The notes beneath the pieces are model-generated. The model did no database searches and was not told where the DNA came from. It worked only from the letters and a program-made list of their open reading frames with translations. From Sphingomonadales bacterium 28-55-16 (GTDB taxonomy: Bacteria > Pseudomonadota > Alphaproteobacteria > Sphingomonadales > Sphingomonadaceae): 64,000 nucleotides of DNA. The stretch lies in assembly GCA_002278855.1 (NCBI GenBank), contig NCGG01000010.1, forward strand, positions 1-64,000. The letters run 5' to 3'. Positions within the stretch are counted from its first letter, which is position 1. The number at the start of each line of letters is the position of its first letter. Made by a program: the position numbers and the translations under genes. This document shows, piece after piece, positions 1 through 64,000 of the stretch.

Positions 1-1
1 T

Positions 2-100
2 GACCCCATGATCACGCATGTCATGGGTCTCGAAGAGATCAACAAAGCGTTCGATTTAATGCATGCTGGCGAAAGCATCCGCAGCGTGGTGGTGTTTTAA
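2..100 (+). CDS. S-(hydroxymethyl)glutathione dehydrogenase, C-terminal end (partial)
   Basis: Only the last 32 codons are in the window. The tail, with its [20 protein letters not shown] stretch, matches the C-terminus of class III alcohol dehydrogenases, which oxidise S-hydroxymethylglutathione to S-formylglutathione during formaldehyde detoxification. S-formylglutathione hydrolase, the next enzyme of the pathway, lies about 0.9 kb downstream on the same strand, which supports the call. The catalytic zinc and NAD-binding parts are outside the window. Confidence 0.85.
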
Positions 101-118
101 TCTAAGGGAGAAGAGATA

Positions 119-499
119 ATGTTTAGTCATATGATGGTTGGCAGCAACGATATTGCTCGGTCAAAGAAATTCTACGACGCGACCTTTACCGCCATGGGTG
201 GAAAGCCAGGCATTCAGGATCCTAAAGGGCGTTTAATCTACGCGCACAATGGATCGCTGTTCCTGGTTACGCCGCCCATCGATGGCAATCCAGCAACGCA
301 TGGCAATGGCTCGACTGTTGGCTTTGCGATGACACCAGAGCAGGCCAATGCATGGCATCAGGCAGGCGTCGACAATGGCGGTGAAGCGATTGAAGATGCG
401 CCTGGCATTCGCGAAGGCAATGGCATGAAATTGTATCTTGCATATTTGCGTGACCCGGACGGCAATAAGCTGTGCGCCTTGCACCGCGTTACTGACTAA
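119..499 (+). CDS. VOC-superfamily (glyoxalase/dioxygenase-like) protein
   Basis: This 126-residue protein has the compact fold pattern of vicinal-oxygen-chelate proteins. It opens with an HMMVGSNDIARSKKFYD-type first strand and helix and closes with YLRDPDGNKLCALH, the usual metal-ligand end of these domains. A purine-rich Shine-Dalgarno stretch (AAGGGAG) lies about 10 bases before the ATG. It sits between the formaldehyde dehydrogenase and S-formylglutathione hydrolase genes, with 18 bases upstream and 13 bases to the next start, so it is probably co-transcribed with them. A role in glutathione or aldehyde chemistry is plausible from context. The substrate cannot be read from the sequence. 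Confidence 0.85.
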   Translation: MFSHMMVGSNDIARSKKFYDATFTAMGGKPGIQDPKGRLIYAHNGSLFLVTPPIDGNPATHGNGSTVGFAMTPEQANAWHQAGVDNGGEAIEDAPGIREGNGMKLYLAYLRDPDGNKLCALHRVTD

Positions 500-512
500 T
501 ACAGGATCAGCC

Positions 513-1019
513 ATGACCGATGCCGAGACGCAGCTTTATGCCGACTTGACTGCGCTCGGCGTCGGCTATGCAATTTATGAACACCCCGCCGTCTTTACGG
601 TGGCGGAGAGCAATCTACACACGGACAATATTCCCGGTGCGCATACCAAAAACCTATTCCTCAAGGACAAAGCGGGACAGTATTTTCTCGTAACCGTTCC
701 GGCTGAAGCGCGGGTTGATTTAAAGGCATTACCAAATGCGATTGGTTGTGGCCGAGTCAGCTTTGGTAAGGCGGAGGATATGGAGCGCTTACTGGGCATC
801 ACGCCCGGGTCCGTAACCGCTTTGGCAGCGATTAATGATGTCAGCGACGCAGTGACTTTCGTGCTTGATGCGTCCTTGTTGCCGGCGGCGTTTATCAACT
901 GTCATCCATTACGAAACAGTGCCACGCTTGGCCTTGCGCCGGATGACCTTGTGCGTGCACTAACCTTTTGGCGGCACCCACCGCAGATCAGCAATATCCC
1001 AACATTGGAGCCCGTATGA
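513..1019 (+). CDS. ProX/YbaK-type aminoacyl-tRNA deacylase
   Basis: This 168-residue protein is of the prolyl-tRNA-synthetase-associated (ProX/PrdX, YbaK-like) family. These free-standing editing domains hydrolyse mischarged Ala-tRNA(Pro) or related species. The family pattern is visible: an early HPAVFTVAES stretch, then TKNLFLKDKAGQYFLVTVPA, then a GSVTALAAIND segment, and NCHPLRNSATLGL near the end. The start was placed at the ATG giving MTDAETQLYADL; the frame is open further upstream but would run into the preceding gene. Its stop overlaps the next start as ATGA, so the two genes are translationally coupled. The association with formaldehyde genes is probably organisational rather than functional. 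Confidence 0.85.
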   Translation: MTDAETQLYADLTALGVGYAIYEHPAVFTVAESNLHTDNIPGAHTKNLFLKDKAGQYFLVTVPAEARVDLKALPNAIGCGRVSFGKAEDMERLLGITPGSVTALAAINDVSDAVTFVLDASLLPAAFINCHPLRNSATLGLAPDDLVRALTFWRHPPQISNIPTLEPV

Positions 1020-1861
1020 CCATCGAAACCTTGTCCACCAACACATCTTTTGGTGGCGTTCAAGGCGTGTATCGCCACGCATCAAAGGCAACCGGTACTG
1101 ACATGACTTTTTCGGTCTATGTCCCACCGCATGCAGAGGGCGAAACCCTTCCTGTTGTGTGGTTTCTATCGGGCCTGACCTGCACCCATGCCAATGTGAC
1201 GGAGAAGGGCGAGTTCCGCCGTGCCTGCGCGGAGCTTGGGCTGATCTTCATTGCACCAGACACCAGCCCGCGCGGCGAGGGCGTTCCGGATGACGCCGAA
1301 GGCGCATATGATTTTGGCCTTGGCGCGGGATTTTATGTTGATGCCACACAGGCACCTTTCGATACGCACTACCGGATGCGCGAGTATATCGAAACCGAGC
1401 TGCCAGCGGTCATCGCATCGCATTTTCCGGTCGATATGCAGCGGCAAGCAATCATGGGGCATTCGATGGGCGGACATGGCGCGCTGACGATCAGCTTACG
1501 GAACCCGGGTCGGTTCCGATCCACATCGGCGCTCGCGCCTATTGTCTCGCCGCTCAATTGCTTATGGGGTGAAAAGGCGTTGGGTGGCTATCTTGGGGAA
1601 GACCGCGCGCAATGGCGCGCCTATGACAGTGTTGCGTTGATTGCAGATGGTGCGCGCTTGCCCGACCTGTTGGTTGACCAAGGAAGCGACGACAATTTTC
1701 TTGAGGCACAGCTCAAAACGCATTTGCTTATCGAGCAATGCGAGGCCGCAAACCAGCCAGCGACAATCCGGATGCAGCCAGGTTACGACCATAGCTATTA
1801 TTTCATCTCTACCTTCATGGGCGCGCATCTTACTTGGCATGCTGAACGCTTGAAAGGCTGA
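1016..1861 (+). CDS. fghA: S-formylglutathione hydrolase
   Basis: This is a 281-residue esterase-D-type alpha/beta hydrolase. It hydrolyses S-formylglutathione to formate and glutathione in the cytoplasm, the second step of glutathione-dependent formaldehyde oxidation. The nucleophile elbow GHSMGGHGAL places the catalytic serine at about residue 150. An acidic residue in the DQGSDDNF segment and the histidine in GYDHSYYFI near the C-terminus complete the triad. WFLSGLTCTHAN near residue 50 is also typical of the family. The ATG overlaps the stop of the deacylase gene (ATGA). The length is normal for the family, and the dehydrogenase for the first step is upstream. Confidence 0.95.
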   Translation: MTIETLSTNTSFGGVQGVYRHASKATGTDMTFSVYVPPHAEGETLPVVWFLSGLTCTHANVTEKGEFRRACAELGLIFIAPDTSPRGEGVPDDAEGAYDFGLGAGFYVDATQAPFDTHYRMREYIETELPAVIASHFPVDMQRQAIMGHSMGGHGALTISLRNPGRFRSTSALAPIVSPLNCLWGEKALGGYLGEDRAQWRAYDSVALIADGARLPDLLVDQGSDDNFLEAQLKTHLLIEQCEAANQPATIRMQPGYDHSYYFISTFMGAHLTWHAERLKG

Positions 1862-1914
1862 GATTTTGGGCATTGGCAGAATCCTATTTGGCGGGATAAA
1901 ATGCCCAAAGGCGC

Positions 1915-1988
1915 GCGGGTGTAGCTCAATGGTAGAGCAGCAGCTTCCCAAGCTGAATACGGGGGTTCGATTCCCCTCACCCGCTCCA
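1915..1988 (+). tRNA. tRNA-Gly (anticodon CCC)
   Basis: The acceptor strands GCGGGTG (1915-1921) and CACCCGC (1978-1984) pair perfectly and are followed by a discriminator T and an encoded CCA (1986-1988). The D arm (AGCTCAATGGTAGAGCA) and the T arm with GGTTCGATTCC are canonical. The anticodon loop TTCCCAA gives anticodon CCC, reading GGG codons. The outermost pair of the anticodon stem is a G-A mismatch, as in many tRNA-Gly(CCC) genes. Confidence 0.97.
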
Positions 1989-2017
1989 ACACGCTGCCGC
2001 ATCCGCATAGCCATGGC

Positions 2018-3769
2018 ATGATCTGTACAGAGGCCCCTTTCGTTTTACTCGACGACGCGCGGGCAATTGGCGCGTCACCAGCCCGGCTATATACCAATCC
2101 TGTTGCAACATTGACCGCCCATAATGGCGCCGAACTTGATGCCTTGTGTGTCGCATTGCGTCAGGCGCAGCAAAACGGCCTGCATGTGGCGGGATTTTTG
2201 AATTATGAGGCGGGCGCACATTTTCTGCCGAACCTGTCCCCGCTGGCAGCTGGATTGCACGCGTGGTTCGGCGTGTTCACGGATTTTCAGACGATAGCTG
2301 CAGATGTCGTGCCATCGCTGTTGCCTGATCCGGCGGGCGCGTGGCTTTCCGAACTTCGTCCTGGAATATCGCGCGCTGATTATAGCCGGGCCTTCGCGGC
2401 GGTGCAGGACTATATCCGTGCAGGCGATATATATCAGGCCAATCTGACATTTCCTCTATCGGCGAGCTATGCTGGCGACCCGTTAGCTTTGTATGCAGCG
2501 TTGCGGGGGCGGGCCAGCGCTGGCTATGGCGGCGTTATCTGGACCGGGCGGACGCATTATTTGTCCTTTTCGCCCGAGTTGTTTTTCGCGTTGAAGGACC
2601 AAAGAGTTACGACCAAGCCTATGAAGGGTACGGCCCAACGGCAAGCCAATCCGCAAAAAGACATCGAAGTTGCCGAATTTCTCCGCACGGACCCGAAACA
2701 GCGTGCGGAAAATCTTATGATTGTAGACCTGCTGCGCAATGATCTGTCGCGCGTCTGCGCAGCCGGCAGTGTAAAGGTGCCCGCGCTTTTTCACATTGAG
2801 AGTTACCCAACCGTTCACCAAATGACCTCAACGGTGACGGGCGTGTTGCGCGAAGGGGCGGATGCCGTTGAAGTTATAAAGGCTTTGTTTCCTTGTGGTT
2901 CAATCACGGGCGCGCCGAAAATCCGCGCCATGCAAGTGGTTGAAGAAGTAGAGATCACCCCGCGGGGCATATATTGTGGTTCCATAGGGCGCATAGACGC
3001 CAATGGCGATGCGGCCTTTAACGTAGCCATCCGGACCCTTAGCCTGTGCGATACAACAAAGTCGCTGTCCTTAGGCCTAGGGTCGGGGGTTGTAGCCGAT
3101 TCTAACGAAGCGGATGAATGGGCCGAATGTTTGGCCAAGGGGGATTTCGCCAAGTCGGATAATCAAGCGTTTGATCTCATTGAAACCATGCGTTTTGAAC
3201 CCAACCTAGGCATCTTGCGGCTTGAGCAGCATCTTGAACGCATGAAGACCAGCGCATCGTCTTTTGGTTTTGAATTCGACCTGCACGAAATTCGCAATCG
3301 TCTATATGCAGCTGTTTTGCACCTCGAACATTTGTCAAAAATTCGGCTGATGGTGTCGCGGCACGGCGCGCATGCATTGGAAATTTGGCCCTTGGCAGAT
3401 GTGACCGAGTGGCGCGTTGCTATTGTCCCGCTGCCCGTCGACGCCGCAGACTTTCGACTTCGGCACAAGATTACCGACCGTGCGTTTTATGACAACGCCC
3501 GCAAGGCGCGTTCCGACTGCGATGAAGTGGTCTTTGTCGGAACCGACGGCCTGCTAACCGAAGGTAGCATTACCGCGTTGTTTGTGGAACGCGATGGTAA
3601 GCTGTTCACCCCGCGGCTGGAAACGGGACTGCTTCCCTCGATATTGCGGGGCGACCTGCTGAAGTCTGGGGAAGCGATAGAAGCTGACGTAAGGATAGAC
3701 GATCTGGCTCACGGATTTTTGGTCGGAAACAGCCTGCGTGGATTAATAAGGGCCAACAGGGTTGCGTAA
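2018..3769 (+). CDS. pabB: Fused aminodeoxychorismate synthase component I / 4-amino-4-deoxychorismate lyase (PabB-PabC)
   Basis: This 583-residue fusion serves folate synthesis. Residues 1 to about 380 are a PabB/chorismate-binding domain, with the family segments GDIYQANLTFP, FSPELFF, TKPMKGTAQR, DLLRNDLSRVC and the late GSITGAPKIRAM. Residues from about 385 to the end (FDLIETMRFEP onward) are a PLP-dependent class IV aminotransferase/lyase domain like PabC, which releases pyruvate to give 4-aminobenzoate. ALFVERDGKLFTPRLETGLLPSILR is the PabC-type active-site end. The glutamine amidotransferase partner PabA is not in this window. The ATG start is 29 bases after the tRNA-Gly gene. Confidence 0.93.
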   Translation: MICTEAPFVLLDDARAIGASPARLYTNPVATLTAHNGAELDALCVALRQAQQNGLHVAGFLNYEAGAHFLPNLSPLAAGLHAWFGVFTDFQTIAADVVPSLLPDPAGAWLSELRPGISRADYSRAFAAVQDYIRAGDIYQANLTFPLSASYAGDPLALYAALRGRASAGYGGVIWTGRTHYLSFSPELFFALKDQRVTTKPMKGTAQRQANPQKDIEVAEFLRTDPKQRAENLMIVDLLRNDLSRVCAAGSVKVPALFHIESYPTVHQMTSTVTGVLREGADAVEVIKALFPCGSITGAPKIRAMQVVEEVEITPRGIYCGSIGRIDANGDAAFNVAIRTLSLCDTTKSLSLGLGSGVVADSNEADEWAECLAKGDFAKSDNQAFDLIETMRFEPNLGILRLEQHLERMKTSASSFGFEFDLHEIRNRLYAAVLHLEHLSKIRLMVSRHGAHALEIWPLADVTEWRVAIVPLPVDAADFRLRHKITDRAFYDNARKARSDCDEVVFVGTDGLLTEGSITALFVERDGKLFTPRLETGLLPSILRGDLLKSGEAIEADVRIDDLAHGFLVGNSLRGLIRANRVA

Positions 3770-3776
3770 CATTTAG

Positions 3777-5039
<1,263 letters not shown>

Positions 5040-5065
5040 CGGCAATCCGGCTAAGCGCGCGTGCG

Positions 5066-5080
5066 TTAAGCCGACCTTAA
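5066..5080. promoter_or_regulatory. CtrA-type binding site (TTAA-N7-TTAA)
   Basis: TTAA (5066-5069) and TTAA (5077-5080) are separated by exactly seven bases, the consensus for the alphaproteobacterial cell-cycle regulator CtrA. The site lies in the gap after the aminotransferase stop and 85 bases before the ATG at 5165, where a promoter for the small protein-MsrA pair is expected. A chance match is possible in a 125-base gap, and CtrA itself is not in the window. Confidence 0.5.
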
Positions 5081-5164
5081 TCTCGTTTCTGCTTGAAGCC
5101 AGTTCAAGCATATTTGTGTTTCTGTATCGGCGGCCAATTTGGAGCGCCAGATGGCGAGAATATC

Positions 5165-5347
5165 ATGGACGGCATTTTCAATTTTCTGCGATCAGACCTG
5201 TTCCTTAGCCTGTTTGGTGGCTTTGCCCTTGGTGTTGCCGGCCTTGCCCTGATTAAGCCAGCAAGCGCGGGCGATGTCACGGTTGAGGCTTCGCAGGCTA
5301 TCACCATTGGGTACGCGCCTCATGGCACGGTTTACCATGCGCCATAA
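5165..5347 (+). CDS. Small hypothetical membrane protein
   Basis: This 60-residue open frame starts at an ATG (MDGIFNFLRSDLFLSLFGG). It has one hydrophobic helix at about residues 12-34 (LFLSLFGGFALGVAGLALI) followed by a short polar tail. I do not recognise a named family. The frame overlaps the beginning of msrA by 11 bases, so the two may be co-translated. A CtrA-type box lies 85 bases upstream. The evidence that it is real is its composition, the ATG and its position between a promoter-like region and msrA. It could instead be part of the msrA leader. Confidence 0.5.
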   Translation: MDGIFNFLRSDLFLSLFGGFALGVAGLALIKPASAGDVTVEASQAITIGYAPHGTVYHAP

Positions 5348-6023
5348 CCGCATGTTCCAAGCGGCGAGCATTCCGCTGCTCCTTGCACTGGCAACGGCCT
5401 GTGGGTCCGATTATGCATCGCCAGTCAGTATCGCGCAGGCAGCTGAAGGCATACGGATTGCAGCACCGGTGGCGCGCATTGTTGAGCCTAAGGGGCAGCA
5501 GGTCGCTATATTTGCCGGCGGCTGCTTCTGGGGTATTGAGGCGGTGTTTGAAAGCCTGAAAGGCGTCTCGCGGGTCGAGTCTGGCTATGCAGGCGGCACG
5601 CGGGCCACCGCCGACTATGACACCGTCAGCAGCGGCATTACCGGCCATGCAGAGGCTGTACGGATCTATTATGATCCAGCGGTTATCAGCTATAATGACC
5701 TGTTGCATATATTCTTCTCGGTCACGCATGATCCGACGCAGCTTAATCGGCAGGGGCCAGACCGCGGGTCGCAGTACCGCACAGCGATATTTCCGAGTGG
5801 CGTGGCGCAGCGGGCTGCGGCGCGGGCCTATATCACCCAATTGGATAAGGCGGGCTATTGGCGGAAGAAGATTGTAACGCGGATTGAACAGGGAGGCTTC
5901 TATCCTGCTGAATCTTATCACCAGAACTTCATGGCGAACAACCCGCGGCACCCGTACATCGTTCAATGGGATAAACCAAAGATCGCGAACCTAAAACGGC
6001 TATTCCCAAATCGTTTGCGTTGA
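5337..6023 (+). CDS. msrA: Peptide methionine-S-sulfoxide reductase MsrA (exported form)
   Basis: MsrA reduces the S-epimer of methionine sulfoxide in proteins. The catalytic motif GGCFWG puts the nucleophilic Cys at about residue 63. SGYAGG, GHAEAVRIYYDP and QYRTAIF are further family signatures. From the ATG at 5337 the protein has 228 residues. The roughly 45-residue N-terminus (basic start, then ASIPLLLALATAC) looks like a signal peptide or lipoprotein signal, so this copy probably acts in the periplasm. Alternative ATGs are at 5322 and 5352. The stop codon abuts the convergent stop of the next gene to form TGATCA. Confidence 0.9.
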   Translation: MRHNRMFQAASIPLLLALATACGSDYASPVSIAQAAEGIRIAAPVARIVEPKGQQVAIFAGGCFWGIEAVFESLKGVSRVESGYAGGTRATADYDTVSSGITGHAEAVRIYYDPAVISYNDLLHIFFSVTHDPTQLNRQGPDRGSQYRTAIFPSGVAQRAAARAYITQLDKAGYWRKKIVTRIEQGGFYPAESYHQNFMANNPRHPYIVQWDKPKIANLKRLFPNRLR

Positions 6024-6650
6024 TCAGCCGCGATAGGCCGGGATTGCCCAACCCTTCCAAATGGCCATTGCGCGCAAAGCAAAGCCGGCTAGCGCGCTGA
6101 TAATCGCGGCAGGCAACACCGATAGACCTAAGAACATCAACAGTCCAAAAAGGCCGGACGCCAGCGCAGCGGCGGTCACGTAGATTTCTGGCTTGAGCAG
6201 AATAGATGGCTCGCCGGCCAACACATCGCGGATAATGCCGCCAACGCAGGCCGTAATAACGCCCATCATCATCGCGGGAAGCAAAGGCACACCCAGCGTA
6301 AGCGATTTCCACGTACCAAACACCGCGTAAAGCGCGATACCCACGGCGTCGAACCAGTCCAGCGCGCGCGCATTCCAGACGGTGCGCGGCGTGACCCAGA
6401 CAAGCCCTGCGGTAATGAGGCAAGTGGCGCCAACGCGCCAGTCCTGAACCCAGAATACGGGCGCGCCAATCAACAAATCCCGCACGGTGCCGCCACCAAC
6501 CCCCGTTACAAGCGCGAAGAACGAGAATGTCACCAGCGTTTGTTGCCGTTGCGCCGCGGCCAAGGCGCCAGATGCTGCGAAAACAGCGATGCCAAACAGA
6601 TCCAACCAGGAAATCATCGCTGGACCGATTTGGACCGCTTGCGCCACCAT
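6024..6650 (-). CDS. TRIC-family (YadS/UPF0126) membrane channel protein
   Basis: This 208-residue polytopic membrane protein has the tandem repeat of prokaryotic trimeric intracellular cation channels. Each half carries a glycine-rich helix ending in a GG-x2-RD element: GVGGGTVRDLLIG in the first half and CVGGIIRDVLAGE in the second. About seven hydrophobic helices fill the rest. The start codon shares one base with the lpd stop (TGATG), so it is coupled to the end of the TCA operon. An alternative ATG lies 11 codons further in. The ion it conducts cannot be read from sequence; homologues are monovalent-cation channels. Confidence 0.85.
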   Translation of the reverse strand: MVAQAVQIGPAMISWLDLFGIAVFAASGALAAAQRQQTLVTFSFFALVTGVGGGTVRDLLIGAPVFWVQDWRVGATCLITAGLVWVTPRTVWNARALDWFDAVGIALYAVFGTWKSLTLGVPLLPAMMMGVITACVGGIIRDVLAGEPSILLKPEIYVTAAALASGLFGLLMFLGLSVLPAAIISALAGFALRAMAIWKGWAIPAYRG

Positions 6651-8059
6651 CACATGTGGATCGGCTTGCCCGTGACCGCCATTGCCGCCTCTTTCAATGC
6701 TTCGGCCTGAGTCGGATGGGCGTGGCAGGTATAGGCAATGTCTTCGGATGTTGCGCCAAATTCCATTGCCACGCATGCTTCGGCGATCATACTGCCTGCA
6801 ATCGACGCAATGATATGCACGCCCAAAACGCGGTCTGTCTTGGCATCAGCGATAACTTTTACAAACCCATCAGTGTCCCGGTTTGTCTTCGCCCGGCTGT
6901 TCGCCATCATCGGGAATTTGCCAACCTTGATCTCGCCACCGGAAGCCGCTGCTTGCGCTGTTGCCTCTTCCTCGGTCAAGCCGACATTGGCAATTTCAGG
7001 GAATGTGTAGACCACGCCTGGAATGACGTCATGATTCACGATTCCCGTCAGGCCAGCAACAAATTCTGCTGCGGCGATTCCTTCATCTTCGGCCTTATGC
7101 GCCAGCATTGGACCGGGGCAGACGTCGCCCACGGCGTAAATGCCCGGAACGCGCGTCTGGAAATCATGGCCGATGTCAACCTGGCCACGCGCGTTGACGC
7201 TAAGCCCGGCCTTATCAAGCGCAAGGCCATCGGTATTGGCACGGCGACCAATGGCGACAAGGACGCAATCAGCTTCAATGGTTTCGCTTGCACCGCCACT
7301 GGCAGGTTCGACAGTCAATTTCGCCGTAGCGTCGTTGACGATTGCGCCAGTGACCTTTGTTCCAGTGCGGATGTTGAAGCCTTGCTTCTTGAATATTTTC
7401 GCGGCTTCCTTGCGGACTTCACCGTCCATGCCGGGCAATATCTGGTCGAGATATTCAACGACCGTGACTTGCGCGCCAAGGCGCAACCACACGCTGCCGA
7501 GTTCAAGGCCAATCACACCGCCGCCGATCACGACCAAATGCTTTGGGACTTTGGGCAAGGCCAATGCGCCGGTTGAATCGACGATGACTTTCTGGTCAAT
7601 CTCAACACCGGGCAGCGGCGTGACAGAGGAACCGGTTGCGATCATGATATTCTGCGCGCTGTAGCTTTTGCCGGCAACATCGATGCTGTTCGCTGACGTA
7701 AAGGCCGCATGTCCCTTAAGCCAGTCGACCTTGTTCTTTTTGAAGAGAAACTCGATGCCGCCAGTTAATTCGCCAACGGCCTTTGCCTTTTCCGCGTGCA
7801 TTTGGTCCAGATTGAGGGAGACGCCCGTGAAATCGATCCCGAATTTGGCGAGTGATCCCGACTGCGCCTCGTGAAAAATTTCGGACGCGTGCAGCAATGC
7901 CTTCGATGGAATACAACCAACGTTTAGGCATGTGCCACCCAAGGTTTCCCGGCTTTCAACGCAAGCCGTTTTGAGCCCGAGTTGTGCAGCGCGAATAGCG
8001 GCGACATAGCCACCAGGACCTGCACCAATAACGATCAGGTCATAATCATGTTCTGCCAT
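6650..8059 (-). CDS. lpdA: Dihydrolipoyl dehydrogenase (E3)
   Basis: This 469-residue FAD flavoprotein reoxidises dihydrolipoyl groups of the 2-oxo acid dehydrogenase complexes with NAD. The N-terminal GAGPGGYVAAIRAAQLG is the FAD-binding Rossmann motif. GGTCLNVGCIPSKALL carries the redox-active disulfide, IGGGVIGLELGSV is the NAD-binding motif, and CHAHPTQAEAL near the C-terminus provides the catalytic His-Glu dyad. It follows sucB by 12 bases, so it serves the 2-oxoglutarate dehydrogenase complex encoded here. Length is standard. Confidence 0.97.
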   Translation of the reverse strand: MAEHDYDLIVIGAGPGGYVAAIRAAQLGLKTACVESRETLGGTCLNVGCIPSKALLHASEIFHEAQSGSLAKFGIDFTGVSLNLDQMHAEKAKAVGELTGGIEFLFKKNKVDWLKGHAAFTSANSIDVAGKSYSAQNIMIATGSSVTPLPGVEIDQKVIVDSTGALALPKVPKHLVVIGGGVIGLELGSVWLRLGAQVTVVEYLDQILPGMDGEVRKEAAKIFKKQGFNIRTGTKVTGAIVNDATAKLTVEPASGGASETIEADCVLVAIGRRANTDGLALDKAGLSVNARGQVDIGHDFQTRVPGIYAVGDVCPGPMLAHKAEDEGIAAAEFVAGLTGIVNHDVIPGVVYTFPEIANVGLTEEEATAQAAASGGEIKVGKFPMMANSRAKTNRDTDGFVKVIADAKTDRVLGVHIIASIAGSMIAEACVAMEFGATSEDIAYTCHAHPTQAEALKEAAMAVTGKPIHM

Positions 8060-8071
8060 GGCTCAGGCTCC

Positions 8072-9292
8072 TTAAAGGTCGATCAACAACCGTGTCGGGT
8101 CTTCAATCGCCTCTTTGACGATCTTCAGGAAGGTGACAGCCTCGCGGCCGTCGATAAGGCGGTGGTCGTAGCTTAGCGCCAAATACATCATCGGGCGCAC
8201 GACAACTTGCCCAGCGCGCACAACGGGACGGTCTTCGATCCGGTGCAGGCCAAGCACGGCCGATTGTGGCGGGTTGATGATCGGGGTCGACATCAGGCTG
8301 CCAAATACGCCGCCATTGGAAATTGTGAACGTGCCGCCGGACATGTCGTCCATTGTCAATGTGCCCGCCTTAGCCTTGGCACCAAAATCGCCAATGGCTT
8401 TTTCAATCTGCGCAAAGCTCATTGCATCTGCGTTGCGTACGACCGGCACCACAAGGCCATTTGGCGCGCTGACCGCTACCGAGACGTCGAGATAATTGTG
8501 GTAAACGATTTCATCGCCATCAATTTGCGCGTTGACCGAAGGTACATCGCGCGCGGCCAAGGCAACGGCTTTTGTGAAGAAGCCCATGAAACCCAAACGG
8601 ACACCATGCTTCTTTTCAAACAGGTCTTTGTACGTTGCGCGCGCTTCCATCACCGCCGACATGTCGACATCGTTAAACGTCGTCAGCAACGCAGCCGTGT
8701 CTTGCGCGGACTTCAGCCGTTTTGCAATTGTCTGACGCAGGCGCGTCATGTTCACGCGTTCTTCTTGCCGCGGGCCAGTTGCTTGGGTTGCGGGAGCGGC
8801 AACGGCGGTGGCAACGGCAGATGATGCAGGCGCGCCCTTAGCAGCTGCGACAACATCTTCCTTTGTCAGGCGGCCATCTTTGCCCGTGCCTTTGATCTTG
8901 CTTGGGTCAATGCCAAGTTCAAGTACCAGTCGGCGCACGGCGGGGGAAAGTGGCAGGTCGCTATTCTCTGCCTGCGCAACCGGCGCAGCTGTGGTCGAAA
9001 CTGCCGGTGCGATCGCCGCCGCAGCGGATGCAGGGGCGGGCGCTGATGCGCCGTTTCCAGCATCGATGGACCCAATGACCGCGCCGACATTGACCGTGGC
9101 ACCTTCTTCAACGGCATATGCGCCCATGATGCCAGCGACCGGTGACGGCACTTCAACAGCGACCTTGTCTGTTTCCAGGCTGGCAATAGGCTCATCAATG
9201 GCCACAGGCTCGCCGGGCTTTTTTAGCCACTGGCCAAGGGTCGCTTCTGTAATCGATTCACCCAATACGGGGACTTTAACTTCAGTGCTCAT
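8072..9292 (-). CDS. sucB: 2-oxoglutarate dehydrogenase E2, dihydrolipoyl succinyltransferase
   Basis: This 406-residue E2 component transfers succinyl groups from the E1 reaction to CoA. Domains in order are a lipoyl domain (about 1-77, lipoylated lysine in [10 protein letters not shown]), an Ala/Pro-rich linker, a peripheral subunit-binding domain (about 115-150, [20 protein letters not shown]), a second linker, and the catalytic domain with [12 protein letters not shown] near the C-terminus. The ATG giving [13 protein letters not shown] was chosen because homologues begin there; the upstream open frame overlaps sucA. It lies 10 bases after sucA and 12 before lpdA. Confidence 0.97.
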
Positions 9293-9302
9293 AATTTTAT
9301 CC

Positions 9303-12134
9303 TCACTTGGATGGAGGGGTAATTGATTTGGTTCCACCGGTACGCTGACGACGGATTTCTCCGCGGACATTGTGGCCAAGCGCGTCGGCAACCAAAGCGG
9401 CCTGTTCCGCCTGATGGCGCTTTGCAAGTCCTGTTGCGGTTGCCGCGGCCGCCTTGCGTCCGGCATAACGTGCACGGGCCGGGCCGACACCGGCTGCGGC
9501 AAGGCATTCTTCCAGATAGGGATCGACGAATGTCCAGCTACCGGCGTTGCGCGGCTCTTCTTGTGCCCAAACCAACTCTTCCAAATTGGTCATGCGCTTC
9601 AGCCGCACAATCAATGGCTCCGCTGGGAATGGGTAAAGCTGTTCTATGCGCACGATCGACGTGTGTTTGTCGCCCGAAGCGTCGCGCGCTTCCATCAGGT
9701 CATATGCGACCTTTCCGGAGCACAATACGAGGCGCTTGATGTCCTTGTCGGCTGGCGCATTGATGTCGGACAAAATCCGCATGAAGTGGCTTTCGCCTTG
9801 GAAATCCTCTGTCTTTGAAACCGCCATTTTATGCCGCAACAACGACTTTGGCGTCATGACAATAAGGGGCTTGCGGAACGGGCGCGCCATCTGCCGACGC
9901 AGCAGGTGGAAATAATTGGCTGGCGTGGTGCAGTTTGCGACCTGGATATTGTCTTCGGCGCACAATTGCAGAAAACGTTCAAGCCGGGCTGAGCTATGCT
10001 CGGGACCCTGACCTTCATAACCATGTGGCAGCAGCATTACCAAACCGTTAGCGCGAAGCCATTTCGCCTCACCCGCTGCAATGAACTGATCGATCATGGT
10101 CTGGGCGCCGTTGACGAAATCGCCAAACTGCGCCTCCCAAAGCACGAGCGTTTTCGGTTCGGCGCCAGCATATCCATATTCGAAACCAAGCACGCCAAAT
10201 TCCGACAATGGGCTGTCGAGGATTTCAAACCGGCCATGTGGCAAAGTCGCAAGCGGCACATATTTGTTTTCCGTGGTCTGATCGACCCAGACGCCGTGCC
10301 GCTGGCTAAATGTACCGCGGCCTGAATCCTGACCGGACAGACGCACGCCATAGCCTTCGGAAAGCAGCGAACCAAAGGCAAGCGCTTCGCCTGTTGCCCA
10401 ATCGAAATTTTCGCCAGAGCTGAACATCGTCTTTTTCGCATCCAGCACCCGGCTTAACGTCGGGTGGATGTTGTGGCCTTCCGGGACGGTCGTGAGTGTC
10501 CGGCCAAGGCTGTCAAACAGTTTGCGCGCGATACCCGTTGGCACGTTGCGCCGGGCCGTTTCAGGATCGGCAGGTTTGGATAGACCAGACCAGCGGCCTC
10601 CGAACCAGTCGGCGGCGTTGGCTTTATAATCCGCTGCGCTGGCAAATTCTTGTTCAAGCGTTTGAACGAAGCGCGTCGCGTGCTCATTCGACCAATTGGC
10701 ATCAATAACGCCTTCCGCCTCCAAGCGCTTTGCATATAGCGCACTAACGGCAGGATGGCCTTTGATGACTTTGTACATCAACGGCTGGGTAAAGCCGGGT
10801 TCATCGCCTTCATTATGGCCAAAGCGGCGGTAGCACCACATGTCGATGACGATGTCGCGGTGGAATGTTTGACGGAATTCGATCGCAATTTTACAGGCGA
10901 ATGTCACCGCTTCAGGATCGTCGCCATTGACGTGGAAAATCGGCGCTTGGACACCTTTTGCCACATCGGAAGGATAAGGCGAAGACCGCGCATATTGCGG
11001 GCTGGTGGTAAAGCCGACCTGATTGTTGACGATGAAGTGGAGGCAGCCGCCTGTATTATACCCACGAATGCCGGAGAAGCCGAGGCATTCCCATACAATG
11101 CCCTGGCCCGCAAATGCCGCATCGCCGTGAAGCAGAACCGGCAAAACCTGCTCATGCTTTGCAAGATCGTCACGCGCCGTTTGGTTGGCGCGCACCTTGC
11201 CAAGGACAACGGGATTCACCGCCTCAAGATGCGATGGATTCGGAACAAGGCTCATATGCACCTTGATACCGTCAAATTCGCGGTCCGTGCTCGTGCCGAG
11301 ATGGTATTTCACATCGCCTGAGCCGCCGACATCGTCAGGATTTGCGCTGCCACCGGAAAATTCGTGGAAGATGACGCGATATGGCTTTGCCATCACATTG
11401 GCGAGCACGTTCAAGCGGCCGCGATGCGGCATGCCATAAACGATTTCACGCACGCCAAGTTGGCCACCATATTTGATCACGGCTTCAAGCGCAGGGATCA
11501 TGGACTCGCCCCCATCAAGGCCAAAACGCTTTGTGCCGACATATTTGCGGCCTAGGAATTTTTCATATTGCTCGGCTTCGATCACCTTGCCGAGAATGGC
11601 CTTTTTGCCCGCTGGCGTGAACTGGATTGCGGCATCCTTGCCTTCCATCCGCTCCTGCAAAAACCGGCGTTCTTCCACGTCGGAAATATGCATATATTCA
11701 AGGCCAACTGGCCCACAATAATTGGCACGCAGGGTATCGACCAGTTCGCGAACGGTGGTCCATTCGAGACCAAGCGTTCCACCAACATATACGCGCTTGT
11801 CGAGATCGGCGCCAGCAAAGCCATGATATTCGGGCGTAAGGTCTGCCGGAATTTCCTGCTTCGAAAGGCCAAGCGGATCAAGATTGGCTGCGAGATGCCC
11901 GCGCACGCGGTACGTCCGCACCAACATCATCGCGCGGATCGAATCGCTTGCCGCCGCAACCGCATCGGCTTCAGCCATCGGCTTGCCAGCGGCTTTCGCT
12001 GCTGCCTTCACTTCAACCGCCATCTGCGTGGGGTCAAGCGATGCCGTCAGATCGTCCGTTGTCGACAATGGCCAGCTCGCACGCGCCCAGCTTGGCCCGC
12101 GCTCTGCTTCGAAATCCTGGTTTTCTTCGCCCAT
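9303..12134 (-). CDS. sucA: 2-oxoglutarate dehydrogenase E1 component
   Basis: This 943-residue thiamine-diphosphate enzyme decarboxylates 2-oxoglutarate and passes the succinyl group to SucB. Family features include [35 protein letters not shown], the ThDP/metal segment around [10 protein letters not shown], and the C-terminal [20 protein letters not shown]. The start is the ATG giving [11 protein letters not shown], preceded by a good ribosome-binding site (GGAG, about 7 bases away). The region upstream, between sucD and this start, is occupied by a palindromic repeat element that begins just beyond the ribosome-binding site. Confidence 0.97.
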
Positions 12135-12146
12135 CCTACTTCTCCA

Positions 12147-12290
12147 AATCCTCCCCGTCATCGGGAAGGGGGACCATCCAACGGATGGTGGAGGGGGTTT
12201 GCCGCCCTAACCCAGCGTCAGACCGAAAGGCCCCCTCTGTCATCCGGCGCGCACGCACCGGTTGCCACCTCCCCGCGGACGGGGAGGATT
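12147..12290. repeat. REP-like palindromic intergenic element with 12-bp terminal inverted repeats
   Basis: AATCCTCCCCGT at 12147-12158 is the exact inverse of ACGGGGAGGATT at 12279-12290. Each end also folds alone: CCTCCCCG-TCAT-CGGGAAGG (12150-12169, one mismatch) and CCTCCCCG-CGGA-CGGGGAGG (12268-12287, perfect). A third stem, ACCATCC-AAC-GGATGGT, lies at 12173-12189. The roughly 144-bp unit fills the gap between sucD and sucA inside the operon and encodes no protein. Similar C-rich palindromic repeats are scattered in many alphaproteobacterial genomes. Whether this one is multicopy cannot be seen here. Confidence 0.75.
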
Positions 12291-12295
12291 AAAAA

Positions 12296-13180
12296 TTAAC
12301 CCTTCAACACCTCGACCAATGTCTTGCCGAGCAAGGAAGGTGAAGGCGAGACGCGGATACCAGCGGCTTCCATTGCGGCAATCTTGCTTTCGGCGTCGCC
12401 CTTGCCGCCCGACACGATGGCGCCAGCATGGCCCATGCGGCGACCTGGAGGCGCGGTGCGTCCGGCGATAAAACCAGCCATCGGCTTTTTGCGGCCCTTT
12501 TTGGCTTCGTCGATCAGGAACTGCGCGGCTTCTTCTTCTGCGCTGCCGCCGATTTCACCGATCATGATGATAGACTTGGTCGCATCGTCTGCGAGGAACA
12601 ATTCAAGACAATCGATGAAGTTCGTGCCGTTGACGGGATCGCCGCCAATGCCGACCGCAGTCGTTTGGCCAAGGCCTTCGGCTGTGGTCTGGAAAACGGC
12701 TTCATAAGTCAATGTACCTGAGCGTGAAACAACACCAACCGAACCCGCCGAGAAAATGCTGCCGGGCATGATGCCGATTTTGCATTCGTTCGGTGTCAAA
12801 ACGCCGGGGCAATTTGGACCAATCAAACGCGATTTTGACCCCGAAAGCGCACGCTTGACCTTCACCATGTCAAGCACTGGAATGCCTTCAGTGATGCAGA
12901 CGATCAATGGGATCTCTGCGTCGATTGCTTCGAGGATCGAGTCCGCTGCAAAGGGTGGCGGCACATACACAACCGACGCATCGGCGCCGGTGACTTGCTT
13001 TGCCTCAAGCACAGTGTCGAACATCGGCAGACCGATATGCGTCGTTCCGCCCTTGCCCGGGGTCACGCCGCCGACCATTTGCGAGCCATAAGCAAGCGCC
13101 TGTTCTGTATGGAAAGTACCCGTCGCGCCGGTCATGCCCTGCGTGATGATTTTGGTGTTTTTATTGACGAGGATGCTCAC
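12296..13180 (-). CDS. sucD: Succinyl-CoA ligase (ADP/GDP-forming) alpha subunit
   Basis: This 294-residue alpha subunit converts succinyl-CoA to succinate with substrate-level phosphorylation. The N-terminal CoA-binding Rossmann region has [28 protein letters not shown] and the late [21 protein letters not shown] segment, carrying the phosphorylated histidine, are diagnostic. The start codon is GTG with a strong Shine-Dalgarno sequence (AGGAGA) five to six bases upstream. The gene follows mdh by 28 bases. The beta subunit gene sucC, often adjacent in other proteobacteria, is not in this window. Confidence 0.96.
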
Positions 13181-13208
13181 AAACGTCTCCTGAAATCTTG
13201 GGTTGCGC

Positions 13209-14207
<999 letters not shown>

Positions 14208-14303
14208 TTACGGCGGCGTTACGCCGTTTCCCGCTCAATAACAACCCAATAAAGGCGAGAAGTTAATGCTTTTTATGATAACAGTTCGCAATAGCGATAA
14301 TTG

Positions 14304-15746
14304 CTATTTCCCCGCCAGTTCGGACAGCATCAACTTCCAGTGAACGACGTTGTCATCAAGCGCCTTTACGGGGAGCCGCTCATCTTTGCCATGTGCGCGA
14401 AAGTCGACTGGGACCACCACCCAAGCGCCGTTTGCGCCGTAAATCGGGATGCCCGCAACGCGGAATGGCCGGGCATCACTGGCACCTGTCGACATTTCTG
14501 GCGAAATCGGCGCACCGGGATGCAAGCTGTGGACGGCCTTGGTAAAGGCGTTGACGACATCAGCCCGCAACGGTGACGCCAAGGACGCTGCATAGTCGTC
14601 ATTGCGCGTAACTTTGATATCCGGGTCACCGACTATCGTCGCAAGATCCTTTTGAACGTCATTAGGATCGACGCCTGGGAAGATGCGGCAGTTGATCATT
14701 GCAGTCGCCAATTGCGGCAATGCGTTGTCGGCATGGCCTGCAAAAAGACGGGTGGGTACGCAGCGCGTGCGCGTCAGGCCGACCTCGGCTTCGTTGGCTT
14801 CGATTACATCGGCAGCCGCACCGTCCTTGGGATTGGCCAACCATGCGCGCATAGCATCGCCGAGTTCACCCTTTTCCTGCTTCTGACGCTCGGTGAAATA
14901 GGCGCGCGTTGTCTCGCTCATCATCGGTTCAAACCGATGCGCCTCGATCTTGTCAATGGCATGCGCGAGACTGTAGATTGCGTTATCCTTGCGCGGCTTC
15001 GACGAATGCCCGCCGCGGTTGCGGACGGTGAGCGTATATCCTGCAAACGTCTTTTCAGCCGTCTGCATCAAGAAACCAGCTGGCCGCCCATCCGCAAAAA
15101 AACCGCCGCCGCCACCATCGGCATTCAAGCCATATTCGACGTTCAGTCTGTCTTTCCATTCGGTCGCGCCCTTGTCGGCGCCGACGCCGTTGGTTTCCTC
15201 GTCACCTGTAAAGAACACGACTATATCGCGCGTTGGCTTGAAGCCCGAGGCCTTGAGGTCAATCAGGGCCTGCGTAATGCCAACGATGCCGTCTTTCATA
15301 TCAATGGTGCCGCGGCCGTAATAATAGCCGTCCTTCTCGGTCAGGACAAACGGATCGGTCGTCGAATCTTCCCGCTTGGCTTCCACCACGTCCATATGGC
15401 CCATAAGCATGATTGGCTTTGCTCTGGCCTTGCCCGGTGCGCGCCAACGGACGATGAGCGCAGCGGTTTTCTCCGTGACATTGGAAACCCCATCGGTGCT
15501 TTCATAAGGCACAACTTCAACATCGGCTGCAGGAAACCCTGCCGCTTTATATTGGTCGGCAAGATAATTGGCCATTTCCGGTACTTTACCGCGACCAAAG
15601 ACTGTGGGAATATTCACCACATGCTCGAACATATCGTGGGTCGCCTTCTGCCTTTGGGCCGATACTTTGCCCGCTGTCGGTGGAGCGGCGATGACGGGCA
15701 TCGCGCTTAGTAAAGCAGTCGATATCAACAAGGTTTTCATGCGCAT
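14304..15746 (-). CDS. M20-family zinc metallopeptidase, exported
   Basis: This 480-residue protein has an N-terminal signal peptide (MKTLLISTALLSAMPVIAAP), so it is probably periplasmic. Zinc-site motifs of the M20/ArgE-DapE family are present: GHMDVVEA, GRGTIDMKDGI (metal Asp), FFTGDEETNGVG (catalytic Glu) and NADGGGG. A dimerisation domain sits in the middle, around RNRGGHSSKPRKDNA. Members hydrolyse dipeptides or N-acyl amino acids; the substrate here is unknown. ATGs at 15746 and 15740 are both possible. A short AT-rich hairpin (14290-14308) overlaps the stop codon. Confidence 0.88.
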   Translation of the reverse strand: MRMKTLLISTALLSAMPVIAAPPTAGKVSAQRQKATHDMFEHVVNIPTVFGRGKVPEMANYLADQYKAAGFPAADVEVVPYESTDGVSNVTEKTAALIVRWRAPGKARAKPIMLMGHMDVVEAKREDSTTDPFVLTEKDGYYYGRGTIDMKDGIVGITQALIDLKASGFKPTRDIVVFFTGDEETNGVGADKGATEWKDRLNVEYGLNADGGGGGFFADGRPAGFLMQTAEKTFAGYTLTVRNRGGHSSKPRKDNAIYSLAHAIDKIEAHRFEPMMSETTRAYFTERQKQEKGELGDAMRAWLANPKDGAAADVIEANEAEVGLTRTRCVPTRLFAGHADNALPQLATAMINCRIFPGVDPNDVQKDLATIVGDPDIKVTRNDDYAASLASPLRADVVNAFTKAVHSLHPGAPISPEMSTGASDARPFRVAGIPIYGANGAWVVVPVDFRAHGKDERLPVKALDDNVVHWKLMLSELAGK

Positions 15747-15758
15747 AATATATCCCCT

Positions 15759-16886
15759 TTAGTCAGCGGCGCCGTGACCCAGCGCCAGATATTCTTCCGA
15801 TTGCATTTCAAGCAACCGCGAAACAGTGCGGTCAAACTCAAACCGCCCGTCTCCTTGCGTATACAAAGCATCGGGCAAAGCATCCGCGCTTGCAAGTAGC
15901 TTTACGCGATACTCGTACAAGGCATCGATTAACGTCACAAAGCGCGCGGCTTCGTTACGATTATGTGCGCCCAAAACTGGGATTCCGACCATGATGATGG
16001 TGTGAAAACGCCGTGCAATGGCGAGATAGTCCGCTGCGCCGCGTGCCTCTACACATAAGCGCTTGAATGAAAACACCGCGACGCCTTTCAGCGCCTTGGG
16101 CACGTGCAACATGCGTCCGCCGCCTAAGTCCATCTCTAACGCGGGCACATGTGCACGGTCTTCGGGTGGATAATCGGTCATACGAAAAAATGTTTCGGAA
16201 AGCGCGGCCGTTGCCTCTGGGCCATTTGGGACAAGCCATATCTGCGCGCTGCCCAATCGGTCCCGTCGGTAATCCGTAGGTCCATCGAGCGTGATGATAT
16301 CCAGCCGGTCCTTGATCAAGGCGATAAAGGGTAAAAACAGCTGCCGGTTGAGGCCATCCTTATACAGATCATCGGGGTGACGGTTTGACGTTGTGACAAC
16401 CGTAACGCCTGCCGCGATAAGTCCCGCAAAAAGCCGGGACATGATCGCTGCGTCGGCCATGTTGTTCACCACCATTTCGTCAAAGCATAGTAAGCGCGAT
16501 TCGTCCGCCAATGCTGCAACGATCGGCGGAATGGGGTCGCCTTTTTCCTTAACGCGCTCGGCCTTCAGCCGGGCGTGGATTTCGAGCATGAATTCATGAA
16601 AATGCGCGCGGCGTTTGCGCTCGATCTGAACATTGTCGAAAAACAGGTCCATCAGCATGGATTTGCCGCGCCCGACACCGCCCCACAAATAGAGACCACG
16701 GGCCGGCTCCGGCTTTCGCCCCAAGAACCGAAAAATAACGCTGCCACGTGGCGGAACCGCCTCAAGCTCGGCTTGCACTTTTGCCAAAGCGTTCACTGCA
16801 GCCGCCTGATCGGCATCGGTCTTAAGCTCGCCAGCCGCCACCAGCGCTTCATATCTGTCGGTGACGCTAACCATGCCCAGCTTCAT
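15759..16886 (-). CDS. zapE: Cell division protein ZapE (AFG1-like ATPase)
   Basis: This 375-residue AFG1/ZapE-type ATPase associates with the division ring in proteobacteria. Walker A is YLWGGVGRGKSMLMDLFFD (about residues 66-84), and Walker B is LLCFDEMVVNN. TSNRHPDDLYKDGLNR and the late LIDALYEY are family hallmarks. The ATG at 16886 would place the translation start five bases from an inverted repeat. A second ATG four codons in (16874) has a slightly better upstream context. It is located between an M20 peptidase and a thioesterase on the same strand. Confidence 0.93.
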   Translation of the reverse strand: MKLGMVSVTDRYEALVAAGELKTDADQAAAVNALAKVQAELEAVPPRGSVIFRFLGRKPEPARGLYLWGGVGRGKSMLMDLFFDNVQIERKRRAHFHEFMLEIHARLKAERVKEKGDPIPPIVAALADESRLLCFDEMVVNNMADAAIMSRLFAGLIAAGVTVVTTSNRHPDDLYKDGLNRQLFLPFIALIKDRLDIITLDGPTDYRRDRLGSAQIWLVPNGPEATAALSETFFRMTDYPPEDRAHVPALEMDLGGGRMLHVPKALKGVAVFSFKRLCVEARGAADYLAIARRFHTIIMVGIPVLGAHNRNEAARFVTLIDALYEYRVKLLASADALPDALYTQGDGRFEFDRTVSRLLEMQSEEYLALGHGAAD

Positions 16887-16891
16887 TTTTG

Positions 16892-16966
16892 TTCACGCAG
16901 AGGCGCAGAGGACGCTGAGTTTCAGGCCAGCCTATCCACTCTGCGCTCTCTGCGCCTCTGCGTGAA
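16892..16966. repeat. Palindromic repeat with perfect 19-bp arms
   Basis: The arms 16892-16910 (TTCACGCAGAGGCGCAGAG) and 16948-16966 are exact reverse complements. The stem extends about 10 more bases inward at 7 of 10 matches and leaves a loop of about 17 bases. It fills nearly the whole gap between the thioesterase stop and the zapE start, both minus strand, so it would be transcribed as a long hairpin just upstream of zapE. The sequence resembles dispersed intergenic palindromes in sphingomonads. Confidence 0.75.
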
Positions 16967-16970
16967 ATGA

Positions 16971-17429
16971 TCATTTTTTCGACGGTTTCCGGATGGTGCC
17001 CGAAAAGGCCGCTACCCGGGATTCGCCTTGCGAGACAATCCCGCGCATAAACAAAAGCCGCCCGGTTTCTTTGAGCAACTCGACCTCCGCCTCCAGCGGC
17101 TCGCCAATGACGCCAGCGCCGATAAACTGCACAGACAGGTCCAAGGTGACTGCTGCGCCCGCCTCAATCAGGCCGAACATGCGTGACGCGCCGAACATGG
17201 CCACATCGATAAAGCCCAAAGTGACGCCACCATGCACCGCGTTGCGCAGATTGCTGTGCCGGTGTTCCGGATACATGCGCAGGCGCGCCTTGTTATCGCC
17301 GTCGCTGCGCACAAGCATCTTACCCAGCACCGTGCCATTATAGCGCGTAGCATCGGTCATCTGCCAGTTCAGCCAACCGGGATTATCCGGATCAGGGCTG
17401 CTGTCAAAAGCGGGTGTGTCCAACGGCAA
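16971..17429 (-). CDS. PaaI-type hotdog thioesterase
   Basis: This 152-residue hotdog-fold protein has the pattern of acyl-CoA thioesterases: RHSNLRNAVHGGVTLGFIDVAM includes the helix-leading HGG and a conserved Asp, and SVQFIGAGVIGEPLEAEVELL forms later strands. It probably hydrolyses an acyl-CoA; the acyl group is unknown. The longest frame begins with TTG at 17429 and has AGGA almost touching it. The first ATG in frame is 23 codons downstream (17360) without a good ribosome-binding site, so the TTG is preferred with caution. Confidence 0.8.
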   Translation of the reverse strand: MPLDTPAFDSSPDPDNPGWLNWQMTDATRYNGTVLGKMLVRSDGDNKARLRMYPEHRHSNLRNAVHGGVTLGFIDVAMFGASRMFGLIEAGAAVTLDLSVQFIGAGVIGEPLEAEVELLKETGRLLFMRGIVSQGESRVAAFSGTIRKPSKK

Positions 17430-17465
17430 TCCTAAACGAACAGGGCTTTACGATCCAAATCACAC

Positions 17466-18245
17466 TTAGAGGTGGCGTTCGGCCACCATCTTTTTCGTTT
17501 CCGCAATGGCCTTGGCTGGGTTCAAACCCTTGGGGCATGCGTTGGCGCAGTTCATGATCGTGTGGCAGCGATACAGACGGAACGGATCTTCCAGCTCGTC
17601 CAAACGCTCGCCAGCCATCTCGTCACGGCTGTCGGCCAACCAGCGATAGGCTTGAAGCAAAATAGCTGGACCCAAAAACTTGTCGCTGTTCCACCAATAA
17701 GATGGGCAGCTGGTCGAGCAACAGGCGCATAATATACACTCGTACAAACCGTCGAGCTTCGCCCGATCCTCTGGCGACTGAAGCCGCTCCTTGCCAGATG
17801 GCTCAGGGGTTACGGTCTGGAGCCAAGGCTTGATTGACGCATATTGCGCGTAGAAATGGGTGAAATCGGGGACGAGGTCCTTGATCACTTCCATATGCGG
17901 CAACGGGGTCAACGTGACTTCGCTTTTGCAATCTTCAATCGCTGTGGTGCAGGCAAGGCCGTTCTTGCCGTCAATGTTCATCGAGCAAGAACCGCAAATA
18001 CCTTCGCGGCATGAACGACGGAAGGTCAGCGACGCATCCTGCTCACCCTTCATCTTGATCAACGCGTCGAGCACCATTGGGCCGCAATTTTCGGTATCAA
18101 CCTCAAACGTATCGTAGCGCGGGTTCTGCCCGCTATCGGGGTCATAGCGATAGACCTTGAATGTCTTGGTCTTGCCGCCGGTTTTGGCAGCATGCGCCGC
18201 GCCCTTTTGGACTTTGCTGTTCTTAGGAAGGAAGAAATCGGCCAT
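17466..18245 (-). CDS. sdhB: Succinate dehydrogenase iron-sulfur subunit
   Basis: This 259-residue SdhB carries the three Fe-S clusters of respiratory complex II. The plant-ferredoxin-like cluster ligands are in [15 protein letters not shown] and LACTT. The ferredoxin-like region has [12 protein letters not shown] and [17 protein letters not shown]. It is probably attached to the inner membrane with SdhA and the SdhC/D anchors, but none of those genes lie next to it here; the neighbours are a CorC-type gene and a thioesterase. The ATG has an ACAGGAT ribosome-binding site. Confidence 0.96.
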
Positions 18246-18317
18246 ATCAATATCCTGTAGACTCTAAAGTCGTGCTATTCCGTATCAGTAAGACGCCCTA
18301 ACCAAGCGGTTAAGCAA

Positions 18318-19655
18318 TCACAAGCCCTCAACTGCGTCTGCTTTAGTTGCCTTTTCTGCAAGTCGCACCCGAAGCTTGTCAATCTTGCGTCCATCCATAT
18401 CGACAACTTCAAAACGCCAGCCTTGATCCGTGAAGGCCTCACCCTCTGAAGGCAAATGCCGCAATATGTGCAGAACATGGCCCGCCGCCGTGGCGTAATC
18501 GCGATCATCGGGGAGGTCGATTGACAAGGCTTCTGCCATGGCGTCGGCTGACATGGCCCCAGATACGAGCATCGACCCGTCGTCGAGTGTAATGATATTT
18601 GGCGCGCTGCCCTGCGCTTGATCCGAAGCAAACTCACCTGCAATTGCGGCCAAAAGATCGTTCGGTGTAACAATGCCCTCAAAATGGCCATATTCGTCAT
18701 GCACCAACAGCATAGGCACATCGGACGAACGCAATATCTCAAGTGCGTCCATGGCATCCAACTGATCGGGAATGATTTCGGCGCGGCGCATCAACTTTCG
18801 AATGTCGAGTAGCTCGCCCCGGATTTGCGCTGCGACAATGTCGCGTGATTGCACGACCCCGATGATATCGTCGCCATCTTCGCCCGTCACAGGCAAGCGG
18901 GTATGAAGCGAATTCAAAAGCGAATCGCGCACGGCATCTTCGGATGCGTCGGCAGAAATACGGTCTACATCGGTGCGCGGCGTCATGACCTCGCGCACGG
19001 GCCGATCGGCAAGCCGGACCACGCCCGCAATGACCTTATGCTCATGTTCTTCAATGATGCCGGCATGGGTGGCTTCAGCAAAGACCATGCGCAATTCTTC
19101 GGCACTCAATGCGTCGCGGCTATCCCGACGCAGCCCAAGCGCGCGAAAAATGGTCGCGCTTGATTTGTCGAGGGTCCACACGATTGGCGCAGTGATGCGC
19201 GCCAGCAGCTCCATCGGGCCCGCCATGAAAACGGCGATTCTTTCGGGTGCAATCAGTGCAAATTGCTTTGGCACCAGCTCTCCGACGACCAATGACGCAT
19301 AGGTTGTGATGCTAATAACGATACCAAAGCCAAGCGTTTCAGACCATTCACCGCCGATACCCAATAAGGCAATGCGATCAGCAACTGGGCCGCCCAATGT
19401 CGATCCCGAATATGCGCCTGCAATAATGCCAATGAGCGTGATGCCGATTTGCACTGTGGACAAGAATTTACCGGGGTCGCGCCCAAGCCTAAGGGCCGCC
19501 GCCGCCCCGCGTTTGCCGTCTTCTGCCATCGCTTTAAGCTTCGCTGTGCGCGCGGACACAATAGCAAGCTCCGACATCGCAAACACGCCATTCAAGGCGA
19601 TAAGCGCTAGGATGATGGCGGCATCAAGCCACGGGAAAGGAAGAAGAGGCTCCAT
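18318..19655 (-). CDS. HlyC/CorC (CNNM-CBS) family membrane protein
   Basis: This 445-residue protein has the usual three modules. The N-terminal CNNM membrane domain has about four helices, starting with WLDAAIILALIALNGVFAMSELA. A CBS pair follows at about residues 200-330, around VREVMTPRTDVDRI and VPMLLVHDEYGHFEGIVTPNDLL. A C-terminal transporter-associated domain ends in GWRFEVVDMDGRKIDKLRV. Family members are implicated in magnesium/cobalt resistance or ion efflux. The ATG at 19655 was chosen over a frame extension to 19700 because homologues begin just before the first helix. Confidence 0.88.
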   Translation of the reverse strand: MEPLLPFPWLDAAIILALIALNGVFAMSELAIVSARTAKLKAMAEDGKRGAAAALRLGRDPGKFLSTVQIGITLIGIIAGAYSGSTLGGPVADRIALLGIGGEWSETLGFGIVISITTYASLVVGELVPKQFALIAPERIAVFMAGPMELLARITAPIVWTLDKSSATIFRALGLRRDSRDALSAEELRMVFAEATHAGIIEEHEHKVIAGVVRLADRPVREVMTPRTDVDRISADASEDAVRDSLLNSLHTRLPVTGEDGDDIIGVVQSRDIVAAQIRGELLDIRKLMRRAEIIPDQLDAMDALEILRSSDVPMLLVHDEYGHFEGIVTPNDLLAAIAGEFASDQAQGSAPNIITLDDGSMLVSGAMSADAMAEALSIDLPDDRDYATAAGHVLHILRHLPSEGEAFTDQGWRFEVVDMDGRKIDKLRVRLAEKATKADAVEGL

Positions 19656-19806
19656 AAGGACGCGAGCGCCATAGAACCAAAAAGGGGCATTTGGCAACAA
19701 AATGCATAGCGCCGCGTTATGGGGAAAGGGTGCAACCGATGGAAATCATAATCACAGGTTCATCGCGGGTGTCGTTTAAACGATGTTCTTGTTGAAAGGG
19801 AAGATC

Positions 19807-20472
19807 ATGAAAAAGAACCAAATGATTACGCTGGCACTTGTTGCAGCAATGCTTCCATTGTCGGCTTGCGTCACTGATCCTACGACCGGAAAGCGCACGA
19901 TTTCTAAAGCAGCAATTGGTGGCATAGGCGGAGCACTCGGTGGGTATCTTCTTGGCGACTTAATCGGCGGCAAGCGCGATCGTACAGAAAAGATCGTAGG
20001 TGCTGGGATTGGCGCCTTGGCGGGCGCAGGCGTTGGCTACTATATGGACGAACAGGAAAAGAAGCTGCGTCAGCAAACCGCTGGCACCGGCGTCAACATT
20101 ATGCGTGACGGCGATAATCTTGTGCTCGATATGCCATCGGAAGTGACCTTCGGGGTCGATAGCGCGAATATTGACGCTGGTTTCCGCAATACCCTTGACC
20201 AAGTCGCATCGACATTGGCTCAATATGAGAAAACCTATGTCGATGTGATGGGCCACACCGATTCCACAGGGTCAGATGCCTATAACCAGACATTGTCGGA
20301 ACGCCGGGCCTCGGCAGTTGCCGATTATTTGTCGATACGCGGCGTTCAGTCCGCGCGTTTGGCGACACGCGGTTATGGTGAAAGCCAGCCAAAAGCGAGC
20401 AATCTTGACGCCGCCGGTCGTTCGGCGAACCGCCGCGTCGAAATCCGCCTCGTACCTGTCACACAAGACTAA
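19807..20472 (+). CDS. OmpA-family lipoprotein with glycine-zipper domain
   Basis: This 221-residue outer-membrane lipoprotein has the lipobox LSAC at the end of the signal peptide. A glycine-zipper segment follows at about residues 35-85 (GGIGGALGGYLLGD, GAGIGALAGAGVGYYMDE), then a C-terminal OmpA/Pal-type peptidoglycan-binding domain with NTLDQVASTL, GHTDSTGSDAYNQTLSERRA and NRRVEIRL. It likely tethers the outer membrane to the cell wall. The ATG at 19807 has an AAGGGAAGA ribosome-binding site. It is divergent from the CorC-type gene, with 151 bases between them. Confidence 0.92.
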   Translation: MKKNQMITLALVAAMLPLSACVTDPTTGKRTISKAAIGGIGGALGGYLLGDLIGGKRDRTEKIVGAGIGALAGAGVGYYMDEQEKKLRQQTAGTGVNIMRDGDNLVLDMPSEVTFGVDSANIDAGFRNTLDQVASTLAQYEKTYVDVMGHTDSTGSDAYNQTLSERRASAVADYLSIRGVQSARLATRGYGESQPKASNLDAAGRSANRRVEIRLVPVTQD

Positions 20473-20478
20473 TCGGTT

Positions 20479-21702
20479 TTAAACCGCAACACCTTGTAGC
20501 AATTTGGGCAGCGCGCCGCTTTCCCCCCGCGCCTCGGCCATGAAAAAGGCCTTGGCCGGCGCGGCGCGTTGCACCATTGCCATGCCAAAGCGCCGCACTA
20601 CCGAGGCCGCTTTTCCAGGAATCGAGAACAACCGGTTCAGCCCGTCTGTAGAGACCGCAATCAGCAAGGTATCAATGCTGCGCCAACGGCCATAGCGATC
20701 CAGCAACTGCGCATCGCCGAAATCGAGGCCCAAACGCATCCCGTCGACCAAGACCTCAGTTAACGCTGCTACGTCCCGAAGGCCTAAATTAAGCCCCTGA
20801 CCGGCAATCGGGTGAATACCGTGCGCGCTGTCGCCAATCAGCACCATCCGCTGTGCGGTAATCGATGCAGCATGATGGAAACCCAATTTGTAGGACGACA
20901 ACGGCGCCGACAATTCGACTTTGCCTAATAATCCGCCCATGCCCTTTTCAAGTTCAGCAGCATAGCTGCGCGGCGATAGCTTCAGATATCCGGCAGCATC
21001 CTTGGATTCGACTGACCAGACCAGCGCCGAACGGTGACGGCCATTTTCGTCATCCAACATCGGCAGCACCGCAAACGGCCCAGTGGGGTAAAAGATTTCA
21101 TATGCAATATTGTTATGCGGCCGCTCGTGATAAATTGCGCCGACAATTGCATGGTGCGCATATTGCCATTGCGCGATGTGAATTCCCGCCTCTTCACGTG
21201 TTTCGCTTTTTCGGCCTTCGGCAACGATCATCAGGTCGCCGGTCAGCAATTGTCCGTTTTCCAGGGTAACAGTCACAGCGCCCGAATCACGCGATTTGCT
21301 GATGATATGAGCGGGCATATGCAACTGGATTGCGGCATGCGCCTGTGCGGCCCTGTACAATATGCCGCGCAAATAACGACTTTCGAACATTTGGCCCAAA
21401 AATCCGTCATCTTCGGCTGGGGCGAAATCAAGCGATCCTGATTTCAGGCCATCGCTGACCCAGATTTTCTCGATCGGGCAGCCTTTGCCCGCCAAAGCAT
21501 CGCCGAGCCCGATTGCTTCGAATAATTTGTAGCTTGAGCTCGATATCGCAAAAGTGCGTCCATCATAAGCAGCGTCAAGCATCCCTGCTTGATCGGCGCG
21601 GTCGATGACATGGCTGGTGATGCCCTGCGCCGCGAGCGCCAGAGCCTGCGTGAGACCAATAAGGCCACCCCCGATGATGATTACGTCTGCCTTGTTTTCC
21701 AT
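20479..21702 (-). CDS. UbiH/UbiF/COQ6-family FAD-dependent hydroxylase
   Basis: This 407-residue flavoprotein monooxygenase is of the ubiquinone-biosynthesis hydroxylase family. It has the N-terminal FAD motif (ADVIIIGGGLIGLTQALALA), the middle DLMIVAEGRKSETRE, and the second FAD-binding motif VLIGDSAHGIHPIAGQGLNLGLRD. It probably hydroxylates the ubiquinone ring; which position cannot be decided. The ATG giving MENKADVIIIGG was chosen because it sits just before the Rossmann strand. It is convergent with the OmpA gene (6-base gap) and divergent from ftsK. Confidence 0.9.
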   Translation of the reverse strand: MENKADVIIIGGGLIGLTQALALAAQGITSHVIDRADQAGMLDAAYDGRTFAISSSSYKLFEAIGLGDALAGKGCPIEKIWVSDGLKSGSLDFAPAEDDGFLGQMFESRYLRGILYRAAQAHAAIQLHMPAHIISKSRDSGAVTVTLENGQLLTGDLMIVAEGRKSETREEAGIHIAQWQYAHHAIVGAIYHERPHNNIAYEIFYPTGPFAVLPMLDDENGRHRSALVWSVESKDAAGYLKLSPRSYAAELEKGMGGLLGKVELSAPLSSYKLGFHHAASITAQRMVLIGDSAHGIHPIAGQGLNLGLRDVAALTEVLVDGMRLGLDFGDAQLLDRYGRWRSIDTLLIAVSTDGLNRLFSIPGKAASVVRRFGMAMVQRAAPAKAFFMAEARGESGALPKLLQGVAV

Positions 21703-21868
21703 ATGGCGCTTATGCCGCAAGGCGGCGCTGGATTCAAAGGAGGATTTTGACCGTAGCTTGCGTGCATGCGTTCGCCATTTGCCCTGTAATACTTGACGGG
21801 GAGTCCGCCGAAGGCGAAAAGGGGCGCATTCGGTCCTTTGCGACCTCATTCATACTGGCATTACTCAC

Positions 21869-24193
21869 ATGGCCTCGCGCGTTTCTAAATTCACCTCGAA
21901 ATCGAACATGGCCAATTGGCGCAAGATGATGCGGGCCTCATTGATCCGCAGTGGCGCATTATTTGGCGCTGCCGCTTTAGGCCTGTTTGCGTTATTCTAT
22001 GGCTTGGCGGTGCTCAGCTATTCAGCTGGAGACGCTGCGTATAATAGCGCAGCAGCGGACGTACAGCATAACTGGATGGGCCAAGGCGGCGCGTATTTGT
22101 CAGATGCAATGCTGTTTGTCTTTGGCGTGCCGGCGATTTTTCTTTTCCCATTGCTGTTGGTGTTTGCCCGGCGTTTGTGGCGCGATGTTCCCCAGCCTCA
22201 GTGGAAGCGGCAATTGGGTTTGTGCCTGATCGGCATGCTGTTGATCGGGTTTGGCATGGCTTATTGGCAACATGGCAGCAACATCGGGCTTCCCGCCGGG
22301 TGGGGCGGAGTAATCGCATTATTGTTAGACAATGGGGTCAGTGCGCTTGTTGGCCAAATCAAGGGCGTATTCGGGACCATATCGCGGGTTATCCTCATTC
22401 TTGGCACGTTGGCGGGCGGTGTGGCATTAGTTATCCGTTCGCTTCAGCTTGAACGGCCGCTTTGGCGCATACCATCGCTTGCTATGCCAAAAATCGGGAA
22501 CGTCATCGGTGACGCGCGTGCCTTGATGGGCGATGATTTGGCGGCGCCGCAGATTGTCGAACCTAAACCGCCGCGCAAATCGGTCGAGCCTGATCAGCGC
22601 AAGCCGCCCGTGATTGAAGATCGCACGCTGGCGCCCAAGAAAGCTGCTTTTTCTACAGGCGCACGACAAGGCGACTTCTTCGGCAGCTTTGTTTTGCCAT
22701 CGCTTGAACTGCTCGATCCTCCACCTGCCGTCTCGGTACCCAAACTCGACAAAACCGCACTGGAGGCAAATGCGCGGCTGCTTGAATCGGTTCTCGACGA
22801 TTTCCATGTCAAAGGGCAGATTGTCGCGGTGCGGCCAGGCCCAGTGGTGACAATGTATGAACTGGAGCCCGCGGCGGGCATTAAATCAAGCAGGGTCATT
22901 CAACTGGCTGAAGATATAGCGCGCAACATGTCCGCGCTTTCGGCGCGTGTTTCGACAATCCCTGGCCGGACGGTTATGGGCATTGAATTGCCTAATGCGC
23001 ACCGTGAGGCTGTGGTCTTTCAGGAAATGGTTGGCTCCGATGCATTTGCCGAGCAGAAAGGCGCGTTACCGATCATCTTGGGTAAAAATATTTCGGGCGA
23101 TCCTGTCATCGCCGATCTTGCGCCCATGCCGCATCTTTTGGTCGCAGGAACGACCGGCTCAGGCAAGTCTGTCGGCTTGAACTGCATGATATTGTCGTTG
23201 CTGTACCGTCTCACACCTGACCAGTGTCGGATGATCATGATCGATCCCAAAATGCTCGAATTGAGCAGCTATGATGACATTCCACATCTGCTGTCGCCCG
23301 TTGTAACGGAGCCTGCCAAAGCCATCCGCGCGCTGAAATGGGCCGTGGAGCAGATGGAGGAGCGTTACAGGATGATGTCTTCGCTTGGCGTTCGCAACCT
23401 TGCGAACTTTAATGAAAAGGTCCGCAACGCAAAGGCAAAGGGGGCGCCATTGGGACGCAAGGTCCAGATCGGATATGATCCGATGACGGGCCAGCCACAA
23501 TATGAGGAAGAGAGCCTCGCATACGAGCCGATGCCGCAGATTGTGATCATCGTCGACGAGCTTGCGGACCTCATGATGACGGCGGGCAAGGAAGTGGAAT
23601 TCCTGATCCAACGCCTGGCGCAAAAGGCGCGCGCGGCGGGTATCCACCTGATTATGGCAACGCAGCGCCCCTCGGTGGATGTCATTACCGGGGTTATCAA
23701 GGCAAACTTGCCGACGCGTATCTCTTTCCATGTGACGTCGAAAATCGACAGTCGAACCATTTTAGGTGAGCAAGGCGCAGAACAGCTGCTCGGCAAGGGC
23801 GACATGCTTTATATGGCGGGTGGCCGCGGGCTGACGCGTATTCACGGACCCTTTGTCTCCGATGATGAAGTGCGGCGCGTTGCGGACCATTGGCGTGGCC
23901 AAGGGCAGCCTGAATATATTCAGGCGGTGACCGAGGAGCCCGAAGACGGCGGCTTTGACTTTGGCGGCATGGGCGGCGACGATAGCGAAGAAGATTCACA
24001 ATATCGCAAAGCGTGCCAAATTGTGTTCGAAAGCCAGAAGGCTTCCACAAGCTGGATCCAGCGGCAATTGCGCATTGGCTACAACAGCGCGGCGCGGCTG
24101 ATTGACCGGATGGAAGAGGATGGCTTCATCAGCGCACCGAACCATATCGGCCGCCGCGAAGTGCTGCGCGATCGGAACGGCGACCCCGTTTAG
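21869..24193 (+). CDS. ftsK: DNA translocase FtsK
   Basis: This 774-residue septal DNA pump couples chromosome segregation to division. About four N-terminal membrane helices (residues 30-190) are followed by a short Pro/Lys-rich linker, then the RecA-like motor with Walker A GTTGSGKSVGLNC at about 427-437 and Walker B IVIIVDELADLMM. The C-terminal winged-helix gamma domain (YRKACQIVFESQKASTSWIQ onward) recognises polar KOPS-like sites. The linker is short compared with enterobacterial FtsK, as usual in this class. ATGs at 21869 and 21908 are both possible. Confidence 0.95.
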   Translation: MASRVSKFTSKSNMANWRKMMRASLIRSGALFGAAALGLFALFYGLAVLSYSAGDAAYNSAAADVQHNWMGQGGAYLSDAMLFVFGVPAIFLFPLLLVFARRLWRDVPQPQWKRQLGLCLIGMLLIGFGMAYWQHGSNIGLPAGWGGVIALLLDNGVSALVGQIKGVFGTISRVILILGTLAGGVALVIRSLQLERPLWRIPSLAMPKIGNVIGDARALMGDDLAAPQIVEPKPPRKSVEPDQRKPPVIEDRTLAPKKAAFSTGARQGDFFGSFVLPSLELLDPPPAVSVPKLDKTALEANARLLESVLDDFHVKGQIVAVRPGPVVTMYELEPAAGIKSSRVIQLAEDIARNMSALSARVSTIPGRTVMGIELPNAHREAVVFQEMVGSDAFAEQKGALPIILGKNISGDPVIADLAPMPHLLVAGTTGSGKSVGLNCMILSLLYRLTPDQCRMIMIDPKMLELSSYDDIPHLLSPVVTEPAKAIRALKWAVEQMEERYRMMSSLGVRNLANFNEKVRNAKAKGAPLGRKVQIGYDPMTGQPQYEEESLAYEPMPQIVIIVDELADLMMTAGKEVEFLIQRLAQKARAAGIHLIMATQRPSVDVITGVIKANLPTRISFHVTSKIDSRTILGEQGAEQLLGKGDMLYMAGGRGLTRIHGPFVSDDEVRRVADHWRGQGQPEYIQAVTEEPEDGGFDFGGMGGDDSEEDSQYRKACQIVFESQKASTSWIQRQLRIGYNSAARLIDRMEEDGFISAPNHIGRREVLRDRNGDPV

Positions 24194-24255
24194 GTGTTCA
24201 GACAGGGTTCAAGGCCATAGCGATAATGGTCGCGTGCCCCTCGAAGGAATTAAAG

Positions 24256-24879
24256 ATGACATATCTGAAATATGCCCTGTTTTTCGGGCCTGTTGCATTG
24301 TTGGCGACCGCGCCCACAATTGCACAATCCTCGGCCGAACGTCTCGCCCGCGTGGTGACGCACATGAAGGCGGTAGGCACGATGTCAGCTGACTTCACGC
24401 AGACGGATCGAAACGGCCGAGTATTGACGGGTAAGCTGTTGCTAAAACGCCCGGGGCAAGTGCGCTTTGAATATCAAAAGGATGTGCCGCTTCTGATCGT
24501 GGCCGATGGCCGCGCGCTGACCATGGTGGATTATGAGGTTAAGCAAGTGCAGCGATGGCCAATCCGTAACAGCCCGCTTGCCGCGTTGCTTGACCCAGGT
24601 CAGGATCTTGCCCGTTATGGTAAGGTGATGCCGTCGTCCACGGACGATGTAATCAGTGTTGAAGTCCGCGACACCAAACGGCCTGAATTTGGCACAATCA
24701 CGATGATTTTTGTTGCCAAACCCGGCGCGCCCGGCGGACTGACGCTCAATGGCTGGGTCGCGCTCGATTCAAAAAATAACCGGACCAGCCTTCGGCTCAG
24801 CGACATCAAATATAACGGAGTAATCGGTCAAAGCGCCTTTGCGTGGAAAGATCCGCGCCCTGTGCGTAAAAAATCCTAG
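24256..24879 (+). CDS. lolA: Outer-membrane lipoprotein carrier LolA
   Basis: This 207-residue periplasmic chaperone shuttles lipoproteins from LolCDE to the outer membrane. A signal peptide (MTYLKYALFFGPVALLATAP) precedes the mature LolA fold, with MSADFTQTDRNGRVLTGKL and KRPGQVRFEYQKDVPLLIVADG typical of the first strands. WVALDSKNNRTSLRLSDI lies late. The start has GAAGGA about nine bases upstream. It follows ftsK by 62 bases, as in many proteobacteria, and a strong terminator lies about 180 bases downstream. Confidence 0.92.
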   Translation: MTYLKYALFFGPVALLATAPTIAQSSAERLARVVTHMKAVGTMSADFTQTDRNGRVLTGKLLLKRPGQVRFEYQKDVPLLIVADGRALTMVDYEVKQVQRWPIRNSPLAALLDPGQDLARYGKVMPSSTDDVISVEVRDTKRPEFGTITMIFVAKPGAPGGLTLNGWVALDSKNNRTSLRLSDIKYNGVIGQSAFAWKDPRPVRKKS

Positions 24880-25059
24880 TTCTGGCGACGAACCGATGCC
24901 GATTGCCGATGAAATGCAACATTAGGGGTGTTTGTTCATCTCAACGACAGGAAAGTCTTACTATAAAAAGATGGTCAGCGGTTGAGAGTGCGTGTGGTTT
25001 TCCCCCTGTTGCCCACGAAATGACATCATCGCTGATACCCGCGTGACGAACGCAAGCTT
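24880..25059 (+). other. Intergenic stretch with possible structured RNA
   Basis: About 180 bases between the lolA stop and a strong terminator hold no convincing frame. A long-range complement, TCAGCG near 24975 with CGCTGA near 25030, could enclose an internal hairpin. It may be simply the lolA 3' untranslated region. A 3'-UTR-derived or independently transcribed small RNA is the alternative. No clear promoter was found. Confidence 0.3.
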
Positions 25060-25103
25060 AGCCCTCATCCCAAATGCCCCCGGGATGAGGGCTTTGCTTT
25101 TTT
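25060..25103 (+). terminator. Rho-independent terminator
   Basis: A perfect 12-bp stem, AGCCCTCATCCC (25060-25071) with GGGATGAGGGCT (25082-25093), closes a 10-base loop. It is followed by TTGC and six T residues (25098-25103). It ends transcription on the plus strand after ftsK-lolA or after a small RNA in the gap. Confidence 0.9.
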
Positions 25104-25164
25104 AAGGCTCAGATGCCTTCACTGGCTTGCTCCATCGGCTTCTGACATCTAGGGCCATATTCCT

Positions 25165-25971
25165 ATGTCCCAGACCATCCGTATCGCCTCGTGGAATATA
25201 AACTCGGTTCGTGCCCGGATCGACATCGTTGAACGATTCTTGAAGGAAGAAGCGCCAGACGTTTTGTGTCTTCAAGAAACCAAGGTCATCGATAGCCTGT
25301 TTCCCGAAGGATTGTTTCGCCAACTGGGCTATCGGCACTTTGTTGTGAACGGCATGCCTATGCATCATGGCGTCGCGATCGTAAGCAAACTGCCCCTGAT
25401 CAACCGCCGGGTCGAAGACTGGCAAGCCAATGGCGAAGCGCGCCATGTTGGCGCAGAACTCAACATTGACGCTGCGAAGGGTGTACGAATCGACAATGTC
25501 TACATCCCTGCTGGCGGCGAAGTACCTGATAGTGAGGTCAATTCCAAATTCGGCCAAAAGTTAAGCTTCCTAAAGCGTATGGCCGAATGGTCGCGCAACG
25601 TTACGCATCCCACGATCCTGACCGGCGATTTCAATGTGGCCCCGCTCGAACAGGATGTCTGGAGCCACAAGCAATTGGTCAATGTTGTTAGCCACACGCG
25701 TATTGAACTTGAGCATCTCGCTGAAATTCAGGCTGCGGCTGACTGGGTGGATATCGCGCGGCATTTTGTCGACCCGTCGAAAAAACTGTACACGTGGTGG
25801 AGCTACCGCGCGCAGGATTGGGAAACATCGGACCGGGGGCGTCGGCTCGACCATATGTGGGTGACGCCCGACCTTAAGGAAAAGGCCAAGGCGCACGTCG
25901 TGCACAAACATGTACGTGGATGGGGCAAGCCATCCGACCATGCACCTATCGTGACGGAATTCGCCTTTTGA
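25165..25971 (+). CDS. xthA: Exodeoxyribonuclease III
   Basis: This 268-residue AP endonuclease/3'-5' exonuclease belongs to the exonuclease-endonuclease-phosphatase superfamily and acts in base excision repair. Active-site signatures are SWNINSVRAR (Asn), CLQETKVID (catalytic Glu), TGDFNVAP (Asp-Asn) and the C-terminal GWGKPSDHAPIVTEF (Asp-His). LDHMWVTPDL is also typical. The stop codon overlaps a TTG that may start ribA (TTGA). Transcription begins after the strong upstream terminator. Confidence 0.95.
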   Translation: MSQTIRIASWNINSVRARIDIVERFLKEEAPDVLCLQETKVIDSLFPEGLFRQLGYRHFVVNGMPMHHGVAIVSKLPLINRRVEDWQANGEARHVGAELNIDAAKGVRIDNVYIPAGGEVPDSEVNSKFGQKLSFLKRMAEWSRNVTHPTILTGDFNVAPLEQDVWSHKQLVNVVSHTRIELEHLAEIQAAADWVDIARHFVDPSKKLYTWWSYRAQDWETSDRGRRLDHMWVTPDLKEKAKAHVVHKHVRGWGKPSDHAPIVTEFAF

Positions 25972-27032
25972 GCGGCGCCAGCGCAGCGTTGGGGGACTCG
26001 CGCCGCGCTGCTGTCGCGATTGATGCGCTGCGTCGTGGCTGGCCGGTTACCGTGCAGCATGTGGACAAGCTGCTCACGGTAACGGCGGTTGAAACAGCGC
26101 AGGATGTGTCGGGCGTCCACGCGATGTTGCTTTCGGCAAGCCGCGCTGCGACGCTGAAATTAACCAATCAGCATGCTGCGGCGCATGGTGACCTTCCAGT
26201 GCTTATAAAAGCGCCCAACGACCTTGACCTCAGCCTGGCTTTGGCGATTGCTGACCCAAGTCTTGATCTTGCATATCCGATGAAGGGCCCGTTTGTCGCG
26301 CTGGCTTTGGAGGATGGCCAATCTGCGGCTGCGGCCGTTGAGCTTGCGCGGTTGGCAGGTTTGCTGCCTGCATTTCTGGTCTTGGACAGCGTTGATCCAC
26401 ATTCCGTCTATGTCAGCCCGCAAGATGTTGCATCGTTTGATGACAGCGGCGCCCTGCGCATCGCGGCGCGGGCCAAGCTGCCCGTTGCTGCAAATGCCGA
26501 TGCGGAGATTGTAGCATTCCGGACAGCCGTCGATGCCTCCGACCATGTGGCGTTGCTGATGGGAACGCGCGATTCCTCGCCACCCGTCGTTAGGTTGCAT
26601 AGCGAGTGTCTCACCGGTGATGTTCTGGGCAGTCTGAAATGCGACTGCGGCCCGCAATTGCATGAGGCGCTTCAGCAAATTTCGGACGCGCGGTGGGGCA
26701 TATTATTATATCTGCGGCAAGAAGGACGCGGCATTGGCCTGATTAACAAATTGCGGGCATATGCGCTTCAGGATCAGGGTTTTGACACCGTCGACGCCAA
26801 CACACGCCTTGGCTTTGCCATTGACGCGCGCGACTTTTCCGTTGCGGCAAGAATGCTGCAGTTGCTCGGCGTCGAACGGGTGCGCTTGCTCACCAACAAT
26901 CCTGAGAAAGTCGGCGGCTTGCAAGATGCTGGCATCACCGTTGAAGAACGCTTACCCCTCAAGATCGTGGCCAATCCACATAATGCGCATTATCTTGAAA
27001 CCAAGAAAAGCCGGACAGGGCACGCGCTGTAG
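25968..27032 (+). CDS. ribA: GTP cyclohydrolase II (RibA) with divergent N-terminal domain
   Basis: The C-terminal 200 residues are a GTP cyclohydrolase II, the first enzyme of riboflavin synthesis. The zinc ligands are in ECLTGDVLGSLKCDCG, and RQEGRGIGLINKLRAYALQD carries the catalytic region. About 150 residues before this resemble a decayed RibB domain (AIDALRRGWPVTV, LTVTAVETA) but lack the acidic DDEDRENEGD cluster, so DHBP synthase activity is unlikely. The start is uncertain: TTG at 25968 overlaps the xthA stop, while an ATG at 25920 lies inside xthA. From the TTG the protein has 354 residues. Confidence 0.88.
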   Translation: MSGASAALGDSRRAAVAIDALRRGWPVTVQHVDKLLTVTAVETAQDVSGVHAMLLSASRAATLKLTNQHAAAHGDLPVLIKAPNDLDLSLALAIADPSLDLAYPMKGPFVALALEDGQSAAAAVELARLAGLLPAFLVLDSVDPHSVYVSPQDVASFDDSGALRIAARAKLPVAANADAEIVAFRTAVDASDHVALLMGTRDSSPPVVRLHSECLTGDVLGSLKCDCGPQLHEALQQISDARWGILLYLRQEGRGIGLINKLRAYALQDQGFDTVDANTRLGFAIDARDFSVAARMLQLLGVERVRLLTNNPEKVGGLQDAGITVEERLPLKIVANPHNAHYLETKKSRTGHAL

Positions 27033-27038
27033 ATTTTG

Positions 27039-29087
27039 TTAAAAGGGACGCGGCAGCCCGCGCGCGTCTTCCGTCCCTTCGGGCGCAGGCCGAGGTTCGC
27101 GCCGGCCGCCAATCGCCCGTTCAATAAATGCGTCGTCGAGTGGTTGTGGTTCAGCCGTCGGCTCGAGACCTGGGTCTTCGAGCATAGGATCGCCCTCAAT
27201 CGGCATCCCGTTTTCATCCAGCTGCAGCAGCCCTTCTTCGCCCAGCAATGACTCTTCGCCTTCAAGCTGTTCGGGGAAGGTGACTTCGGTCGCGAATTTC
27301 TCGACCGGGCGATTTGCTACGGCGATGCGCATATATGCGGCCCATGCCTGCGCCGGCGCCCGTCCGCCTTCAAGGCCCCCAATCGACCGTGCGTCATCGC
27401 GGCCCATCCATACACCTGTTGTAAGTCCACTGGAAAAGCCCAAGAACCAGCCGTCCTTGTTGCTTGACGTTGTGCCTGTCTTGCCCGCAACGGGACGCCC
27501 TATATTGGCGGCGCGTCCTGTGCCTGTGGCGACGGCGCTCTGCATCAAATCGGTCATGGCGCCGGCCACCCAATCATCCACCAATTGTACCGAACGGGAA
27601 GGCTTGGCTGCGTACAGCGTCTCGCCGTCAATCGTCGTGACTTTGGAAATGCCATAAGGGGTTATATTGCGCCCCTTAGACGCGATGACGGCGAATGCCT
27701 GGGTCATATCGATCACGCGCGCTTCCGAAGTGCCAAGGACCATCGACGGCTGTGTGTTGATCGGCGTCGTTATCCCGAACCGGCGCGCCATATTGGCGAT
27801 ACTGCTTGTGCCCACTTCCTGCCCGATCTGCGCAGCCACCGTATTTTTGGAGTAGGCAAAGGCCGTCCGCAACGAAATGGAACCCGCATATTTGCCGCCG
27901 CTGTTTTTGGGTTGCCAGCCTTCGATTTCGACGGGCTTATCCTCGACCATGTCTTCGGGACGGAACCCAGCTTCCAAGGCGGTCAAATAGACGAATAGCT
28001 TCCATGCGGAGCCGGGTTGCCGAACGGCAGTCACTGCGCGGTTATAGTTGCTGGAGACATAGTCTGTCCCGCCAACCATGGCCTTAACCGCGCCATCGCG
28101 GTCAATCGAGACCAAGGCGCCCTGCGCCCCGCGGGGAGCATTTGCCGCTATGGCCGCGGTTGCAGCGCGCTGCATTTTCAGGTCCAGCGTTGTCCAGACA
28201 TCAATCGGTTTCTCTGTTTCATTGATAAGGCCGTCCAGTTGCGGCAAAATCCAATCTGTAAAGTAGCGCACGCTGTCCTGTGGCGATTCAGCGGCAAGCT
28301 TTACATCGGCTGGTTTCACGCCCGCTGCTTCTGTCGCGGTAATCATGCCTGCATCTTGCATGATAGAAACCACCACTTCGGCGCGTTCAACCGCCGCTTG
28401 CGCATCGGCCGTTGGCGCATAATGCGAAGGTGCTTTGACCAGGCCAGCAATGATAGCGGCTTCGGCCAAGCTGATATCTTCAGCGCCATGGTCGAAAAAT
28501 CTCCGGCTCGCGGCATCAATGCCATAAGCGCCGCCGCCGAAATAGACTTTGTTCAGATATAATTCGAGAATTTGGTCTTTGGAAAATTTGGTTTCCATCG
28601 CCAGCGCCAAAATGATTTCGCGGATCTTACGTCCGAATTCCTTGTTGCTGTTCAAATATATGTTGCGTGCAAGCTGTTGGGTGATGGTGGAGCCGCCCTG
28701 AGTCCATCGGCCCTTCACTGCCCTTGCGTAAAATGACCGCGTTATGCCGATAGGGTCAACGCCCGGGTGCAGATAATAACGGCGATCCTCCACCGCGACC
28801 ATTGCATCCTTCATTTCAGATGGCAGTTGATTAATCGTCAGCCAGCGACCGAAACTTGGGCCAAGCGATTGAATGACCGTGCCGTCGGCGGCACGTATGC
28901 GGATCATTTGGCCATTGGGGGACGCTTTCAAATCTTCAAAGCTGTCGATTTCGCCACGCGCTATGGCGACAAAAATGCCCAGCACCATCATACCCAGAAA
29001 GGTGGCGATAACGCCCGCTTTGACGATGCGGTAAATCCATGTTCCCATTGGGCCACGTTCTTTCGAAATCTTGCGTGCGCGTGCCAT
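27039..29087 (-). CDS. Class A penicillin-binding protein (PBP1A-like)
   Basis: This 682-residue bifunctional peptidoglycan synthase is anchored by one N-terminal helix (residues 17-45). The GT51 glycosyltransferase domain shows EDRRYYLHPGVDPIGI and GGSTITQQLARNIYL. The transpeptidase domain has the SxxK motif in QPGSAWKLF, SxN in SKNTVAAQ and KTG in GKTGTTSSNKDGW. The C-terminal tail is acidic and then Pro/Arg-rich, and is probably disordered. It ends six bases from the convergent ribA stop. Confidence 0.93.
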   Translation of the reverse strand: MARARKISKERGPMGTWIYRIVKAGVIATFLGMMVLGIFVAIARGEIDSFEDLKASPNGQMIRIRAADGTVIQSLGPSFGRWLTINQLPSEMKDAMVAVEDRRYYLHPGVDPIGITRSFYARAVKGRWTQGGSTITQQLARNIYLNSNKEFGRKIREIILALAMETKFSKDQILELYLNKVYFGGGAYGIDAASRRFFDHGAEDISLAEAAIIAGLVKAPSHYAPTADAQAAVERAEVVVSIMQDAGMITATEAAGVKPADVKLAAESPQDSVRYFTDWILPQLDGLINETEKPIDVWTTLDLKMQRAATAAIAANAPRGAQGALVSIDRDGAVKAMVGGTDYVSSNYNRAVTAVRQPGSAWKLFVYLTALEAGFRPEDMVEDKPVEIEGWQPKNSGGKYAGSISLRTAFAYSKNTVAAQIGQEVGTSSIANMARRFGITTPINTQPSMVLGTSEARVIDMTQAFAVIASKGRNITPYGISKVTTIDGETLYAAKPSRSVQLVDDWVAGAMTDLMQSAVATGTGRAANIGRPVAGKTGTTSSNKDGWFLGFSSGLTTGVWMGRDDARSIGGLEGGRAPAQAWAAYMRIAVANRPVEKFATEVTFPEQLEGEESLLGEEGLLQLDENGMPIEGDPMLEDPGLEPTAEPQPLDDAFIERAIGGRREPRPAPEGTEDARGLPRPF

Positions 29088-29131
29088 GTGCCGACTGTTA
29101 ATCGGTCACGGACTCGCCGACAAGCAGCTTC

Positions 29132-29524
29132 TTATTCAGGATCAAAAGCGAGCGCGGCGCTGTTGATGCAATAGCGTAAGCCCGTTGGTCCGGGGCCATC
29201 GGGAAACACGTGCCCCAAATGTCCTTCACAGGTGGCACAGCGCACTTCAATACGGATCATACCATGCGAAACGTCGCGATGTTCTTCGACAACTTCGCTT
29301 TCGGCTGGCGCTGTAAAGCTTGGCCAGCCGGATCCGCTGTCGAATTTCGTGTCTGACGCAAACAAGGTCGTACCACATCCAGCGCAGCGAAATTCGCCAT
29401 TCCGCTTTTCATCGGTCAGACCGCCGGCAAACGCGCGCTCGGTGCCTGCCTCACGCAGAACATGATATTGTACCGGGTCCAACTCTGCACGCCATTCGGC
29501 ATCGGATTTGATAATTTTTTCCAT
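29132..29524 (-). CDS. msrB: Peptide-methionine (R)-S-oxide reductase MsrB
   Basis: This 130-residue cytoplasmic MsrB reduces the R-epimer of methionine sulfoxide, complementing the exported MsrA at 5.3 kb. Two CxxC zinc-binding pairs are seen ([11 protein letters not shown] and [14 protein letters not shown]). [10 protein letters not shown] is the family's substrate loop. The catalytic Cys is in [12 protein letters not shown]. It lies 44 bases upstream of the PBP gene on the same strand. Confidence 0.95.
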
Positions 29525-29651
29525 GGATCAGGGCCTTTCGTCTGCTTGATGTGGTAGTAGTGCGCCGATGGTTCAAGAACCAGCCTTAACCGTGATCCGA
29601 CCGCGGAACACCGAAGACCCTTATCTAACGCAATCATCACTAAGCGGGATG

Positions 29652-30674
29652 TTAGCCGCGCCGGGCCGCTGCCCGCGCGATGCGCACCAGTTCCTCTTCC
29701 AATATGGTCACGCCGAGCCCGTCGCGCACCTGCATCAGCTTTGCCTCAACCTCAAGCAAATGGGCATTAAGCCCCGCAAGCCGTGCAGACGGCCATCGGC
29801 CGAGCTGCTGCACATAATTGTCGGCATCTTTCCAGAAAATGGAGCGCGTTGCCTTCACAACCGCACCCGGATTGGCACCATTGTCGACCTTGGTACGCAT
29901 CGCGGCGAGCATCGTTACCCGGCGTTGCATTGCGCGAATGATTCGGATGGCATCAACGCCCATGTCGCGCGCGGCGATCAATTCGCGACCCGTCCCCCGC
30001 AAGTCACCGCCCATGACAACATGCACGAGACCATTGACATTTTCTTCGCCGGTTTCGGCCGATAATGCTTCGAATACAGGTACTTCGACCGTTGCCGGAC
30101 GCTGGGGCGACGCGTCATAATATAATGCCAGCTTTTCAATTTCGGCCTGTGCCAACTTGCGGTCTTGGCCTGTGTACCGCGCGATGCGGGCGGCTAGGGG
30201 CCGATCGATTTTCAGCCCTGTCGTTGCCGCATAGGCCATCACGGCTGCTGCCGCGTCGCCTTCTTCGGGCAGATAGCAGATATGTGCCATCGCGCGAGGG
30301 TGCGCCTCCAATAGCTTGCGCAATTTACTGGCCTTGGTCAGGTTTCCTGCGGTCGCAATGACCGGATTTGCATCCCCTTCCAGTGCCAGCAGATTTTCAA
30401 CCGCTGCCAGCCCTTCTTCGCGCCGGAAATTAAGACGGATATGTCGTTTGTCCCCAAATAAGGAAAGCGCAGACGCCTCATCCGCCAATAAGGCAGGGTC
30501 ATTGCGCATGCGGTCGCTGTCGATATCTACACGCTCTGATCCGACCAATAGCGCTGCCATTTGCGATGCAATGTCGGCAACGGCGGATTCATCCTGGCCG
30601 AAGATGAAAAACATCCGAACGTCGGGACGCGCGCCAATGGCGCTAATAAAGCTGCGTTCTTTTGCGTTGCTCAT
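29652..30674 (-). CDS. holA: DNA polymerase III delta subunit
   Basis: This 340-residue HolA-type clamp-loader subunit opens the sliding clamp during replication. The order of segments fits the family: an N-terminal RecA-like region (MFFIFGQDESAVADIASQMA), a degenerate nucleotide site, a helical middle around ARYTGQDRKLAQAEIEKLALY, and a C-terminal collar domain with RAMQRRVTMLAAMRTKVD. Its ATG overlaps the stop of lptE (ATGA). It is the last gene of the leuS-lptE-holA unit. Confidence 0.9.
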   Translation of the reverse strand: MSNAKERSFISAIGARPDVRMFFIFGQDESAVADIASQMAALLVGSERVDIDSDRMRNDPALLADEASALSLFGDKRHIRLNFRREEGLAAVENLLALEGDANPVIATAGNLTKASKLRKLLEAHPRAMAHICYLPEEGDAAAAVMAYAATTGLKIDRPLAARIARYTGQDRKLAQAEIEKLALYYDASPQRPATVEVPVFEALSAETGEENVNGLVHVVMGGDLRGTGRELIAARDMGVDAIRIIRAMQRRVTMLAAMRTKVDNGANPGAVVKATRSIFWKDADNYVQQLGRWPSARLAGLNAHLLEVEAKLMQVRDGLGVTILEEELVRIARAAARRG

Positions 30675-31159
30675 TCGCCGCGGGCGTACATGGAAAGCCG
30701 TGTGACAATCTGGTTCGCCACCTTTTGCGTGAGGTTTTCGAGCGCACTATTTTCACCAGCAATGGTCGCATATTCGGAACTGACGACGTCGATACCGGCA
30801 TCAGACCCAGCAGTGGCATCAAGAACCGTTTCGCCCGTGGCGACAGAGATAAGCTGATATCGCGCACGCAATGTCCGCCTTTCACGCGTCACCGTGTCGT
30901 CGGCGCGCACACCAAAGCCCGAGATTTGGTCATCAAGCGTCACGACCAAGCGGAACTGTGCGGAACCAACATTGTCCGCACCTAAACGGTCGTTCAATGC
31001 ATTGCGCATCAACCATCCGTTCTTACCCTCGATAGCGGCAACGCTAATGGTTCCGAGGGTGCTTGCAACCGCTCCTTTTGAACCCCCGCTATACAAGGGC
31101 TGCAAGCCGCATGCGGACAGCATTGATAGGAGAAAAAGGGGGGCGATGTAACGTTTCAT
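30671..31159 (-). CDS. lptE: LPS-assembly lipoprotein LptE
   Basis: This 162-residue lipoprotein ([13 protein letters not shown]; lipobox Cys at about residue 17) has the LptE fold signature RNALNDRLG near residue 53. LptE plugs the LptD barrel and helps place LPS in the outer membrane. Both ends overlap neighbours as ATGA: with leuS upstream and holA downstream. This tight coupling is the usual proteobacterial arrangement and supports the call despite low sequence conservation. Confidence 0.88.
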
Positions 31160-33681
31160 AAGACGATGTTGACTAGCCTGTCGGGTACGACGATGATCTT
31201 TTTGATGTCCGCGCCGTCAATCGCATGCTGAACCTTTTGGCTGGCCAGCGCAAGCGCCTCTGTCTCGGCTTGCGGCAGGCCCTTGGCGACGGTCAGCGTG
31301 TCCCGCAACTTGCCCCTGACCTGAATGGCAATCGTCACTTCATCTTCTTCAAGCAATGCGGGGTCAACCGCTGGCCATGCTGCGTCGGCAATAAGGCCGC
31401 CGCCCAATTCCGCACCAAGCACAGTCCACGCTTCTTCGGCCAAATGCGGCACCATGGGTGATGACAGCAGGACGATTGTCCGGATAGCTGCATCGCGGCT
31501 GGCCGATGGCGCAGCCTTCTCAATGGCGTTGGCAAGGTCGTAAATCTTGGCGACCGCCTTGTTGAAGGCGAGCGCCTCGATATCGATGCCAACGCCAGCA
31601 ATGACCTGATGGGTTTTGCGGTCCAATGACTTGTCCGTGCCGTCTGCACCGCTCACTTGTGATGTCAGGCGCCACAAACGCTGGACAAAGCGCCAGCAAC
31701 CTTCAATGCCCGCTTCTGACCATTCCAGATCGCGTTCAGGCGGGCTGTCGGACAGCATGAACCAGCGCACGGCATCTGCGCCATATTGGTCCACAATGTC
31801 ATCGGGATCGACGACATTCTTTTTGGACTTGGACATCTTCTCGATGCGGCCTGCGACTGCGGGCGCACCGCTGTCGATAATCGTCCATATGTCGCCTTCG
31901 CGCCGGACTTGATCAGGGCTCAGCCATGTGCCCTTTGCGTCCTGATATGTTTGGTGCGTGACCATCCCCTGCGTAAACAAGGATGCGAAAGGCTCCTGCA
32001 CATCAATCAAGCCGATATGGCTTAATGCGCGGGTCCAGAAGCGGGCGTAGAGCAAATGCAAAATCGCATGTTCAACGCCGCCAATATACTGGTCAACCGG
32101 AAGCCATTTTTCCGCAACCGCGCGATCAAATGGCTTGTCATGGGGTTGGCTTGCAAAGCGGATAAAATACCAGCTGGAGTCTACAAAAGTATCCAGCGTG
32201 TCGGTTTCACGGCGTGCGGGCTGATGGCACTTTGGACAATCAACTTTACTGAATGTTGGGTGCCGATCAAGCGGGTTTCCGGGGATGTCGAAACTCACAT
32301 CTTCGGGCAATTTTACCGGCAATTGATCGTCGGGCACCGGTACCGCGCCGCATGTCTGACAATGGATGATAGGGATGGGCGTGCCCCAATAACGCTGCCG
32401 TGAAACGCCCCAGTCGCGTAAGCGATATTGCGTTTGGCCAATGCCCCAGCCTTCGGCCTGCGCGCGCGCGATCACATCGGCTTTCGCTTGGTCAATGGTC
32501 ATGCCATTCATCCAATGTGAATTCACGATCGTGCCGGGTCCCGTAAAGGCCACATCGCCTTCAAATGCGCTGTCTGTCAGATCACCATCAGCGACAACGC
32601 GCGTCACGGGTAAGTGATATTTGCGTGCAAAATCAAGGTCGCGCTGGTCATGCGCCGGACATCCAAAGACGGCGCCCGTGCCATAATCCATCAGCACGAA
32701 ATTGGCGACATAGACAGGCAAATGCCAACTGGCATCAAGCGGATGTTCAACTGTCAGCCCTGTATTGAACCCCCGCTTTTCGGCAGTTTCGATATCCGCC
32801 GCAGTCGTGCCGCCTTTGCGGCATTCTTCGATAAAGGCCTGTAAATCAGGGGCATTGGCGGCTAGTTTTTGCGCGACCGGATGGTCCGCAGCTATTGCGA
32901 CAAAGCTTGCGCCGAACATCGTGTCCGGGCGCGTGGTGAAAACGTCAATGCCAGCCGTGCCGCCAGGAAAGCGGAACGTGCATTTCAACCCTTGCGACTT
33001 GCCAATCCAGTTTTCCTGCATCAGCCGAACCTTGTCGGGCCACTGGTCAAGCGAGCCAAGCCCTGTGAGCAATCCATCGGCAAAGTCGGTGATTTTCAGA
33101 AACCATTGGCTCAATTTGCGCCGCTCAACGGGCGCGCCGGAGCGCCAGCCCTTGCCATCGATGACTTGCTCATTGGCAAGCACCGTCATGTCAACGGGGT
33201 CCCAGTTCACTGCGGATTCCTTGCGATAGACAAGGCCAGCGGCGTACAGTTTTAGGAACAAGGCCTGTTCATGCCCATAATATTCCGGCTCGCATGTGGC
33301 GAGTTCGCGCGTCCAATCAATCGCAAAGCCAAGCCGCTTCAGCTGGGCCTTCATGTTGGCGATATTGTCGCGCGTCCACCCGCCAGGGTGCACATTTTTC
33401 TCCATCGCGGCGTTTTCCGCGGGCATGCCAAAGGCGTCCCAGCCCATGGGGTGGAGCACTTCATGCCCCGTCATCCGCTTGTAGCGCGCTAAAACGTCAC
33501 CCATCGTGTAGTTGCGGACATGGCCAATATGGATTCGGCCTGACGGATAGGGAAACATTTCCAAGACATACGCGCGCGGCTTGGACGAATTGTCATCGGC
33601 GACAAAACTGCTGCGTTCTTCCCAAATATTTTGCCACCGCGCGTCGGCGACGTGCGGGTTAAAACGCTCTACATTGGACAT
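31156..33681 (-). CDS. leuS: Leucyl-tRNA synthetase
   Basis: This 841-residue class I synthetase has the HIGH motif in [18 protein letters not shown], the editing (CP1) domain around residues 220-400 with [16 protein letters not shown], and the KMSKS loop in [17 protein letters not shown]. The C-terminal anticodon-binding and LeuRS-specific domain ends in [15 protein letters not shown]. It follows the DUF3576 lipoprotein gene by five bases and overlaps lptE, so the three downstream genes probably form one transcript. Confidence 0.97.
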
Positions 33682-33686
33682 AGAAA

Positions 33687-34130
33687 TTACCCGGTGATGG
33701 ACGACCGACGAAGGTCACGTGCCTTGGTGAGGATGACAGCTTCAAGCTTCTGAACGGTTGCGGCGCGCAGTGGCGCTGCGACCCATTGTCCGTTTTGCGA
33801 GACTTCGCGGCTGCCGGCCACGCGCAGGGCGTCGGCCCGCAGATCTTGGTCAAGGATTGAAATGGTCAACTTTATGCGTTCGCCAGGGCTTTGAGGATTT
33901 ACATACCAGTCGGTCACAATGACGCCGCCTGCCGAGTCGGTTTGCACCAACGGCATGAAGGACAGAGCATCAAGCGATGCGCGCCATAAATAGCTGTTTA
34001 CGCCGATGGTTGTGACTTGGCTTGCAGCCAAGTCAGCCTTTGGACGTTCCCGGCCGCCACAGCCGGAAAGCAGTCCCAAGCTTAATAAGCTGCCGGTCGC
34101 AACGATAAGTGCCAGGCGAGTGGTGCGCAT
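33687..34130 (-). CDS. DUF3576 family lipoprotein
   Basis: This 147-residue protein has a lipoprotein signal ([10 protein letters not shown]; lipobox Cys at about residue 24) and the alphaproteobacterial DUF3576 pattern ([38 protein letters not shown]). It is probably attached to the inner leaflet of the outer membrane. It starts the leuS-lptE-holA unit, so an envelope-assembly role is plausible; no function is established for the family. Confidence 0.88.
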
Positions 34131-34378
34131 AAAATGTCCTTGAACAATGAAATATCAGAAACCTCTATAGCGGCTTGTTGTCGGGAGCAAGCTTTCTGGC
34201 TGCTGAACGGCGTGCGGTTCATCTCAAGCAAAGCTTCAATGGGGCATGGATTGTGGACATCATGCAACATGTCACCATAAATCGCTTCAATGGAACGCAT
34301 TTGATGCCAGAGCTCTTTTGAATCTGCAAATTGCAGCCTATGGCAAACGCAACGGAAAAGGAATCGGCACACAGAGCC

Positions 34379-35134
34379 ATGAACGAACATCGGGGACATA
34401 AGCGGCAATATGCGACCATTGCAGCAGCTGTGCTTGCATTGGGTTCGCTCGCCATTTCTCCGCTGGTCGTCCCTGCTTTTGCGGCGAAATTATCTGGCGA
34501 TGAACAAAAGGCCAATCCGAACTGGATAGCCATGTTTACGCCAGCGGGCGGTGACAGCGTTTTGGCGCAGAAATTGTCGGCCGCACAATTCGCCGCCAAT
34601 GCACGCTTCCCATTCACACCGGCTGGCGCCAGTGAAGGCCATAACCGCACGATCACAGTGGCGGCGCGTGTCAATTCGCGCCTCACCTCTGGTGCTGTTT
34701 CTATCCGCAATGCCTTGGCGACCAATGAAGTGGGCGCTGGAAAAGGCGTGCGGCTTGCCGCAGTCGACTATCGTTTGAGCGCGTCCAGGGGCTGGCAGGA
34801 CTTTGCGTTGCCGAAGGCGCAGGCGCGCGCCGCCAGAACACCTTTGAGCGACTTGGGTAAGGGTAGCTTCCGGCTGGACGATGCCACGCCGAAGCCAAGC
34901 AAGTTCAGCACAAATATAGAATTGGGCCAAAGCAAAGAGATGGCCCCTCCCGCGCGCGGTAGCGCAGCTTCGGGCGACTATAAGCTTGATGTCGGCGGCA
35001 GCTTTTCTATCAGCCGCAAGATCGACGTCACCGCCGGTGTCCGTTACGCCAGCGAAAATGATCGCGTCATTCCGTTGGCAGACAACCGTAAGGACAGCGA
35101 AGCTGTCTATGTTGGAACCAAAATCCGCTTCTAA
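34379..35134 (+). CDS. Hypothetical exported protein with outer-membrane beta-strand C-terminus
   Basis: From the ATG at 34379 the product has 251 residues: a basic N-terminus, a hydrophobic signal (ATIAAAVLALGSLAISPLVV), then a polar, Ala/Ser-rich body. The last 55 residues look like beta-hairpins (YKLDVGGSFSISRKIDVTAGVRYA, AVYVGTKIRF) ending in phenylalanine, as outer-membrane barrel proteins do. I do not recognise a named family. A longer start at 34340 (ATG) is possible; neither has a strong ribosome-binding site. It is convergent with the ThiE homologue, and the stops overlap. Confidence 0.75.
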   Translation: MNEHRGHKRQYATIAAAVLALGSLAISPLVVPAFAAKLSGDEQKANPNWIAMFTPAGGDSVLAQKLSAAQFAANARFPFTPAGASEGHNRTITVAARVNSRLTSGAVSIRNALATNEVGAGKGVRLAAVDYRLSASRGWQDFALPKAQARAARTPLSDLGKGSFRLDDATPKPSKFSTNIELGQSKEMAPPARGSAASGDYKLDVGGSFSISRKIDVTAGVRYASENDRVIPLADNRKDSEAVYVGTKIRF

Positions 35135-35679
35135 GCGGTCTTTTTCCTGAAAGCATCAATCGCCGCCCAGCCATGGATAAACCGTGGATTTAGCATCTTT
35201 GCGTTCTGACGGGTCATGCCGCCCAAGGCGATGACATTTTTGTGCCCCGCCAATTTTGCGAGCTGCTGAAACTTCAATGGACCAAGGGGCCGTGCGCCGG
35301 GATGGCTGGTGGTGGCGAACAGCGGCGAGAGGAAAAGCAGGTCGGGTTGGCTTGTCTGAATGCGCTCAATCTCGCTTGGATTATGGACCGGAGCACTATG
35401 CAGCAACTTCGTTTGGCCCCGGCTGCGGTGATGAAAGCCATCCGCATGCCAGTGCAACGCCGTCCGTTCATCCCCTGCAAGCAACGCGATATGCCCGCGC
35501 CGTCGGCACATCCGCAGCACTTGGGCGAACAATGCGCGCCGTTGCTGCGTGTCCAAATGATAATGGCGGAATACCACACCTGACCGCGATGGTAGCCGCT
35601 GAATGGCAGGCAACAGGTCGTCGCCAAAGCGTGCATCGGTCATCAGCCAGATTTTCGGCAGGGGGTGGCTTCGCGGCAT
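35131..35679 (-). CDS. Thiamine-phosphate synthase (ThiE-like) homologue, divergent
   Basis: This 182-residue protein has the TIM-barrel order of ThiE: an early WLMTDARFGDDLLPAI, the ADGFHHRSRGQ loop in place of the usual DGVHLG, the PVHNPSEI and FLSPLFATTSHPGA segments, and a glycine-rich phosphate loop at ALGGM. It is shorter than classical ThiE, and the pyrophosphate-binding loop is altered, so thiamine-phosphate synthase activity is not certain. It is transcribed away from the YggS gene, with only 23 bases between the starts. Confidence 0.7.
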   Translation of the reverse strand: MPRSHPLPKIWLMTDARFGDDLLPAIQRLPSRSGVVFRHYHLDTQQRRALFAQVLRMCRRRGHIALLAGDERTALHWHADGFHHRSRGQTKLLHSAPVHNPSEIERIQTSQPDLLFLSPLFATTSHPGARPLGPLKFQQLAKLAGHKNVIALGGMTRQNAKMLNPRFIHGWAAIDAFRKKTA

Positions 35680-35702
35680 GCAACTGCCTATAGCGACGGC
35701 TT

Positions 35703-36389
35703 ATGCAGGAAGCGACACCAGAAACATCCGCCGACCGTTTGACGGCCATCCGTGGACGCATAGCAGCAGCTGCGAAGCTCGCGCGCCGTCCGTCGGAGAA
35801 TATCCACCTCATCGCCGTATCGAAAACGCGGTCGGCAGAGGACATTGCGCCGCTCATTCGTGAAGGGCAAAAATTGTTTGGCGAAAACCGTGTGCAGGAG
35901 GCTGCGAGCAAATGGCCTGCGCTCAAGGAACGGCATCCAGGCATTCAGCTGCACCTCATAGGTCAGCTGCAATCGAACAAGGCCGAAGAGGCGGTCGCTT
36001 TGTTTGATGTGATACATTCGGTCGACCGGCTGTCGCTTATCACTGCGCTCGGCAAGGCGATGCACAAACTGCAGCGCGCGGTGCCGTGCTTCATTCAAGT
36101 CAACATTGGCGCCGAGGCGCAAAAGGGCGGTTGTGCGGTTGCGGAGTTGCCTGATTTGCTAAAGGCCGCGCAGGATGCAGGCATAACGGTGGCTGGGTTG
36201 ATGTGCATTCCGCCCGCCGATGTGGAGGCTGCGCCTTTCTTTGCGTTGTTGGCCGAATTGTCCGCGCGCTATGCTTTGCCGCAACTGAGCATGGGCATGT
36301 CGGATGATTTCGAAACGGCAATCATGCTAGGCGCGACCCATGTCCGCGTTGGCACCGCGTTATTTGGCGCACGTACCGGCCCTGTTTAA
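35703..36389 (+). CDS. YggS/PROSC-family PLP-homeostasis protein
   Basis: This 228-residue PLP-binding protein has the alanine-racemase-like barrel of the YggS (PLPBP) family. The PLP lysine is in IHLIAVSKTRSAEDI. FGENRVQEAASKW, LHLIGQLQSNKAEEA and the C-terminal LSMGMSDDFETAIMLGATHVRVGTALFG are diagnostic. It is thought to control free pyridoxal phosphate rather than act as an enzyme. Its last 30 bases overlap the convergent pdeM gene. Confidence 0.94.
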   Translation: MQEATPETSADRLTAIRGRIAAAAKLARRPSENIHLIAVSKTRSAEDIAPLIREGQKLFGENRVQEAASKWPALKERHPGIQLHLIGQLQSNKAEEAVALFDVIHSVDRLSLITALGKAMHKLQRAVPCFIQVNIGAEAQKGGCAVAELPDLLKAAQDAGITVAGLMCIPPADVEAAPFFALLAELSARYALPQLSMGMSDDFETAIMLGATHVRVGTALFGARTGPV

Positions 36390-37055
36390 GGCAAAACGGG
36401 CATAGCCTGTTTGCGTGGCGACCAAGGCTTCGGCCACTTCACCACTTACCAAATCGCAGGCCTTAAGGATCGCCATATCCTGCACATCCAGACCGCCAGT
36501 TAGCGCGCCAAAGGCAGGCATGATCATCTTACGCGGGGTTTTGACAAAGCAGCGCCGCGATACCATGCGTCCGCGCAGCACTTGCCGGAACTTTGGATGG
36601 AAATGTCCCGAAATCTCGGGATTGGGGTCCCCGCTTAACGCCTCATGCCGAAGCGTGATCCCCGACAATATCAATTCGTCAAACGCCTTGCCGCCCCAAA
36701 TCCCCGCTACCGCGCGGTCATGGTTTCCGGTGATCCAGATCCATTCGGTCTCGCGGGCCAAATCGACCAACAATGCTGCAGCGGGTTCCGCGAGCCGGTG
36801 TTCGCCGTCGTCGTCGTGAAAATTGTCCCCGAGGGAAATTATTCTCGCGGGGCTATATGTGCTGCACAATGCTGCAATATCCTGCAGCGTCGACACGCTG
36901 TCATAAGGCGGCAGCATTTGGCCATATAAGGCAAAGGCGCTCGCCTTTTCCAAATGCAGGTCGGACACCAATAACGCATCTTGCGCGCGCCAATATATGG
37001 CCGCCTCGCCAGCTACCTCAAATGTCTCGCCGCCAAATTCGAAATCCTGTGCCAT
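36360..37055 (-). CDS. PdeM-like ligase-associated metallophosphoesterase
   Basis: This 231-residue calcineurin-like phosphoesterase has the full metal site: DLHLEKASAF, GDNFHDDDG, WITGNHDRAVAG and ISGHFHPKF. It matches the endonuclease PdeM of the four-gene ligase-associated DNA damage response set. The Lhr-type helicase of the same set lies 77 bases upstream on the same strand. The ligase and exonuclease partners are not in this window. The C-terminal coding end overlaps yggS by 30 bases. Confidence 0.88.
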   Translation of the reverse strand: MAQDFEFGGETFEVAGEAAIYWRAQDALLVSDLHLEKASAFALYGQMLPPYDSVSTLQDIAALCSTYSPARIISLGDNFHDDDGEHRLAEPAAALLVDLARETEWIWITGNHDRAVAGIWGGKAFDELILSGITLRHEALSGDPNPEISGHFHPKFRQVLRGRMVSRRCFVKTPRKMIMPAFGALTGGLDVQDMAILKACDLVSGEVAEALVATQTGYARFALNRAGTCAK

Positions 37056-37132
37056 GGCCAGAGGCTATGCGGATTGTGGTGCGCGACTGCAAGCGGATGT
37101 GCGTAGTCCGCTCTGGCCCCATCTCTATGCGC

Positions 37133-39538
37133 TTAAGGTGTCATCGCCACGCCGGCCAAAGTCTCTGCCTCCATCAATAAGGCATCGTCCACCGAACCCT
37201 GCGCCACACTCTCGCGGCCAATCATCACCAGCAATGGTACGGCCAGCGGACTGACGCGCTGCAGGTCGACGTGCAGCATCGTGTCGGCGGCGCGGTCCAA
37301 CAAATCGCCAAGCCGGCCCACATCGGTCAACCGTGCCCGCGCGTCGGCCCATGCCGCCTGAAGCAGCAAATGGTCAGGCTCATATTTGCGCAGCACATCG
37401 TAAATGAGGTCGGTGGAAAAGGTAACTTGCCGGCCCGTCTTGCGCTTGCCGGGATGTTGCCGCTCCACGAGCCCACTTATGACCGCCACTTCGCGAAACG
37501 CGCGTTTGAGCAAATAGCTGGATTCCACCCAGTCAACGAATTCGTCGGCCAATATGTCAGCAGAAAATAAGGGCTGCGGGTCTGTGATGGGCTTTAGGCT
37601 CCACACGCCCAAGGCATAATCGCTGGCAACAAAGCCCATGGGCATCAGGCCACGGCTCTCCATCCGCCGCGTGATGAGCATGCCAAGCGACTGGTGCGCG
37701 TTCCAGCCTTCAAATGGATAGGCCACCATATAATGGCGTTTGTCGTGCGGGAAGGTTTCGACCAGCAACTGCCCAGCCTTTGGCATTTGGCTGCGATAGG
37801 CCTGCATCTCAAGCCACTCGCGCACCTCGTCGGGAAAGCGCGCCCAGCCCGGCCTGTCGGTCAGCATCTGCCGCACGCGACCTGCCAGATGCGTGGTCAG
37901 CGGCAACCGCGCACCCATATAGCTTGGGATGTTGGTTGCTGGCTTGGTTGCCGCACGCACGATGAGGTCGAGGTCTTTGATCGATTCCACCTCAAGCGCC
38001 ATTCCGGCAAAGGTGAAGCAGTTTCCAGGGCTAAGCGTGGCGGCAAAATTTTCCTCAACCTTGCCCAATTTGCGGCCATTGCGGAAACGGATCTCCAGCA
38101 TCGGCGCATCGACAATGATGCCTGCGTTGAGGCGATGCTGCGCCGCAAATTGAGGGTGCGCCAATCGCCACCTGTTGTCAGGGTCTTTGACCAATTTTTT
38201 AAAACGGTCATAGGCTTTCAACGCATAGCCGCCGGTCGCGATAAAGGCGATGACACGCGCAAAGGTCGCGGCGTCTAGTGCCGAATAGGGCAAAGCAGAT
38301 TGGACCTCGGCCAGCAGTTCCGCTTCGTCAAACGGCCCCGCGCACGCGATACCCATGACATGCTGCGCCAGCACATCATAGCTGCCGGGGCGGAAGCTTT
38401 CGCCGTCGCGCACCCCCTCTGCCACCGCGTCATAGGCAGCCTGCGCTTCAAGATATTCAAAGCGATTGCCGGGGACGAGAATGGCCTTGCTGGGTTCATC
38501 CATGCGGTGGTTGGACCGGCCGATACGCTGCAGCAGGCGCGACGAGCCCTTGGGCGCGCCCATTTGGATCACGCAATCAACATTGCCCCAGTCGACACCC
38601 AGATCAAGGCTTGAAGTGCAGACTAAGGCGCGCAATTTGCCCTCGGCCATGGCGCCTTCAACCTTGCGCCGCGCCTCGACGGACAAGGAACCATGGTGAA
38701 TGCCGATGGCATATTTGGGTTCATTCGCGTCCCATAATTTCTGGAAGATAAATTCGGCCAGAAAACGGGTGTTGCAGAATATCAGCGTGATTGTGTTGCG
38801 GCCGATTTCCTCGATGAGCTGCGGTATCGCATGCTGCCCGCTATGCCCTGCCCATGGCACGCGGCCTTCGGGCAGCAGGATCGTCAGATCAGGCTCAGCC
38901 GCGGCTGCGCCTTCGACCAAGCGCACTTGGTCAATGTCGCCATTGGGGGCGAGCCATGCGCGGTAATCGCCTGGGTCGGCCACTGTCGCGGACAAGGCAA
39001 CACGCTGCAGCTCCGGCGCGAGCATTTGCAACCGCGCAAGCGATAGGCTCAGCAAATCGCCGCGCTTGCCATTGGCAAAGGCGTGCACCTCATCGACAAT
39101 GACGCGCTTCAGTGCGGCGAACATGTACGCGCTGTCTTCATGGCTGAGCAGCAACGACAAAGATTCAGGCGTGGTCAGCAATATCTGCGGTGGCTTGACC
39201 CGCTGCCGCGCCTTGCGGTCGGACGGCGTATCGCCGGTCCGCGCCTCAACGCGAATAGGCAGGCCCATTTCCTCGATCGGGATCAGCAAATTGCGGCGGA
39301 CGTCGGTGGCCAATGCCTTGAGTGGAGATATATATAGGGTGTGGAGGCCGTCCGACGGGTGGGCAATCAAATCATTGAGGCTCGGCAAAAACCCGGCCAG
39401 CGTCTTGCCCGCACCCGTTGCGGCCACCAGCAAGGCGTGTCGACCGTCCCGTGCCGCGTCGAGCATTTCCAATTGATGCCGTCGCGGCTGCCATCCGCGC
39501 GCGGCGAACCAGTCGAGGATGATGGGCGGTAAAATCAC
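37133..39538 (-). CDS. Lhr-type ligase-associated DEXH-box helicase
   Basis: This is a roughly 800-residue superfamily 2 helicase. Walker A is ATGAGKT (about 40-46) and the DEXH box is DEVH at about 149-152. The helicase C lobe shows VCTSSLDLGVDWGNVDCVIQ and RLLQRIGRSNHR. The C-terminal part holds the Lhr-specific winged-helix/barrel regions. With the adjacent PdeM nuclease it belongs to a DNA-repair set. No ATG occurs near the start; a GTG at 39538, eight bases after the pgm stop, was chosen, while the frame stays open to a TTG at 39601 inside pgm. Confidence 0.9.
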   Translation of the reverse strand: MILPPIILDWFAARGWQPRRHQLEMLDAARDGRHALLVAATGAGKTLAGFLPSLNDLIAHPSDGLHTLYISPLKALATDVRRNLLIPIEEMGLPIRVEARTGDTPSDRKARQRVKPPQILLTTPESLSLLLSHEDSAYMFAALKRVIVDEVHAFANGKRGDLLSLSLARLQMLAPELQRVALSATVADPGDYRAWLAPNGDIDQVRLVEGAAAAEPDLTILLPEGRVPWAGHSGQHAIPQLIEEIGRNTITLIFCNTRFLAEFIFQKLWDANEPKYAIGIHHGSLSVEARRKVEGAMAEGKLRALVCTSSLDLGVDWGNVDCVIQMGAPKGSSRLLQRIGRSNHRMDEPSKAILVPGNRFEYLEAQAAYDAVAEGVRDGESFRPGSYDVLAQHVMGIACAGPFDEAELLAEVQSALPYSALDAATFARVIAFIATGGYALKAYDRFKKLVKDPDNRWRLAHPQFAAQHRLNAGIIVDAPMLEIRFRNGRKLGKVEENFAATLSPGNCFTFAGMALEVESIKDLDLIVRAATKPATNIPSYMGARLPLTTHLAGRVRQMLTDRPGWARFPDEVREWLEMQAYRSQMPKAGQLLVETFPHDKRHYMVAYPFEGWNAHQSLGMLITRRMESRGLMPMGFVASDYALGVWSLKPITDPQPLFSADILADEFVDWVESSYLLKRAFREVAVISGLVERQHPGKRKTGRQVTFSTDLIYDVLRKYEPDHLLLQAAWADARARLTDVGRLGDLLDRAADTMLHVDLQRVSPLAVPLLVMIGRESVAQGSVDDALLMEAETLAGVAMTP

Positions 39539-39545
39539 AACGGGC

Positions 39546-40931
39546 TTAATGCCCGACAGTTTGCCCGCGTTCCAGCCCTGATGCTGCCAATTGCGCGTCA
39601 ATTTGCGCCATCAGGCGTTGTAGGCCTTCTTCGGATGACGCCTCGGCGCGGGCGACGAGGACATCCTGCGTGTTCGATGCACGCAGCAACCACCAGCCAT
39701 CGGGTGTGTTGACGCGCGCGCCATCGGTGTTGTTCACATCTGCGCCAGCGGCTGACAGCCGCTTGAGCACTTCGTCGATGACCGCAAATTTGCGGCTCTC
39801 GTCGACTTGGAAGCGCATTTCCGGCGTGTTGATTATCACCGGCATGTCGCCGCGCAATTCGGTCACGCTTTTGCCAAGCTTGGCCGACGCCGACATCAAT
39901 CGGACGGCAGCATAAATGGCGTCGTCGAAACCATAATATTCATGCTTGAAGAAGATGTGACCGCTCATTTCGCCTGCGAGCGGCGAACCGGTCTCTTTCA
40001 TTTTGGACTTAATGAGGCTGTGCCCGGTCTTCCACATCAATGGCTGGCCGCCCAGTTCGGTGATACGGTCGAACAACGCTTGCGACGCCTTCACATCCGC
40101 AATTATGGTCGCGCCGGGGACTTCGGCCAGCACATCGGCGGCATAGATTTGCAGTAACTGGTCGCCCCAGATCACTCGGCCCTCGCCGTCGATTGCGCCG
40201 ATACGATCGCCATCCCCGTCAAAAGCTACTCCAAAATCGAGCTGCTTTTCGGCGACAAGCCGTTGCAAGTCGACTAAATTTGCAGGATCGGTTGGATCGG
40301 GGTGATGATTGGGAAATTGGCCATCTACATCGACAAACAAAAGATGATGCTCGCCAGGCAACATCTTGACCAGCTTTTCAATAGCCGGCCCCGCCGCGCC
40401 ATTGCCTGCATCCCAACCGATGCGGAATGCCTTTTGCGGCGCGGCCTGCGCCACGCGGGCGACATATTGGTCAAGGATATCGAAATGCGCCGAACTGCCC
40501 ACGCCCTCAATCCAATCGCCTGCCGCCGCCATGCGACCCAGCTTCTGGATGTCCGCGCCAAAAAACGGCTTGCCCATGAGGACCATTTTGAAGCCGTTAT
40601 AATTGGCTGGATTATGGCTGCCGGTTATTTCAATGCCGCCGTCTACATCCTCCAGAACGGCTTCGGCATAATATAGCATGGGCGTTGGCCCCATGCCGAT
40701 GCGCACCGCGTCCACACCGCTGTCGTTCAGCCCCCTGACCAAAGCCGCCTCAAGCATGGGGGAGCTCACGCGTCCGTCATAACCGACCGCCGCCTTCTTT
40801 CCGCCCGCGCGCACAAGGCAGGTCCCGAACCCACGGCCAATGGCATAGGCATCCGCCTCCCCCAAAGTTTCGCCAATGATGCCGCGAATGTCATATTCAC
40901 GGAGCGAGGTGGGGTGGAAATGATGGGACAT
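39546..40931 (-). CDS. Phosphomannomutase/phosphoglucomutase
   Basis: This 461-residue alpha-D-phosphohexomutase of the AlgC/ManB type interconverts hexose-6- and 1-phosphates. The active-site serine loop is [18 protein letters not shown] (phosphoserine in TGSHNP). The metal loop is [16 protein letters not shown], the sugar-binding loop GEMSGHIFF, and the phosphate loop [18 protein letters not shown]. It can supply mannose-1-P to ManC (45.4 kb) or glucose-1-P for surface polysaccharide. It lies upstream of the Lhr-type gene with a seven-base gap. Confidence 0.93.
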
Positions 40932-40963
40932 GGGGATACCTCTTCTTTTGGGGAGACTGGCGC

Positions 40964-41377
40964 TTAACGCCGTTTTTCGTTCAAATCATCTAACAATATA
41001 TCGCGCGCTTTGTTCAAATCGGCCGCGCTTGTGTCACTGCCACCTGCGTCCGGATGGCTTTGCGCGATCAGCGTCCGGTGGCGCGCGCGAATGCGGTCGG
41101 CCGTATCGAAGCGCGACACGCCAAGCAAAAACCGGGCTTCATCCAGATTGGATATTGCGGTTGGTTTTGTACGGCTTCCCAAAAGCCGTAAATGGAGACC
41201 GCGATACCAAGCCGCGGCAATGATGACGGCGCCCACACCAATCAGCAGGCTGCCCCGCGCCGTGAGAAATGCCCCGGCAAGGCCAAGCAAGACCGGCGGC
41301 AATTGCTGCGCATGAAGCTTGCCCTTCCAAATTGCCCAGCCAATTGCGGCGACGGCAAGAAGAGCGAGAAACCCCAT
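40964..41377 (-). CDS. Membrane-anchored J-domain protein
   Basis: This 137-residue protein has two predicted N-terminal membrane segments ([17 protein letters not shown] and [15 protein letters not shown]), a basic linker, and a C-terminal J domain at about 78-135. The HPD motif is intact (AQSHPDAGG) and helix IV follows ([14 protein letters not shown]). J-domains stimulate Hsp70/DnaK. The layout resembles mitochondrial Tim14 and DjlA-like co-chaperones. Its start shares a base with the mipZ stop (TAATG), so the two are coupled. Confidence 0.87.
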
Positions 41378-42159
41378 TATATCAAAGCCGCTTGATGCAC
41401 TTCGGGCAACGCAAGTCCGGTCACCAACTCACGCAATTCCTGCCGCGCGACAATATGCGCCGTCGCCAATTGGCCCAGATGGCCCTTATCGATGAGCGTC
41501 AATCCCGATGGAAATAGCTCGCGGTAAATGACGCGCTCGTTCAGGCCTGGCAAGGACCGGAAGCCCACGCGCTTCGACAATTCGGTCAAGGCATCGGTCA
41601 TGCGCTGCTGGTTGCGCGCCTCCATATTATGCAGGCGATTGCGGACAACAACCCAGTCGATTGTAACACCATCTGCCTTGGCCCGCTCCTTGCGCGCATC
41701 CCAGATCAGCTCGGCGTAAAAGCTTAACTTGCGGACTTTGAAATTTTCGGCGTCGACTTGGCCAATGAGGTCAAAATCGACAAAGCTGTCGTTGATAGGC
41801 GTCACGAGCGTATTTGCGCGCGTCGCCACAAAGCGCGCATATTTGTCATCGCGGCCCGGCGTATCAAAAACGAGAAAGTCATTCTCGTCGCCGAGCCGCT
41901 CCACTTGGCGTTCAAGCGTTGCCTGCGAATCATGTTCAAACACTTCAAACGCAGGCATCGGCAAGGTGATTTTACGTCGCGCAATCGTGTCGCGCCGGTT
42001 TTCCATGTAACGAAACAGGGTGCGTTGGCGTGAATCAAGGTCAATACACGCCACGCGTGCGCCGCGTGATGCCAGCGCGATGGCAACATGCACCGCTGTC
42101 GTTGACTTGCCCGTCCCGCCTTTTTCGTTCGCAAAAACGATGTGATGTGCCTTGGTCAT
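41377..42159 (-). CDS. mipZ: Division-plane positioning ATPase MipZ
   Basis: This 260-residue deviant-Walker ParA-family ATPase has the P-loop NEKGGTGKST at 11-20. The stretch VACIDLDSRQRTLFRYMENR matches MipZ of alphaproteobacteria rather than ParA or MinD. FDTPGRDDKYARF and LVTPINDSFVDFDLIGQ are also MipZ-type. MipZ forms gradients from the chromosomal origins and inhibits FtsZ, so it places the division ring at midcell. The ATG at 42159 was chosen at the conserved start. It is divergent from panC. Confidence 0.92.
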   Translation of the reverse strand: MTKAHHIVFANEKGGTGKSTTAVHVAIALASRGARVACIDLDSRQRTLFRYMENRRDTIARRKITLPMPAFEVFEHDSQATLERQVERLGDENDFLVFDTPGRDDKYARFVATRANTLVTPINDSFVDFDLIGQVDAENFKVRKLSFYAELIWDARKERAKADGVTIDWVVVRNRLHNMEARNQQRMTDALTELSKRVGFRSLPGLNERVIYRELFPSGLTLIDKGHLGQLATAHIVARQELRELVTGLALPEVHQAALI

Positions 42160-42272
42160 ATTTCCCCAAACTGCCTCAATTTCGTGCCCACCGCGACATT
42201 TGCCTTGAAATGCCGCCGCGCCCTCCCGCATAGGCGGGTTTCACCCAAGCCAATAAACAAGGCGGCCTATCC

Positions 42273-43112
42273 GTGCAAACCATCAATCAGCTTGACTCGT
42301 TACGGCGGAACATACGCGCCTTGCGCCAAGCCAAGCGCCGCATTGCGCTGGTTCCGACCATGGGTGCGCTGCATGACGGGCACATGACATTGGTACATGC
42401 GGCACAGGCGCATGCCGATGCGGTGGTCGTGTCCATATTCGTCAACCCCACCCAATTCGGCCCGAATGAAGATCTCGACGCCTATCCGCGCACAATGGCG
42501 CGCGATACCGAAATGCTTCGCGCCGCGGGTGTGGACATTTTATGGGCGCCAGATGCGGACGCTGTGTATCCGGCGGGCTTTGCGACTAAAGTCCATGTGG
42601 ATGGCCCAAGCCGCGGTTATTGCGGCGGCGACCGTCCGGGGCATTTTGACGGTGTCGCGCTGGTGGTGGCAAAATTGTTCAATCAGGTGCAGCCCGATGT
42701 CGCGCTATTTGGCGAAAAGGATTTTCAGCAACTGGCGGTCATCCGGCAAATGGCGCGCGACCTCGACTTCGCGTTGGACATATTGGGCGTTCCGATTGTG
42801 CGTGATGCGGATGGCCTCGCTCTGTCCTCGCGCAACGCCTATTTAACGGCAGACGAACGCGTGGCGGCCTTAGCCTTGCCCCAGGCATTGGGCCGCGCGG
42901 CCGACAAGATCCGCGCGGGCACGGATGTGGGGCATACGCTTGCACAGGCCATAAAGGATGTTCTTGCCGCTGGGTTTGCGCGCGTGGACTATTTCACGCT
43001 CGCCGACGCGGTGACGCTAGAAGAACTGCATGCCTTTGATGGTCGGCCGACGCGGTTACTGGCAGCCGCAAAGATTGGCAAAACGCGGCTGATCGACAAT
43101 CTTGCTGTTTAG
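42273..43112 (+). CDS. panC: Pantothenate synthetase
   Basis: This 279-residue enzyme condenses pantoate and beta-alanine using ATP, the last step of pantothenate synthesis. The HIGH-like motif is in [14 protein letters not shown], the pantoate site in [31 protein letters not shown] follows, and the KMSKS-like loop is LSSRNAYL. The start codon is GTG ([10 protein letters not shown]). It is divergent from mipZ with 113 bases between. No panB lies nearby. Confidence 0.95.
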
Positions 43113-43158
43113 CTATCCAAGCAGACCTTTGTATCGAAGCTGATTTTCGGGTTTTTCG

Positions 43159-43173
43159 TTAACCTTTTTTTAT
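43159..43173. promoter_or_regulatory. Near-consensus CtrA-type site (TTAA-N7-TTAT)
   Basis: TTAA (43159-43162), seven bases, then TTAT (43170-43173) differs from the CtrA consensus at one base. It lies 48 bases before the SEL1 gene start, in the only gap between panC and that gene. The T-rich spacer makes a chance match quite possible. Confidence 0.25.
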
Positions 43174-43221
43174 CCATGATAAGGGAAATTGCACCGCATA
43201 GTGAATGTGGGGGCATGAAAA

Positions 43222-43521
43222 ATGGCTGATAGCGCTGAAAATGCAGACTTTCTTATAGAAAGCCGTCTGGCTGACGCGGCGCGCGGCGCTGCAAATGCTT
43301 TATATGATTTGGGCGTCGCGTTTTCGACCGGAAGCGACGGTGTCACGGCCGACCTGATTGAGGCGCATAAATGGTTCAATCTTGCGGCGCTTAACGGCAG
43401 CGAAAGGGCGATGCTGTGCCGCGCCGATATCTCGGATGATATGACGGCGCGCGAAATAGCAGAGGCGCAGCGACAAGCGCGGGCTTGGTTGCAGGCAACG
43501 AACAAGCACCGTGTGGCTTAG
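43222..43521 (+). CDS. Short SEL1-repeat protein
   Basis: This 99-residue acidic protein has no signal peptide. A single SEL1/TPR-like unit covers about 24-58 (NALYDLGVAFSTGSDGVTAD, then AHKWFNLAALNG), and the C-terminal half is a helix (REIAEAQRQARAWLQAT). SEL1 repeats mediate protein contacts; the partner is unknown. It is monocistronic by appearance, with 109 bases upstream and 157 bases downstream. Confidence 0.83.
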   Translation: MADSAENADFLIESRLADAARGAANALYDLGVAFSTGSDGVTADLIEAHKWFNLAALNGSERAMLCRADISDDMTAREIAEAQRQARAWLQATNKHRVA

Positions 43522-43678
43522 TGTGTTCATAAGTCCCACAAGGTAAAATTTCCGCGCGTTACGGGCCTAGCGAGGCAATGCCCGACATTGCATGTGCAGT
43601 ATTTTAAAAAGGTCATATCGCCGTCCAGCTAGCGATGCTATCCGGCCCACAATCCGCGGTACAAGGACGCTTTAAGAT

Positions 43679-44662
43679 ATGACTTCACCCATACTCGTAA
43701 CAGGCGCAGCCGGGTTCATCGGCCACGCTGTGGCGCACCGCCTTTTGGCGCGCGGCGAACGCGTCATTGGGGTCGATATCGTCAACGATTATTATGACCC
43801 TGCATTGAAAGAGGCGCGGCTGGCGACCTTTGCCGGGATAAACCGCTTTACCTTTGAACGCATCGACATTGCCGATGCCGACAAAATGAAGGCGCTTGTG
43901 TGTGATAATGATATCGTCCGCGTTGTGCATCTCGCGGCGCAGGCAGGGGTGCGCTATAGCATTGACAACCCCTTCGCCTATCAACGCTCAAACTTGGCCG
44001 GTCATTTGTCGGTGATGGAGGCGTGCCGCCATGCACCGGGCTTTGAACATTTGGTTTATGCCTCTTCGAGCTCGGTCTACGGCGACAAGCCCATGGGGGG
44101 AGAAGGCTTTACGGAAGACGAGCCGGCAAACGACCCGGTCTCGCTGTACGCCGCGACCAAGCGCGCGTGCGAATTGATGAGCCAATCCTATGCCAGGCTT
44201 TACGGCTTCCCGCAAACAGGCCTCCGGTTTTTCACGGTCTATGGCCCGTGGGGACGGCCCGACATGGCCTATTTCAGCTTCACGCAGAAAATCCTCAAGG
44301 GGGAGGCGATTGAGGTATATGGCAATGGGGAAATGGCGCGTGATTTCACCTATATTGACGACATTGTCGATGGCATCATTGGCGCGCTCGATCACACGCC
44401 AGAGCGCGGGGAACACCGGGTTCTAAATATCGGCGATAGCCACCCAATTGGCCTGATGGAAATGATCGAGACGCTTGAAAAAGCCATTGGCCACACGGCG
44501 GTCAAAATCATGCGGCCAATGCAGCCGGGCGACGTCACTGCGACCTATGCCGATGTGTCCAAGCTACACGCGCTTACCGGATACAAGCCTAAGGTCATGC
44601 TTGCGGAGGGATTAGAGAAATTCGCCGACTGGTACCGGCAATATTATGGAACCGCCTGGTAA
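43679..44662 (+). CDS. UDP-glucuronate 4-epimerase-like NAD-dependent epimerase
   Basis: This 327-residue extended short-chain dehydrogenase has the NAD motif GAAGFIGHAVAHRLLARGE and the catalytic YxxxK in SLYAATKRACELM. VDIVNDYYDPALKEARL and GPWGRPDMAYFSFTQKIL are characteristic of UDP-glucuronate epimerases (LpsL/CapI type), which make UDP-galacturonate for surface polysaccharide. Its stop is two bases from the convergent TetR gene. It likely contributes to the polysaccharide pool along with pgm and manC. Confidence 0.9.
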   Translation: MTSPILVTGAAGFIGHAVAHRLLARGERVIGVDIVNDYYDPALKEARLATFAGINRFTFERIDIADADKMKALVCDNDIVRVVHLAAQAGVRYSIDNPFAYQRSNLAGHLSVMEACRHAPGFEHLVYASSSSVYGDKPMGGEGFTEDEPANDPVSLYAATKRACELMSQSYARLYGFPQTGLRFFTVYGPWGRPDMAYFSFTQKILKGEAIEVYGNGEMARDFTYIDDIVDGIIGALDHTPERGEHRVLNIGDSHPIGLMEMIETLEKAIGHTAVKIMRPMQPGDVTATYADVSKLHALTGYKPKVMLAEGLEKFADWYRQYYGTAW

Positions 44663-44664
44663 AC

Positions 44665-45297
44665 TTACGGCTTCAGCTGCGCCTGCCATTCATCGAACGA
44701 CGCTGCCAGCTTGCGGCCGGCAATTTGGCGGCCAGCTTCGCGTGGTAACCCAAGTGACGTCGACAAGGGCCCGCCAAGCAACGCATCACCGAGTGCCATA
44801 AGCACCATTTCTAGCGTCAGTTCATGCAGCGACGTATCGGCGTGGCCGTCTTCGCCAATTTCATCAACCAGCTTGTGGATCGCTTCGACAATGGGGTCGA
44901 GCGCGTCCTCATTGCCCGATAGCAGCATCCAAGACGCAAGAGCGCCCGCGCCCTCGCGGTCGAACTGATCGAAGATCAGATCGGCAAGTTCGTGCGGCGT
45001 GACGACCCCGCCGCGCATTTGCACCACAGCTTCGCCGATTTTTCTGCAGATATTGTTGCCCATATACGCCGCCAGGGCGCGCTGTAGCTCCGACGCTGAC
45101 CCGAAATGGTGCAGTAAATTGGCATGCGTCCGCCCGATCCTTCCAGCAACCGCCTTTAAGGTAACGGCCTGCGGACCTGCTTCAAGTAACAGGCCGCGCG
45201 CGGCCTCAAGCGCCGCCATCCGGCTCGCCTCGGGGCTCAATCGACGCGGCATACCAACGTCTTTGAAATCGATAATCTTGGATGCCTCTGTTGCCAT
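44665..45297 (-). CDS. TetR-family transcriptional regulator
   Basis: This 210-residue protein has an N-terminal helix-turn-helix at about 35-75 (RGLLLEAGPQAVTLKAVAGR and THANLLHHFGSASELQRAL), in the position of the TetR DNA-binding domain. The long helical remainder is the ligand/dimer domain. The target is unknown; the divergent region upstream of the ATG leads into the end of manC, so no divergent partner is controlled in the classical way. No palindromic operator was identified with confidence. Confidence 0.88.
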   Translation of the reverse strand: MATEASKIIDFKDVGMPRRLSPEASRMAALEAARGLLLEAGPQAVTLKAVAGRIGRTHANLLHHFGSASELQRALAAYMGNNICRKIGEAVVQMRGGVVTPHELADLIFDQFDREGAGALASWMLLSGNEDALDPIVEAIHKLVDEIGEDGHADTSLHELTLEMVLMALGDALLGGPLSTSLGLPREAGRQIAGRKLAASFDEWQAQLKP

Positions 45298-45389
45298 AGT
45301 CGCCGCTACTCCGATAATTTTACAACGCTACGCCAATTCAGGCGCTTCTCCAAGAGCGTTGGGAGGCAGTGCTACGGATTGTTTTGGGG

Positions 45390-46487
45390 TTATTGCGGAG
45401 TTGGCTTGTGCGTGTCGACGGACGCTTCGCTTGCGAAATCTCTAACCTTTTGGCTCGTTCCTCGGGGCAAGATCATCACTTCATTGCCATTTGCAATGAT
45501 GAGCAAATCATCAACTCCATGCACCGACACGCGGATGCCGTCGGCGTGGATAAGGTTGCCGTGGCTGCTATCCAACCGAACAGCGCCGGACGTAACATTT
45601 CCATCGGCGTCCTTGTCACCGATATCGTGCAACGCATCCCAGCTGCCGACGTCTGACCAGCCCATGCTCACCGGAGCGACCGCGACCTTCGATGCCTTTT
45701 CCATAATTGCGTAGTCAATACTGTCTGCGGGACAGGCGGCGAAGCTATGGGCGTCGGGATTTATGTGATTGCCGCTCCGCTGGGCCTTCGACATTGCGTC
45801 ACGAACGGCTGCGCCCATTTCCGAGGCATGTGCCTCCACCGCGTCCAAATAAGTATCTGCACGAAAAAGGAAAATACCGCCATTCCACACATGGCCCCCA
45901 GCCTCAATCATGGAGGCCGCGCGGGCGGCGTCAGGCTTCTCGACAAAGCGCTGCACGGCTTGAACGCCGTTACCAACGACGGAACCCATCTGGATATAGC
46001 CATAGCCTGTCTCAGGGCCCGTGGGATTAATCCCATAAGTGGCAAGCCAGCCATCTTGAACTTGAGGTAAAAGTGCCTCCGTTGCCGCGTGAAACGCCGC
46101 TTCGTCGGCGATGACGTGGTCGCTTGGCATCACCAGCATAACCGATTGCGGTGTACTGACGGCGAGAGCCGCCAGTCCAATTGCTGGCGCCGTATTGCGC
46201 GCACATGGCTCAAGTAAAATAACTGCGTCGGTGACGCCGATTTCGGCCAATTGGTCACTGACAATTCCCGCATGCACCGCGTTGGCCACAATAATCGGCG
46301 CTGCAAAGCGTTCACGGTCCATGACCCTCAGTACCGTCAACTGAAACATCGTGTGCGCATCCGTCAGCGCCAAAAATTGCTTCGGCGTTTTTGGCGTCGA
46401 TAACGGCCAAAGTCGAGCACCGCCGCCACCCGATAAAATTACAGGACTAATGATCGCGAAGTCTCCAGCTGCAGGGCATGATAACAA
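45390..46487 (-). CDS. manC: Mannose-1-phosphate guanylyltransferase
   Basis: This 365-residue nucleotidyltransferase makes GDP-mannose. The signature PVILSGGGGARLWPLSTPKTPKQFLAL is at the N-terminus; KTPKQF matches the hexose-1-P guanylyltransferase P-loop. VMPSDHVIADEAAFHAA and FVEKPDAARA are further motifs. It lacks the C-terminal isomerase cupin of the bifunctional enzymes, which fits a separate manA next door. The only start codon before the motif is a TTG at 46487. It is divergent from manA with 175 bases between. Confidence 0.9.
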   Translation of the reverse strand: MLSCPAAGDFAIISPVILSGGGGARLWPLSTPKTPKQFLALTDAHTMFQLTVLRVMDRERFAAPIIVANAVHAGIVSDQLAEIGVTDAVILLEPCARNTAPAIGLAALAVSTPQSVMLVMPSDHVIADEAAFHAATEALLPQVQDGWLATYGINPTGPETGYGYIQMGSVVGNGVQAVQRFVEKPDAARAASMIEAGGHVWNGGIFLFRADTYLDAVEAHASEMGAAVRDAMSKAQRSGNHINPDAHSFAACPADSIDYAIMEKASKVAVAPVSMGWSDVGSWDALHDIGDKDADGNVTSGAVRLDSSHGNLIHADGIRVSVHGVDDLLIIANGNEVMILPRGTSQKVRDFASEASVDTHKPTPQ

Positions 46488-46662
46488 GGGTCTATCATTT
46501 CTGATCTGGCATTATCTGTCAAACCTGGAAATAACGATTACTCTTTTGGTTCTATAAAAGGCTAGACAGAAATGTAATTGCCATCGCGATTTACTTATTT
46601 GAGTACGCGCCCATAAAATTTTTGCAGTGGATAAGTGGTTCGGTCCTGCTATTGATCGTGGT

Positions 46663-47448
46663 ATGAAGTTAGCTCGGCATCTTGTTGATAAACCTTGGGG
46701 ACGAACGGACATTCCTGCGGAATTCGGCACAATGAGTGACCGCCGGGTTGGTGAAATTTGGTATACTGCCGAAACCAAAGAGCGTTTGCCGATTTTGGTG
46801 AAATGGCTTTTTACGTCTGAGAGGCTTTCGATCCAGGTGCACCCTGATGACGCGAACGCGCGCGCGCGCGGTATGCCCTCAGGCAAAGAGGAGTGTTGGT
46901 ACATTGTTGATGCAGAGCCTGGCGCGTTAGTTGGAATTGGGACGAAGCGTCGGCTTAGTAGCGCCGAACTTTACGCGGCCTCGCTTTCAGGCGAGATTGA
47001 AGGGTTGATGGACTGGAAAAAGGTATCCGCGGGAGACTATTTTTATATTCCCGCCGGCACCGTCCACGCGATCGGAGCCGGGATACATCTTGTCGAGGTT
47101 CAGCAATATGCTGACATCACATATCGCCTTTATGACTACGGCCGTGATCGCGAGCTGCATCTGGATGACGGTGTGGTGGCATCGACTGCGACGCCATATA
47201 CGGACATTCGGTCGGGACATGCCGAAACCGGAACGCAGCTCGTCGATGGCCCACATTTTCGGCTTTGGCTTGTGTCCGACATCAACGAAGTTAAAGTACT
47301 TCGGTCTTCGGGGAATATCTGGATTATTCCCTTGTCAGGCCAGGTTCAAACAGATGGAGAGGTAGCTGCCAAGGGTGACTGCATAGTCACATCTGTCCTA
47401 GCAAAGATCACTTTTTCAAGCGATGCAAAGGCGCTTGTTGCCTTCTAG
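46663..47448 (+). CDS. manA: Class I mannose-6-phosphate isomerase
   Basis: This 261-residue cupin enzyme interconverts fructose-6-P and mannose-6-P. Metal ligands are in SIQVHPDDANAR and EECWYIVDAEPGA, and the late histidine is in IPAGTVHAIGAG. It is compact compared with the roughly 390-residue E. coli enzyme, as in other alphaproteobacteria. The ATG at 46663 (MKLARHLVDKPWG) was preferred over a GTG at 46627 because homologues start here. A TATAAA stretch lies at about 46554. It is convergent with the GNAT gene. Confidence 0.88.
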   Translation: MKLARHLVDKPWGRTDIPAEFGTMSDRRVGEIWYTAETKERLPILVKWLFTSERLSIQVHPDDANARARGMPSGKEECWYIVDAEPGALVGIGTKRRLSSAELYAASLSGEIEGLMDWKKVSAGDYFYIPAGTVHAIGAGIHLVEVQQYADITYRLYDYGRDRELHLDDGVVASTATPYTDIRSGHAETGTQLVDGPHFRLWLVSDINEVKVLRSSGNIWIIPLSGQVQTDGEVAAKGDCIVTSVLAKITFSSDAKALVAF

Positions 47449-47462
47449 AGTTTAGATGTTTC

Positions 47463-47476
47463 GGGCACGTGTGCCC
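47463..47476. terminator. Weak bidirectional hairpin between convergent genes
   Basis: GGGCA-CGTG-TGCCC forms a five-bp stem with a four-base loop in the 45-base gap between manA and the GNAT gene. No long T-run follows on either side, so it is a weak candidate terminator. Confidence 0.35.
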
Positions 47477-47493
47477 TCCAGATTTACTGTTTC

Positions 47494-48084
47494 TTAAGCC
47501 GCTTGCAGGCGTTCCATCTGCTCACGCATGCTGAATGCCGCAGGGCGCGGTCTGGCGCGCGGTTCCGAATCGGTTTCATCCAGCGCCTTTTCATACATCA
47601 CGCAGGCGTCCGCTTCGCCGCGGCCAATGCTATGCCGCCGGGCGGTCTCGCCCGTGTTTTGAAAGCCAAGCTTACGCAAAACATTCCCCGAAGCAGGGTT
47701 ATCGATGAAGTGGCTGGCAATGAGCTTTTTATGGCCAATCGTCTTGGCGATGTTGACCACGGCGCGGCTTGCCTCGGTTGCAAAGCCAAGACCCCAATAA
47801 GGCCGGGCAATCCAATAGCCCAATTCAGCGTCGCCATCGAAATTGCTAATGCCGCACGCACCGATCAGGCGCGGTGCACCATTTGTGCGCAGCATCAGCA
47901 AGAAAGCAGGGTGCTGCGCGTCAGGTTCCTGCACAACAAAGTGCGCCGCATCGTCGGCAGTATAAGGCCATGGCGCGCGTGCTAGGTTTCTCACGATACC
48001 CGCATCGGCAATCGCTTGATACAGTTCCTGCGCATCCTCGGGCCAGCTCGGCCGCAGCAGCAATCTTTCCGTTCTCGCGAACAT
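47494..48084 (-). CDS. GNAT-family N-acetyltransferase (RimJ/RimL type)
   Basis: This 196-residue protein opens with ARTERLLLRPSWPEDAQELY and contains LGYWIARPYWGLGFATEASRAV, the acetyl-CoA-binding segment of the RimJ/RimL-like GNAT subfamily. ASGNVLRKLGFQNTGE follows at the usual place. The substrate is unknown; relatives acetylate ribosomal proteins or small amines. The ATG at 48084 has an ideal ribosome-binding site (GGAGA, six bases away). A strong terminator separates it from rpmA upstream. Confidence 0.87.
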   Translation of the reverse strand: MFARTERLLLRPSWPEDAQELYQAIADAGIVRNLARAPWPYTADDAAHFVVQEPDAQHPAFLLMLRTNGAPRLIGACGISNFDGDAELGYWIARPYWGLGFATEASRAVVNIAKTIGHKKLIASHFIDNPASGNVLRKLGFQNTGETARRHSIGRGEADACVMYEKALDETDSEPRARPRPAAFSMREQMERLQAA

Positions 48085-48176
48085 CGTTTCTCTCCGGTTC
48101 AGCGCTGCCCCCTTGCATGACAAAGCGACAGCCATGTTACACTTGCCCCTCATGGAGCTTGGAACAGGGAGAATAC

Positions 48177-48213
48177 GGCAAAAAGAAAGGGAGACCGGTT
48201 GCCCCGTCTCCCT
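48177..48213 (-). terminator. Rho-independent terminator after rplU-rpmA
   Basis: Read on the minus strand, AGGGAGAC (48213-48206) pairs perfectly with GTCTCCCT (48195-48188) around a 10-base loop and is followed by TTTCTTTTTGCC. It lies about 75 bases after the rpmA stop and before the GNAT gene. A second small palindrome, AGGTGGAAACCACCT at 48220-48234, lies just before it in the transcript. Confidence 0.85.
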
Positions 48214-48286
48214 GTTCAAAGGTGGAAACCACCTAAAATGATTTCCGGGTCATCCGTCTGGACAACCCGGCTATCGATTGTCCTGT

Positions 48287-48556
48287 TTATTCGGCGGCCA
48301 TAGCTGGCATATCGACCGACACATATTTGCGGCCGAGTTTGCCAGCATGGAACCGCACGCGGCCTTCGACGAGCGCGAACAAGGTGTGGTCTTTGCCGAG
48401 GCCAACGCCCGAACCAGGATATACCTTGGTGCCGCGCTGACGAATGATGATGTTACCGCCGATGACGGTTTCGCCACCGAACTTTTTCACGCCAAGACGA
48501 CGGCCTGCTGAATCGCGACCGTTGCGTGACGACCCACCTGCTTTTTTATGTGCCAT
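48287..48556 (-). CDS. rpmA: Ribosomal protein bL27
   Basis: This 89-residue bL27 begins [20 protein letters not shown], the conserved N-terminal tail that reaches the peptidyl-transferase centre. LGVKKFGGE and [16 protein letters not shown] follow as in the family. It follows rplU by 31 bases on the same strand and is ended by a strong terminator. Confidence 0.97.
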
Positions 48557-48587
48557 GGTCTAAACTCCTACTTCAGAGCGTTGCCGC

Positions 48588-48983
48588 TCAAGCTTCCTTA
48601 GGGGCTGCAGCCTTTTTAGGCGCAGCGGCTTTCTTCGGCGCAGCTTCCTTTGCAGGAGCGGCAGTTGCGGCGGCCTTCTTATCTTCCTTGCCAACGGCAA
48701 GAATGCGCAGAAGCGTCAACGACTGGCGATGACCTTGCTTGCGGCGATAATTGTGGCGGCGACGCTTTTTGAAGACGATTACCTTTTCACCGCGCTCTTG
48801 CGCAATGATTTCAGCAGAAACGGTCAAGCCGTTCACGTCCTGTGCCTTGTCACCGTCACCGGCGAGAAGAATGTCACCCAGCGAGATCTTGTCACCCGCT
48901 TCACCAGACAGTTTTTCAACTGCGATTTTGTCTCCGGCGGCGACGCGATATTGCTTGCCGCCTGTGCGCACGATTGCGAACAT
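48588..48983 (-). CDS. rplU: Ribosomal protein bL21 with Ala/Lys/Pro-rich tail
   Basis: Residues 1-100 are a normal bL21 ([20 protein letters not shown], then [18 protein letters not shown]). The last 30 residues are an added tail with [17 protein letters not shown]-type repeats, likely unstructured and basic. bL21 binds 23S rRNA in the 50S subunit. It is first in the rplU-rpmA operon. Upstream lies a TTGACA element and a structured leader. Confidence 0.96.
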
Positions 48984-49040
48984 GGCTTTAACTCATCCGT
49001 TTCTACAGCTTAGCGCCTTATAAGGGCGGGTTGCTCAGGC

Positions 49041-49078
49041 GCGTGACAGAGCGGAGACGAATCTCAACAGGGTCACGC
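49041..49078 (-). promoter_or_regulatory. Structured 5' leader hairpin of rplU
   Basis: GCGTGAC (49041-49047) pairs with GTCACGC (49072-49078), and an inner stem GAGA-CGAA-TCTC (49054-49065) forms a tetraloop. It lies between the putative promoter and the rplU ATG, about 60 bases before the start. Ribosomal protein leaders often bind the protein they encode, so autogenous control is possible but unproven. Confidence 0.45.
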
Positions 49079-49089
49079 AAGAATGGGCG

Positions 49090-49118
49090 CAGCTAGTCCA
49101 AGCAAATATCTATGTCAA
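49090..49118 (-). promoter_or_regulatory. Candidate promoter of rplU-rpmA
   Basis: On the minus strand a perfect TTGACA (49118-49113) is followed after 17 bases by TAGCTG (49095-49090), a poor -10 element. Transcription would begin near 49083, giving a leader of about 100 bases. Confidence 0.45.
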
Positions 49119-49200
49119 CGTATAATCCAGCCTTTAGGCGCCTGCGTTGCCCGTTTGCGATAGCCTTGCATGGGCCCTCATGCAGGCTTAGACGTTGGTC

Positions 49201-49707
49201 ATGTTGAATTTCAAGCCCGCATCCTCGTTGCTTCTTCTGGTCATTCTTGCCGCATGCACCGCGCCAGGAGGCCATTTTCCGTCTTTGGCGCCGCGGCTTT
49301 CTGAGGCAAACGTGCCCTTTGTTGCGCTTGCCGAATCGGCTGCTCCATCGGCTGTGTTGCCGGCGGAGCTGGCCGCAAAATCGAATGCGCTGCTCGCAAG
49401 GCACCAGGTTGCGAATCAAGAATTTCTGCACGGATTGGGCGCTGTGCGGTCCACAGCATCCAAGGCAGCTAGATCGTCCCCAGGCACTGAGCCATGGGTT
49501 AATGCGCATATGCTGCTGTCGCGGCTGGACAAGGCCCGCGCCGATTCGGTCGCCGCGTTGCGCGATTTTGAGGGGTTGATTGACGATGTCGGTGCGCGCG
49601 ATGCTGCGTTAGCGACTTTACTGACCGAAGCCGCAAAACCGGCGGCCGAAGATGTTGCAGCCCAAAATGCCGAAATCGCGCGGCTTTCGCGGGTGATTGG
49701 GGAGTAG
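49201..49707 (+). CDS. Hypothetical lipoprotein
   Basis: This 168-residue protein has a lipoprotein signal (SLLLLVILAACTAP; lipobox Cys at about 21). The remainder is Ala-rich and mostly helical, with possible coiled-coil character in the last 60 residues (LSRLDKARADSVAALRDFEG, EDVAAQNAEIARLSRVIGE). I recognise no family. The ATG has no clear Shine-Dalgarno sequence, and a roughly 10-bp hairpin (49162-49188) sits 12 bases before it. It is divergent from rplU. Confidence 0.75.
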   Translation: MLNFKPASSLLLLVILAACTAPGGHFPSLAPRLSEANVPFVALAESAAPSAVLPAELAAKSNALLARHQVANQEFLHGLGAVRSTASKAARSSPGTEPWVNAHMLLSRLDKARADSVAALRDFEGLIDDVGARDAALATLLTEAAKPAAEDVAAQNAEIARLSRVIGE

Positions 49708-49836
49708 TGGCAGAAACTTTAATTTCTTCTGGCATCGACAAAGACCTCTGCCCTTTCGACAAGCCGTAAAGTCGGCCCTTCCCCTTGCCCGCGGGGCTGA
49801 TATGAGGTTGGCATAAACATGATCAGGAGAGTTTTT

Positions 49837-51669
49837 ATGCGCATCACCAAAACCGCTATTTCTGGCCTTGCCCTTGCCTTGGCCTATATGGGTAGTCCGG
49901 CCATCGCGCAGACGACCGGGACGGCGCCATCGGCCGCCGCCGAAGTCGATCAGAACGCTGCCATCACGGCTTTTTTCGAGGAATATGATGCGCAGCAACT
50001 GGCGCTATCACCGCTCAGCAAATCCTATCGCGGCATAAAGGACAGCGATTATGGCCGGTGGGGGGATTTCACCACCGCTGCCGAGGCACGTGCCAATGAT
50101 GCCGCGCGTTCGGCGCTGAAGGAAATGCGCACACGCTTTGACCCTGCAAAGCTTTCGCCTGAAAACCGTTTGTCTTATCGCTTGTTTGAAAAGCGCGCTG
50201 AACGTAGCGAGGCCGCCTTTAAATATAATGACTATGGCTATGTCTTTGACCAGATGAACGGCGCGCAAAGCCAATTGCCCGCCTTCCTCATCAACATCCA
50301 CCGCGTCGACAATAAGCCGGATGCGCGGGCTTATGTGAACCGCCTGTACGGCATGGGCCCCGGTATGACCGAACTCCTCGCGCAGGCCAAGGCACGCGCA
50401 GCAGAAGGCATTATGCCACCCAAATGGGTTTATCCTTATGTCATCAACGACGCGCGCAATGTTATTACGGGCGCGCCCTTTGGCGATGGTCCGGATGCAC
50501 CATTATTTGCAGACTTTAAAGCGAAGGTCGGCAAGCTGAATATCAGCCAGATCGAAAAGGACCTGCTGGTCGCTGACGCGGCGCAAGCGCTCAATAATTC
50601 GGTGAAGCCCGCTTATGAGGCGTTGATTGCCGAGATGACGGCGCAGGAAAAGGTTGCTGGAACCGACGACGGCATTTGGCGCTTCAAGGACGGCGCAGGC
50701 TATTATGCCGAACGCCTCGCTAACTACACGACGACCGATATGACGCCTGACCAAATACACAATCTGGGTCTGGCGCAAGTTGCGCGCATTCATAAAGAAA
50801 TGGGTGTCGTCCAAAAGAAGATGGGCGTGAAGGGCGACCTTCAAGCCTTCTTCAACTATATGCGCACGGAACCCAAATTCTACGCGCCGGAAACAGCAGA
50901 AGGCCGCGCGCTGTATCTTTCGGAAACACAAAAGGCGCAGGACGCTATTACGCCGTTATTGCCGCAATGGTTCGGCACTCTGCCTAAGGCGCCATTGGTC
51001 GTGAAACCAGTGGAGGCATTCCGCGAGAAATCGGCAGGAAAGGCATTCTACCAGCGCCCAGCACCGGACGGCTCGCGCCCTGGCACTTATTACGCCAACT
51101 TGTATAAAATGGCCGACATGCCGTTGACCGAAGTCGAGGCATTATTTTACCATGAGGGTGTTCCCGGGCACCATTTGCAGCTCGCGATCCAGACCGAGCT
51201 GAAAGACGTACCAGCTTTCCGTCAGTTCGGCGGCGTTACCGCTTATTCCGAGGGCTGGGGTCTGTATTCAGAGAAGCTGGCTAAGGACATGGGGCTGTAC
51301 ACTGATCCCGCGCGGGATTTCGGACGGTTGCAGCTCGAACTGCATCGCGCCATTCGCTTGGTGGTCGACAGCGGTCTGCACCACAAGCGTTGGACACGTG
51401 AAAAGGCAATCAAATATGTCGAGGACAATAGCGCCGACGCGCCGGGCGGCATCGTGAAAGCCATTGAACGCTATATCATCTACCCCGGCCAAGCGACGGC
51501 CTATATGGTCGGCCGCCTGAAAATCAGCGACCTACGCGACAAGGCGCAAAAGGCGCTTGGCAAGAAATTTGACATACGCGGCTTCCATGACACGGTGCTT
51601 AAATCAGGCCCCGTTCCATTGGATGTGCTCGAAGAGCAAGTCGATGCGTGGATCGCTGCGCGTAAATGA
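49837..51669 (+). CDS. DUF885-family exported metallopeptidase-like protein
   Basis: This 610-residue protein with an N-terminal signal peptide (MRITKTAISGLALALAYMG, then PAIAQ) is probably periplasmic. The DUF885 signature HEGVPGHHLQ (His439-Glu440, then PGHH at 443-446) is intact and likely binds zinc. AYSEGWGLYSEKLA and the C-terminal PGQATAYMVGRLKI are also conserved. Some family members hydrolyse peptides. The ATG at 49837 has GGAGA seven bases upstream; an upstream ATG at 49819 is less likely. Confidence 0.88.
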   Translation: MRITKTAISGLALALAYMGSPAIAQTTGTAPSAAAEVDQNAAITAFFEEYDAQQLALSPLSKSYRGIKDSDYGRWGDFTTAAEARANDAARSALKEMRTRFDPAKLSPENRLSYRLFEKRAERSEAAFKYNDYGYVFDQMNGAQSQLPAFLINIHRVDNKPDARAYVNRLYGMGPGMTELLAQAKARAAEGIMPPKWVYPYVINDARNVITGAPFGDGPDAPLFADFKAKVGKLNISQIEKDLLVADAAQALNNSVKPAYEALIAEMTAQEKVAGTDDGIWRFKDGAGYYAERLANYTTTDMTPDQIHNLGLAQVARIHKEMGVVQKKMGVKGDLQAFFNYMRTEPKFYAPETAEGRALYLSETQKAQDAITPLLPQWFGTLPKAPLVVKPVEAFREKSAGKAFYQRPAPDGSRPGTYYANLYKMADMPLTEVEALFYHEGVPGHHLQLAIQTELKDVPAFRQFGGVTAYSEGWGLYSEKLAKDMGLYTDPARDFGRLQLELHRAIRLVVDSGLHHKRWTREKAIKYVEDNSADAPGGIVKAIERYIIYPGQATAYMVGRLKISDLRDKAQKALGKKFDIRGFHDTVLKSGPVPLDVLEEQVDAWIAARK

Positions 51670-51783
51670 AGCGGATTGGAGGGGATCCGCGCTGAGGGCG
51701 ACCCCTTCGTCTAACTTTGAGAACAAATGGCGTTTGGGGCATTGGTAACCATCCGATAACCATATTGTTGTAAGCACAAGGCC

Positions 51784-53109
51784 ATGGAGATAGCTAAAAG
51801 ATCTATGGCCTCGTTGGCTAAATGCCGCGACCTAAAGTCTCTGCCGTTGCTTGTGATAGGCTTGCTAGTAAGCGTGCTTCTGGTGCTAAACGGCGTCCTA
51901 TTTCCCACGTACACGGTCTCCATGGCGTCACCAGCGTGGGAGGCTGCGCGGCAATTGGGTCTGCCATATGTTATATCCGAAATTGGGGTCATCATTTATG
52001 CTCTGCGCGGAGGACTTCACTTATGCGAGGTGTGGAAGCGATTTCCACGGAATGTGCAGTATTGTGCCATCCTCTTTTTGGCGTCGTTCTGGGTAGGCAG
52101 CGCATTTTATTCCAAGGTTACACCACTCGCAATTGTGCAGAACATTGTATTCCTAATTCATCCGCTTTTCGGGATAGCCGTCTATTATTCAGCATCACGC
52201 GCCGACGCCCGAGGGTTAAGAGCACTCACTCTCGCCCTAGTAGGCGGCTTGTTAATATTCTGCGGGATGACGGCGTCCGCATTCCTAAACCATCCGCCCT
52301 TGGCAACGATGCCAGATAACACGATCGTGTGGCAGTTCATCATTCCCGGCTTTATTTCGGTACGTCTGTTTGGGGCATTTTGTGGTGCAATTTTCTGCTT
52401 CCTCTTGGCGCAGTTTCTGCTGGATGAAGAGCGAGGTGGCAGAAGACATTTGCCCTATTTGTGGCTCACTTTATGTGCCGCAATGACGATATGGTCGGGT
52501 ACAAGAAATGCGGTTCTTGGGATAGTCGTCGCAATGACGGTGACCCTGATTTTGTATCGCCTGCATCCGATGAAAGCGAAATCGGTCTTTTTGTTGGCGC
52601 TCTCAGCTCTGGTTGCAACGCTGTCAGCGACCAGTCTCATTCCCTATAATGATCCAGCCTTTATGCTGATAGCGGGCGAAGACGTGGCAACATCCGAGAG
52701 CATTTCTGGAGGGCGCGCGTCCTATTGGTTTGCGCTCTGGCATGCCTATCAGACCGTTCCCGCGTTTGGCGCGGGGCCGTTTGCATCTTTTTGGATTTTA
52801 CCCGCCGGCGAGCAAATTCATGTTCAACCGCACAATATTGTACTGCAGTTTCTTCTGACGTGGGGGCTACCCGCAACTGTCGCAGCGCTCGCATTGCTGG
52901 CCTACGCAACGTGGAGAGCTCACCTTGCCGCTCTCGAACATCGCGATGTGTTGCCATTTGTGGCGATGCTTGACTGCCTTCTGGCGATGTCCTTTTTTGA
53001 CGGCATGTTTCATTTCGCGCAGCCACTTATGTTGATCATGATTTCGTTTGGGGTCATTTTTGGCGCGACTAAACTGCAGGATAAACCTTTAGCTGCACTC
53101 GGAAACTAA
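51784..53109 (+). CDS. O-antigen ligase-like membrane protein
   Basis: This 441-residue polytopic protein has about 11 membrane helices and a large periplasmic loop, as in WaaL/Wzy_C proteins. The conserved region GTRNAVLGIVVAMTVTLIL follows the usual position, and the HPH-type loop is seen as QPHNIVLQFLLTWGLPAT near residue 345. It could ligate O-antigen to lipid A-core or polymerise repeat units. It lies alone, 114 bases after the DUF885 gene, and is less GC-rich than its neighbours. Confidence 0.82.
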   Translation: MEIAKRSMASLAKCRDLKSLPLLVIGLLVSVLLVLNGVLFPTYTVSMASPAWEAARQLGLPYVISEIGVIIYALRGGLHLCEVWKRFPRNVQYCAILFLASFWVGSAFYSKVTPLAIVQNIVFLIHPLFGIAVYYSASRADARGLRALTLALVGGLLIFCGMTASAFLNHPPLATMPDNTIVWQFIIPGFISVRLFGAFCGAIFCFLLAQFLLDEERGGRRHLPYLWLTLCAAMTIWSGTRNAVLGIVVAMTVTLILYRLHPMKAKSVFLLALSALVATLSATSLIPYNDPAFMLIAGEDVATSESISGGRASYWFALWHAYQTVPAFGAGPFASFWILPAGEQIHVQPHNIVLQFLLTWGLPATVAALALLAYATWRAHLAALEHRDVLPFVAMLDCLLAMSFFDGMFHFAQPLMLIMISFGVIFGATKLQDKPLAALGN

Positions 53110-53130
53110 GTGCCCGGTTAGAAGCCCATT

Positions 53131-53910
53131 CTACTGTGCCATTTCCGGCTCAACCGCCTTCACCTCAAAATCGAAATGGATGCGCACCCACACGCCCAAC
53201 TGGGGTTTGTTGTCGACGCGCGGCGGCTTCACGAGGAACTGCCACGCGGCGAGGCGAAGCGCTTTGGCAAGGCCCGTGCCGCGCGGGTTTTCGCCGATGA
53301 TTTGGCAGTTTTCGACGCGATTATGGGCCGCCATGCGGCAGGCAATGTCCGCCGACGCGCCAGGCGGGATCCGCTTGAGCGCGGCCAGATAGGGCGATAG
53401 TTCGCTGTCATAGGGTTCGCGGAGCCATGCCACGGGGTAAAGCTGCGCGCCGCCTGGGCCAAGGCCTGGACCCATGATACCCTTTGACCCTTGTCCGCTT
53501 CCCTTGCCTTCGGCTGAACCGCTTTCGCCGCTTGCCGGCAGCTTTGATAAGTCCATCGCGTCAAATTCGCTTTTGCTCACCTTGATAAAATCGGGGCTTG
53601 GCGGCGGCACTTTGACCGGGTTGACCGGCGGCAGCAGCGGCGGGGGAATTGGGGGGGTGACGACGCTTTGGACTTTTTGGGTCACGGGCGTTTTTGTTTC
53701 ACTCTTTTCAGCGGATGCTGCTGACTCCGCCTCTGCCGCAATGGAGAATGTGCTGAGGCCGCGTTTGCCGGCTTCTGGGCCGCCCGCGCGCATGCTGAGG
53801 CTCAATATCGCAAATATGATGATGACCTCAAGCAACAGGGCGATGGCAAAGCCAATGCCACGCCGCCTGAGGTCGTCACGGCTCCAATCTGTCTGTTCTG
53901 AATAGGCCAT
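53131..53910 (-). CDS. TonB-like energy-transducer protein
   Basis: This 259-residue protein has one N-terminal membrane helix (residues 17-40, GIGFAIALLLEVIIIFAILSL), a periplasmic Pro-rich spacer (PPIPPPLLPPVNPVKVPPP), a glycine-rich stretch, and a C-terminal TonB-type domain (SADIACRMAAHNRVENCQII, then RLAAWQFLVKPPRV). TonB homologues pass proton-motive-force energy to outer-membrane receptors, but no exbBD or receptor genes are nearby. It follows the P450 gene by 49 bases. The ATG was preferred over a TTG 14 codons upstream. Confidence 0.75.
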   Translation of the reverse strand: MAYSEQTDWSRDDLRRRGIGFAIALLLEVIIIFAILSLSMRAGGPEAGKRGLSTFSIAAEAESAASAEKSETKTPVTQKVQSVVTPPIPPPLLPPVNPVKVPPPSPDFIKVSKSEFDAMDLSKLPASGESGSAEGKGSGQGSKGIMGPGLGPGGAQLYPVAWLREPYDSELSPYLAALKRIPPGASADIACRMAAHNRVENCQIIGENPRGTGLAKALRLAAWQFLVKPPRVDNKPQLGVWVRIHFDFEVKAVEPEMAQ

Positions 53911-53959
53911 GCGTGCAGCGCGCACCTTTAGTGCGCTAGGCGCTGCTTGCAATGCTGCA

Positions 53960-55336
53960 TTATAGAGGCGTGAACCGAACCTTCAGCCCATCTTTTGGCT
54001 TTGGTATGGGCCAAGCCTGCCAATCGGGCGCGTAGCCATCGGCAATCTCCACCTGCACCGACGTCAGCAAATGGTGCATAAATAGCTTTGTCTGCATGTA
54101 AGCAAAGTGCAGCCCAAGGCACATATGCGCGCCGCCGCCAAAGGGCACCCAGGCATATTTATGTCGCGCCTTCACCTTATCTGGGGTGAAACGCATGGGG
54201 TCAAATTCATGCGGGTTTGGCCAATATTCTTCCATCATATGGACATAAGACGGGCTGATGCTGACCGACGTGCCCTTGGGAATATGATAGCCCATGAAAT
54301 CAAAATCGCGCAGCGCGCGGCGGGGGATCGATGGAACCGGCGAAATCATGCGCAGCGATTCTTTAAACGCATATTCCGTCAACTCGAACTTATCGAGGTC
54401 GGCAAAGGCGATGTCCGATCCCGCGGGTGCAATCGCCAGGCATTCTTCGCGCAATTTCTGCTGCCACTCGGGATGTTTGGCGAGATACCAGATCATCGAT
54501 GTGACTGACGATGTGATTGTGTCATGCGCCGCCATCATCAGGAAGTTCATATGGTCGATCAGCTCGCCGTCGGACATATATTCGCCGTCCTCGCGCTTCG
54601 ACCGACAGAATTGGCTGAACATGTCTTGGCGGTTTTCGTTGCGGCGGCGCTCAGCGATTTGCGGGCCGAAATAATCGATGAGATATTGGCGTCCGGCAAC
54701 GCCCTTGCCCATAGATGTAAAGGGGATCGGTGCCCGGATGGGTGCAACCGACGCCTGTACCATGTCGACGAAGGCCTTGTTGATCTTGTCCGCTGCGGGT
54801 CCGAGCGGAATGCCTAAAAAGCTGCTGGCCGCGACATCGAGGGTCAGTTGCTTGATCGCCGGATAGAAGAGCATGTCGCCGCGCCAATCCTTCAACTGCT
54901 CGGCAAAGATGCGGTTCATGTCTTGGGTATAAGCGCGCATAGGCTCTGGCTTGAACGCGATGCCCAATGCGCGGCGGTCCATGCGGTGATGGTCGAAATC
55001 CATCAACATCAAACCGCGCGGAAACAACAGGTTTAGGACGGGCCCCCAACCTTGCTCCGACGAAAACAGCTTTTCACGGTCAAACAGCAACAACTCGTTC
55101 GCCTCTGCCCCTACAAGCGAGACCGTCGGGTTGCCAAAGGCGTTGGTGCGGAACACCTTGCCATAGGTTTTGACCATGCGCGCGCCATAACCGGGCGGGT
55201 CACGCAATACGCGGAATGTGGTGCCAACAACCGGCAGGCCATTTTCTCCAGGAATATGGGCAAGCTCACCAATTTTCTTGCGCGGCACCCAATGTGGGTT
55301 CGCAGCTTCGCTATGGGCAAGGGCCATGGGTCTCAT
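53960..55336 (-). CDS. Cytochrome P450
   Basis: This 458-residue soluble P450 has all diagnostic motifs: I-helix AAHDTITSS with the oxygen-activating Asp-Thr at 272-273, ExxR in FKESLRM (Glu326-Arg329), and the heme loop FGGGAHMCLG with the Cys thiolate at 406. There is no transmembrane anchor. The substrate is unknown; sphingomonad P450s often act on terpenoid, steroid or aromatic compounds. No ferredoxin or reductase lies next to it, so electron partners must come from elsewhere. A TonB-like gene follows on the same strand. Confidence 0.93.
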   Translation of the reverse strand: MRPMALAHSEAANPHWVPRKKIGELAHIPGENGLPVVGTTFRVLRDPPGYGARMVKTYGKVFRTNAFGNPTVSLVGAEANELLLFDREKLFSSEQGWGPVLNLLFPRGLMLMDFDHHRMDRRALGIAFKPEPMRAYTQDMNRIFAEQLKDWRGDMLFYPAIKQLTLDVAASSFLGIPLGPAADKINKAFVDMVQASVAPIRAPIPFTSMGKGVAGRQYLIDYFGPQIAERRRNENRQDMFSQFCRSKREDGEYMSDGELIDHMNFLMMAAHDTITSSVTSMIWYLAKHPEWQQKLREECLAIAPAGSDIAFADLDKFELTEYAFKESLRMISPVPSIPRRALRDFDFMGYHIPKGTSVSISPSYVHMMEEYWPNPHEFDPMRFTPDKVKARHKYAWVPFGGGAHMCLGLHFAYMQTKLFMHHLLTSVQVEIADGYAPDWQAWPIPKPKDGLKVRFTPL

Positions 55337-56069
55337 TCCTGATTAATTGCGCGGTTAAGGTTTACTGCCATGGATGTTAATATGGCGCAAGTGGGACATA
55401 AGCGTGCCAAATATGAACGGCACCAAACAACTATATTCATGTGCAATTCAACTGCCGGTTAATAAGCATCGCAACACGGGCCAGATGCAGGCGGATTGGC
55501 CGAAAGAATTTCGCAGGGAACACAGATCATAGCAATCAAGAGACAGTCATTTTTGAAGGCGGGGCTGCTCATTGCGGCAAGTGCAGGCCTATCGGATTGA
55601 TGACTCCCAAGACCGAGGCTGAGGGCCGGAATATGGTAAAGCCGATGGCCGGCCCGACCGGCGCGTCAGCGGTGGTTCAAATGCCGATACCGCTCCGGCG
55701 CCTCGGCGGCAAACCTCGCCAATCCTAGAGAATGTTGTGTCCGTTGAAAAATTGCCTGAACCCAGCCCCCAGCCGCGACAGTCAAAGGCACCCCGTCGGC
55801 GTGCGCCTGAGGGTGGTGTTGAGCGGCCTGAGTGATATGCCTTTAATGGCCCCTGAGCGACAAAATTGTTCCGAATTTTGAGAACACTCAAAAAATGGCG
55901 GGCGCGAAAAATTAGCTCCCAATGTACCTCGGAGAGCCACTGCAGCATAGCCAATGCCATCGATACTGAATGCGGTGGCGACCGCCAAGGCTTTACATCA
56001 TAATAAGGCATGCACTATAGTTGTGGAAATTAAACAATCTATTAAAACATAGTAGGCACACGCCAAACC
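55337..56069. other. 733-bp gap between P450 and polysaccharide genes
   Basis: No convincing gene is present. It begins with an AT-rich stretch that probably holds the P450 promoter, with TTAA at 55343-55346 and 55355-55358, eight bases apart. It ends with an AT-rich stretch before the WecA-like gene. Between them is a GC-rich segment with a 71-codon coding-like frame described separately. It marks the border between core genes and the polysaccharide cluster. Confidence 0.6.
55623..55835 (+). pseudogene. Coding-like fragment, possible gene remnant
   Basis: One frame stays open for 70 codons from a stop to a TGA and reads like the Pro/Arg-rich tail of a protein (ADTAPAPRRQ, then LPEPSPQPRQSKAPRRRAPE). 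There is no start codon or ribosome-binding site at its beginning. It may be the surviving C-terminal end of a deleted gene. A 140-codon ATG frame overlaps it on the other strand, so the coding nature is not certain. Confidence 0.3.
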
Positions 56070-57023
56070 ATGAACAGCACCTACTATATTGCTCTGCTTT
56101 GCGCAGGCGTGCTGATGGCAACTGCACTATGCTTTAATGCAGTGCGAATTGCTAGTTCACTGAATTTGATGGATATACCGGCAGGCAGAAAACAGCACGT
56201 CGCTCCAACCCCGCTGATGGGAGGCGTCGTGCTCCTTGTCGCCTTTGTGCCCGTCGCTCTTATCTGCATTGTCGCTTTTGCTTCCGAGCGTTGGTACGGG
56301 TCTTTACTGATTTGGTTGGGCTGCGTATCGGTCATGGCGTTAGTCGGGTTGGGCGATGATAGGCACTCTCTTTCGCCACGTGTAAGGCTTTTGATTTCTT
56401 TTGCCGTGTTCGCCGCCGCCGCCGCAGTTGATCCGACGTTCAATGTTCGGGTGCTTGATTTCAACATACCCCCATTTTCCTTAGGATTGGGCACGTGGTG
56501 GGTAGCGATCGTCTTTACCGTCGTCTGCTGCGTCGGCCTTTTAAACGCGGTTAACATGGCTGACGGTAAAAACGGTTTGGTTTTGGGGCTTTCCCTGGGC
56601 TGGTTAGCAATTTTAGCAACCCGTGCGACCGGCCCTTTATTAACATTGATCGGCTTGTTCGCAGGCGTACTGACAGTTTTGCTTGTCTTTAACATTAGAG
56701 GACGGCTGTTCCTCGGCGATGGCGGAGCTTACGCAATCGCGGCCGCAATCGGATTGCTGGCGATTATGGTTTACAATACGCCGGGGACGCATTCGATCCG
56801 GGCAATTAGTGCAGATGAATTGGTAATATTGTTTATCGTGCCAGTGGCGGACTCTTTCCGCTTAGCCTATAAGCGGCTTCGAGCAGGAAGGTCACCAATG
56901 TCTGCTGATAGAGATCATTTACATCACCACTTGCAGGATAGGTATGGGTGGCCAGGAGGTTTGTTAGTGTATTGGGTCGCGGCTTTTATGCCGGCTTTTA
57001 TCCTAGTAGCCATAAGCATTTAA
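56070..57023 (+). CDS. WecA/MraY-family polyprenyl-phosphate glycosyl-1-phosphate transferase
   Basis: This 317-residue integral membrane protein has about 10 helices. It moves a sugar-1-phosphate from a UDP-sugar to undecaprenyl phosphate, the first committed step of many surface glycans. The catalytic acidic motif is GLGDDRH (Asp96-Asp97), NAVNMADGKNGL (Asn162, Asp165) corresponds to the family's NxxNxxDGxdGL, FLGDGG carries Asp217, and the C-terminal HLHHH at 283-287 is the WecA-type histidine motif. It begins the plus-strand part of the polysaccharide cluster. Confidence 0.9.
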   Translation: MNSTYYIALLCAGVLMATALCFNAVRIASSLNLMDIPAGRKQHVAPTPLMGGVVLLVAFVPVALICIVAFASERWYGSLLIWLGCVSVMALVGLGDDRHSLSPRVRLLISFAVFAAAAAVDPTFNVRVLDFNIPPFSLGLGTWWVAIVFTVVCCVGLLNAVNMADGKNGLVLGLSLGWLAILATRATGPLLTLIGLFAGVLTVLLVFNIRGRLFLGDGGAYAIAAAIGLLAIMVYNTPGTHSIRAISADELVILFIVPVADSFRLAYKRLRAGRSPMSADRDHLHHHLQDRYGWPGGLLVYWVAAFMPAFILVAISI

Positions 57024-57027
57024 TGAA

Positions 57028-57053
57028 GTGTCGCCTGCGCGCGGCCACTTTTT
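57028..57053 (+). terminator. Possible terminator after the WecA-like gene
   Basis: An imperfect GC-rich hairpin (57028-57048, GTGTCGC with GCGGCCAC) is followed by TTTTTATC. It begins just after the stop codon. Mismatches in the stem make it only a moderate candidate. The remaining AT-rich 170 bases before the next gene may contain its promoter. Confidence 0.4.
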
Positions 57054-57226
57054 ATCTCTTCTTCACTAATCAAAGTTCGAATTATGCAGGCAGCTAAAAA
57101 GCTACCTTGAAACAAAGCCAAAAAGATTTCGAAACGCTTTTTTCAAAAACCATACATTCTACGAATTTTCAAAATTGTTAACTTCTAAGGTTGAACCCAG
57201 AGCAAATAAGCGCGAATGGTTTCCGT

Positions 57227-57427
57227 ATGATGCATCACAAGAAACTTATCATCGCTGGAATGATGCTAGCGTTCCTGCCATGGGCACCAGCCCATGCTTA
57301 TGTTGATCCTGGCACCGGACTTTTGTTGGTGCAGGGCCTCGTGGCATTCATTGGCGGCGTAGTAGTTTTTTTGAAAAACCCCATCGCGTCGATCAAAGCG
57401 CTCATTGCTCGGCGTCCTAAAAAGTGA
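57227..57427 (+). CDS. Small 'YVDPGTG' membrane protein
   Basis: This 66-residue protein has an N-terminal signal-like helix ending in an A-H-A cleavage pattern, then the YVDPGTGLLLVQGLVA motif and a second hydrophobic helix. The tail is basic (ALIARRPKK). Small proteins with this Y-[IV]-DPGTG motif occur in polysaccharide loci next to sulfatase-like genes; no function is established. Its stop overlaps the GTG start of the methyltransferase (GTGA), so it forms the first gene of a coupled trio. Confidence 0.72.
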   Translation: MMHHKKLIIAGMMLAFLPWAPAHAYVDPGTGLLLVQGLVAFIGGVVVFLKNPIASIKALIARRPKK

Positions 57428-58749
57428 GAGATCCGATTGGTCGGGTAGAAGTGTCTGTGGATAGTGTTCTGAGGCATGCCTTCGCACCGCTGGCTGAGCC
57501 TCACTTTCTTGACACTTCAACGGCGGCCCAACTGGTAAAGCGGGGTTTATTGACCCCATTTACCTTCGAAAGCCGAAGTCTAGTCAGAGCGCGTAAAGTT
57601 GGATTTGCAACCTACCCCTGGGAATGGACTCACGGTCAGTTACTGCAAGCCGCATCTGTTACGCTCGACGTGGCAGAAGCAGCGTTGACAGAGGGACATG
57701 AGTTGAAGGATGCTTCCGCCCTTAATGTTTTGTTCGAGCGGGACCGGCCAGAATTTTGCGATCACTTTTCAATGCAGCCGATCCAGCGCCGACAGTGGTG
57801 GGCTTACGGCCAGTTTTTAAGGCACTTCTTGTTCCCGCTGGCAGTTTCGCGTCATTTGGGCATGGAGCCGGCGGAGGTGTTCAAGGCCAGTCTCGATGGC
57901 CTTTCGCTCGAAAACACCCGGACGTTACTTGGTTCGAAATGCTGGACTTCACGCATTGGAATTGCGCTTCTGCGGCGGCAAGGTCACAATGGCAGATCGA
58001 AATTAGCGCTCCCGTCCCCCAGCGATAATTCGCCTAACCCTTTGCACCAGAGACTGATAGACTTCTTGCGCTGGCAATTGTCGGGGCTAGAGCACGTGCC
58101 GCGCATTTCCGAGTGGGCTTCCTACGAACAGACACGCAATCACTATCCGTTGATTAGTCTGGAGTGTAAGCGCGGGACCGTTGCTCGCTGGTTGTCCCTT
58201 ACAAACCCGAGGTGGGTAGTGGACCTCGGCTGTAACCAAGGCGAGTTCTCGTTTGTCGCCACGGGAATTGCCGCAGCGGGCGTGATCGCTGTCGATGCTG
58301 ACATGGCAGCAATCGGTCGCCTGCGCGCGAAGCTAACCAATGAGACCTCCATCTACACCGTCTGCGCAAACTTAGACGATCTGCCGAGAGGCCGCGGATG
58401 GATGGGGAAGGAATATCCCGGTCTTTTGGAGCGAATAAGCGCGCAAGCCGATGTCGCAATGGCGCTTGCTCTTGTTCATCATCTCGTGATCGGCCGCAGC
58501 ATTCCGTTGACCGAAGTGGCCGAGTTGATGGCTGCCTCCACGCGTCGCTATTTGATTGTAGAGTATTTGGAGGCTGATGATCCGATGGTTCAGGCGCTGC
58601 TTCTCAGTCGCGACCGTATCGACGACACCGGTTTCACGCTAGAGGATCAGCGGCGGGCATTTGGGCAACGGTTCCAAACAATCGAAGAAATCGTTCTAGA
58701 GGGTTCATCGCGGCGCTTGGCATTGCTGGAGAAGCTTACACCGGCATGA
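57424..58749 (+). CDS. Two-domain SAM methyltransferase with kinase-like N-terminal half
   Basis: This is a 441-residue protein. The C-terminal half (about 245-441) is a class I SAM-dependent methyltransferase with motif I VVDLGCNQGEFS (265-276), then an acidic DADM after strand 2 (291-294), and ALVHHLV at 349-355. The N-terminal half has ATYPWEWTHGQLLQAASVTL and LKDASALNVLFERDRPEFCD. There D96, N101 and D113 have the same spacing as the catalytic loop and metal Asp of kinase-like phosphotransferases. The family resembles NoeA-type proteins. The start is GTG overlapping the preceding stop, and the stop overlaps the next start (ATGA). The substrate is probably a glycan; this is inference. Confidence 0.75.
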   Translation: MRDPIGRVEVSVDSVLRHAFAPLAEPHFLDTSTAAQLVKRGLLTPFTFESRSLVRARKVGFATYPWEWTHGQLLQAASVTLDVAEAALTEGHELKDASALNVLFERDRPEFCDHFSMQPIQRRQWWAYGQFLRHFLFPLAVSRHLGMEPAEVFKASLDGLSLENTRTLLGSKCWTSRIGIALLRRQGHNGRSKLALPSPSDNSPNPLHQRLIDFLRWQLSGLEHVPRISEWASYEQTRNHYPLISLECKRGTVARWLSLTNPRWVVDLGCNQGEFSFVATGIAAAGVIAVDADMAAIGRLRAKLTNETSIYTVCANLDDLPRGRGWMGKEYPGLLERISAQADVAMALALVHHLVIGRSIPLTEVAELMAASTRRYLIVEYLEADDPMVQALLLSRDRIDDTGFTLEDQRRAFGQRFQTIEEIVLEGSSRRLALLEKLTPA

Positions 58750-60074
58750 AGATTTTGAAGATCCATCATCGCCTCAGCCATTGGCTCGCGCACGCCTCCG
58801 TAATCGCGACGCTGATGTTGCTATCGCGGTCCCATTGGGTTTTTAGCAAGCTGTATCATGGCGGGCAATCGGTAGAAAACATCTGTCTGGCCATCGCCGT
58901 ATTCCTTGGTTTTGTGCTGCTAATGCTGGTGCCGGTCGCAATACTATTACCTATCAGGATGGCCGAGACCGCGCTGCGGATCTTGACAGTTTCGGTAACG
59001 CTCTATGTCTTTTGGCCGACCATACGGACGCTGCCTATCGTTTCACAAGAGTTAGGCGCTGCCCAAAAAATCGGTTTGATTGGGGGTACGTTGATACTTG
59101 CTGCGTTGGCAGCAGCCAAGCTGACACCTGAACTGTGGCGCCGCATGCAGAAAGCGATCGTATTTGCAGCCATTCTGTACATAGCCTTTCCAATGTTGCT
59201 CGCGCGCGTGACCGACCCGCTTGTTTTGCAGATGCCGAGGCAGGGCCCACTGGTTGTGCTATTATTGGACGAGCTAAATGCCGACGCCGGCGAACAGATC
59301 GCCGCTGCGATTGCCCTAGAGGGTGGAGAGCCGAGAACACGCTTGATCCAGGCAGTTGGGCCCTCTACGATCACCGTAATTCCGGAGTTTTTGGGCGGCC
59401 CTCACATGCCGCAGGCTCGGGTCTGTTCGCCCACGGCGGTGTGTGACACCTCGGGCGTTTTTGACTTTTCAAGACTGCGCTTCGACCCGACAGATAGAAT
59501 GCACATTGTCGGCTTCTTCCACCCATATTGTTCTGCGAGTGGACTTGCTTCATGCGCGGGCGTGTCAATCCCTTCTAGCGTTTCGCCAATTATCGATCTG
59601 CTGTGCAGTTTTGGGCGGATACTACCCGGAAAGAAGGCTGACGACTGCGTTTGGTTTGACGCCCGGAGCTGGCAGGCGTTTCGGATGCGCGCGCGCGACA
59701 CGATGTTTTTATCGCCATTTTGGCAGGAGGGCGGAATTCTTTATGCACATATGCCCTTTCCGCATCCACCCGGAAACCTACAGGGAGCAGGGCTAGCGGC
59801 CGACTACGGTGATAATTTGAAATTGGCGGCTAACACTGCTGCGCAAGTCTGGAAGCGGGGACGCGCCCGTTTTGGCGACGATTTCCGGCTCATCGTCACT
59901 TCTGATCACCCTCTTCGGCCTGAGCTGTACTGCAGGCATGAAAAGTACCTAGAAACCGGCTGCAATATTACACCCTCGGCTTTTGAAGGGTTCGTTCCTT
60001 ACATCGAGGTGGGACAAAGATTTAGTGATGTATTAAAAATTGAAGACAACGCAAATATATTTAAAAAAAATTAA
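58746..60074 (+). CDS. Membrane-anchored sulfatase-like/alkaline-phosphatase-superfamily protein
   Basis: This 442-residue protein has about five N-terminal membrane helices (residues 12-155), then a periplasmic or extracytoplasmic domain. LVVLLLDELN (Asp175, Glu176) is the first metal motif. AHMPFPHPPG at 334-343 and VTSDHPLRPE at 384-393 match the later metal sites of sulfatase/phosphoethanolamine-transferase proteins. The nucleophile is probably a Ser/Thr in GPSTIT (205-210). It could add or remove a phospho- or sulfo-group on a glycan. It is third in the coupled trio (ATGA overlap). Confidence 0.72.
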   Translation: MKILKIHHRLSHWLAHASVIATLMLLSRSHWVFSKLYHGGQSVENICLAIAVFLGFVLLMLVPVAILLPIRMAETALRILTVSVTLYVFWPTIRTLPIVSQELGAAQKIGLIGGTLILAALAAAKLTPELWRRMQKAIVFAAILYIAFPMLLARVTDPLVLQMPRQGPLVVLLLDELNADAGEQIAAAIALEGGEPRTRLIQAVGPSTITVIPEFLGGPHMPQARVCSPTAVCDTSGVFDFSRLRFDPTDRMHIVGFFHPYCSASGLASCAGVSIPSSVSPIIDLLCSFGRILPGKKADDCVWFDARSWQAFRMRARDTMFLSPFWQEGGILYAHMPFPHPPGNLQGAGLAADYGDNLKLAANTAAQVWKRGRARFGDDFRLIVTSDHPLRPELYCRHEKYLETGCNITPSAFEGFVPYIEVGQRFSDVLKIEDNANIFKKN

Positions 60075-60448
60075 TCTATTGAAAACTTAATTTAATGACG
60101 TTCATAATTTTCAGAATGTTAAATAAAAATTTTTTGTATTCAAGCGCGAATTGAGACGATGTGGATTGCATCGCGGCATCTGCATGCCGCTCTACGAATG
60201 AGCGCTTAGCCCGCAGGCTTTTGGCTTGCCGAAACACTATTTTGGGCGAAGCAAAGATTTTGGGATCGACGGTCAGTTAGATCCGTCGCTTCCGTTTGGG
60301 CAGGTTTGTTGCGTCACCGCGTCTCCGTTCCATATACTCAAGGATGAAGTTGGCGTTATCGTCCGTGTTGGCCAGCGGCACTTCGGGCGCGGGCCCGTCA
60401 GTGACCATGGTTGGCATAACACCTTCGAGGCCGGAGATTTCTCGTCGT
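60075..60448. other. 374-bp gap with AT-rich segment and transposase-like remnant
   Basis: The first 70 bases are very AT-rich and follow the sulfatase-like gene. From about 60277 a minus-strand frame resembles part of an IS5-type transposase, described separately. No intact gene is seen between the two convergent genes. Confidence 0.55.
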
Positions 60449-60474
60449 TCAGGACAAAGGACTTTCGCTTGCAT
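60277..60474 (-). pseudogene. Possible IS5-type transposase remnant
   Basis: This 65-codon frame runs from an ATG inside the end of the O-antigen ligase gene. It reads ...APEVPLANTDDNANFILEYM and then NLPKRKRRI, resembling the 'ADKGYDANx(I/L)R...IPPKxNRK' stretch of IS5-family transposases. It lacks the flanking catalytic regions and any inverted repeats that I can see. It may instead be an unrelated small frame, so the call is tentative. Confidence 0.3.
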
Positions 60475-61807
60475 CGTTAGAAGCGCTCGGGTTGAAAAAC
60501 CATATTACGAAAATAGCCATCACTGCTATCATGATGGGTGTCCTTAATGGATAATCGACAGTGCTTGCTATAGCGAGCAATCCGATCCCAACACCCGCGG
60601 CCCGGCTCAAGATGGACCTGCTGCCGGGTTCGGCGCCTGGGCGCCACAAATGGTACATACGCCACAAATAAAACACCACTGCAATCGCCAATAGAACGCA
60701 ACCTGGAATGCCAAATGTTAAGGCAGTTTCTATCCAATCATTATGGGCTCTGTTAAGATATGAATTATCCAAAAGCCGGTTAGGTTCCGCAAGCTGGTAA
60801 GCCTGAACAAAAGACCCTGCACCAGCGCCCCATGGAGCAAAATTCGATATAATTCCCAACGAAACCGAAACAAACTCTGCTCTGCCGTCCTCATCAAGCG
60901 ACTGGGTAAAGAGCCTTACCATTGCCGCGTCTCGTGAAAATAACAAAGTTAAGGCGCCGAGTACTAGGACTATTCCTGCGCCCAACACCCGAATTTTAGC
61001 AATTAAATCAGGCTGGTCTTTTAGTGGATTTTTTGACTTCGGTCTTGCGTATAAAATGCCAGCCGCTGCTAAGCCAATAGCGCCAGTTACAAATCCCGAA
61101 CGGGACCCTGTGACTAATATCATGGGGACGACAAAAACTCCAATTGCTAAGCACAATAGCTCTCGGGCACGCTGCTTTTCTCGTGTCTCTGCTCTGCCTG
61201 AGGCAAAAGCGGCCAACATAGGAATTAGGCAGGCGAGCAATGTTGCTGCGTGATTGCGGTTAGCAAAAAACCCGGTGGCGGAGCCATTGTTGCCGATCCT
61301 GTAGAAGTATAATGGCCCAGTTGGGCTACTACCGAGTTGAATAAGGCCCAAAAGTCCAGACAAAGCTGCGAGTGTTATCAAAAAAGGGAGAAGCAAATCC
61401 TTTTCACGCTGACTAAGCTGAATGCCGAGTAGAATTATCGATAAGGGGACCAGTAGGGCACAAAATGCCTGCCAGCCATCAAAGGGTGACAGTGTAAATT
61501 GGTGCCAAATACCATCATTTCCGATGAGTTGTGATATTGCTACTAGGCTTGTGTTGTAACTTATTGATGTCCATGTGGCGATCGGAAGGGGCATAACATG
61601 AGTAATGGTAAGTCCTAAAGCGCCGCTTAGGCCAACTAATGGCAAATAGTATGGTCGAAAATGCTTTGCCTGTAACGTTGATAGTGCGATACCTAAAAAC
61701 ATGACCGACACTGGACGCAAAATTGCTAATGATTGCTCGTCTGTTCTCGACGAACCGCCTGTTGCGAAGATGATGCCCAGCAGAACAGCAAGCAACCAGA
61801 ATTGCAT
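60449..61807 (-). CDS. O-antigen ligase-like membrane protein (second copy type)
   Basis: This 452-residue protein has about 12 hydrophobic helices and the Wzy_C/WaaL pattern. GSRSGFVTGAIGLAAAGILY is the conserved motif, and AHNDWIETALTFGIPGCVLL is the C-terminal periplasmic-loop region. It could polymerise or ligate the glycan made by this cluster. The ATG at 61807 was preferred over a GTG at 61894, because the first helix begins right after it. It is transcribed divergently from wzc, with a 260-base AT-rich region between them. Confidence 0.83.
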   Translation of the reverse strand: MQFWLLAVLLGIIFATGGSSRTDEQSLAILRPVSVMFLGIALSTLQAKHFRPYYLPLVGLSGALGLTITHVMPLPIATWTSISYNTSLVAISQLIGNDGIWHQFTLSPFDGWQAFCALLVPLSIILLGIQLSQREKDLLLPFLITLAALSGLLGLIQLGSSPTGPLYFYRIGNNGSATGFFANRNHAATLLACLIPMLAAFASGRAETREKQRARELLCLAIGVFVVPMILVTGSRSGFVTGAIGLAAAGILYARPKSKNPLKDQPDLIAKIRVLGAGIVLVLGALTLLFSRDAAMVRLFTQSLDEDGRAEFVSVSLGIISNFAPWGAGAGSFVQAYQLAEPNRLLDNSYLNRAHNDWIETALTFGIPGCVLLAIAVVFYLWRMYHLWRPGAEPGSRSILSRAAGVGIGLLAIASTVDYPLRTPIMIAVMAIFVIWFFNPSASNDASESPLS

Positions 61808-62067
61808 AGAGCGGGTTTTTAGGTGTAAAATGTTGTGTAACAACAGACTGCCCTCATGAATTGATAACTCGAATAAGAAATAAAATAAAAACACTTAAAT
61901 AGGTCGGCAATAGCAAGTGCGCTCTGCCTTCATCGAAGCAACAGAGAAAAATTCTGGAAATCCCTTTCACTTTAGGTTAGCTGCCTGCATCACAAACAGA
62001 GTTTTACGGTTGCTGGTTTGCTCCTAGCACGAATCGAAAAATTCGGAAGTCGTTAGGATAACGAAAA
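61808..62067. promoter_or_regulatory. Divergent promoter region between the ligase and wzc-like gene
   Basis: 260 bases, strongly AT-rich around 61850-61905. It must carry the start signals for both genes. I could not assign -35/-10 elements with confidence. An AGGA ribosome-binding site precedes the wzc-like ATG by about nine bases. Confidence 0.45.
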
Positions 62068-64000
62068 ATGTTAAATTCTACAGCTGGGGTGCCTGATTGG
62101 AATGGCGCTAGGGCTCCCTTGTCAATGGAAAACGAAGGCTTGACTGGCATTGCCCCTCCAGCTCTGCTGCAGTACTGGCAGGTGGTGCTCAGATGGAAGT
62201 GGGCGATTGCCGGGATCGTTTCTGTGACGCTGGCCCTTGGGTTGGTGGCTACCCTATTGCTTACCCCACAGTACACGGCCACATCTCGAATTGAGATTAG
62301 TCGCGAACAAAAGAAAGTAACAAATCTGGAGGGGTTGGAGTCGCAAGACGCGGGCCGCGATTTGGAGTTCTTTCAAACACAATACAGCTTACTGCAAGCT
62401 CGCTCTCTTGCAGAGAGAGTTGCGCGGAAATTGCGGCTTAGCGATAATAAAGCGTTTTTTGATGCGCATGGTGTTGAGTCAGGTGAAGGCGGCCTCTTCG
62501 CGCAAAATACAAATGGCGCACGAACCTCGGCTGAACGTAGAAAAAGAGAAAAAGTGGCTGTCGACTTGTTGCTAGGGCACATATCGATATCTCCAATTCG
62601 CACATCGGCTCTAGTGGACATTAGCTACACGAGTGCGTCTGCTGCATTATCCGCTGAAATCGCAAACGCTTGGACGGATCAATTTATTTTGCAAAGCATG
62701 GATCGTCGATTTGCTTCTACGGCCGACGCGCGAACGTTTTTGGAACAGCGTCTGTCGAACTTGCGTGCTCGCCTCGAGACTTCTGAGCGCGATCTAGTTC
62801 GCTATGCCGAAGACAAGGGCATCGTTGCCTTGAGCAAAAGTACCAGCGCGGATGGCCGAACGGAGGTAGCAAGAACTTTGGTATCCAGCGATTTGGAGGC
62901 TCTTAACATGGCTCTTGCCGAGGCAACCGCTAACCGGATAGCGACAGAGAGCCGGGCAGCCCAGCGGAACGGCAGCGCCAGCAGCGAGGCGTTTAATAAC
63001 GCCGCCATCGGGCAATTGCGGCAGAAGCGAGCTGAGGTTGCTTCTGAATACGCTCGGGTTATGGTCCAATTTGAGCCAGGTTACCCCACCGCGGTGGCTT
63101 TAAACGAACAGCTGAAGGCGCTTGATATGAGTATCGCGCGAGAGGAGGGTCGGGTGGTAAACAGCCGTTCCTCGGAGTATCGCGAGGCAGCATTACGCGA
63201 GGCTGATTTGAAGCGGCGAGTTGAAGAGCTGAAAGGCAGATTGGCCCGTCAGCAACGTGACAGTATTCAATACAACATCTTTCAGCGTGAAGCTGACACC
63301 AACCGCGAGCTTTATGACGGATTATTGCAGCGGTACAAAGAAATTGGCGTTGCTGGCGTAGGGGTAAACAACATTGCTATCGTTGATATCGCAAAATTAC
63401 CGGAAAAGCCGTCGTCTCCCAATGTCCTGTTAAATCTATTGATTGCCCTTGCCGTAGGTTTAAGTTTAGCTGCCGCGGCAACGTTTGCACTAGATCAAAT
63501 TGATGAGGGTCTACGAGACCCTACCCAAGTTAGTCGACTACTCAGGGTGCCATTTCTCGGGAGTGTTCCGAACAGTGAAAACGATGATATGCTTGATTTA
63601 TTGAACGATCCAAAATCTGTTGTTTCTGAAGCGTACTTAAGCGTTAGGTCAAATCTGGCATTTTCAACAGATCACGGAATTCCTCATTCGTTAATGGTTA
63701 CAAGTACGCGGCCTTCAGAAGGCAAAAGTACCACGAGTATGGCCTTGGCTATGGTTCTTGGTAGAACTGGTAAAAATGTTCTTTTGCTAGATGCAGATAT
63801 GCGGTCGCCGTCAATGCATGCTTTCACCGGACAAAAAAATAGCTTCGGGTTGAGCAACTTTTTGGCAGGAGAAAACGATTGGCGGAGACTTGTAAGCGAC
63901 ACCGCAATTAAGGGTGTAACTCTGATGCCAGCCGGTCCCCCGCCGCCAAGCGCCGCAGAATTATTGAGCAGTGACAGAATGATGATTTTAATCCGACAGT
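62068..64000 (+). CDS. Wzc-type polysaccharide co-polymerase / tyrosine autokinase (partial)
   Basis: The first 644 residues are present; the gene runs off the window. A Wzz chain-length domain lies at the N-terminus with a first membrane helix near 50-70. A long coiled-coil periplasmic region follows, with a GNVR-type segment and the VNNIAIVDIAKLPEKPSSP stretch before the second helix (about 450-475). The cytoplasmic BY-kinase domain has Walker A TSTRPSEGKSTT at 545-556 and Walker A' LLLDADMR. It controls length and export of the polysaccharide. The tyrosine cluster would lie beyond the edge. The ATG has an AGGA site. Confidence 0.92.
   Translation, partial: MLNSTAGVPDWNGARAPLSMENEGLTGIAPPALLQYWQVVLRWKWAIAGIVSVTLALGLVATLLLTPQYTATSRIEISREQKKVTNLEGLESQDAGRDLEFFQTQYSLLQARSLAERVARKLRLSDNKAFFDAHGVESGEGGLFAQNTNGARTSAERRKREKVAVDLLLGHISISPIRTSALVDISYTSASAALSAEIANAWTDQFILQSMDRRFASTADARTFLEQRLSNLRARLETSERDLVRYAEDKGIVALSKSTSADGRTEVARTLVSSDLEALNMALAEATANRIATESRAAQRNGSASSEAFNNAAIGQLRQKRAEVASEYARVMVQFEPGYPTAVALNEQLKALDMSIAREEGRVVNSRSSEYREAALREADLKRRVEELKGRLARQQRDSIQYNIFQREADTNRELYDGLLQRYKEIGVAGVGVNNIAIVDIAKLPEKPSSPNVLLNLLIALAVGLSLAAAATFALDQIDEGLRDPTQVSRLLRVPFLGSVPNSENDDMLDLLNDPKSVVSEAYLSVRSNLAFSTDHGIPHSLMVTSTRPSEGKSTTSMALAMVLGRTGKNVLLLDADMRSPSMHAFTGQKNSFGLSNFLAGENDWRRLVSDTAIKGVTLMPAGPPPPSAAELLSSDRMMILIRQ

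Follow-up and report, generated by a model that had tools for sequence, protein, structure and literature searches.

A divergent NoeA-family gene predicted to fuse a kinase-like domain to a methyltransferase at a surface-glycan locus of Sphingomonadales bacterium 28-55-16

The Locus and Its Three-Gene Unit

The window (the whole stretch of 64,000 nucleotides of Sphingomonadales bacterium 28-55-16 DNA that was analyzed) contains a noeA-like gene that is flanked by a small membrane-protein gene and a noeB-like gene, with surface-glycan genes on both sides. The features discussed below are the following; invariance refers to an alignment of 33 homologous proteins.

51784-53109, forward: O-antigen ligase/polymerase-type membrane protein (Wzy_C), surface-glycan context
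56070-57023, forward: WecA/MraY-type glycosyltransferase (PF00953), glycan initiation on a lipid carrier
57227-57427, forward: small membrane protein of 66 aa with a signal-like N-terminus (judged by eye), the motif AYVDPGTG and a hydrophobic helix
57424-58749, forward: noeA-like gene, kinase-like plus methyltransferase fusion, 441 aa
57424-58098, forward: kinase-like domain, residues 1 to about 225, from a predicted model
57472-57474, forward: codon of R17, invariant in 33/33, on the strand that precedes the first helix of the N-lobe; it may occupy the position of the ATP-anchoring lysine
57709-57762, forward: catalytic-loop region with D96 (57709-57711), N101 (57724-57726) and D113 (57760-57762), all invariant
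58099-58746, forward: class I SAM methyltransferase domain, residues about 226-441
58477-58482, forward: H352-H353, invariant, aligned with WbdD H132-H133 (phosphate handling)
58711-58713, forward: R430, invariant, at the start of the last beta strand, aligned with WbdD R203 in 10 of 11 alignment settings
58746-60074, forward: divergent noeB-like gene, 442 aa
60449-61894, reverse: second Wzy_C O-antigen ligase/polymerase-type protein

The noeA-like frame opens with GTG. This start is supported because the gene is coupled on both sides: it shares GTGA with the end of the small upstream frame, whose stop is TGA, and 4 nt (ATGA) with the beginning of the noeB-like gene, whose first codon is ATG. 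The small AYxDPGTG membrane gene, noeA and noeB form a tight three-gene unit beside surface-glycan genes. The sequence-only reading of this DNA had placed the fusion in a surface-glycan setting, and the WecA-type transferase and the two Wzy_C proteins near the unit bear this out.

The small gene is a recurrent neighbor of noeA. A homologue stands next to noeA in 22 of 37 loci, Sinorhizobium meliloti pSymA among them, and in 20 of the 22 it is the gene immediately upstream, in the same orientation. The 66-residue protein matched none of the Pfam and NCBIfam families, and among the papers searched the string DPGTGS occurred only in an unrelated one. On pSymA, a small AYLDPGTGS gene lies between a nodL-type acetyltransferase gene and noeA (ORF ending at 7304), within a nodL-noeA-noeB region. 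On a plasmid of Deltaproteobacteria bacterium Smac51, a noeB-type gene is upstream of noeA and a small AYLDPGTGS gene downstream, so that the trio is kept together while its gene order varies. The neighbor Lani_1193 was counted in 65% of the neighborhoods of the published family (PMC9758233), and the 66-residue protein may be its counterpart.

The noeB-like protein has N-terminal membrane helices followed by an alkaline-phosphatase/sulfatase-like domain with PHPP and SDH motifs. Of 32 noeA loci, 27 have a member of the noeB family no more than 1.2 kb away. In the clade formed by the window and two related loci, L001 (a Sphingomonadales MAG) and L002 (Pelomonas sp. Root1444), noeB is recognizable by profile comparison alone: with a NoeB family profile in HMMER, the L001 and L002 relatives of the window noeB stayed at noise level, whereas hhalign of the window type against the NoeB family gave 93% in local and 97% in global alignment, with the PHPP and SDH motifs common to both.

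Membership in the NoeA Family

The 441-residue protein is homologous to S. meliloti NoeA over its full length. It matches NoeA at 27.3% identity over 99% of the query by tblastn (E-values of 2e-27 to 4e-27) and at 28.7% identity by blastp (7.7e-39). Pfam, NCBIfam, PADLOC and PHROGs returned generic methyltransferase matches alone, all below cut-off. Krysinska et al. (2022; PMC9758233) predicted that proteins of the NoeA/Lani_1194 family join a kinase-like domain to a class I methyltransferase. The same study describes conserved D, N and D residues, an arginine in place of the lysine (R38 of Lani_1194 at the ATP-lysine position) and a missing glutamate partner; it reports the family from 1201 species besides Legionella, with the fusion kept in 94% of homologues (PMC9758233). 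The window protein shares with this family the homology to NoeA (27-29%), the domain order, the invariant D, N and D and the arginine, and its gene shares the adjacent noeB and the small upstream gene. It is a divergent member of the family and presumably a bifunctional enzyme, in which a protein-kinase-like domain at the N-terminus is followed by a class I methyltransferase at the C-terminus.

The divergence is seen at individual residues and in the setting. In the window clade, Ala56 replaces a histidine kept in 28 of the 33 aligned proteins, and His70 a phenylalanine kept in 27. The window gene also differs from noeA in lying at a surface-glycan locus, not in a nod operon. The sequence-only reading had called the fusion a little-described enzyme. 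Little described it is, but not new, since the 2022 prediction was in print; the sequence-only reading thus correctly rediscovered a published prediction from the bare letters, in a divergent member. What is new here is the likely phosphate-methylating chemistry, as we discuss below, and the small third gene; the family itself was known.

The Kinase-Like Domain

The starting observation was a kinase-like catalytic loop in the N-terminal half, LKDASALNVLF...EFCD. D96, N101 and D113 are indeed at the positions claimed, with D-x4-N spacing and 12 residues from the asparagine to the second aspartate. The pattern D-x4-N-x(10-14)-D, however, occurs in 10% of composition-preserving shuffles of the protein, and the spacing alone therefore proves nothing. 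Conservation is more telling. Of the 33 aligned proteins, 30 are only 25-30% identical to the window protein, and two are close relatives, 88 and 71% identical. The sequence-only reading had named a lack of conservation of the three residues among homologues as evidence that would refute it; they are invariant in 33/33 and are kept in three further homologues from viral contigs (36/36 in total). Of the 441 columns, 27 are invariant, and three positions named in advance would all land in this set with a probability of about 2e-4, which places the conserved motif well above chance. R17, E67, W68 and S116, among others, are also invariant in the 33 proteins.

The fold was predicted from residues 1-226 (AlphaFold2, pTM 0.77, pLDDT 85-95 around most of the motif region). 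The model has a short N-lobe with strands at 8-10 and 14-18, a helix at 32-39 and strands at 46-50 and 53-57, followed by a long helix (70-89), the loop from D96 to N101, strands at 102-105 and 108-111, D113 and a helix at 128-145. In this model the order of secondary structure fits a kinase with a small N-lobe. Among the 50 best matches to solved structures listed from Foldseek and VIA-align, every chain has a protein-kinase fold, including BMX, JAKs, EGFR, TTBK1, RIO2 and PKR; the best Foldseek match is at 1.5e-4, and VIA-align gives PKR at Z 10.9 (175 residues aligned, 3.6 A) and RIO2 at Z 9.9. An N-terminal half unrelated to kinase-like folds, an outcome that would have counted against the sequence-only reading, did not emerge from the predicted model, and the proposed kinase-like fold gains support from these matches. 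The full-length model is of moderate quality (pLDDT 71.7) because it was built from six rows, the window and related-locus sequences; its top Foldseek matches are NodS and WbdD, and the tyrosine kinase BMX is also under 0.001.

The N-lobe is not canonical. The usual Lys-Glu pair is absent: an arginine stands at the presumed lysine position, and no conserved acidic residue was found in the N-lobe helix as a partner equivalent to the alphaC glutamate. Judging from its position in the sequence, R17 would correspond to R38 of Lani_1194, a Legionella protein described as a putative effector. The missing pair bears on whether the domain is a canonical kinase and leaves the fold untouched.

The kinase family had been proposed to be that of aminoglycoside and choline kinases. 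The kinase likeness and the D, N, D spacing stand, but among the folds listed the likeness is to protein kinases and RIO rather than to aminoglycoside phosphotransferases (APH; PF01636). With these the window protein shares the spacing of the catalytic Asp, the Asn and the metal-binding Asp; it differs from them in having neither the histidine of HxD nor a profile match, and in its top structural matches, which are protein kinases. Position 94, two residues before D96, where HxD kinases carry histidine, is leucine in 33/33, and strictly there is therefore no APH-type HxD loop. Up to an E-value of 1, the list of families matched by the 33 members does not include PF01636, and the profile comparison that the sequence-only reading had suggested went against it (hhalign to APH proteins of related genomes, 0.2%, no match). 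Relatives of the Kdo kinase (PF06293) proved too scarce to serve in such a comparison. None of the 50 matches listed for the model of residues 1-226 is an APH-type fold, and unlisted matches could still include one. The protein matches no Pfam kinase at gathering score.

The Methyltransferase Domain and Its Resemblance to WbdD

The assignment of the C-terminal half to the class I methyltransferases is upheld by profile matches and by the fold matches of the model. The closest fold is NodS (Z 17.0, 2.8 A, 183 residues aligned), and a methylphosphate capping enzyme matches at Z 15.3.

A more specific resemblance is to WbdD, the terminator of the O-antigen chain in E. coli O9a, which adds a phosphate to the last mannose of the chain before methylating that phosphate; H132, H133 and R203 of WbdD are essential for methylation and have been named as enabling the phosphate to act as nucleophile (PMC3482155). 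A profile of the NoeA family reaches WbdD among PDB sequences at 4.5e-6, whereas a search with a single member reached generic methyltransferases alone. In a second, non-significant stretch of the same WbdD chain, D351, N356 and D369 are aligned with D96, N101 and D113. No WbdD relatives were found among 398 genomes of the phylum, and WbdD-like proteins were therefore taken from plasmids; with two of these, hhalign of the NoeA family against WbdD gave 97%. In every profile setting, D59, D82, H132 and H133 of WbdD align to D267, D291, H352 and H353; R203 falls on R430 in 10 of the 11 alignment settings. D267, H352, H353 and R430 are invariant in the family, and D291 is kept in 32/33.

Generic methyltransferases of related genomes served as a control. 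The His-His pair is aligned in none of 24. An arginine is aligned at R203 in 14 of 28 NoeA-family members and in 11 of the 24 controls when single sequences are used, counts that are noisy and about equal. The match of the histidines is thus firm, whereas that of the arginine is no more than suggestive.

The two kinase halves are not significantly alike in sequence (hhalign against the WbdD kinase, 0.7%), and the top folds of the kinase half do not include WbdD. The two proteins thus share a kinase and a class I methyltransferase in one chain, a surface-glycan context, a D-x4-N motif followed 12 or 13 residues on by the metal-binding Asp, and the His-His and, less securely, the Arg of the methyltransferase site. 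They differ in architecture: WbdD has the order methyltransferase, kinase, coiled coil, whereas in the window protein the kinase-like domain comes first and the chain ends at residue 441, with no coiled coil. A second proven combination of kinase and methyltransferase making a methyl-phosphate glycan end is ORF6 of the Klebsiella pneumoniae O7 locus (PMC11231755). Compared by description, it differs from the window protein in its reversed domain order, an AmiN/APH-like kinase, a coiled coil and attached glycosyltransferases (PMC11231755).

Proposed Mechanism and Alternatives

From these comparisons we propose that the fusion phosphorylates a sugar of a surface glycan and then methylates that phosphate. 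This is the most likely mechanism overall, and we hold it with middling confidence. D96 would act as the catalytic base, N101 and D113 would bind Mg-ATP, and R17 would take the place of the usual lysine. The acceptor of the kinase-like domain would be a hydroxyl group of a sugar in a surface glycan located in the cytoplasm and probably bound to a lipid. The methyltransferase, using H352, H353 and R430, would then add a methyl group to that phosphate, as WbdD does on E. coli O9a, but in a protein whose domains stand in the opposite order. The alkaline-phosphatase-type domain of the membrane protein NoeB is presumed to be periplasmic, and NoeB would act at a later stage, on the exported glycan. 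Other points weigh against the proposal. WbdD belongs to ABC-transporter-dependent pathways, whereas the genes around the window gene are of the Wzy type. No methyl-phosphate is known on the S. meliloti Nod factor.

Both halves may be active with the methyl group going elsewhere, to a sugar hydroxyl, carboxyl or amine instead of the phosphate added by the kinase. The closest fold of the methyltransferase half, NodS, is a Nod-factor N-methyltransferase, and the match of R203 to R430 does not discriminate in single sequences. Against this, H352, H353 and R430 are all invariant and are aligned to the phosphate-handling residues of WbdD, and phosphate would be an economical acceptor because a kinase is fused. 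On balance we consider another acceptor unlikely.

The arginine in place of lysine, the missing alphaC glutamate and the leucine in place of the HxD histidine mean that the kinase may be inactive or unusual. Together with the short N-lobe, these features would suit a pseudokinase that has retained the fold, may still bind nucleotide or substrate, and positions or regulates the methyltransferase as the sole active enzyme. Pseudokinases commonly lose at least one of the base and metal-ATP residues, whereas D96, N101 and D113, the residues expected in these roles, are invariant in all homologues. We regard a pseudokinase as unlikely here.

Divergent kinase-like folds can also carry out other ATP-dependent transfers, such as AMPylation by SelO and glutamylation by SidJ, and the atypical pocket residues could be read in this way. 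No specific sequence sign of such a transfer was seen, and the glycan context and the precedent of WbdD favor phosphorylation; we regard this alternative as very unlikely. That the motif is a coincidence in an N-terminal extension of the methyltransferase itself, unrelated to kinases, would agree with its frequency in shuffles and the missing Pfam kinase match, but is hardly credible given the kinase-only folds among the matches listed, the invariance and the independent published prediction (PMC9758233).

Distribution and Horizontal Transfer

Relatives were found in 22 genomes besides its own in a search of 385 genomes of the class, and in 9 genomes, the window's own included, in a sample of the phylum. 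Further relatives were drawn from plasmids, genome contigs and viral contigs, the last yielding three full-length homologues only. Near relatives are rare: among 45 genomes of the genus, one other has an 88% match and two have distant matches.

Outside the class, the Pelomonas contig matches the window noeA at 71%. At this locus (L002), in a beta-proteobacterium, noeB is 61% identical and the small gene is also present, with Wza- and Wzz-type genes and a hexapeptide acetyltransferase gene as neighbors, pointing to horizontal transfer of a surface-glycan module. Identity to the MAG locus L001 is uneven: it is 97-100% over about 58300-60900 of the window, a block that takes in the end of noeA and the whole of noeB, and roughly 73-86% in most blocks leftward and in the N-terminal half of noeA. 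Such a mosaic in the sequence suggests recent recombination between species.

Implications for NoeA and NoeB

In the 1995 work cited in PMC9758233, noeA and noeB are described as Medicago host-range genes. The proposal may be extended to the family as a whole, and we suggest tentatively that its members make up a large class of glycan methyl-phosphate transferases, working as a three-gene unit with NoeB and the small AYxDPGTG membrane protein. If true, this would explain what the rhizobial host-range genes do. It would also mean that the chemistry of WbdD has been reached in reverse domain order, a third arrangement among kinase-methyltransferase glycan-capping enzymes. A concrete chemistry, named residues (D96, D113, H352, H353, and R430) and a partner gene would make the function of NoeA and NoeB, relatives of which have been reported from about 1,200 species, directly testable.
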